Shown here: in pieces, positions 1 through 32,222 of the stretch
How the letters are laid out: each line of letters opens with the position of its first letter
How positions within the stretch are numbered: position 1 is the stretch's first letter
NCBI GenBank assembly: GCA_020692245.1
Contig: JAIMKT010000042.1
Span: 2,089-34,310, forward strand
Direction: 5' to 3'
Length of the DNA stretch: 32,222 bases
From: Microcoleus sp. GA_180221_E-2-1-MAG-45_12
GTDB lineage: Bacteria; Cyanobacteriota; Cyanobacteriia; Cyanobacteriales; JAAUUE01
Translations under genes and position numbers: made by a program
Notes under the pieces: generated by a model
Seen by the model: only the letters and a program-made list of their open reading frames with translations
Database searches by the model: none
What the model was told of the DNA's origin: nothing

Positions 1-177
1 CCGAGTAAGCGTCACCGAGCAGTGGGCAAACAGATAGGGAAGACAAACTATATTGAACGTTTTAACTGTACACTGCGTCAACGAGTTTCGCGTTTAGTTC
101 GTAAGACGTTATCCTTTTCTAAAAAAATAGAAAATCACATCGGAGCCATTTGGTTTTTCGTCCATCACTACAATTAA
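1..177 (+). CDS. IS1-family transposase, C-terminal part (cut by window edge)
   Basis: Frame 1 is open from the first base to a TAA at 175-177 and gives 58 residues. They include TNYIERFNCTLRQR, then a basic stretch ending RKTLSFSKK, and close with the WFFVHHYN tail. This is the C-terminal end of an IS1-type DDE transposase; the Glu of the IERFN motif is the expected third catalytic acid. The start lies outside the window, so completeness of the element cannot be judged. The protein would cut and join the ends of its own insertion sequence. It lies directly upstream of a truncated Uma2 gene, consistent with an insertion that broke that gene. Confidence 0.85.
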   Translation, partial: PSKRHRAVGKQIGKTNYIERFNCTLRQRVSRLVRKTLSFSKKIENHIGAIWFFVHHYN

Positions 178-203
178 TTCATCCTTACCTCTTTAGGACT
201 ACC
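1..203 (+). mobile_element. Right end of an IS1-like insertion sequence
   Basis: The transposase stop is at 177. From 204 the sequence reads as the conserved PEYWIVDY block of a Uma2-family gene. The base pairs up to 203, read on the minus strand, start GGTAGTCCTAAAG. IS1-family ends usually begin with GGT, so 203 is proposed as the element's outer edge. The exact edge is inferred: the left end and any target duplication are outside the window. Confidence 0.55.
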
Positions 204-401
204 CCTGAATATTGGATTGTAGATTATCTAGCCTTGGGCAGTCGAGATTATTTAGGCAACCCGAAAACACCTGCTGTTTTTATTTTCTTGCTAGATGAAA
301 ATGGCACTTATCAAATGAGTGTATACCGGGATGGTGATCGCCTCATCTCCCCCACTTTCCCAGAGCTAAACTTGATAGCAGAGCAAATATTGGATTTGTA
401 A
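204..401 (+). pseudogene. 3' remnant of a Uma2-family (DUF820) endonuclease gene
   Basis: The reading frame ending at 401 encodes about 65 residues starting PEYWIVDYLALG and continuing with a GNPKTPA segment and the closing motif SPTFPELNL. These are typical of the C-terminal third of the large cyanobacterial Uma2/DUF820 family, which has a PD-(D/E)XK-like nuclease fold. The N-terminal two thirds, with the earlier catalytic acids, are missing and replaced by the IS1-like element. An ATG at 150 opens this frame, but it lies inside the transposase gene. The fragment is therefore best read as a broken gene and not as an 83-residue protein. Confidence 0.7.
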
Positions 402-503
402 TCTTCAAATAAAAACATACAAATTTGTGGGCAACAGGTAAAAAACTTAAGCCTCTTGCTGTATAAAAAAGTGTATTTTTATATAACTAAAAAATACTGT
501 TAA

Positions 504-1433
504 CTATAAGTTTTGAGCTTGTTTTTGTAACTCTAGATAATGGTAGAGATATTCGTTGATCATGCCGTGGATGAATAGGTCTCTGGCGGCGGCGAAGGGG
601 CTGTTGGGAGCCATGGGGTGACGGTTAGAAACGATATGGTTCCAGTTATAGTCTCCGGTGACTTTACTGACGTAGAGAGCGAAGTTTTCATCAAATTGAA
701 GAGAAATTACTGCTCTGGCAAATTCATCACTGGTGAGACAGAGGGAATAGAAGACCTTGAAGAGTTCGATCGCCGACTCTAGGTCTAATATTTTGCAAAA
801 TCCCCGTTGAAAGTTTTTAATATCTAAACCCAAAGGCTGAATGCTCTCATAACTAATTCCCCGTTCTCGTAAATCTTCTAGCCAGTGAGGATTTGCAGCT
901 TGGGCTTCGTGGTAATCAATCACAAAATTATAGAGGATTAAATCATGTTCCCAAAAAGCATTATCCACTAGATCATCAACATTTTGAGGATATAAATTTG
1001 CTCTGGGCATTGTTCGATCGGGTCCATTATCAATCAAGAAATTAATTACATTTGACCCAATATTAAGATGGCGGACAATTAAATAACAAGCCTCCGGACG
1101 GACAAAATGCTTCAGGAAAAAAGCGGCGGATTTATGCATTAAATCGTAGGCATGAAACTGGAAAGGGAGTAATCGCTTCAGGGTCATAATTAACCCCAAA
1201 GAAATATTAGCCACGATCTTGATGGGGATTAATAAATAGTTTCTTGTCCAGCTTTGTAAATCCCGAATCATGTAGATTTTCGATAAGGGATCTACGGGAA
1301 TTGCTCGATCGAGATAGAGGGTATCCCAGATAGTCGGGTTGGCTCGATCGCGGGGTTGGAGTTGATACAAGCTTTCAGATTTGTTCAGGTTTTTATTCGG
1401 GTTTACATTGGGATTTATAAAGGGACTAGTCAC
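504..1433 (-). CDS. Unknown-family protein coupled to the ketosynthase-oxidase fusion gene
   Basis: I do not recognise this 309-residue protein with certainty. The start is GTG at 1433-1431, sharing one base with the TAG stop of the upstream ketosynthase gene (TAGTG). A good Shine-Dalgarno (GGAGG, complement of 1444-1448) lies inside that gene's 3' end, so translational coupling is likely. It looks mostly helical. Residues 66-90 are strongly hydrophobic and may sit on or in a membrane. No signal peptide is seen. Acid and His residues are paired along helices: Glu114 and His122, Glu162-His163, and His175-Glu176. That could be a metal site, but this is speculation. It probably acts in the same pathway as the fusion enzyme. 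Function is unknown. Confidence 0.85.
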   Translation of the reverse strand: MTSPFINPNVNPNKNLNKSESLYQLQPRDRANPTIWDTLYLDRAIPVDPLSKIYMIRDLQSWTRNYLLIPIKIVANISLGLIMTLKRLLPFQFHAYDLMHKSAAFFLKHFVRPEACYLIVRHLNIGSNVINFLIDNGPDRTMPRANLYPQNVDDLVDNAFWEHDLILYNFVIDYHEAQAANPHWLEDLRERGISYESIQPLGLDIKNFQRGFCKILDLESAIELFKVFYSLCLTSDEFARAVISLQFDENFALYVSKVTGDYNWNHIVSNRHPMAPNSPFAAARDLFIHGMINEYLYHYLELQKQAQNL

Positions 1434-3358
1434 TATTTAATTTCCTCCAGTTGCATTAGGTATAAACGGGCGGTTACTTGGGCAGTTCTGACAATGCGAT
1501 CGGCGATGGCTGGAGTCATCCATTCTGCATTGAGAATAGCATTTAATTTCCCAATATGGGCTTCATCATTGGCTCCGTGATACGCCATGAAAGAAACCTG
1601 CTCCGTAGTTAAACCTAAGCAAGATTTAATCTGTTCTGCCCACTTCGCTGCCAGATTATTCCCCAAGCCTTCAATAATAAACATACTGCCGACTAAATCC
1701 ACCGGATTTTCCTTGGATGCTTGATGGAAAATAAAAGCCGACAGAGCCTCGGAACCAATATTTTTTTCTGCATTGACTATATCTTCTAGATTACCGCCCA
1801 CCGCTACATAGTTTCGTTCTAGCATTTGATAATCTCGGTGTTCATCTTGGGCATGACCGATGAAGGTCGATCGCAACCGAAAATCAATCATATTCGAGGC
1901 AGCGCGGGCAATCCATCTCGCACCTTCCACCACTTGGGGGCGGAGATTTTTTAATAGAGATTGGTAATCTTCTAGGGTGAATTCTTGGCGATTTAGGCGA
2001 TAAATAATTGGCACATTTTGAAGTTTGCGTTCAAATTCTAACCAGACTAAAGCTAATTTTCTGAGCAGATCAGCTGAGGTAGTTTCAGAGTTATTATAAG
2101 AGGGAAGATTTGAGGAATTAACTAGTGGACGATCGAGGGATTCGAGGCTACTTTGATCTGTTGGAGGATTAGAATTAACTGGGTCTAAAATAGGCTGAGA
2201 TGAGAAAAGATTTGGGGATTGCATAGGGGAATTATCAACTACAGTTAACATCATATAGGCGGTAGTAAATCTGCCACTTTCGGGAACGAAACAAAAGATT
2301 TTCTGTCCGGGTTGAAGTTTGCCAGAATTAAAGATTTCTTCTAGCATTAAATAAATAGAAGCACAACCAGTATTGCCTCGTGTATAGAGATTTGTAAACC
2401 ATTTATCTTCAGGAATCATACAATCAGCCTTGGTGAGCAACTCGACAATTTGTCCCCGGAAAAAATGAGAGGAATAATGACAAAGGAGCCAATCAATTTC
2501 TTGGGGTTGAACTCGACCCATATCAATTAATCTCAACCAACCTTCTACTCCTAACTTGATCACATTATCTAAAAGGCGAATATTCTGCCGGAGATTCATT
2601 GCTCCAGACTCTGCTGCCGTAATATAATCTGGATAATCTAACCAGCTTTTTGTAGCCTGCTCCTCTGGGGTTCCCGCATACATACACACAGGATAGGCAT
2701 TGGCATGGGAAACTAGTTCAATCCAGTCTACTTTAAGGCTAATTCCTTGAGAATTGGGATGATTCTGCACTAGGAAAGCTCCGGCTCCATCGGAGAGCAT
2801 CCACCGGAGAAATTCCGTATCAAAGGATAATTGTTTCCCGGCTTTAATGTTAGTTTCTGCCTCAAATTTACTACTCTTAAATAGGCGAGAGGCAAACTCA
2901 GAAGCTACTGTAATAGCATTTCTTCTTTTCCCTAATTCAATCTGGGAAACTGCATAATTCAAAGCCGTCACTCCTGCACAGCAAACCCCATAGTTAGAAC
3001 TAGTTTCTAGGGGAGGAAATTCGGGCAGTTCTCCGTGTACCATACTGGCAAAACTGGGAATTAGTAAGTCTCCCCAACTGGTGGCACAGGCAAGTAAATC
3101 TAACTCTTGGGGATTAATTCCTGTTTGCATCAACACATCCCGAATTGCCAAAGCTGCCATCTGACTATTCAGATATTTAGTATTTTGTTGTTCATCGATC
3201 GCATAGTAGCGTTGTTGAATACCATTACTTTTGAGAATGCGTTGCTTAACCTTGGAAGCTCGATCGTTAATCTTCCCCAGATAGTCTTCCATGCGATCGT
3301 TACTAATCGGCTCACCGGGAAGGAATTTACCAATGCCATTAATATAAACTTGGTGCAT
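1433..3358 (-). CDS. StlD/DarB-like beta-ketoacyl synthase fused to a heme-oxygenase-like diiron oxidase domain
   Basis: Residues 1-375 form a KAS III-type ketosynthase resembling the StlD/DarB group, which makes the 1,3-cyclohexanedione precursors of dialkylresorcinols and stilbenes. It opens MHQVYINGIGKFLPGEPIS. The catalytic triad is visible as Cys127 (VCCAG), His294 (LLCHYSS) and Asn329 (RGNTG). Residues 376-430 are a Ser/Pro/Asn-rich linker. Residues 431-637 are a TenA/heme-oxygenase-like helical domain with Glu563 and a perfect H-x3-D-x2-H motif (His594, Asp598, His601), the ligand pattern of diiron oxidases such as CADD. The first-helix ligands, around Glu506-His507-Asp509, are less clear. 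An in-frame TTG at 3412 would add 18 residues. I prefer the ATG at 3358 because homology begins there; neither has a strong Shine-Dalgarno. Ring formation by the ketosynthase and oxidation by the second domain are inferred. Confidence 0.85.
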   Translation of the reverse strand: MHQVYINGIGKFLPGEPISNDRMEDYLGKINDRASKVKQRILKSNGIQQRYYAIDEQQNTKYLNSQMAALAIRDVLMQTGINPQELDLLACATSWGDLLIPSFASMVHGELPEFPPLETSSNYGVCCAGVTALNYAVSQIELGKRRNAITVASEFASRLFKSSKFEAETNIKAGKQLSFDTEFLRWMLSDGAGAFLVQNHPNSQGISLKVDWIELVSHANAYPVCMYAGTPEEQATKSWLDYPDYITAAESGAMNLRQNIRLLDNVIKLGVEGWLRLIDMGRVQPQEIDWLLCHYSSHFFRGQIVELLTKADCMIPEDKWFTNLYTRGNTGCASIYLMLEEIFNSGKLQPGQKIFCFVPESGRFTTAYMMLTVVDNSPMQSPNLFSSQPILDPVNSNPPTDQSSLESLDRPLVNSSNLPSYNNSETTSADLLRKLALVWLEFERKLQNVPIIYRLNRQEFTLEDYQSLLKNLRPQVVEGARWIARAASNMIDFRLRSTFIGHAQDEHRDYQMLERNYVAVGGNLEDIVNAEKNIGSEALSAFIFHQASKENPVDLVGSMFIIEGLGNNLAAKWAEQIKSCLGLTTEQVSFMAYHGANDEAHIGKLNAILNAEWMTPAIADRIVRTAQVTARLYLMQLEEIK

Positions 3359-3756
3359 AGTTTGTGAGTTAGAAAAGGGTTGATGTGAATAGTCGATCGA
3401 GAAGTTTATCAATCAGTTCAATCAGTTAACTTTGTGCCAGTTAATTAATTGTCTATCTTTAACCTAGGGATAGTTGATAGAGATAAACGACCCAGAGCAA
3501 TTAACTCTATACTCAATCTAGCTGCCTAACTTAGGAGAACTACCATAACCCTGTGCCACTTATTAAACTGGTTGATTATTTCTTTATAATATAACTAATA
3601 AATTTAGGATCATTTAATTAGATTAATTAGTTTGATTAGTATGAAAAATCCTGACAAAATAGAGATATGTTGAGACTGAAATAATATTGAGACTGAAGAC
3701 AATATTAGGTTTTTTGCTCTATCTAACCTGTTTATTTAGTAATTATTGTTATAACT
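3359..3756. promoter_or_regulatory. Divergent intergenic region with a direct repeat before the Coq4-like gene
   Basis: This AT-rich stretch separates the ketosynthase gene (minus) from the Coq4-like gene (plus) and must hold both promoters. The 11-mer TTGAGACTGAA occurs twice, at 3670-3680 and 3687-3697, a 17 bp spacing. The second copy is flanked by AATATT on each side. The spacing is slightly under two helical turns, so a dimeric regulator or a doubled -35-like element is possible. No convincing -10/-35 pair can be assigned by eye. No RNA gene or other coding frame is apparent. Confidence 0.4.
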
Positions 3757-4227
3757 ATGAATGAAAATATTACTCTCAGGGAAGGATTAGAAAATTATTA
3801 TGCTAGTAATCCTAACTTTACTCGAAATGCTGATATTTGGGTTGGTAATTTTCGTGTGCCTTGGCATGATTTACAACGCCATGATGTTATGCATGTGATC
3901 ACAGGTTACAGTACTAGTTTGGATCAAGAATTAAAGCTTATTGGATTTCTCTTAACTGCCTTAACTTGGCGGCGACCTTGGTATTATTATGCCCAAAGTT
4001 TTGTAGTGTTTCTAGAATTATTATGGAAATCTCTCCGAGGGCAGTCTTTTGGGATTACTTACTATCCCCCATTGCAGGTTTGTGATTATTATTGGCGGGG
4101 GGTTAAACAGGGATTAACAGTGAAGAAAAAAATCAATGCTTATCTTGATCCTCAAACAGTGATCGATCGACCCATAGCCGAACTCAGAAATGAGTATGGA
4201 ATTGCTAATGCTGGAGCTTGGGATTAG
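3757..4227 (+). CDS. Coq4-like protein
   Basis: The protein has 156 residues. It carries His42-Asp43-x2-His46 followed after eleven residues by Glu58 (RHDVMHVITGYSTSLDQE). This is the HDxxH-x11-E metal-binding signature of the Coq4 family. Coq4 is needed for coenzyme Q synthesis and has been linked to oxidative removal of the C1 carboxyl of the ring precursor. Cyanobacteria make plastoquinone and not ubiquinone, so a stand-alone Coq4 relative beside a ring-forming ketosynthase suggests work on another ring lipid; that role is inferred. A hydrophobic stretch (residues 60-95) may bind membrane or prenyl lipid. It is divergent from the ketosynthase locus. It is shorter than eukaryotic Coq4 because it lacks a targeting sequence. 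Confidence 0.75.
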   Translation: MNENITLREGLENYYASNPNFTRNADIWVGNFRVPWHDLQRHDVMHVITGYSTSLDQELKLIGFLLTALTWRRPWYYYAQSFVVFLELLWKSLRGQSFGITYYPPLQVCDYYWRGVKQGLTVKKKINAYLDPQTVIDRPIAELRNEYGIANAGAWD

Positions 4228-4240
4228 GGAAATACGATAG

Positions 4241-4456
4241 CTAGTTTACTGCTAAGGTCTCGAAAGAAAATCTTAAATTTGCAGAATCTTGCAGACTATA
4301 ATTGAGCTTTTCAAAACCAATAACCGTCCCAGATTTATTTTTCATTAGGACTACTTCTTCCCCAGTTTCTTCACAAATATATTCTTCTTGGGGATTGCCA
4401 AACCAAACTGTTAAAGTATTTCCTTGTTTGTCATAGTATATTTTCACTTCTGCCAT
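4241..4456 (-). CDS. DUF2283 protein, probable antitoxin partner
   Basis: This 71-residue protein opens MAEVKIYYDKQGNTLTVWF and continues with a GEEVVLMKNKSG segment, the usual beginning and strand pattern of DUF2283 proteins. These small proteins often sit beside DUF4258 genes in pairs that look like toxin-antitoxin modules, with DUF2283 as the presumed antitoxin. The ATG overlaps the last 13 bases of the upstream DUF4258 gene, so the two are co-transcribed and probably coupled. The gene is convergent with the Coq4-like gene, 13 bp away. Activity of the family is not well established. Confidence 0.8.
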   Translation of the reverse strand: MAEVKIYYDKQGNTLTVWFGNPQEEYICEETGEEVVLMKNKSGTVIGFEKLNYSLQDSANLRFSFETLAVN

Positions 4457-4758
4457 AACTTTTCTCCTTCTTTAATTGCATCAGTAGGGTAGGCAGTAAT
4501 CAGAAATCCATCCCCATTGAGCCGTCGAGCCACTGCACAAATCCAACGCTTTTCTTGTTGGGAACGATAAAAAAGATAAACATTACGATCGCTCTTACTC
4601 CGGCGTATTTCATCAGGTTGATTCAGGGTTTTCCGAACTTCATTTTCCTGTTGAATCATTATGGGATGTTTAATGGTGGTGATTACTTGCCAATAAGCAC
4701 AGGTAACTCTTACAGTAAATCCAAGGGGTGTAGATACCTCAAATAGTAATTCTTCCAT
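4444..4758 (-). CDS. DUF4258 domain protein, probable toxin-like partner
   Basis: The 104-residue protein contains KHPIMIQQENEVRKTLNQPDE, then VYLFYR, WICAVARRL and the ending GFLITAYPTDAIKEG. This order matches the cyanobacterial DUF4258 proteins. The fold is thought to resemble RelE/BrnT-type small toxins, but catalytic function has not been shown to my knowledge. A GTG one codon upstream (4761) is also possible; the ATG at 4758 is chosen as the stronger codon. The gene comes first in a two-gene unit with DUF2283. It lies a few kb from other defence-like debris (Uma2 remnant, IS1). Confidence 0.75.
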   Translation of the reverse strand: MEELLFEVSTPLGFTVRVTCAYWQVITTIKHPIMIQQENEVRKTLNQPDEIRRSKSDRNVYLFYRSQQEKRWICAVARRLNGDGFLITAYPTDAIKEGEKLWQK

Positions 4759-4897
4759 CACTGTTTGTCCAGATATTTCAAGGGTTAAGGCATACTCGAT
4801 TCTGCAAAGACTTACCTATCAAAAACATCCGCTCCTGATCCCAAATTCATACTAGCAAGAATGGTACTCGCAGTCAGCTAAGAGCTAAAATTGAAAA

Positions 4898-6727
4898 ATG
4901 GTAAATTCATCTTCAAATCCAGAAACTCTGGTGACAAATTCCCCTCCGCCGGAGAATGATTGGCGGCTTTTTTTACGGCTGGTTCCCTACGCCAAGCGCA
5001 GTCAAGGGATATTTTTGATCTCGATCGCTCTCTTAATTCCCCTCTCAATTTCTGGGGCAGTGCAGCCGTTGCTAATTGGGGAAGCTATTTCCTTGATTCG
5101 CCGAGAAGATCAAATTTGGCAGTTTCTCCAAGGGCGGGCTTTGGCGGATGCGCTGAATATTTTGGTGATCCTGCTGATGGTGACGATCGTGATCCGGCTG
5201 GGATTGGTGGCTGTGCAGGGCTACTTTGTCCAGAAGGTAGGGCAGAAAATGACGGCGGATATCCGGGAAGATTTATTTGATCACGTCACAGCCCTTTCCA
5301 TGAGCTTTTTCGATCGCACCCCCGTGGGGCGGTTAATTACTCGTTTAACCAGTGATGTGGAAGCCTTGGGAGATGTCTTTTCAACGGGGGCGATCGGGAT
5401 TGTTGGTGATGTGTTATCGATTATTGTGGTTGCCATCACCATGTTTTTGCTTCAGTGGCAGTTGGCTTTAATGTTAACGTTAATGTTAATCCCAATTACG
5501 ATTTTAATTATTTATTTTCAGCAACAATACCGGAAAGCAAACTATAAAGCCCGGGATGAATTAGCGGTGTTAAATTCCATGTTGCAGGAGAATATTCTGG
5601 GGATTAATGTTGTCCAGTTATTTCGCCGGGAACAGTTTAATGCTGAACTATTTAGAAACACTAATCAAAAATATATTAAAGAAGTCGATCGCACTATTTT
5701 TTATGACTCAGCCGTGTCGGCAACTTTGGAATGGATTGCCCTAGTAGCGATCGGGGCAGTGCTGTGGTTGGGGGGCGTATTAGTCCTCCAAGATGGTTTG
5801 AGTTTGGGGGTGCTTTCTGCCTTTATTCTCTACGCCCAAAGATTATTTGATCCCCTGCGGAGATTTGCCGAAAAATTCACCATGCTGCAAGCAGGATTCA
5901 CGGCGGTAGAGCGAATTAGTAACCTGATGAATGAACCCATTAGCATTCGCGATCGACAGGTTTATCCTAGTAGTTATCAATTCCCCATTACCAAAGGAGA
6001 AATTCGTTTTGAGCATGTTTATTTTGCCTACAAAAATGATGAGTATGTCCTCAGAGATTTAGACTTTACGATCAAATCTGGGGAGAAAGTTGCCCTTGTG
6101 GGTCCTACGGGAGCCGGGAAAAGTTCGATTATTAGATTGCTCTGTCGTTTGTACGAACCAACTAAGGGGAGAATTCTTTTGGATGGGGTGGATATTCGAG
6201 ATTTACCTCAACAGGAATTACGCCGTTACTTGGGAATTATTTTACAAGATGGCTTTCTTTTTGCTGGGGATGTAAAAAGCAATATTACTCTGGGAGAAAC
6301 CTATACACAGTCAGAGATTGAATCAGCGGCAAAAGTTACTAATGTCCATGATTTTATTCAACAATTACCCCAAGGTTATGATACCCAACTCCGGGAACGG
6401 GGGACTAATTTATCTGGGGGAGAAAAACAATTATTAGCCTTTGCCAGAGCCGCCATTCGGGATCCACAAATTCTTGTCCTCGATGAAGCCACCGCCAGCC
6501 TTGATGTGGCCACGGAAGCCCTAGTCCAAGATGCCCTCGATCGCCTCCTCGTCAACCGTACCGCTATCATCATTGCCCACCGCCTGTCAACTATTCGCAA
6601 CGTCGATCGCATCTTGGTGATCAAACGAGGACAACTGCTAGAATCCGGCAGCCACGAAGAACTTCTAGAGCAGGATGGATTGTATGCTAGTTTGTACAAA
6701 TTACAGAAATTCGATACTACGAAATAA
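4898..6727 (+). CDS. ABC transporter, fused permease and ATP-binding domains (MsbA/multidrug exporter type)
   Basis: At 609 residues this is the usual size of a half-transporter exporter that works as a homo- or heterodimer in the membrane. The N-terminal half has about six membrane helices (from residue 38 to about 310). The coupling-helix region has the familiar FFDRTPVGRLITRLTSDVEAL. The ATPase domain starts near residue 355 and shows Walker A GPTGAGKSS (402-410), the signature LSGGEKQ (505-511), Walker B ILVLDEATAS and the switch histidine AHRLSTI. All catalytic motifs are intact. The substrate cannot be told from sequence; lipids, drugs or peptides are all possible. A ComJ-like gene follows after 19 bp and may be co-transcribed. 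Confidence 0.93.
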   Translation: MVNSSSNPETLVTNSPPPENDWRLFLRLVPYAKRSQGIFLISIALLIPLSISGAVQPLLIGEAISLIRREDQIWQFLQGRALADALNILVILLMVTIVIRLGLVAVQGYFVQKVGQKMTADIREDLFDHVTALSMSFFDRTPVGRLITRLTSDVEALGDVFSTGAIGIVGDVLSIIVVAITMFLLQWQLALMLTLMLIPITILIIYFQQQYRKANYKARDELAVLNSMLQENILGINVVQLFRREQFNAELFRNTNQKYIKEVDRTIFYDSAVSATLEWIALVAIGAVLWLGGVLVLQDGLSLGVLSAFILYAQRLFDPLRRFAEKFTMLQAGFTAVERISNLMNEPISIRDRQVYPSSYQFPITKGEIRFEHVYFAYKNDEYVLRDLDFTIKSGEKVALVGPTGAGKSSIIRLLCRLYEPTKGRILLDGVDIRDLPQQELRRYLGIILQDGFLFAGDVKSNITLGETYTQSEIESAAKVTNVHDFIQQLPQGYDTQLRERGTNLSGGEKQLLAFARAAIRDPQILVLDEATASLDVATEALVQDALDRLLVNRTAIIIAHRLSTIRNVDRILVIKRGQLLESGSHEELLEQDGLYASLYKLQKFDTTK

Positions 6728-6746
6728 TTGAAATTCAGTTAATACA

Positions 6747-7865
6747 GTGAAGATTTATTCGCTTTCTTTCGAGACAAGTTTAAATTTAATCTCAATTTGG
6801 GATGATAGTAAGCCCGGTCAATCAGCTTTTCATGGCTTTTTTGAACAAGCTTTTAATCAAGGCTTTTCTTGGATGCCGGGCAGCGTGACATTTTATAACC
6901 TTGGGAAAACTTGTAGAGCAATTCTTGAGGTCTGCCTCCTAGAAGCAGATGAAGTATTTCATCTCCAGCCCCAAACTATTAGAGCCATTCGTGTCCCTTT
7001 TGAGGTGGCTGGTGCAGGTATTCGATACACTGATTGTATGAGTATTTTTGACGAAGCATTTGTGCCGATCCCCCCCGGATCCTATAGCCTAGTGTTTGAG
7101 AATCAATTAAACTATGATCCCGAATATTTGAATAGCCCTGCTTACTTATCAGATGTTGAGGTGGGGTTTACCTCAGAAATAATGCGGCTAAGTTTTGTCC
7201 CGACCTCAGAAGTAGTGGAGCCAGCTATTTTGAGAGCAGAGTCTTGGGGAGAACTGCCCTATCGCATAGAAGGCTACAACCCTCTAAATCCCACTTATCC
7301 CCTACTGATGAAACTTTGCTTGCTATTGCCCCGACCAGTGAACACTGGTATTACAGGGCCAGGAGCATCTGTTTTGGTGACAAATTCTAGTTCTACATCC
7401 AGCCGAGACACTTCTTTAGTTACAAATCCTACTTCTGAATCCCGCCCGGAAACCTCTGGTGGACAAAATCTTCACCAAGGATACGTGATTCACCCTGATG
7501 GAGTTGAGTTTTATGCTTTAGGTAATGCTCAAATAATTTCTGTAGAAGCTTGGTGTGCGGGAGAAATTGAGCTAGATCCAAATAGTGTGCGAGCGATAGT
7601 TGTGCCTTTCCCAATCTTGGCAGACGGCACTGGTGCTTTTGTGCCTGATGGAAGGGGTGGGGGATATTACTTAGGTGATTTGTTGGCACGGGGTTCCTAT
7701 GCACTTTTATTTGAGATTTGGTTAAACAACGACCCAAAATATTTAGATAGCGAACTCTATCAAGAGCATACCAGACTAGGCTTGACAGAAGAGTGTTGTC
7801 GCCTGACCTTTATTCCCACCACCCAGGCAGTTACCCCTGAAATACTACGATTTGATATTTATTAA
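6747..7865 (+). CDS. Protein with two tandem ComJ-like domains
   Basis: This 372-residue protein appears to be a duplication. The first unit (about 1-170) contains QGFSWMPGSVTFYNLG, RAIRVPF, IPPGSYSLVFE and ends RLSFVPTSEVVEPAILRAE. The second (about 240-372) contains QGYVIHPDGVEFYALG, RAIVVPF, ARGSYALLFE and ends RLTFIPTTQAVTPEILRFD. The motif order resembles ComJ, the Bacillus protein that inhibits the DNA-entry nuclease NucA. A Ser/Thr-rich linker (about 205-235) joins the units. No signal peptide or membrane helix is seen, so it is probably cytoplasmic. The start is GTG with no clear Shine-Dalgarno, 19 bp after the ABC transporter. The ComJ link is from memory of family motifs; nuclease inhibition is a hypothesis, and no NucA-like gene lies nearby. 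Confidence 0.7.
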   Translation: MKIYSLSFETSLNLISIWDDSKPGQSAFHGFFEQAFNQGFSWMPGSVTFYNLGKTCRAILEVCLLEADEVFHLQPQTIRAIRVPFEVAGAGIRYTDCMSIFDEAFVPIPPGSYSLVFENQLNYDPEYLNSPAYLSDVEVGFTSEIMRLSFVPTSEVVEPAILRAESWGELPYRIEGYNPLNPTYPLLMKLCLLLPRPVNTGITGPGASVLVTNSSSTSSRDTSLVTNPTSESRPETSGGQNLHQGYVIHPDGVEFYALGNAQIISVEAWCAGEIELDPNSVRAIVVPFPILADGTGAFVPDGRGGGYYLGDLLARGSYALLFEIWLNNDPKYLDSELYQEHTRLGLTEECCRLTFIPTTQAVTPEILRFDIY

Positions 7866-7956
7866 GAAGATATTATGGAATTTTAGCTATGGGAAAGTGT
7901 TTGAGCGGTAAAATACTCCAAAAAGATTAGATACTGCGAAATAAACGTAACTAGGC

Positions 7957-8994
7957 ATGGATAACCGAGAAACATCAGCGTGGGCTAGCACAATTCTTCA
8001 GCAATTACTAGACCAACAATCTTTAGATATTAAACAAGCTCAAGCCCTCATGGGGGGGTGGCTCCGGGAAGAAATTCCCCCTGTGTTGTCCGGGGCAATC
8101 TTGGCGGCTATTCAAGCTAAGGGGGTTTCGGCACCAGAGTTGGCGGGCATGGGGCAGGCGTTGTTGGCAAATGCCCAGAGTGTGGCTCCGGCAAACTTTC
8201 CCCAACTAATCGATACCTGTGGGACTGGGGGGGATGGGGCTTCTACCTTTAATATTTCTACGGCTGTGGCGTTTGTGGCGGCGGCGGCAGGGGTAAAAGT
8301 AGCGAAACATGGGAATCGATCGGCCTCTAGTAAGGTTGGTTCGGCGGATGTGTTGGAAGCCGTGGGAATCAATCTCTCTGCTCCGACGGAAAAAGTCCAA
8401 GGAGCCTTGGCAGAGGTGGGAATTACCTTTCTGTTTGCTCCCGGTTGGCATCCAGCTATGAAAGCAGTGGCTCCCCTACGGCGGACTCTGAAGGTGCGGA
8501 CGGTGTTTAATCTTTTGGGCCCCTTGGTTAATCCCCTCCGTCCCACGGGGCAAGTGATGGGAGTGTTTGATGCTAAGTTGCTAGAAACCATCGCCACAGC
8601 TCTCCAGACCCTCGGTAGTAAGAGGGCGATCGTCCTCCACAGCCGGGAACGCATGGATGAAGCAGGATTAGCAGATATTACTGATCTTGCTGTTCTCTCC
8701 CAAGGCAAAGTTACGCTTACGACCATCAACCCCCAAGAATTGGGAATTACCCCCGCGCCCCTAGAAGCTCTCCGGGGTGGTGAAGTTGCCGATAATCATG
8801 CCATTCTCCAAGCTGTCCTCCAAGGCAAGGCGACCCCAGCCCAGCAGGATGTGGTGGCTCTCAATGCTGCCCTAGCTTTAGTTGTAGGGGAAGTGGTGAC
8901 AGATTATGCTGCCGGATTAGCTTTAGCACGGGAAGTAATTACCAGTGGGGCAGGTTGGGCAAAAGTAGAAGAATTGGCTAAATATCTAAGCTAA
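7957..8994 (+). CDS. trpD: Anthranilate phosphoribosyltransferase
   Basis: This enzyme transfers the phosphoribosyl group of PRPP to anthranilate, the second committed step of tryptophan synthesis, in the cytoplasm. The PRPP-binding loop GTGGD is at residues 89-93 within [17 protein letters not shown]. The conserved [19 protein letters not shown] segment follows at about 117-135, and [10 protein letters not shown] further on. The 345-residue length is normal. It stands alone, without other trp genes in the window, as is common in cyanobacteria. The ATG at 7957 fits the family N-terminus; a short A/T-rich gap of about 90 bp separates it from the upstream ComJ-like gene. Confidence 0.96.
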
Positions 8995-9198
8995 ACCCCA
9001 GCAATTCTTATTCTAAATTCCTAGGTTGAGGCAATTTAGGCAAACCCAGCAAAATTAGAGCTAAATTGGGTTCCACTGCACTCAAACTAACCTACCAAAA
9101 CTCAAAAAAGTTGGGGATCAATATCATTTTCCCTGAGATGAAACACTTGTCCTAGAATACGTTAGAGTGATTAATAATACTGTGATAAAAGTTAAGAA

Positions 9199-11190
9199 AT
9201 GGTAAAGAACACTGCGGCGGCTTTAGTAAAGGAATTGAGTTTAGGGATTTCAGCATCGTTACCAGTTGAGACACCTTGTGAGCAACCTTGGTCGATCGAA
9301 GATAGCGAAAATTTGTATCGAATTCAGGGCTGGGGCGAACCCTATTTTTCCATTAATACCGCCGGAAATATCACCGTTTCTCCCAAGGGCGATCGAGGAG
9401 CTTCCCTAGATTTGCACGAACTGGTAGAATCCCTCCGCTTGCGGAATATTCAACTACCTTTGTTAATTAGATTCTCCGATATCCTTGAAGACCGGATCGA
9501 GCTACTAAACGCTTCCTTTTCGAGGGCGATTTCTCGCTACAACTACCAAGGCAACTATCGGGGTGTATTCCCAGTGAAGTGTAACCAGCATCGGCATTTG
9601 GTGGAAGATTTGGTAAGGTTTGGCAAGCCCTACCAGTTTGGTTTAGAGGCGGGTTCTAAGCCCGAATTAATGATCGCCCTCGCTCTTTTGGATACACCGG
9701 GATCCCTGCTGATTTGCAATGGCTACAAAGACAAGGAATACATCGAAACGGCTCTCCTTGCTCAGAAAATTGGTCAGCAGATAATCATTGTCTTGGAACA
9801 GATCGAAGAAGTGGCGGTGGTGATTGAGGTGAGCCGCAAACTCAAAATTAAACCAGTGGTGGGAGTCCGGGCAAAACTGAGTGCTAAGGGCATTGGACGT
9901 TGGGGAGAATCTTCCGGCGATCGAGCCAAGTTTGGCTTAACCATCCCCGAAATTCTCAGCACCGTCGAGCAGCTCCAACAGGCAGGAATGCTGGATTCTT
10001 TGCAACTCCTACATTTTCACATCGGTTCTCAAATTTCTTCTATCAATGTAGTCAAGGAAGCCATCCGAGAAGCCGGAAAAATCTACGTGGGCTTGGCAGA
10101 CCTAGGAGCGAAGATGCAATACCTCGATGTCGGGGGCGGTTTAGGGGTAGATTATGACGGCTCCAAAACTAATTTCCATGCCTCAACTAACTACACTCTG
10201 CAAAATTACGCCAATGACGTGGTAGCAGAAGTGAAAGATGCCTGCACCGAAAAGGGGCTGCCTGTCCCCACCCTAATTAGTGAAAGCGGTCGGGCGATCG
10301 CCTCCCATCAATCGGTCTTGATTTTCGATGTTCTTAGTACCAGCAATGTCCCCCAAAGTCATGAGGCAGAACCCGTAGCGGAAACGGAACATCTCACCCT
10401 GCGGAACCTGTGGGAAGCCTACCAATCCATCACTCCAGATAACTATCAAGAAGTTTTTCATGATGCCAATCAATTCAAGGAAGATGCCACCAATCGGTTT
10501 ACTTTGGGCTATTTGACCCTGACGGAACGAGCCAAGGCAGAGCGGATCTTTTGGGCCTGTTGTCAGAAAATTTTGGCGATCGCTCGCACCAAAGATTACG
10601 TGCCGGATGATCTAGAAGACCTAGAAAAAAATCTTGCTTCTATTTACTACATCAATCTTTCGGTTTTTCAATCTGTTCCCGATTCTTGGGCGATCGATCA
10701 ACTATTCCCCATTATGCCCATCCACCGTCTCGATGAAGAACCCACAGAACGAGCCATTCTAGCGGATCTCACCTGCGATAGTGATGGCAAAATCAATCAA
10801 TTCATCGACCTGCGAGATGTGAAATCTGTCTTGGAGTTGCATCCTCTCAAAGAAGTGGGGACAACCTCCCATCAACCCTACTACCTAGGACTATTCCTCG
10901 CCGGGGCTTACCAGGAAATTATGGGCAATCTCCACAATCTCTTTGGGGATACTAATATTGTTCATATCCAACTCACCCCCAAGGGCTACAAAATTGAACA
11001 GGTGGTGAAGGGAGACACGATTACCGAAGTCTTGGGATACATGCAATACAATGCCGAAAACCTCACGGAAAGTATCCGCCGCCGTGCTGAACAAGCTCTT
11101 GGTGAAAAGCGAATTACCCTAGCGGAATTTCAACTCCTCCAAGAAAACTATCAACGCAGTCTTGGCAGTTACACCTATCTCAGCTCTTAG
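9199..11190 (+). CDS. speA: Biosynthetic arginine decarboxylase
   Basis: This PLP enzyme converts arginine to agmatine, the entry to putrescine and spermidine synthesis. The 663-residue length matches the long bacterial SpeA type (about 630-660). The PLP-binding lysine is Lys127 in FPVKCNQ. The barrel continues with LHFHIGSQ and LDVGGGLGVDYDGS, and the C-terminal catalytic segment is ADLTCDSDGKI. The ATG at 9199 follows a 204 bp gap that holds the promoter but no other gene. Downstream is a heptad-repeat spacer shared with the convergent reductase gene. A polyamine-type transporter lies about 11 kb away and is probably not linked. Confidence 0.96.
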   Translation: MVKNTAAALVKELSLGISASLPVETPCEQPWSIEDSENLYRIQGWGEPYFSINTAGNITVSPKGDRGASLDLHELVESLRLRNIQLPLLIRFSDILEDRIELLNASFSRAISRYNYQGNYRGVFPVKCNQHRHLVEDLVRFGKPYQFGLEAGSKPELMIALALLDTPGSLLICNGYKDKEYIETALLAQKIGQQIIIVLEQIEEVAVVIEVSRKLKIKPVVGVRAKLSAKGIGRWGESSGDRAKFGLTIPEILSTVEQLQQAGMLDSLQLLHFHIGSQISSINVVKEAIREAGKIYVGLADLGAKMQYLDVGGGLGVDYDGSKTNFHASTNYTLQNYANDVVAEVKDACTEKGLPVPTLISESGRAIASHQSVLIFDVLSTSNVPQSHEAEPVAETEHLTLRNLWEAYQSITPDNYQEVFHDANQFKEDATNRFTLGYLTLTERAKAERIFWACCQKILAIARTKDYVPDDLEDLEKNLASIYYINLSVFQSVPDSWAIDQLFPIMPIHRLDEEPTERAILADLTCDSDGKINQFIDLRDVKSVLELHPLKEVGTTSHQPYYLGLFLAGAYQEIMGNLHNLFGDTNIVHIQLTPKGYKIEQVVKGDTITEVLGYMQYNAENLTESIRRRAEQALGEKRITLAEFQLLQENYQRSLGSYTYLSS

Positions 11191-11200
11191 GGGCGGTTAT

Positions 11201-11362
11201 CAGTAAACAGCTAGATCAGTGAGCAGTAAACAGTAAACAGTGAACAGTAAAAAATCTTGATTAGTCTTTCATAACTGAATCAACAACTACCTACTATCCA
11301 CTGAGAACTACTTGCTATCCACTATCTGCTGATAACTGATAACTGATAACTGATAACTGTTT
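11201..11362. repeat. Heptad-repeat (STRR-type) spacer A between speA and the reductase gene
   Basis: The left part is built of CAGTAAA/CAGTGAA heptads (11201-11252). A unique core follows, including AGTCTTTCATAACT. The right part is TGATAAC heptads (about 11329-11359). The right edge runs into the TAA stop of the convergent reductase gene at 11361-11363. Its sequence matches, in inverted orientation, the spacer at 12487-12640. Confidence 0.9.
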
Positions 11363-12485
11363 ATTGTCCAAACATACTGCCCTTGAGCCTTTGCATGGCA
11401 ATATCAAAAATTCCTGTGTAGCTGATTTCGCCACAGAGGAGCATACTCATGACTTGGGCGATCGCTGGTCTTTTTAACCCGGCTTTGTAGGCAATTTGGG
11501 GGAATTGATAAAATAAACCCGCTAATTTCTGCCCTAGAGCCATGTCTGTGCCTAGTTCCTGTTGAATGGTTTGGGTATATTTTGCTAGGGCTTGACGATC
11601 GCCCCCCAAAGCAGCACTAATGGCCGCTGCCCCACGCACCCCACTAAGAACCCCCGGTCTAATACCCTCCCCAATCAGAGGATCCACTAACCCCGCCGCT
11701 TCGCCGATGACTAAAGCTCCCTCGGTGTGCAAATTCTGGTTCCCATCCCAAATACAACTGACAAACTCATGTATCTGCCCCGGTTGGACTTGCAAGCCGA
11801 ATTTTTCAGCGTAGGTAGTGAGATAGTTTGCCAAATCCTTGGGATCATTCCCCCGAAAAGTAGTGATACCGAGCGATCGACCTCCTGCCTTAGGAAAATT
11901 CCAAATATACCCATTCTTCACCCCCCCAAAGTCAAAATAGGTTTTGTTATCAACTTCTGATCCCGGTGGCAGTTCTATTTCGAGGGCAATACTCCGGCGA
12001 GTTTTCCTTTCCTTGAATTTCAGGAACTTGCTGGTAGTGCCATTAGCTCCGTCTGCTGCCACGAGGTAGGGGGCGGTGAAGTTGCCATTGTTGGTAGTTA
12101 CTTGCCATTGACTGCCCTGACGCTGAATTCCTGTGACGGTGGTATTTGGGTGAAATTCTGCCCCTTGGTTTTGGGCTTGTTGGATCAAAAATTCATCAAA
12201 GACGGCTCGATCGACCATCCACATTGGTTCTGGAGCCTTGAGAGTGAGATTAATCGGGTCGCCCATCTGCCAAGTTAGACAGATTTGATCAACTTTACGG
12301 GAAATGGCTGGGCTGAAGTCAAAATCAAACCAAGGAGCGATCGCCGGAGAAACCGCCCCACTGCAAGTCTTATAGCGAGGAAATCCCATTTTTTCTAGCA
12401 CCAAAACCTGATGCCCCGCCTTCGCCAAATGGTAAGCAGCACTAGCCCCCGCCACGCCAGCCCCAACAATAATGCAATCAACCAT
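11361..12485 (-). CDS. Geranylgeranyl reductase family FAD-dependent oxidoreductase
   Basis: This 374-residue flavoprotein opens VDCIIVGAGVAGASAAYHL, the dinucleotide-binding GxGxxG motif (GAGVAG) followed by the ALVLEK-type end (VLVLEKMGFPRYKTC). The second FAD motif is GEAAGLVDPLIGEGIRPG. This is the geranylgeranyl reductase/ChlP superfamily, whose members saturate prenyl chains or other isoprenoid double bonds. It is shorter than true ChlP (about 400) and its substrate is not known. It follows pyrH and frr on the same strand, an order I believe recurs in cyanobacteria. Heptad-repeat spacers flank it on both sides. The last codons are CAA-TAA, lying at the edge of the repeat. The ATG is only two bases from the end of the upstream repeat, and no Shine-Dalgarno is visible. 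Confidence 0.9.
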   Translation of the reverse strand: MVDCIIVGAGVAGASAAYHLAKAGHQVLVLEKMGFPRYKTCSGAVSPAIAPWFDFDFSPAISRKVDQICLTWQMGDPINLTLKAPEPMWMVDRAVFDEFLIQQAQNQGAEFHPNTTVTGIQRQGSQWQVTTNNGNFTAPYLVAADGANGTTSKFLKFKERKTRRSIALEIELPPGSEVDNKTYFDFGGVKNGYIWNFPKAGGRSLGITTFRGNDPKDLANYLTTYAEKFGLQVQPGQIHEFVSCIWDGNQNLHTEGALVIGEAAGLVDPLIGEGIRPGVLSGVRGAAAISAALGGDRQALAKYTQTIQQELGTDMALGQKLAGLFYQFPQIAYKAGLKRPAIAQVMSMLLCGEISYTGIFDIAMQRLKGSMFGQ

Positions 12486-12486
12486 A

Positions 12487-12640
12487 ATCAGTGAACAGTT
12501 ATCAGTTATCAGTTATTAGTGGATAGTAAGTAGTTATCAGTTATTTATGTAGATAGTAAATAGCAAGTAGTTAGTTATTAGTTATGAAAGACTAAATCAA
12601 GACTTTTCACTGTTAACTGTTTACTGATAACTGCTCACTG
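12487..12640. repeat. Heptad-repeat spacer B between frr and the reductase gene
   Basis: Read on the minus strand, this spacer begins CAGTGAGCAGT two bases after the frr stop. It passes through the AGTCTTTCATAACT core and ends in GATAACTGATAACTGTT two bases before the reductase ATG. The first 60 bases match spacer A closely, including the non-repetitive core. A and B therefore descend from one element and form an inverted pair around the reductase gene. Confidence 0.9.
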
Positions 12641-12642
12641 TA

Positions 12643-13191
12643 TTAAATTGTCATAATATCCTTCTCTTTTTCTGCGAGTAAACTATCAACCTTTCCGGCA
12701 TATTTATCGGTAAGTTTTTGGATACTGGCTTGGTTGTCTCTGGATTCATCTTCAGAAATTTCTCCAGATTTCTCTTGTTTTTTGACCGAATCGATCGCAT
12801 CCCGGCGGATATTCCGAATGGCAATACGTCCTTCTTCTGCTAGTTTCCCGGCAGTTTTCACAAACTCTTTACGGCGATCGGCAGTTAGGGGCGGTACATT
12901 TAACCGAATTACCTGCCCGTCATTGTTGGGAGTTAGACCCACATCGGACTGGGAAATGGCTTTTTCAATTAAACCCAAGCTGCCTCGATCGAAGGGCTGA
13001 ATCATGATCGTGCTGGAGTCTGGGGTGTTAATGGTTGCCAGAGCTTTGAGGGATGTGGGGCTACCGTAGTATTCCACCATAATTCGATCGAGGACACTGG
13101 CATTAGCCCGCCCGGTTCGCACACTATTAAAAGACTTTTGGGTCGCTTCAATAGTTTTTTGCATTTGACTTTCAACTTCAGATAACTTCAC
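12643..13191 (-). CDS. frr: Ribosome recycling factor
   Basis: RRF, with EF-G, splits the post-termination ribosome. The 182-residue length is normal. The conserved [18 protein letters not shown] segment is near the N-terminus, followed by [14 protein letters not shown] and the helical [14 protein letters not shown] hinge region. The start is GTG at 13191, backed by a perfect Shine-Dalgarno (AGGAGGTT, complement of 13195-13202). It overlaps the end of pyrH by 14 bases, so the two are co-translated. This pyrH-frr pair is near universal in bacteria. Two bases past the stop begins heptad-repeat spacer B. Confidence 0.97.
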
Positions 13192-13906
13192 AGGAACCTC
13201 CTACAATTGTGCCGACTGACTCTCCTTGAATAGCCCGGAGAATATTGCCTTGGACAGTAATATCAAAAACCATAATGGGAATATTATTTTCTTTACAGAG
13301 GGCGATCGCCGTACTATCCATCACCCGCAGATCATGGGCTAAAACATGATTATAGGTAATGCTTTGGTAGCGATGGGCCTGGGGATGGGTGGCGGGGTCA
13401 GCATCATAGATCCCATCAACTTTCGTAGCCTTAAAGATCACCTCCGCATCAATTTCCGCCGCCCGGAGAGCAGCAGTAGTATCGGTGGTAAAAAACGGAT
13501 TTCCCGAACCTGCCCCAAAGACAACGACTCTCCCTTTTTCGAGATGACGGATAGCCCGACGACGGATGTAGGGTTCTGCTAGTTCCTGCATGGCGATCGC
13601 ACTCTGGACTCTAGTGGGAACGCCGCTTCTTTCGAGGGCATCTTGGAGGGTCATGGCGTTCATCACCGTGGCAATCATGCCAATGTAGTCTGCCGTTGCT
13701 CGATCCATCCCTTGGGCTGAGGCTTTTACCCCCCGGAAGATGTTACCACCCCCCACCACGATCGCTAGCTGGACACCGCTTGCCATCACTGCCACCACTT
13801 CCTGAGCAATGTCTTCTACTACTGCTGGATCAATGCCGTAGCCCAAACTGCCCATTAGAGCTTCACCGCTCAACTTTAGTAAAACTCTCTGGTATTTAGT
13901 TCCCAT
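13178..13906 (-). CDS. pyrH: UMP kinase
   Basis: The protein phosphorylates UMP to UDP with ATP in pyrimidine nucleotide synthesis. Bacterial UMP kinases are hexamers of the amino acid kinase fold. The 242-residue length is usual. It opens [15 protein letters not shown], the phosphate-binding start of the fold. It continues with [28 protein letters not shown] and the [11 protein letters not shown] segment. The ATG at 13906 matches the family N-terminus. It leads a unit with frr (14-base overlap) and probably the reductase gene. The 258 bp upstream gap is shared with divergent gdhA and must hold both promoters. Confidence 0.97.
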
Positions 13907-14099
13907 GCTCGCTTCTTAAATTGCTGATTTCTCTATCCAGATTACCAGAAAATGTGCTAGGCGGCAGGATACATCTAGGAAGCAAGCTGGGATTAATTCT
14001 TGATTGGGTATTGGTTTAGATATTCGTTTGCCCCTGACTGAATTTCAATTCATGATCACCTAAGTAACTCTACGGATAACAAAACATCCTTAGTAAAAT

Positions 14100-14113
14100 G
14101 TAACAAAATATAC
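14100..14113 (+). promoter_or_regulatory. NtcA-type box upstream of gdhA
   Basis: The sequence is GTA, eight bases, TAC (GTA-ACAAAATA-TAC), a perfect match to the GTAN8TAC consensus of NtcA, the cyanobacterial nitrogen regulator. It lies 52 bases before the gdhA ATG. Possible -10 elements downstream are TAAAAT (14128-14133) or a TAGAGAT just after it. The spacing of the first is shorter than that of a classical NtcA-activated promoter, so the site could also repress. Confidence 0.5.
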
Positions 14114-14164
14114 GGTTTTCCCAGAATTAAAATAGAGATAGGAAAAAAGCACAAGGGGAAACAT

Positions 14165-15454
14165 ATGGTTTTATCTTTATTTGATGATGCAAGCAAGCGC
14201 CTAGCTCAAGCCTTGAAATTTGTGAATATTTCCGATGATGCGATCGAGCATTTGAAATACCCGAAGGCAAGTTTAAGTGTATCGATCCCTGTCCGCATGG
14301 ATGACGGCTCTCTTAAGTTTTTTCCGGGCTATCGAGTCCGCTACGATGACACCAGAGGCCCCACAAAAGGGGGAGTCCGCTATCATCCGGGGGTGAATTT
14401 AGATGAAGTGCAATCCCTTGCTTTTTGGATGACCTTCAAGTGTGCGGTGCTGAACCTGCCCTACGGTGGTGGCAAAGGCGGGATTACCGTTAACCCCAAG
14501 GATTTATCTCGGCTGGAATTAGAACGACTCAGCCGGGGCTACGTGGATGCGATCGCCGATTTCATTGGGCCCAATGTGGATATTTTGGCTCCAGATGTGT
14601 ATACCAACCAAATGATCATGGGCTGGATGATGGATCAGTACAGCATTATCAAGCGCCAAATTAGTCCCGCCGTAGTGACAGGAAAACCCGTGACTATGGG
14701 AGGCAGTTTGGGTCGGGAAGCTGCTACTGCCATGGGAGCCTTTTTCATAATTGAACAGATGATGGGCAAGCTCGATCGCTATCCCCAAGAAACTACTGTC
14801 GCGGTGCAGGGCTTTGGTAATGCCGGGGGGACGATCGCCGAATTGTTAGCAAAAGTTGGTTACAAAGTCGTGGCAGTGAGTGATTCTCAAGGGGGTATCT
14901 ATGCCAAGCAGGGGTTAGATATTCCTAGTATTCGTCAGTACAAAAACTCTAGCCGGGGCATCCAAGCTATTTATTGTAAAGGTACAGTTTGTAACATTGT
15001 GGAACACGAGGTGATCACCAATGCGGATCTGCTCACCTTAGATGTGGATATTCTCATCCCCGCCGCCCTAGAGAATCAAATTACCGCTGCCAATGCCAAT
15101 CAAATCCAAGCTCGGTACATTTTTGAAGTTGCCAATGGGCCGATCACTTCCGAAGCTGATGCCATCCTTGACCAAAAAGGTATCTTAGTCTTCCCGGATA
15201 TCCTGATCAATGCTGGTGGTGTCACCGTGAGCTACTTTGAGTGGGTGCAAAATCGGAGCGGTTTGTACTGGACTTTGGAAGAAGTTAACCAACGACTACA
15301 AGCAAAAATGACCGAGGAAGCTAATCACATCTGGTCGATCGCCCAAGAAATGGGAACTTCTCTGCGGAATGCTGCCTATATTCATGCCCTCAATCGTCTG
15401 GGGGAGGCGATCGACGCTAAAGGCACCAGAGATTACTACACCAGCAAACGCTAA
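14165..15454 (+). CDS. gdhA: Glutamate dehydrogenase (Glu/Leu/Phe/Val dehydrogenase family)
   Basis: The enzyme interconverts 2-oxoglutarate plus ammonium and glutamate, with NAD(P)H. The 429-residue length fits the hexameric bacterial type. The substrate-binding region is PYGGGKGGITVNPKDLS, with the preceding GGVRYHPGVNLDEVQSLA and the catalytic Asp segment ILAPDVYTNQMIMGWMMD. The nucleotide-binding motif is VQGFGNAGG, and LINAGGVTVSYFEW closes the site. Cofactor preference is not decided here. The ATG at 14165 has AGGGGA nearby. The NtcA-type box upstream points to nitrogen control. GOGAT is the main route of ammonium assimilation in cyanobacteria, so GDH is probably accessory. Confidence 0.93.
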   Translation: MVLSLFDDASKRLAQALKFVNISDDAIEHLKYPKASLSVSIPVRMDDGSLKFFPGYRVRYDDTRGPTKGGVRYHPGVNLDEVQSLAFWMTFKCAVLNLPYGGGKGGITVNPKDLSRLELERLSRGYVDAIADFIGPNVDILAPDVYTNQMIMGWMMDQYSIIKRQISPAVVTGKPVTMGGSLGREAATAMGAFFIIEQMMGKLDRYPQETTVAVQGFGNAGGTIAELLAKVGYKVVAVSDSQGGIYAKQGLDIPSIRQYKNSSRGIQAIYCKGTVCNIVEHEVITNADLLTLDVDILIPAALENQITAANANQIQARYIFEVANGPITSEADAILDQKGILVFPDILINAGGVTVSYFEWVQNRSGLYWTLEEVNQRLQAKMTEEANHIWSIAQEMGTSLRNAAYIHALNRLGEAIDAKGTRDYYTSKR

Positions 15455-15833
15455 TCACCCCATCTTTGATAATCTCGAATCTACCTAAACATTTACCCAA
15501 TCTTCCCAATCTTATAAACCTTATAAACCTTATATTCTGGGGCAATTTCTTGAGTTGCCCTAAAATTATGCTATGGTCTGATTCCCTAAGGATTTCCGTC
15601 CTAGCGAGAGACAAAGCCTTAAATATTCGTGATGATTTGGAGAATTCAGCCCAGATAGTTGTTTAATTGAGACTAAAAATTGCCATAATCTTAGTTATGA
15701 TGCAAACTGCTAGTATTTAAGGCTAGGTTTTTATTGGTACATTTTTACTGGTAAGTAGTGTTTGTTAATCAGAGGCTGCCATCTCTATGGGTAAAAGTGT
15801 ATGGGCAGAAGCTGTCTACCATGATCAATTAAC
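15455..15833 (+). promoter_or_regulatory. Intergenic region before the TPR gene, with a hairpin and a 16-codon leader frame
   Basis: There is no standard gene here. A 9-mer CTTATAAAC repeats in tandem at 15511-15533. A hairpin with 6 bp arms GGGCAA/TTGCCC spans 15540-15560, without a U-run, so it is at best a weak gdhA terminator. A short frame runs from ATG at 15787 to a TGA at 15835-15837, which overlaps the ATG of the TPR gene as ATGA. It is preceded by AGAGG. It could be a leader peptide or chance. Confidence 0.35.
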
Positions 15834-17735
15834 ATGATCAACCAAATTCTAGATAAACGTTACCGGATTGTTAAAGTTTTGGGCATGGGGGTTTCAGGCC
15901 CCGTCTGTCTAGCTGTCGATACTCAAGATCCTGACTACCCCGTATGTGTAGTGAGGCAAGTCCGCCTGCCTAGTCGAGCCAACGGGACTTTTTCTAGGAT
16001 TCAATTTCTTTTGAACACCAAGATAGAAGCCCTCCAAAAACTAACAGAAATCCATAGCAGCCCCTTAGTTCTAGATTTTTTTCTAGAAAATCAAGTTTTT
16101 TACCTCATCGAAGAATTTCTCCCCGGTCATCCAGCCGTATCCAACAATAGTAACGGGCACTCCGCAGAGGAAGACCAAGGGATGCAGCGCTTGCAGGAAA
16201 TGTTGAGCCTTGTGGAACCGATCGTCCCCACCGAAAATAACCCAGAAACTAACCGATACCAAACCCATACTCCACCCCCAGAACCCGAACCCCTAGAAAT
16301 TCTCGAAAGCTCTGAAGACCTAGAAGACCTAGAAAATTTAGAAGAGCTAGAAGGGCTGGACTCCCTTGCCAAGGAAGAAGTTGATACTGCCCTGTCGATC
16401 CGCAAGCTATTTCCAGAGAAGCAAGCCGTGGATGTGGCAACCAAAAACAAGTCGGGACGGAGCCTTCTGCCTCTGTTGGGTGTCGGATTTTGTCTCTTGG
16501 CGATCGGCGGCGGCGTTTTATTTTGGCGCTATCAAGAATACAACAATAAAAATACTGCCCAAAGTTTCTACGACCAAGGAATCCAGTACCTAGAGCAAGG
16601 CAATCAACCCTCGGCAATTCAAGCTCTGAGTCAATCTATCCAACTTGATCCCCAGAATGTTGCTGCCTTTGGAAATCGGGGGAATGCCTACTATGATGTG
16701 GGTGATTATGCCTCGGCTCTGGTAGATTACACCAAAGTGATCGAGCTACAACCCGATAACCTCAATGCCTACTATAACCGGGGTTTAGTGTATTTTGATC
16801 AGGGGAACTATGAAGGAGCGATCGCCGATCTGACCATTGCCCTGAAAGTCCAAGAATTTGATGCAGATGTTCTCTATAAGCGGGGAGTTTCTTATTACAA
16901 TTTGAAGGAATATAAACTTGCCCTTGAGGATTTAGATAGATTAATTCGTCTTGATCCCAAAAACAGTAAGGCTTGGTCAGCTAGGGGACTCGTAAAAGTT
17001 GGCTTGGCTGATCAACAGGGAGCCATGGCAGATTATACCAATGCTCTCAACCTCGACCCCAAGGATAGTAAGACTTTTTATAGCAGAGCCAGACTCCGGG
17101 CGACCCTAGGAGATAATGTGGGGGCGTTGCAAGATTACACTGAATCTATTAACCTCAATCCTCAAGATGCTGATGCTTTTGCCAATCGCTGTAGTATTAA
17201 TTTGAGTTTGGCTAATTTTCCGGGGGCTGTCAGTGACTGTACTGAGGCAATTCGCTTGCAACCAGATAATGCCGTGGCGTTTAATAATCGCTGTGTGGCA
17301 AATTTTAATCGCAAGGATCACCAAAATGCCCTCCGAGACTGTACCCAAGCCCTGCGCCTAGACCCAACTAAGGATGGGGCTTATAGTAACCGGGGAGATG
17401 TGCGGCGAGATCTGGGCGATCGCACCGGAGCCTTAGAAGACTATAGCGAGGCAATTAAAATTAATGCCAACAATTCTTTTACCTTTACCAGCCGGGGGAA
17501 TGTCCGTCTCGACCTCGAAGATTTCCGGGGGGCAGTGGAGGATTATAGTCGAGCAATTGCCCTGAATGGGAATAATGGTCTGGCTCTCTACGGTAGGGGG
17601 CTTGCCTATGCTCGTCTCCCCGGTAGTAAAACCCAAGCGATCGAAGACCTGCAACGGGCTGCCAAAATATTTTTAGATAATGGACGGGTTGCTGCCTACC
17701 AAGATGCTGTGGCACAAATGAATAAGATTAAGTAA
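15834..17735 (+). CDS. Membrane-anchored TPR protein with a degenerate Ser/Thr kinase N-lobe
   Basis: Residues 1-100 match the N-lobe of cyanobacterial Ser/Thr kinases: LDKRYRIVKVLGMGVSG with a glycine loop at 17-22, then CVVRQV where the ATP-binding lysine of the usual CVVKQ is Arg41, ending at the hinge FYLIEEFLPGHP. The C-lobe is absent: there is no HRD or DFG motif, so it cannot be an active kinase. An acidic, Leu-rich linker (about 150-190) and a single membrane helix (about 209-230) follow. Then come eleven TPR units of 34 residues (242 to about 617). The TPR part probably faces the side opposite the N-lobe and binds partner proteins. Length 633. A fused or decayed kinase origin is inferred; the frame is intact and TPRs regular, so it looks functional. 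Confidence 0.85.
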   Translation: MINQILDKRYRIVKVLGMGVSGPVCLAVDTQDPDYPVCVVRQVRLPSRANGTFSRIQFLLNTKIEALQKLTEIHSSPLVLDFFLENQVFYLIEEFLPGHPAVSNNSNGHSAEEDQGMQRLQEMLSLVEPIVPTENNPETNRYQTHTPPPEPEPLEILESSEDLEDLENLEELEGLDSLAKEEVDTALSIRKLFPEKQAVDVATKNKSGRSLLPLLGVGFCLLAIGGGVLFWRYQEYNNKNTAQSFYDQGIQYLEQGNQPSAIQALSQSIQLDPQNVAAFGNRGNAYYDVGDYASALVDYTKVIELQPDNLNAYYNRGLVYFDQGNYEGAIADLTIALKVQEFDADVLYKRGVSYYNLKEYKLALEDLDRLIRLDPKNSKAWSARGLVKVGLADQQGAMADYTNALNLDPKDSKTFYSRARLRATLGDNVGALQDYTESINLNPQDADAFANRCSINLSLANFPGAVSDCTEAIRLQPDNAVAFNNRCVANFNRKDHQNALRDCTQALRLDPTKDGAYSNRGDVRRDLGDRTGALEDYSEAIKINANNSFTFTSRGNVRLDLEDFRGAVEDYSRAIALNGNNGLALYGRGLAYARLPGSKTQAIEDLQRAAKIFLDNGRVAAYQDAVAQMNKIK

Positions 17736-17916
17736 AGCTTGTCTCGGAATAAGTATCATTATTCACCAAACCGCTTCTCCCCCGACCTGTTTCCACAACT
17801 TCCTTCCAGACAGCTTGGGGAATAATTACACCAGAGGGAGATCTTGCTTTGATTAATTCTAACTGTCCAATACTACTCAGAGCAATTAAAACTGATTAAT
17901 TACTGACAGCTTTCAT
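17728..17916 (-). pseudogene. Decayed PIN-domain toxin (DUF3368 type), partner of the UPF0175 antitoxin
   Basis: Directly after the antitoxin gene, an ATG (17916-17914) overlaps its TGA as ATGA. It would encode MKAVSN, then an in-frame TAA, then SVLIALSSIGQLELI and GVIIPQAVWKEVV. This is the recognisable start of a PIN-fold DUF3368 toxin (VSNTS...LIALAxIGxLxLL...IIPxAVxxEV). The stop codon replaces the residue after VSN. The frame ends at 17728, long before a full PIN domain of about 150 residues, so the later catalytic acids are lost. The gene is dead by two lesions, a nonsense codon and truncation. It is absent from most gene finders because the frame is so short. Confidence 0.7.
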
Positions 17917-18173
17917 AGTAATATTTCGAGGGTTTCTAAGTCGGATTCTAATTCTTCTAGGTCATAATGACGTTCAATATTTTCTTGTCCCAATATCTCA
18001 TGAAATTCCCATTTACTTAATTGAGCTAATTCACGAGCTTTACCAAAGGAAAGAATACTTTTTTGATAAAGTCTAATTGCTAATTCAATACGTACTCTAT
18101 TAAGACGTTCATCAGGGGGGATACGTAATCCTTCCGTTACCTGTTCAGAAATTTCTAAGATTAGCTTACTCAC
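17913..18173 (-). CDS. UPF0175 family protein, orphan antitoxin
   Basis: The 86-residue protein shows the UPF0175 pattern: an N-terminal beta strand (KLILEISEQV), the helical block IELAIRLYQKSILSFGKARELAQLSKWEFHEIL, and an acidic tail (LEELESDLETLE). UPF0175 proteins are thought to be ribbon-helix-helix/HTH-like antitoxins paired with PIN (DUF3368) toxins. The start is GTG at 18173 with AGGAT upstream. Its partner gene follows with ATGA overlap but is broken, so the antitoxin is now unpaired. It may persist as a regulator or as protection against related toxins elsewhere. Confidence 0.8.
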   Translation of the reverse strand: MSKLILEISEQVTEGLRIPPDERLNRVRIELAIRLYQKSILSFGKARELAQLSKWEFHEILGQENIERHYDLEELESDLETLEILL

Positions 18174-18240
18174 AATAATTGAGATCCTATTAATGTTTTA
18201 ATTTTGGTCAACATGGTGGGTAGGGTAGTGGTCATGATGC

Positions 18241-18726
18241 CTAGGTTTTTTCTAGTTCTAGAAAGCAGTCTGTTAAGTTATCTATACCAAAGTCATCTGT
18301 CCCAATAATTGAAATAGCTAATTTTCGGGAGGAGTCTGCTTGGTGAGTTAGGTGTAATTGTAGGTAATTGGAGGGTAAGTAGGGTAATCTTTCCGCCCAT
18401 TCGATCGCCACAATCCCCAGAGGGACTTCTAAACCAAGCCAATAATTTTCTAAGTAAAGCTCCGCCGCTTCTTGGGGTGATAACCGATACAAATCCAAAT
18501 GATAGAGGGGCAATCTGCCTTCTGGATATTCATTAATCAAAGTAAAAGTTGGACTCACCACCGGATCCGTCACTCCTAACCCCATGGCAATACCTTGAAC
18601 CAGAGTAGTTTTCCCACTGCCCAAATCTCCCGACAGCAATAACACACTCCCAGCCTTCAGGACTTGACCCAAAGCTTTTCCCCACTGTTGAGTTGCTTCA
18701 GCATCTGGCAGATAAATCAAAGGCAT
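18241..18726 (-). CDS. tsaE: tRNA threonylcarbamoyladenosine biosynthesis ATPase
   Basis: TsaE is the small ATPase that works with TsaB and TsaD to put threonylcarbamoyl on A37 of ANN-decoding tRNAs. The Walker A motif is SGDLGSGKTT (residues 32-41). The conserved VVSPTFTLINEYPEGRLPLYHLDLYRL follows, then IVAIEWAERLPYL, the family's WxE region. The 161-residue length is typical. The start ATG at 18726 lies 45 bases after the rhomboid stop on the same strand, and the gap contains a short heptad repeat. Co-transcription with the rhomboid gene is plausible. Confidence 0.95.
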   Translation of the reverse strand: MPLIYLPDAEATQQWGKALGQVLKAGSVLLLSGDLGSGKTTLVQGIAMGLGVTDPVVSPTFTLINEYPEGRLPLYHLDLYRLSPQEAAELYLENYWLGLEVPLGIVAIEWAERLPYLPSNYLQLHLTHQADSSRKLAISIIGTDDFGIDNLTDCFLELEKT

Positions 18727-18753
18727 TTTCTAGAATTATTGAGAATCTAACTA

Positions 18754-18786
18754 TTAATAACTGATAACTGTTTACTGTTTACTGTT
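18754..18786. repeat. Short heptad-repeat spacer at the end of the rhomboid gene
   Basis: On the minus strand the units are CAGTAAA, CAGTAAA, CAGTTAT, CAGTTAT. They begin inside the rhomboid coding region: the last codons AAC AGT AAA CAG TAA are repeat sequence, so the tail NSKQ and the stop come from it. It is the shortest of the five repeat loci. Confidence 0.85.
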
Positions 18787-19377
18787 CCTAGAATTCGTCC
18801 GAGTATCACCAGAAAGAAATTTTGCTGCGATCGCCCCACCGATGAAACCAAATAAATGTCCCTGCCAAGAAACCCCTGCTTGTATAGGCAGCACACCCCA
18901 AATTAGACCGCCGTAGAAGAGTCCAACAACAAGGGAGACGGCGATCGATGGCACATTTCGCAGAAAGTAGCCCCGAAATAATAAAAAGCCCAGATAGCCA
19001 AACACCACGCCACTAGCCCCAATATGAATCGAGCTGGGGGAGCCAGTTAACCAAGTACCCAAACCTCCAACCACCATCGCGATCGCCGTGACAATAAAGA
19101 AATCACTAGTTTCTTGGAGCATCACTAGCCAACCGAGGGTGATAAAAGGCACAGTATTCGCAATCAAATGACTAAAGCCACCATGGAGAAAGGGGGCAAA
19201 TAATATCCCCCAGAGACCCGGAATACTATAGGGACGGATACCGAATCGATCTAATCTGCCCTGCAACACAAAAATATCAATAATCTCGATCGCCCACATC
19301 AGAGCCACACTAGTGCTGAGAATTGCAGCTTGAGTTCTAAGCTCTTTGGTAATGGCATTGCTACGGGAATTAGTCAT
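18772..19377 (-). CDS. Rhomboid family intramembrane serine protease
   Basis: This 201-residue membrane protein cleaves other membrane proteins within the bilayer. The catalytic serine is Ser122 in GASGVVFG, and the histidine is His174 in WQGHLFGFIGG. The HGGFSHLIANTVPF segment (His70 and Asn74) supplies the oxyanion-site residues of rhomboids. Six hydrophobic helices fit the basic bacterial form. The substrate is unknown. The last four residues (NSKQ) and the stop are encoded by the heptad repeat that follows, so the natural C-terminus has been replaced or extended by repeat DNA. This is outside the catalytic core and should be harmless. Confidence 0.92.
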   Translation of the reverse strand: MTNSRSNAITKELRTQAAILSTSVALMWAIEIIDIFVLQGRLDRFGIRPYSIPGLWGILFAPFLHGGFSHLIANTVPFITLGWLVMLQETSDFFIVTAIAMVVGGLGTWLTGSPSSIHIGASGVVFGYLGFLLFRGYFLRNVPSIAVSLVVGLFYGGLIWGVLPIQAGVSWQGHLFGFIGGAIAAKFLSGDTRTNSRNSKQ

Positions 19378-19583
19378 GGTAGTTAGTAATTCTATAAGCT
19401 GGAAATTAGGCTAGGGAATAAGCCTATATAAACATCATAGCGATCCTTGAGGCTTTCCATAAAAACTTTCTTATCTATTTCTTGGCTATTTTCTACTTAA
19501 TTTTATTACATCCATCATGGGATCAACCCCAGAACTGTTGTATGATCAGATACGTCAGTGAAATTCCCTAGGTATTTTTTAAG

Positions 19584-20555
19584 GTGTCCAATACTGAACG
19601 TAAACCCCTACTTTTAGATTTTGAAAAGCCCTTGTCAGAGTTGAAATCTCGGATTGAGCAGATCCGGGAACTGGCAGAGGAAAATAGTGTTGATGTCTCT
19701 GAGCAAATTCGTCAGTTAGAGAATCGAGCAGTACAACTCCGGCAGGAAATTTTTAGCAGTCTCTCCCCGATCCAGCGACTGCAAGTAGCCCGCCACCCCC
19801 GTCGTCCTAGTACCCTAGATTATATCCAAGGTATTAGTGATGAATGGATGGAGTTGCACGGCGATCGCTCCAGCTACGATGACCCGGCTCTGGTAGGGGG
19901 AGTAGGTAGAGTAGCAGGACAGCCCGTGGTGATGTTAGGACACCAGAAAGGCAGAGATACGAAAGATAATATTGCTCGAAATTTTGGCATGGCTGCTCCT
20001 AGTGGCTATCGCAAGGCAATGCGCTTAATGGAGCACGCCGATCGATTCGGAATGCCAATTTTGACCTTTATTGATACGCCGGGAGCCTTAGCCGGTTTAG
20101 AAGCAGAGAAGTTGGGGCAGGGGGAAGCGATCGCCTACAACCTCCGAGAAATGTTCCGTCTTGATGTGCCGATTATCTGCATTGTGATTGGGGAAGGCAG
20201 TTCTGGGGGAGCTTTGGGGATTGGCGTGGGCGATCGAATTTTGATGTTTGAACATTCTGTTTACACAGTCATCAGCCCCGAAGGTTGTGCAGCCATTCTT
20301 TGGAAAGATGCTCAACAAGCTCCCCAAGCAGCAATGGCTCTCAAAATGACGGCTCCAGACCTCAAGGAACTGGGCATTCTAGATCAGATTTTGCCGGAAC
20401 CTGTGGGTGGAGCGCATTCTGCACCTCTAGAGGCGGCAGCTACTCTCAAAGCAGCGATCGTCCAAAACCTAGAAATGCTCAACGCCCTGACTAGTCAACA
20501 AAGAAAAGATTTACGCTATCAAAAATTCCGCCAAATTGGCGCGTTTATTCAGTGA
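19584..20555 (+). CDS. accA: Acetyl-CoA carboxylase carboxyltransferase, alpha subunit
   Basis: With AccD it moves CO2 from biotin on AccB to acetyl-CoA, making malonyl-CoA for fatty acid synthesis. The 323-residue protein opens with the family start [20 protein letters not shown]. It carries [36 protein letters not shown] and the oxyanion-hole region [15 protein letters not shown]. The start is GTG at 19584, chosen because homology begins right there. The final codons are CAG-TGA, which form part of the heptad repeat that follows. The short-chain dehydrogenase downstream may act in the same fatty acid pathway. Confidence 0.96.
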
Positions 20556-20672
20556 ACAATGAACAGTAAACAGTGAACAGTGAATAGAAAGAGTTGATAA
20601 CTGATAACTGGTAACTGGTAACTGATAGCTGGTAACTGATAGCTGATAACTGATAACTGATAACTGATAACT
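20549..20672. repeat. Heptad-repeat spacer C between accA and the dehydrogenase gene
   Basis: CAGTGAA/CAGTAAA heptads start at the CAG-TGA that ends accA. A short spacer AGAAAGAGT follows, then GATAACT/GGTAACT/GATAGCT heptads that stop three bases before the next ATG. The element fills the whole intergenic gap, leaving no room for a normal Shine-Dalgarno. Confidence 0.9.
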
Positions 20673-20674
20673 CA

Positions 20675-21385
20675 ATGACCCATCAAATAGCCTTAATTAC
20701 TGGTGCAAGTGGGGGAATTGGCAGGGCTATTGCCCTCTCCTTTGCCCAAGCGGGGATAGAGTTAATTCTAGTCAGCCGCTCGATCGAAAAATTGCAAGCA
20801 GTCCAGCAAGAAATTGTTGCCCTTGGGGGTAAAGCCCAGATTTATGCTTTGGATTTATCTCTGGTAGGGCAAGTCCAAAAAGAAATTGCCGAAATTGTTG
20901 AACAGATAGGCAAGATTGATATTTTGGTGAATAACGCCGGAATGGGCTACACAGGCTCGATCGCTGACACTTCCCTAGAAGACTGGCAACAAGTTATTGA
21001 CCTAAATCTTACTAGTGCTTTCCAGTGTATGCAGGGAGTTCTGCCCCTCATGCGCCAACAACACCAAGGGACGATCGTCAATATTGCTTCCATTTCCGCC
21101 AAGCAATTCTTTCCGGGCTGGGGAGCCTACAGTGTCAGCAAAGCTGGATTAGTTGCCCTCTCCCAAACCCTCGCTATTGAGGAGCCAGACTTGAGAGTAA
21201 TTACCATTTGTCCGGGAGCAGTGAATACCGATATTTGGGACTCTGCCACGGTCAAAGTCAGCCTCAACCGAGCCGCCATGCTCACCCCAGAAGCTGTAGC
21301 CCAAACAGTCCTCCATGCCGTATCCCTCCCCCCCGGTGCGGTGATTACCGAACTAACTCTCATGCCCAATGCTGGAGTTCTTTAG
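20675..21385 (+). CDS. Short-chain dehydrogenase/reductase (FabG-like)
   Basis: A 236-residue NAD(P)-dependent oxidoreductase of the classical SDR family. The cofactor motif is TGASGGIG (residues 9-16), followed by NNAGMG (87-92). The catalytic serine is in the NIASIS segment (Ser139/Ser141), and the active pair is Tyr152 and Lys156 in YSVSK. Sequence resembles 3-oxoacyl-ACP reductases, but many SDRs do, so the substrate is open. It lies between accA and folE, isolated on both sides by heptad-repeat spacers. The repeat ends three bases before the ATG. Confidence 0.9.
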   Translation: MTHQIALITGASGGIGRAIALSFAQAGIELILVSRSIEKLQAVQQEIVALGGKAQIYALDLSLVGQVQKEIAEIVEQIGKIDILVNNAGMGYTGSIADTSLEDWQQVIDLNLTSAFQCMQGVLPLMRQQHQGTIVNIASISAKQFFPGWGAYSVSKAGLVALSQTLAIEEPDLRVITICPGAVNTDIWDSATVKVSLNRAAMLTPEAVAQTVLHAVSLPPGAVITELTLMPNAGVL

Positions 21386-21529
21386 ACAGTGAACAGTGAA
21401 CAGTAAACAGTGAACACGACAAGAGTTTATAACTGATAACTGATAACTGATACTTCGACTCCGCTCAGTACGAGTAACTGATAACTGATAACTGATAACT
21501 GATAACTGATAACTGATAACTGATAACTG
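21386..21529. repeat. Heptad-repeat spacer D between the dehydrogenase gene and folE, with a small inserted motif
   Basis: CAGTGAA/CAGTAAA units begin one base after the TAG stop. A GACAAGAGT spacer follows, then TGATAAC units up to two bases before the folE ATG. The right array is split by a non-heptad segment at about 21452-21474 (CTTCGACTCCGCTCAGTACG), which resembles a short dispersed motif common in cyanobacterial genomes. Confidence 0.9.
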
Positions 21530-21531
21530 AA

Positions 21532-22257
21532 ATGACTATTACTTCTAACAACGGCAACACAAACGAGCTTAAGACTTCCTTAGAAACTAATTTGGAAACT
21601 AAGCTAGCTACGAAACTGGAAACTAGACCCGATCGCAATACTCAAAACGGCAAAGAACCGAAAATTCAACGTATACCTGTAGAAGTCACTAAAGAAGAGA
21701 TGATGGCAGCAGTGCGGACTACTCTCCTAGGGGTAGGGGAAGACCCCGATCGAGAAGGTTTACTGAAGACCCCGAAACGGGTTGCCGAGGCTATGCAATT
21801 TCTCACTAGTGGCTACAATCAATCCCTAGAAGAATTGGTGAATGGAGCCATTTTTGATGAGGGACACAACGAAATGGTGCTTGTCCGGGACATTACCTTT
21901 TTTAGTCTCTGTGAACATCACATGCTGCCCTTTATGGGGAAAGCCCATGTTGCCTATATTCCCAACCAAAAAGTTGTGGGCTTGAGCAAACTAGCACGGG
22001 TGGTGGAAATGTATGCCCGGAGGTTGCAAGTCCAAGAGCGCCTTACTCGCCAGATCGCCGAGGCTGTCCAGACCATTCTTGAACCCCAAGGCGTAGCAGT
22101 GGTGATGGAAGCGACCCACATGTGTATGGTGATGCGGGGAGTCCAAAAACCCGGCTCTTGGACTGTCACTAGTGCGATGTTAGGTTCTTTCCAAGAAGAT
22201 CAAAAAACTAGGGAAGAGTTTCTCAACTTAATTAGATATCAACCTAGTTTCTTTTAA
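21532..22257 (+). CDS. folE: GTP cyclohydrolase I
   Basis: The enzyme opens GTP to dihydroneopterin triphosphate, the first step of folate and pterin synthesis. Zinc ligands are visible as Cys127 and His130 in [10 protein letters not shown] and Cys198 in THMCMVMRG. The segments [18 protein letters not shown] and [22 protein letters not shown] are family signatures. At 241 residues it has a longer N-terminal arm than E. coli FolE. The arm is low-complexity, with [16 protein letters not shown] between residues 17 and 32. The ATG directly follows a heptad-repeat spacer, with no Shine-Dalgarno. Confidence 0.96.
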
Positions 22258-22299
22258 GGTAAGGGTTGCAGGATTCATAGCAGTTATTAATCTCGTGGT

Positions 22300-22331
22300 A
22301 ATCTGAGATGGATTGTGAATCTGAGATGGAT
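22300..22331 (+). promoter_or_regulatory. Direct repeat before the PotC-like gene
   Basis: AATCTGAGATGGAT occurs at 22300-22313 and again at 22318-22331, an 18 bp period. It lies between folE and the permease ATG and could be an operator for the transporter genes. It may instead be a chance local duplication. Confidence 0.35.
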
Positions 22332-22383
22332 CAGTGTAGATTAATTGCGAAATCTAGAGATAATTCCCAGAGAAGTTAAGCTC

Positions 22384-23253
22384 ATGGTTATGCCTGCAAC
22401 ACCAAAACCTGTCGTAGATAGTGTCAATTCCTTGGGGATATTGCCCTCGATTTCCCAAAGTAAAAGCATTTCTAGAAATAAGCCTTCTCAGCCCCCAATT
22501 TTTCTTGGGATTTGGACTGGGGTGACTTTTTTATTTTTATATTTGCCGATCGCCGTCTTGGTCTTCCTGAGTTTTAATGACTCGAATATTTTGTCCTTAC
22601 CTTGGCAGGGGATCACGGGGAAATGGTATAGCCTCGCTTTTGGCGATCGACCCCTAATGGAATCCTTGGGCAACTCTCTCAAGGTAGCTACGGCTGCCAC
22701 AGGGTTAGCTACGGGTTTTGGTCTACTCGCTGCTTGGGGCATTTATCGCTATCAATTTTGGGGCAGAAATACCCTGAGAATTGCGGTGAATTTACCCATT
22801 CTCTTGCCGGGAGTAGTTACGGGGGTAGCCATGCTTGCCTACTTCTCTAGCTTAGATTTACCCTTATCCCTGATTACGGTGATTTTGGGGCATGGAATTT
22901 TTGGGTTGCCCGTAGCCATGGGTTCCATCTTGACCCGTTTGGGGCAGTTTCCCCAGAGTTTGGCAGAAGCCGCCACCGATCTGGGGGCAAAACCGGGGCG
23001 AGCATTTTGGGATGTGATCTTCCCTTATATCAGTAGTGCCGTGGCTTCTGGAGCTTTGCTTGCCTTCACCTTATCTTTTGATGAAGTGATCGTGACTATT
23101 TTCCTCACCGGAAGAGACAACACCCTGCCCCTAGAAATCTGGGCAAGACTCCGAACGGATATCACGCCGGAAATCGCTGCCGCCGCAACTTTGGTATTAT
23201 TAGGAAGTTCAGTTTTTGTCCTCCTTAACCAATGGGTAGCTAGCCGTGAATAG
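22384..23253 (+). CDS. ABC transporter permease, PotC-like (spermidine/putrescine type)
   Basis: This inner membrane protein of 289 residues forms part of the channel of an importer. About six hydrophobic helices are present. The coupling loop EAATDLGAKPGRAFWDVIFP is the EAA motif, and the following SSAVASGALLAFTLSFDEVIVTIF is typical of PotC/PotI permeases. An upstream TTG at 22345 is in frame; the ATG at 22384 is preferred, leaving a 35-residue soluble N-terminus. The ATPase gene follows after 114 bp. No PotB or PotD gene lies here. Substrate is assigned by family resemblance only; related permeases carry polyamines, iron or thiamine. Confidence 0.85.
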   Translation: MVMPATPKPVVDSVNSLGILPSISQSKSISRNKPSQPPIFLGIWTGVTFLFLYLPIAVLVFLSFNDSNILSLPWQGITGKWYSLAFGDRPLMESLGNSLKVATAATGLATGFGLLAAWGIYRYQFWGRNTLRIAVNLPILLPGVVTGVAMLAYFSSLDLPLSLITVILGHGIFGLPVAMGSILTRLGQFPQSLAEAATDLGAKPGRAFWDVIFPYISSAVASGALLAFTLSFDEVIVTIFLTGRDNTLPLEIWARLRTDITPEIAAAATLVLLGSSVFVLLNQWVASRE

Positions 23254-23303
23254 TTGCTACAAAATTGTCTGTTTTATTTATTAATTTTATTCAGTAACTG
23301 TAA

Positions 23304-23320
23304 GGTGGGCAATGCCTACC
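23304..23320 (+). other. Small hairpin between permease and ATPase genes
   Basis: GGTGGGC-AAT-GCCTACC can form a seven-pair stem with one G-U pair. There is no U-run after it, so it is not a standard terminator. It may be a dispersed palindromic motif or may trim mRNA between the two transporter genes. Confidence 0.35.
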
Positions 23321-23367
23321 CTACCCATAAAGTCTGTGTGTAAACCTTTATTATCTAATTACCTCTG

Positions 23368-24426
23368 ATGGGAATTGTCACCTTAAAAAATATCAGCAAA
23401 CTTTATCCTTCTAATCAGGGAAATATCTACGCAGTTCAAGATGTAAACCTAGAAATTCAAGCTGGGGAATTTTATTCTTTATTGGGTTCTAGTGGTTCGG
23501 GGAAAACAACGATTCTGCGGTTAATTGGTGGGTTTGAAATGCCGGAACAGGGACGGGTTTTACTGGGGGATGAAGATGTTACGCAGCAGCCGCCCTATCA
23601 AAGAAATGTCCATACGGTTTTTCAGAAATATGCCCTGTTTCCCCACATGACAGTGACAGAAAATATTGCCTATCCGTTGACCGTGGAAGGAGTAACTAAG
23701 CTAGAAATTGAGCAACGAGTCACAGAGGCGATCGAGACTTTTCGCCTCCAAGGATTAGCCGATCGCAAACCCAATCAACTTTCTGGGGGACAACAACAAC
23801 GGGTCGCCCTTGCCAGAGCTTTGATCGATCGCCCCAAAGTCCTGCTCCTCGATGAACCCCTCTCTGCCCTTGATGCCAAAATTCGCCAAGAAGTCCGGCA
23901 GGAATTGCGGGAACTCCAAAAACTTACGGGGATCACTTTTATCTACGTCACCCACGACCAAGAAGAAGCCATAGCCCTGAGTGATCGGATAGCCGTCATG
24001 CACGATGGCAAAGTCGAACAAGTTGGAACTCCCAGCGAAATCTATAATCAACCCGCCTCTTTGTTTGTGGCAAAATTTATTGGGAAGGCTAATCTCTTCA
24101 CTGGAAAAATAATTAATTCTCGGACTGTAGATATTAACGGTTATGTTTTAGATATTCCAGAATTAAAGTCTCAAAATCCCGGAGACCAAGTAACGATTAT
24201 GATCCGTCCTGAACGATTACAAATTAATCCCCGGACGCTGCGAGATCAAGAAATTACTGGCAAAATTGTTAACTGTACCTACATCGGGCAAACAAGAGAA
24301 TATCAAGTTCAGACTTCTATGGGCTTATTAAATATTACGAAATTAGCTACAGGGACTGATTATGCTATTGATAGTATTGTTGAGATTTCTTGGAGTACAA
24401 AAGACTGTGTGGTCTTGTTTAACTAG
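23368..24426 (+). CDS. ABC transporter ATP-binding protein, PotA-like
   Basis: The ATPase of an importer, 352 residues. Walker A is GSSGSGKTT (40-48). The Q-loop is VFQKYALFPHMTV, the signature LSGGQQQRVALARAL, Walker B VLLLDEPLSALD, and the switch VTHDQEEA. After residue 240 a C-terminal TOBE-like beta domain carries IMIRPERLQINP, as in PotA and related proteins. It pairs with the PotC-like permease upstream. Its stop is 22 bp from that of the convergent histidine kinase gene. The other transporter parts must be elsewhere if the system is complete. Confidence 0.9.
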   Translation: MGIVTLKNISKLYPSNQGNIYAVQDVNLEIQAGEFYSLLGSSGSGKTTILRLIGGFEMPEQGRVLLGDEDVTQQPPYQRNVHTVFQKYALFPHMTVTENIAYPLTVEGVTKLEIEQRVTEAIETFRLQGLADRKPNQLSGGQQQRVALARALIDRPKVLLLDEPLSALDAKIRQEVRQELRELQKLTGITFIYVTHDQEEAIALSDRIAVMHDGKVEQVGTPSEIYNQPASLFVAKFIGKANLFTGKIINSRTVDINGYVLDIPELKSQNPGDQVTIMIRPERLQINPRTLRDQEITGKIVNCTYIGQTREYQVQTSMGLLNITKLATGTDYAIDSIVEISWSTKDCVVLFN

Positions 24427-24448
24427 AGATTAATATTTTGTGGTATCC

Positions 24449-25567
24449 CTACAAGCTACAGGTAAATTGATGGACAGGAATCCTCACTACAAATTGAGTA
24501 CCGACACCGGGAATAGAGCTACAAAGGAGATTACCATTATGTTTTTTGGTGATAATCTGATAGCTAATAGCCATCCCCATCCCTGTTCCTTTGCCAATGG
24601 GTTTAGTAGTAAAAAAGGGATTAAATATCTTTTCCTTAGTTGCTTCGGGCATTCCTAAGCCATTGTCAGCGATCGTAATTTCTGCCCAGTCTGTATTATC
24701 TAAACTTATGACTGAGGTAGAAATTGTAATTTCCCCTAGATTGTGATCTTTGCTATGGACAGGAATAGTGCTATTTTGTTCTTCGATCGCATCCACAGCA
24801 TTGGCAAGAATATTCATAAATACTTGATTCAATTGCCCAGCATAGCATTCTATCTTTGGCAAATCTCCGTAGTGACGGATTACTTGAATTTCTGAGGTTT
24901 TAGATTTGAAGCGGTGTTGCAAAATTAATAGAGTACTATCAATACCTTCATGAATATCTACAGGTTTGAAATCAGCCTCATCCATCCGGGAAAAGTTTCT
25001 GAGAGATAGGACAATTTGGCGGATGCGATCGGTGCCTAATTTCATTGATTCCAAAACTTTGAGGATATCTTCTTGTAAAAATTCTAAATCGATTTCCTCA
25101 GCTTTTTCTTGAATAGTAAGGGCAGGATTTGGATAGTTTTGCTGATAGAGATGGATTAGTTCTAGCAAACTTTGAGAATAATTCTGAATATGAGTAATAT
25201 TGCCATGAATAAAGTTCACTGGGTTATTAATTTCGTGGGCAACCCCGGCAACTAGCTGCCCCAAACTAGACATTTTTTCGGCATTAATTAACTGGGATTG
25301 AGTTTGTTTCAGTTCTCCTAAAGTTATTTCTAACTGGCGCTTTTCTTCTACTTCTTTTTGGGAATCCTCCAACTCTTGAATGATTTTCCTTAGTAAGGCT
25401 TCCTTTCTTTGATTAGTTTGCTCCAGTTCTAAACAAGTTTTTTCCGATCGCTCCAGCTTTTTCTTCAAAATTCGATTTTCTTTTTCCAACTGCTGTACCC
25501 TAATCAAGGTATCAGTTATTTCTGGTATTTCTAGTATTTCTGTGATTTCTAATCTCTCTAGCTCCAT
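24449..25567 (-). CDS. Sensor histidine kinase with N-terminal coiled coil
   Basis: With the ATG at 25567 the protein has 372 residues. Residues 24-99 form a charged coiled coil. The dimerisation/phosphoacceptor helix follows with His111 in [17 protein letters not shown]. The ATPase domain has the N box [12 protein letters not shown], the G1 box IADNGLGMP and the G2 box [11 protein letters not shown]. All catalytic motifs are intact. No membrane helix or own sensor domain is seen. It likely receives its signal from the FIST protein encoded just upstream on the same strand. In-frame starts upstream (25648, 25711) would overlap the FIST gene. No response regulator lies nearby. Confidence 0.88.
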
Positions 25568-25610
25568 ACTTCTAAGGGTATTCTTTTGAGTATCCTGATC
25601 GCTTTGATAG

Positions 25611-26777
25611 CTACGATTCTCCGAGGAGCAGGGTGATAAAAGTTTCATTGTGAAAACAGGAGTTGGTTTGCTGAGGTAGGGGTGAAATCTCGCCGTTCGT
25701 GTAGAAACCACAACTGGGCAGGGAGTTACTCAAGCAGGTTTGAGTGAGGGTATATTCTTCTTTGGTGCGACTCCCCAAAATTTGTTTCCGGCTGGCACAG
25801 GAAAAGTACATGGCGGCAACAGGTTCTTTGCCCGGATAATTGGCTAGGGCTTGTTCCATAGAAGTTTTGGAGGCAGCAAGAATACTATCGTGGGTAGTCT
25901 CGGTAATTTGGACGATCGCCCCTTCCGGCACATCCCCAAAAAAAGTTACGCTGCCTGTCCGCACATTATGGAGTCCACTGCTAGCTCGCATGTAGTAATG
26001 AACTTCCTCCGCATCAAACACTGCTAAAGGATATTCCTGAGAGGGAGCCATGCCATCTAGGTAGTAGTGGTAAAATTCTAGGGCTGGTTTCTGATCAATT
26101 TCGTAGACAATGTTGCGATCAGCCTTCGTGACCACACCCTTTTTGCCGATGGGATGCCAACCGCTAGCAAGACCGTGGGCAAATAAAATCTCCCCAGAAA
26201 TTAACATAATGGGAATCGCATCACTGTAAACTTTGGTGCCACAAAACTGATAAGTTTGCTTGAATTCCCACTGGTCTGCTGTCAACCCACCAAAAACCGC
26301 AACTTTTTTACCAAAGGTCTGCTCTAGGGCTTGGTTCAAACTTTCTAAAACTAGGACAGCACTGGTGGTAAGGCTATCGGGGATGGTCAGACAAAGTTCG
26401 ATCGGCTCCTGATGCCCAAGGGTGGCTTGATCAACGGCGTTGGCGATCGCTCCCGGTAAATCTTGAGAAATCCCCATCCCGATCCCCGTCCGAAAGGTAA
26501 TTTTATCAGCACTAAACAAAATCAGCGTCAGGGAGTCTTGCTCAAAACCCAGCACCGAGGACATTTCTCCGTCGGTAGTTCCACCAATTAATTGAATTTC
26601 TGGATATTTTTGGTGAATTTCTTGCAAAATTAGATCATGATCAAAGTCGATCGCCGCAAATAAGATGCCTGCTTGGGGACTTGTCTCGACGAGAGCTTGG
26701 CTACATTGTTCTAAAACTTCGATTATGGCAGACAAGGAATCTGGGTCATTGCTGTGACCAACCACTGCTTTTAGCAT
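25611..26777 (-). CDS. FIST domain sensor protein (FIST_N and FIST_C)
   Basis: The 388-residue protein has a FIST_N domain (about 20-220), with IQLIGGTTDGEMSS and VAVFGGLTADQWEF. A FIST_C domain follows (about 225-370), with YPLAVFDAEEVHYYMRASS and the ending CGFYTNGEISP plus NETFITLLL. FIST domains are predicted to sense small ligands such as amino acids and are often fused or linked to signalling domains. It has no membrane helix, so sensing should be cytoplasmic. It is followed 43 bp later by a histidine kinase gene. In many bacteria the two parts are one polypeptide, so they probably form one receptor. Confidence 0.92.
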   Translation of the reverse strand: MLKAVVGHSNDPDSLSAIIEVLEQCSQALVETSPQAGILFAAIDFDHDLILQEIHQKYPEIQLIGGTTDGEMSSVLGFEQDSLTLILFSADKITFRTGIGMGISQDLPGAIANAVDQATLGHQEPIELCLTIPDSLTTSAVLVLESLNQALEQTFGKKVAVFGGLTADQWEFKQTYQFCGTKVYSDAIPIMLISGEILFAHGLASGWHPIGKKGVVTKADRNIVYEIDQKPALEFYHYYLDGMAPSQEYPLAVFDAEEVHYYMRASSGLHNVRTGSVTFFGDVPEGAIVQITETTHDSILAASKTSMEQALANYPGKEPVAAMYFSCASRKQILGSRTKEEYTLTQTCLSNSLPSCGFYTNGEISPLPQQTNSCFHNETFITLLLGES

Positions 26778-27077
26778 AGGATTTTACTGGTAAGATTGTT
26801 CTCACCCAATTATATATTTTCAATTAACCTACTGCCTATAGCTAAAATCACTGAATATTATGGAAGAAAACTAAGTATTAATAAAAGATTTATGTATTTA
26901 TCCCAGCCTTAATTCTGAAGCCCTAATTCTAAAGTTTTAGAAAAATTTAAAAGAGGTAAAAATACGACCATCAAACGATTGAGAATATAGTCTTAGTTCT
27001 ATAAAAATAGTGATTGTGGTGTTATGAAATCAGGTTAATCTTTCTTCTTATCTAGGTTTAATTTTTTATTTATTATC
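26778..27077. promoter_or_regulatory. Divergent intergenic region with an inverted repeat
   Basis: AT-rich DNA between the FIST gene (minus) and the GNAT-TrhO gene (plus). A perfect inverted repeat TTCTAAA-GT-TTTAGAA lies at 26927-26942. The related 11-mers TAATTCTGAAG and TAATTCTAAAG are 14 bp apart, at about 26910 and 26924. These could be operator sites. No gene or RNA is recognised. Confidence 0.35.
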
Positions 27078-28385
27078 ATGAAAATTCGCTTATTACAACC
27101 TGAAGATAGCCAAGGCTTGCAGTTATTAATAAAAAACTATAGGGATTCCCAAAATTCGAGAGATGTTAACTTGGAGTATCTCCAAAATCTTCACCTAGAA
27201 ACTCAAGATATCCCGGAAAATAGTCTGGACGATCGAGCAGATAATCACTCTTTTGTGTATGTAGCAGTGTTAGATCAGGAAGTTGTTGGTTTTGGGGTGC
27301 TGGCGATCGAGGATGTTAATAGGCATAAAGTAGCCGAGAAATTTCAGGAGAAAATCAGGGCAAAAATCTGGGGCAGAATTGAACATTTGTATTGCTACCC
27401 AAAATATCAACGCCGGGGAGTAGGGATTCAAATCTATCGCACCATCGCCACTCAAGCTAGTGATCTAAATCTAGAATATTTGTACGCCGAGGCAGATGTA
27501 ACTACGAGGGCTTTTTTTAAGAGTCGGGGATTTGTGATTAAAAAAGAGTGGCGGCTACAATCAGAAATCGATATTCAAACTAGAGATGGGCAAATTCAAG
27601 ATGTCCAAATAGAAGCTAAACAAGTTAATCATAACCAAACTAAAGATATTCAAATTAAATATTTAATGGAAAAATATCTGGGTAAACCCCGACAGTTTGT
27701 AGTGGCAGCTTTCTATCATTTTACGCCCCTGCCCGATTACCAAGAACTGCGCCCAAAATTACAAAACCTGTGCGATCGCTATCAGTTAAAAGGGACAATT
27801 CTGTTGGCTCCCGAAGGGATCAATTCCACCATTGCGGGGAGTCGTCAAGGAATTAACACTTTGCTGAAATATCTGCGATTGGATTCCCGGTTTCAAGGCT
27901 TAGAAGTTAAAGAATCTTTTTGTGAAGTGTTGCCTTTTCAAAAAATGCTAGTCCGCCTAAAGAAGGAAATTGTCACCCTCGGCGTACCGGGTATCGATCC
28001 AATTCAGGAAGTGGGGATCTATGTAGAACCGCAGGATTGGAATCAACTTATTGCCGACCCCAATGTGGTGGTGATTGATACCCGCAATAGTTATGAAGTG
28101 GAGTTCGGGACATTTAAGGGAGCGATCGACCCCAACCTCAAATCTTTTCGAGAATTCCCCGACTATGTAGCGGAAAACCTCCAACCTCAGCCCCAGCAAA
28201 AAGTTGCCATGTTTTGTACTGGGGGGATTCGTTGCGAAAAAGCCAGTGCCTACCTGCTCTCCCAAGGCTTCACCGAGGTTTACCATCTCAAGGGGGGAAT
28301 TTTGAAATACCTAGAAGAAACCCCTCCCGAAGAAAGTCTCTGGGAAGGGGAATGTTTTGTCTTTGATGACCGAATTACCTATTAA
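27078..28385 (+). CDS. Fusion of a GNAT acetyltransferase domain and TrhO-type tRNA uridine hydroxylase (rhodanese)
   Basis: Residues 1-160 are a GNAT domain: the acetyl-CoA loop is QRRGVG (111-116) and the ending [15 protein letters not shown] is typical. Residues 162-198 are a charged linker. From about 205 the protein is TrhO (YceA), which makes 5-hydroxyuridine at tRNA position 34. It has an acylphosphatase-like part ([20 protein letters not shown]) and a rhodanese domain ([19 protein letters not shown]) with catalytic Cys380 in FCTGGIRC (second Cys386). It stops at [10 protein letters not shown]; usual TrhO proteins continue about 40 residues with a Cys-rich tail, missing here. It meets the sigma factor gene stop to stop with no gap. 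Target of the acetyltransferase is unknown. Confidence 0.88.
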
Positions 28386-29345
28386 TTAACTGGCTACGAT
28401 ATACTGCCGCATGTCAGATTTGCGCTTGCGGAGCTTTGTCAGGGCTTCCCGTTCGATCTGGCGGACTCGCTCCCGACTAATGTTGAGGCGATCGCCAATT
28501 TTCGCTAAAGTTAGACCCTTGCCATCGGCTAGACCAAACCGGAGAGACAGCACCTCCTGTTGTTGGGGACTCAGCTCTGCCATTAACACTTCTAAATCCG
28601 ATCGAAGAGAAGTATTAGTTGCAAAGTCTTCAGGAGTAATACCGGGGTCTTCTAATAAATCTACTAGTTCTGTATCTTGATTATCTCCCACCCGCAAATC
28701 TAGGGATAAAGGCTGGCGAGATCTCTCTAGATACTCCCGGACTTGCTTAGGTTCAAGCTCAAGCTCTGCCGCAAGTTCCCCCACGGTGGCAGCCCGCCCC
28801 AGTTCTTGGGCAAGTTGGCGTTGGGCTTTTTTAATTTTATTGAGTTTTTCGGTGATGTGAATGGGCAGACGAATGGTACGGCTCTTTTCGGCGATCGCCC
28901 GGGTGATGGCTTGACGAATCCACCAGTAGGCGTAGGTAGAAAACCGATAACCCTTGCTGGGGTCAAATTTCTCCACCCCTCGCTGCATCCCGATCGTCCC
29001 CTCTTGGATCAAGTCCAACAGTTCCACGTTCCGTTTAATGTATTTCTTCGCCACGGAGACCACTAATCGGAGGTTGGCTTCGACCATGCGTTTTTTTGCC
29101 GATTCCCCGGATTCGATAATCTGGCTCAAATTTGCTTCAGGAAGTTGAGCTGCTGCTGCCCACTCTTCGAGAGTTGGTTCCCGATCCCATTGCTCAGTTA
29201 AGCGGTCTTTAGTTTGTTGCAAGGCGTAGAGACGTTGGACTTGTTTTCCGTAGGTGACTTCTTCTTCATGGGTCAACAAAGGAACCCGCCCAATTTCTCT
29301 GAGGTAAGTCCGAACTAAGTCTGTGGAAGTTTGTGGAGTTTTCAT
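28386..29345 (-). CDS. Group 2 RNA polymerase sigma factor (cyanobacterial SigB-SigE type)
   Basis: The 319-residue protein has region 1.2 ([22 protein letters not shown]), region 2 with the core-binding and -10-binding segments ([49 protein letters not shown]), region 3, and region 4 with the helix-turn-helix at [20 protein letters not shown]. The long acidic region 1.1 and spacer of the housekeeping SigA are absent, so it is a non-essential group 2 factor. SigC or SigD seems closest, but this is not certain. The start at ATG 29345 ([10 protein letters not shown]) is preferred; the frame stays open to a TTG at 29522, giving a non-conserved extension. The stop shares the palindrome TTAATTAA with the convergent TrhO fusion gene. 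Confidence 0.92.
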
Positions 29346-29820
29346 AGCCCTGGATTCAGTTTTGGGTGAAAGTTGCCCTTGCGCTAAGGCTGGGCTATCT
29401 GGGTTTTGTCTAAGCTTTGTCCTTATGATCGGGCGATCGTCTAGGTCGCCACAATATTCATTAATCTTAGAGGTGTTATGATTTATATTAAATATTGTAA
29501 CATTCCTGAGAAGAAATACCAAGTTTTGTAAAAGAAATCCTGCTTTTGGTTGTTTTTGTTACAAATTACTAAGGTTGAGGTTCTAAAGCTGAGGACATTA
29601 GCAGATCAAACCTAGTAATACTTAGTATGCCCAACCTGATCAGGAACAACTGCATCTCAGAAAACAAAATAAGGGGCTGATTTGAGATCAAGCCCAAAGT
29701 AGAGCTTTCGATAGTTTTTTTGGGTAGGGCTTCAATAAAATCCAAGATTACTTCTCTATAGATATAGAAGTGGATAGAAAAGTTGTAATACTGAGAAGTT
29801 AAGACTTTATACTAAGAATT
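29346..29820. promoter_or_regulatory. Divergent intergenic region upstream of the sigma factor and phosphatase genes
   Basis: This includes the 177 bp non-conserved in-frame extension of the sigma gene and about 300 bp beyond. A hairpin with arms GGGCT-GAT and ATC-A-AGCCC lies at 29674-29695, and a run of seven T is at about 29715. It could end a small RNA or be part of the phosphatase leader. No gene, tRNA or named RNA family is recognised. Confidence 0.3.
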
Positions 29821-30483
29821 ATGAGTAAAACTATTTGGATCGCCCGTCATGCCAATCGTCTTGACTTTGTTCACCCAGAGTGGTTTCTTACCGCCGAGTT
29901 ACCCTACGACCCCCCTCTATCTGAGGATGGCTTATACCAAGCAGGACAGCTAGCCCAGCGCCTCAGCCAAGAGCCGATCGCCCATATTTTTGCTTCCCCC
30001 TTTCTGAGAACAATTCAAACTGCCCACCAAGTTGCCGAGGCTCTCAACCTTCCTCTGAAGTTAGAATCTGGTTTGAGTGAATGGTTAAATCCAGAGTGGA
30101 TGCCGGATATGCCCGATCGCCACTCCCTGGCAGACCTCCAAGCCCAGTTCCCTCGCATTGACCCCAGTTATGCATCGAGAGTTGTCCCAGAGTTTCCAGA
30201 AACGGGAGAAATTGCCCTTTCCAGAGCTGGACAAACCGCCCGATTGTTGGCTGAAGAATTTCCGGGAGATCTTTTACTGGTGGGTCATGGAGCTTCGGTA
30301 ATGGGCGCAACCACGGGAATTTTGGGAACTCCGGTGCAGGTCAAGGCTCCCCTATGTTGCTTGATTAAGCTAGTCCGAGATAAACAAGAGTGGTCAATCA
30401 AACTAAATGGCGACACCTCCCATTTAACCCATCGAGAAAGTGTGATTCAATTTCATCGAGCAGAGAATAAGGTTGGGAGCTAA
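29821..30483 (+). CDS. Histidine phosphatase superfamily protein
   Basis: A 220-residue cytoplasmic protein of the phosphoglycerate mutase-like branch. The phosphohistidine motif is IARHANRLDF (Arg9, His10). The second arginine lies in ASPFLRTIQTAHQVAEAL, and the second histidine in LLVGHGASVMG. Members remove phosphate from sugars, nucleotides or proteins; the substrate is not shown here. The segment WFLTAELPYDPPLSEDGLYQAGQLAQRL fits members similar to eukaryotic UBASH3/TFC-type phosphatases. The ATG at 29821 fits the family start. It stands alone, convergent with the flavodiiron gene. Confidence 0.9.
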   Translation: MSKTIWIARHANRLDFVHPEWFLTAELPYDPPLSEDGLYQAGQLAQRLSQEPIAHIFASPFLRTIQTAHQVAEALNLPLKLESGLSEWLNPEWMPDMPDRHSLADLQAQFPRIDPSYASRVVPEFPETGEIALSRAGQTARLLAEEFPGDLLLVGHGASVMGATTGILGTPVQVKAPLCCLIKLVRDKQEWSIKLNGDTSHLTHRESVIQFHRAENKVGS

Positions 30484-30588
30484 ACTATCCTTGCTTCTCC
30501 TTGATGGCGATCAACTTCTGATGTAGAAATGCTATCTATACATTAGTCGCAAAATCTTCGAGAAATTATGCAAGGAGTTGGCAAGATT

Positions 30589-32222
30589 CTAGTAATGACT
30601 CCCAGATTTCCGATAGTGGACAGCGGTGACTGCTTCTTGCTGGAGAACTTTACCATTTTTGGCGGTGGCATAGACTAGCCAATGGTCTCCACACTCCATG
30701 CGCTGCTCTACCTGACACTCTAGATAGGCTAAAGCCCCTGTGAGGATCGGGCAACCGTTTTGGCTCAGTTCTGTTTCTACCCCCGCAAACCGATCTTCTC
30801 CCGGTGCAAAGGATTTCATAAAGTGCTTCCGTAGTTGTTTACCTTCAGCCAAGATATTCAGGACAAAGTTACTGCCCGGATAGAGGAGAGATTCGATCGC
30901 CCGTTCTTTCCCTACTGAGAGAGTGATCCCCGGCGGGTTAAAGGTGGCTTGAGAAACCCAATCTGCTAACATCCCCGTAGCTACTTCTCCTTGTTTTGCA
31001 CTAATAACACAGAGGGAACCAATGATCCGCCCTACCGCTTGCTCAGTTCTGGCGGATTGGGATTCAATTACTGGCTGCCGGGGTGTACGGAGTTTTTTAG
31101 CTTTCTTAATCGCCTGGGCAAAATCTACCCCTGCCTCTTCGCACATTTGCAGATGCACTTCCGTGGGCTTAAACTTGACTCGAATTGTCTCGAAGCCAAA
31201 GGTATAACCAGCATCCCGGAGTTTCCCTTCGATCAGATCCACCGCCTCTCCACTCCAACCAAAGGAGCCGAACACTCCTGCCAGTTGACTTTTGGAAGCA
31301 TTAGCTAAAACTATTCCCAGGGCAGTTTGGACAGGAGTTGGGAGATGTCCACCCAGGGTAGGTGAACCAAGGGCAAACCCCGCCGATTTGGCGATCGCAT
31401 TTTTTATTTCTTCTGGTTGGACAAATTCACAATTGATGGTTTCCACCGCTACCCCAGCTTTGGTAATGCCCCGGGTGATCGCCTGCCCCAGAATGGCGGT
31501 ATTCCCGTAGGCAGATGCATAAATCATCGTCACAGTAGTTTCATTAGCCCGTTGCTCTTGGCTCCACTGTTGATAATCTTGGACTAATTCCCGTAACCCA
31601 TAACGTACCATCGGCCCATGTCCGGGAGCCACAAGGGTTTTCGCTTCTAGGTTTAAACAGGGAGCTAATTTTTCGAGGGCTGTGTCCACTTGACGAGCGT
31701 AGGCAGCCATGACGGCATCAAAGTAATAACGACGGTCTTCACTAAAACTCGTCCAGCCTTCATCTAGGACTTGATCGCTACAAATATGCGCCCCGAATAG
31801 TTTATCTGTAAATAAAATCTCCGTCTGGGGATCGTAGGTACACATTTCATCAGACCACCGGGGAATTGGGGTAGTGATGAACTGGAGGCGGTGTCCCTTG
31901 CCGAGATCGAGGGTTTCTTCCCCCCGGACAGTGAGGATATTTAACTCTGAGTCTGGCAGCAGGGAACGGAGAGCGATCGCCCCCGGATTGGAGCAGACAA
32001 AGGTAACTTGGGGAGCCAGTTCTAGAAGAGCTTTAATGGTCACTGCCCGGTTCGGGTTCACGTGGGCGAGGATCAGGTAATCAATCTGGTGGGGATCAAC
32101 ACGCTGCTGGAGAGCATCCAGAAAAATAGCCGTAAAGGATTCCCCCGGCGGGTCAAACAGAGCAGTTTTATCTCCCTGAATCAAAAAAGAATTAGCAGTC
32201 GTGCCACGCTCTCTGGCGTATT
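30589..32222 (-). CDS. flv1: Flavodiiron protein, Flv1-like (5' end outside the window)
   Basis: At least 544 residues are present; the frame is open to the window edge (RERGTTANSFLIQGDKTALFDPP). It has a beta-lactamase-like domain, a flavodoxin domain (MIYASAYGNT, GSPTLGGHLPTP) and the C-terminal flavin reductase domain (GSLCVISAKQGEVATGMLADW) found only in photosynthetic organisms. In cyanobacteria Flv1 and Flv3 pass photosystem I electrons to O2. The diiron ligands H-x-E-x-D-H are replaced: the sequence is HVNPNR, the later His is Arg (PIPRWSD) and the Asp is Lys (TDKLFG). Flv1 and Flv2 have such substitutions; the basic residues and overall motifs favour Flv1, so the symbol is tentative. 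A functional partner (Flv3 type) is expected elsewhere. Confidence 0.85.
   Translation of the reverse strand, partial: YARERGTTANSFLIQGDKTALFDPPGESFTAIFLDALQQRVDPHQIDYLILAHVNPNRAVTIKALLELAPQVTFVCSNPGAIALRSLLPDSELNILTVRGEETLDLGKGHRLQFITTPIPRWSDEMCTYDPQTEILFTDKLFGAHICSDQVLDEGWTSFSEDRRYYFDAVMAAYARQVDTALEKLAPCLNLEAKTLVAPGHGPMVRYGLRELVQDYQQWSQEQRANETTVTMIYASAYGNTAILGQAITRGITKAGVAVETINCEFVQPEEIKNAIAKSAGFALGSPTLGGHLPTPVQTALGIVLANASKSQLAGVFGSFGWSGEAVDLIEGKLRDAGYTFGFETIRVKFKPTEVHLQMCEEAGVDFAQAIKKAKKLRTPRQPVIESQSARTEQAVGRIIGSLCVISAKQGEVATGMLADWVSQATFNPPGITLSVGKERAIESLLYPGSNFVLNILAEGKQLRKHFMKSFAPGEDRFAGVETELSQNGCPILTGALAYLECQVEQRMECGDHWLVYATAKNGKVLQQEAVTAVHYRKSGSHY

Follow-up and report, generated by a model that had tools for sequence, protein, structure and literature searches.

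A ketosynthase joined to a heme-oxygenase-like oxidase and its constant DUF6999 partner form a candidate lipid-type biosynthetic module in cyanobacteria and gammaproteobacteria

The window, a stretch of 32,222 nucleotides from a Microcoleus sp. contig (JAIMKT010000042.1), carries a gene on its reverse strand (1433..3358) in which a ketosynthase (KS) and a heme-oxygenase-like diiron oxidase (HDO) are encoded in one open frame. The gene most likely begins at the ATG at 3358, giving a protein of 641 residues, because its homologues begin at this methionine. A longer frame from a TTG at 3412, which would add 18 residues, is unsupported. The KS domain covers residues 1-374 (2237..3358, reverse strand) and the HDO domain covers about residues 428-641 (1433..2077, reverse strand); the linker between them (2078..2236, reverse strand) varies in length and sequence in the alignment of homologues. 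The next gene on the same strand encodes a DUF6999 protein of 309 residues (504..1433) with a hydrophobic helix at about residues 65-85, and its GTG start overlaps the TAG stop of the fusion gene (TAGTG). An accessory Coq4-like protein of 156 residues is encoded divergently from the fusion gene on the forward strand (3757..4227), and the 398 bp between the two (3359..3756) presumably hold their promoters. An earlier note on this DNA had described the interval 1433-4227, which omits the DUF6999 gene.

That note had read the long frame as a KS fused to an oxidase domain, and this was confirmed by profile matches to both domains and by an AF2 model and Foldseek search of the HDO domain. Since 26 further genomes of the order carry the fusion, with identities of 66-96%, chance can be excluded as the reason why the two domains share a frame. 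Below these homologues, the order yielded only two stand-alone KSs at 42% identity, followed by FabH-type partial matches. The fusion is thus not rare, with 27 carriers among the 245 genomes of the order, and its neighbors are not random, as DUF6999 is a constant partner. Two apparent cyanobacterial exceptions were discarded. Alkalinema (L129) resembled a natural split of KS and HDO, but its KS runs out in frameshifted sequence, and the frame of its HDO starts inside the KS C-terminus. In L128, which looked like a KS with no HDO, the KS continues into the C-terminal third of an HDO, indicating a deletion or an assembly collapse.

The KS domain is of the KAS III type, for which a catalytic triad of Cys127, His294, and Asn329 had been proposed. 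His294 (codon 2477..2479, reverse strand) and Asn329 (codon 2372..2374, reverse strand) stand, being invariant in 17 cyanobacterial homologues, but the cysteine has to be shifted by one residue. Across 15 KS sequences including StlD, Cys126 (codon 2981..2983, reverse strand) is invariant, as are His294 and Asn329, while position 127 (codon 2978-2980) varies among C, S, A, G, and L and is not conserved in distant homologues. Because of this difference, the predicted nucleophile is Cys126 and not Cys127.

StlD/DarB ketosynthases belong to stilbene, dialkylresorcinol, and flexirubin pathways, with bartoloside-type members in cyanobacteria, and they form cyclohexane-1,3-diones. The KS domain matched Pfam ACP_syn_III_C (42.7 bits vs a cut-off of 26.6) and rose barely above the cut-off of the NCBIfam StlD/DarB family (NF005293, 451.1 bits vs 450), under which the proteobacterial module KSs stayed (311-414). 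It scored below the cut-offs of the DarB-specific model (407.6 vs 550) and of the FabH model (64.7 vs 292.1); a separate FabH-like gene (L002) is present in the same genome. The best sequence match in the PDB was StlD (5gk0, E 3e-84). A tree was built with references that included FabH, StlD, and bartoloside-type and Bacteroidota KSs, OleA being absent from them. The module KSs fell on the branch of StlD and were split from FabH with 100/100 support. These comparisons place the KS with the StlD/DarB enzymes, as the earlier note had suggested, and not with ordinary FabH.

The Cys-His-Asn triad and the GNTG and PES motifs are further features shared with StlD/DarB, and two acyl chains are the expected substrates. 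In contrast to those enzymes, the module KSs form a separate clade, an HDO is fused to them or follows them, and DUF6999 always comes along. In the tree, StlD groups with the bartoloside-type and Bacteroidota KSs in a clade of 99/97 support that leaves out the module KSs, L158 standing as its weak sister, and for this reason the ring-closing reaction of the StlD clade may not be shared by them. Also, a search of 12 module genomes for DarA homologues gave no match; its single query was a DarA-like sequence of the bartoloside type, which recovered 2 of 2 positive controls. Because of this result and the position of the KS outside the StlD clade, we infer rather than observe a DarB-style ring product of the module.

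The HDO domain matched Pfam PF14518 at 30.0 bits against a cut-off of 28.9. Its relatives scored 37.7-43.8, and the profile misses the Halomonas and Pseudoalteromonas copies. The AF2 model of the domain was confident (pLDDT 91.6), and Foldseek gave TM scores of 0.87 to 3dde, 0.84 to CADD, and about 0.72 to UndA. The model indicates a heme-oxygenase-like fold of the CADD/UndA type. Glu563 (1670..1672, reverse strand) and His594-x3-Asp598-x2-His601 (1556..1579, reverse strand), already named there, are predicted metal ligands and are invariant in 17 cyanobacterial homologues. Comparison with 3dde supplied the predicted ligands of the first half, Glu506 and Asp509 (1832..1843, reverse strand), that the note had not identified. 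Asp509 is invariant and lies where 3dde, the closest solved relative, has its first His ligand. His502, four residues ahead of Glu506, is likewise invariant and could possibly substitute for the lost His.

The canonical HDO metal motif is E-H-E-H-(D/E)-H (PMC11363339). The predicted set here, E-D-E-H-D-H, departs from it but keeps five of the six positions. The proposal of a two-metal site is therefore supported only in part: the fold and these five positions fit it, but Asp replaces His at the remaining one. Since it is the first His of the motif that is replaced, the metal number and activity of the domain are uncertain. HDOs such as CADD, UndA, SznF, BesC, AetD, and 3dde share with it the fold (TM 0.72-0.87) and Glu, Glu, and His-x3-Asp-x2-His at the expected places; the invariant Asp at the 3dde His position and the covalent link to a ketosynthase set it apart.

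The DUF6999 protein matched PF22523, a Pfam family of no assigned function, with 330.7 bits (cut-off 27). DUF6999 was found in 25 of the 245 genomes of the order, and all 25 are among the 27 with the fusion, so the 309-residue gene, whose co-occurrence the earlier note had proposed to test, does co-occur with the fusion (Fisher p about 4e-32, uncorrected for phylogeny). A control search also matched DUF6999 in Caulobacter vibrioides. DUF6999, and not the Coq4-like gene, is the obligate partner of the fusion. Its invariant residues include H122, H163-D164, D217, D248, H289, and E294; an HD-domain-like reading of these was set aside as speculation lacking structural support. Foldseek found no known fold for the DUF6999 model (best E 1.1, probability 0.05), a result of little weight since the model was weak (pLDDT 67.7). 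Searches returned no solved relative, no PHROG match that would suggest a phage origin, and no paper on DUF6999 in the open-access literature.

Gammaproteobacteria keep the order KS-HDO-DUF6999, and their genomes include both unfused and fused forms of the KS-HDO pair. The proteobacterial module has the same gene order at 53% / 55% / 31% identity and is unfused in Halomonas and Pseudoalteromonas; two further proteobacterial lineages have a fused KS-HDO with an HDO identity of 30-34%. Only the module genes recur in the GTDB loci (33 lineages), and no further gene in the cyanobacterial loci recurs beyond four lineages. The extensive synteny shared by L041-L046 and L054 reflects close kinship and not a wider conserved cluster. 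Nor was a conserved acyl carrier, ligase, or transporter that would point to the substrate found near the module in the 33 lineages. No paper describing the set of KS, HDO, DUF6999, and Coq4-like protein was found in the open-access literature, including searches for HDO paired with ketosynthase or resorcinol and for the family names. KS and HDO (here fused) with DUF6999, and sometimes the Coq4-like protein, form a real and undescribed biosynthetic unit, in line with the new pathway that the earlier note had suspected.

The same note had pointed to the divergent Coq4-type protein and its HDxxH-x11-E motif. The motif (H42, D43, H46, and E58; 3880..3930, forward strand) is indeed there and is invariant in 15 orthologues. 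The protein falls under the cut-off of Pfam Coq4 (PF05019, 16.5 vs 22.9) and shows weak profile similarity to solved Coq4-type structures, aligned on the motif (E 0.023 to 3msq and 0.035 to 6e12). It has 156 residues, whereas Coq4 and Alr8543 (6e12) have about 225, and, unlike Coq4, it is linked to the KS-HDO module and not to ubiquinone genes. All seven close orthologues from two surveys sit in module-bearing genomes, in more than one gene order, although the gene occurs in only 7 of 33 lineages. The co-occurrence thus holds in one direction: the gene accompanies the module, but most module loci do without it. It is truly linked yet optional, and the role of defining partner that it had been given belongs to DUF6999.

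Our preferred reading, held tentatively, is a compact lipid-type module in which ring formation is followed by oxidation. The KS would use Cys126-His294-Asn329 to condense two fatty-acyl thioesters from primary metabolism and, like StlD/DarB enzymes, would most likely close the condensed chains to an alkylated cyclohexane-1,3-dione. The attached HDO, binding two metal ions through Glu506, Asp509 and/or His502, Glu563, His594, Asp598, and His601, would oxidize this product with O2 by aromatization, hydroxylation, or oxidative decarboxylation, replacing the missing DarA-type aromatase. DUF6999, with its predicted helical structure, its one hydrophobic helix, and its invariant H/D/E residues, would be an obligate partner on the membrane side and would complete, accept, or anchor the product. 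COQ4 is an oxidative decarboxylase that acts on ring C1 (PMC11495197). By analogy with the role of COQ4 in making ubiquinone, the Coq4-like protein, where present, may carry out a further ring decarboxylation or hydroxylation. The lipid expected from these steps would resemble a dialkyl resorcinol, a hydroquinone, or a quinone. In favor of a lipid context, a fatty acid desaturase is encoded directly upstream of the module in L154, and a His-rich membrane protein directly upstream in Halomonas and Pseudoalteromonas.

Another explanation, which we consider unlikely, involves no ring. The KS would join two acyl chains head to head, as OleA does, and the HDO would cleave or decarboxylate the linear beta-keto acid or thioester to a long-chain ketone, alkene, or hydroxy-ketone. 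The fatty acid decarboxylase UndA among the structural neighbors of the HDO, a fatty acid desaturase directly upstream of the module in L154, the place of the module KSs outside the ring-forming clade, and the failure to find DarA in the 12 genomes are consistent with this. However, the ring-forming StlD is the best match among solved structures and shares a branch with the module KSs against FabH, in a tree that held no OleA, and the Coq4-like partner suggests ring chemistry.

Plain dialkylresorcinol synthesis appears quite unlikely. Here the KS would work as a DarB, with the HDO (or DUF6999) serving simply as an analogue of DarA, and the pair would yield an ordinary 2,5-dialkylresorcinol as in the flexirubin and bartoloside pathways. 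Cyanobacteria are known to have DarA/DarB clusters for dialkylresorcinols (PMC8406957), the KS passes the StlD/DarB family cut-off, and any dione formed would need another aromatizing factor with a DarA-like partner absent. Yet the KS falls short of the DarB-specific model and its clade is separate, and two or three additional conserved proteins exceed the needs of aromatization. We regard as highly improbable that the HDO, catalytically unusual or mononuclear because of its Asp, acts as a desaturase or hydroxylase on a carrier-bound acyl chain before condensation. The invariant Asp509 would fit this, as would the other metal arrangements of HDOs with altered motifs, such as FlcD (PMC11363339), and the desaturase or His-rich membrane protein in gammaproteobacterial operons. 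FlcD, however, lost two of the last three ligands, all of which are retained here, and the order of steps is not readable from sequence.

Returning to ring formation and oxidation, a DarA step would be replaced if the ring product is true, and an oxidized alkyl-ring lipid would be made with no type III PKS or isoprenoid enzymes. A bolder version seems distinctly improbable. In it, bacteria of different phyla would share a pathway to a quinone-like redox lipid of non-isoprenoid origin: the KS would pass the ring it has formed to the tethered HDO, whose 2-His/4-carboxylate metal site would be atypical, DUF6999 would be a new membrane-side enzyme family, and Coq4-type ring chemistry would take place outside ubiquinone synthesis. 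DUF6999, here tied to a KS-HDO pair in two bacterial groups, gains a first functional setting from the module, as does a Coq4-type protein beyond the ubiquinone pathway. Functional validation covers only about a dozen members of the HDO superfamily, and the text of a 2026 review, in which the words "ketosynthase" and "fused" are absent, mentions no HDO joined to a ketosynthase (PMC13108848). The module adds one that is tethered to a KS and whose metal motif is unusual. With two to four genes, the module is compact, and it is shared by cyanobacteria and gammaproteobacteria, so direct expression and assay are feasible.

Terminal-oxidase genes lie near the module in L139 and L154, two cases that carry no weight as evidence.

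In the window, the ketosynthase (KS) and a second, helical domain are encoded in one open reading frame (1433-3412, minus strand). The protein was taken as 641 residues because its homologues start from the Met at 3358, a start with which the residue numbering of the earlier note agrees. The next gene (504-1433, minus strand) encodes a DUF6999 protein, at 330.7 bits against a cut-off of 27, and its GTG start shares overlapping bases with the TAG stop of the fusion. Divergent from the fusion is a Coq4-like gene (3757-4227, plus strand), for which the Coq4 match was weak (16.5 vs a cut-off of 22.9).

The fusion was found in 27 of 245 Cyanobacteriales genomes at an identity of at least 66%, intact in 26 of them. 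Below this level there were two stand-alone KSs at 42%, followed by FabH-type matches. DUF6999 was found in 25 of the 245 genomes, and all 25 are among the 27 with the fusion (Fisher p about 4e-32, a value that overstates the association since the genomes are related). The two fusion genomes lacking DUF6999 are G033, a decay case (locus L054) with a disrupted fusion gene, and G177, where the sequence stops at a contig end. The two genes are on separate contigs in G188 and G215.

Scanning the GTDB genomes that carry DUF6999 gave 64 loci. Wherever a cyanobacterial DUF6999 locus had enough sequence, the fusion adjoins DUF6999, with damaged reading frames in L128 and L129. Across 33 lineages, no gene apart from the fusion gene, DUF6999 and the Coq4-like gene is found repeatedly in more than four. 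KS, the heme-oxygenase-like diiron oxidase (HDO) and DUF6999 are encoded separately, side by side and with their order unchanged, in Halomonas (L136-L138), on a Pseudoalteromonas megaplasmid (L139) and in other gammaproteobacterial loci (L157, L158). Two other lineages (L154, L155) carry a KS-HDO fusion with DUF6999 directly after it, at 40-44% (KS) and 32-34% (HDO) identity to the fusion in the window. The unfused Halomonas genes resemble the cyanobacterial fusion more closely than the L154 and L155 fusions do. KS and HDO were thus probably joined or split on more than one occasion, and this is strong evidence that their activities are coupled. A single DUF6999 gene lacking the KS-HDO pair was seen (G322), next to a transposase-like gene, and one decayed locus (G300) holds a fragmented DUF6999 and a KS remnant.

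The N-terminal part of the fusion matches KAS III families, and StlD/DarB is the best named match (NCBIfam NF005293, 451.1 bits vs a cut-off of 450). With the FabH model the score was far too low (64.7 vs 292.1 needed). The best solved relative is StlD (PDB 5gk0, E 3e-84). Cys127, proposed earlier as the nucleophile, is one residue off: in an alignment of 15 ketosynthases, which took in StlD and distant proteobacterial KSs, Cys126 is unchanging and position 127 varies among C, S, A, G and L. The proposed His294 and Asn329 were correct and are invariant. In a maximum-likelihood tree, FabH split from all these KSs at 100/100. StlD, the bartoloside-type KSs and two Bacteroidota KSs formed a clade (99/97) with the module KSs outside, the L158 KS among them being weakly sister to that clade. 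StlD/DarB-type ketosynthase genes were also seen on Prevotella and Bacteroides plasmids from human sources (L160, L161), each directly downstream of a TetR or helix-turn-helix regulator gene.

DarA and DarB have both been reported in bartoloside-type clusters (PMC8406957). Two clusters assigned to this type from gene content (L058, L059) hold a DarA-like neighbor of the KS. These are near-identical loci in two small cyanobacterial genomes (G036, G077), with a DarB-type KS, the DarA-like protein, a large repeat protein, a glycosyltransferase and exporter-like genes. A single DarA-like query found both control genomes and had no match in 12 module-bearing genomes; as far as this one query reaches, the module thus employs a DarB-like enzyme without a DarA-type partner.

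For the C-terminal part of the fusion, the match was to PF14518 ("iron-containing redox enzyme"), with a score of 30.0 bits (cut-off 28.9). Folding was done with an alignment of 21 HDO domains, which extended from cyanobacterial ones to proteobacterial copies of 30% identity, and the model was confident (pLDDT 91.6, pTM 0.88). Its Foldseek neighbors, with E-values from 2.5e-7, were 3dde (TM 0.87), Chlamydia CADD (0.84) and UndA (about 0.72). The ligands named in the earlier note, Glu563 and His594-x3-Asp598-x2-His601, held up; the note had left the ligands in the first half of the domain unplaced. In a profile alignment, Glu506, Glu563, His594, Asp598 and His601 fall on identical residues of 3dde, whereas Asp509 aligns with a His. 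In canonical HDOs the motif reads E-H-E-H-(D/E)-H (PMC11363339). Asp509 and His502, which is one helical turn before Glu506, are both invariant across all aligned members. Given these alignments, the predicted metal site is atypical and would comprise two His plus four carboxylates or else recruit a His lying on the opposite side of Glu506. The refuting condition set in the earlier note, a predicted structure without a two-metal site, thus turned out largely, though not entirely, in favor of the note: the site would be mostly kept, with Asp509 in place of the first His.

DUF6999 has no solved relative and its predicted model was weak. Residues invariant across phyla include R121-H122, H163-D164, D217, D248, H289 and E294, and residues about 65-85 are a hydrophobic stretch. 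The protein may be a membrane-associated, possibly metal-using partner enzyme.

The Coq4-like gene was found in five genomes of the order survey, all of which hold the module with the gene adjacent. The phylum survey added two orthologues (68% and 57% identity), each sharing a contig with DUF6999. Among the GTDB loci, the gene is mostly divergent and upstream. In two Halomicronema loci (L113, L119) it directly follows the module in an operon, with a shared 4-base overlap; in L090 it is also downstream, at a slightly greater distance, and in L129 it precedes the module on the module's own strand. That it is linked to the module in more than one arrangement points to a functional connection, yet the gene is optional to the module. 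A Coq4-like pseudogene was seen in G136, a decay case in which the module is absent. The protein keeps HDxxH-x11-E, with H42, D43, H46 and E58 invariant in 15 orthologues, and its profile weakly matched the solved Coq4-type structures 3msq (E 0.023) and 6e12 (E 0.035). Human COQ4 exchanges the ring carboxyl of ubiquinone precursors for a hydroxyl in a single step (PMC11495197). By analogy, the protein here may have a COQ4-like role.

In the probable chemistry, proposed in all its steps from sequence and context, KS would condense two acyl chains, ring closure would follow, the tethered HDO would oxidize the product and DUF6999 would complete it; optionally, the Coq4-like protein would carry out ring decarboxylation/hydroxylation. 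A fatty substrate would be consistent with the fatty acid desaturase gene that immediately precedes the L154 fusion, and with a His-rich membrane protein of about 188 residues encoded directly upstream of KS in the Halomonas and Pseudoalteromonas modules. Each component of the module is a member, or at least a distant relative, of a known family. No description of the KS-HDO-DUF6999 combination, its cross-phylum conservation, the obligate DUF6999 or the altered HDO motif was found in the open-access literature searched.

The His-rich membrane protein (L136 5623-6189; L140-L143) has no Pfam match, precedes KS in gammaproteobacterial modules and was not found in the cyanobacteria tested; in Halomonas its gene overlaps the KS start. 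Two proteobacteria that are not related to each other have terminal-oxidase genes in the vicinity of the module: in L139 (Pseudoalteromonas THAF3 plasmid), cyoA-E lies at a distance of about 7 kb, and in L154, genes that by eye resemble heme O synthase and cytochrome-oxidase assembly directly adjoin the module. In the window, an ORF adjoining the module (150-401, plus strand) has a match confined to the last third of the Uma2 profile (PF05685, positions 118-169 of 172) and is a predicted truncated Uma2-like remnant. A 372-aa protein (6747-7865, plus strand) has a ComJ match in its first half, and its second half is related by eye (RLSFVPTSEVVEPAILR / RLTFIPTTQAVTPEILR), which looks like an internal duplication.
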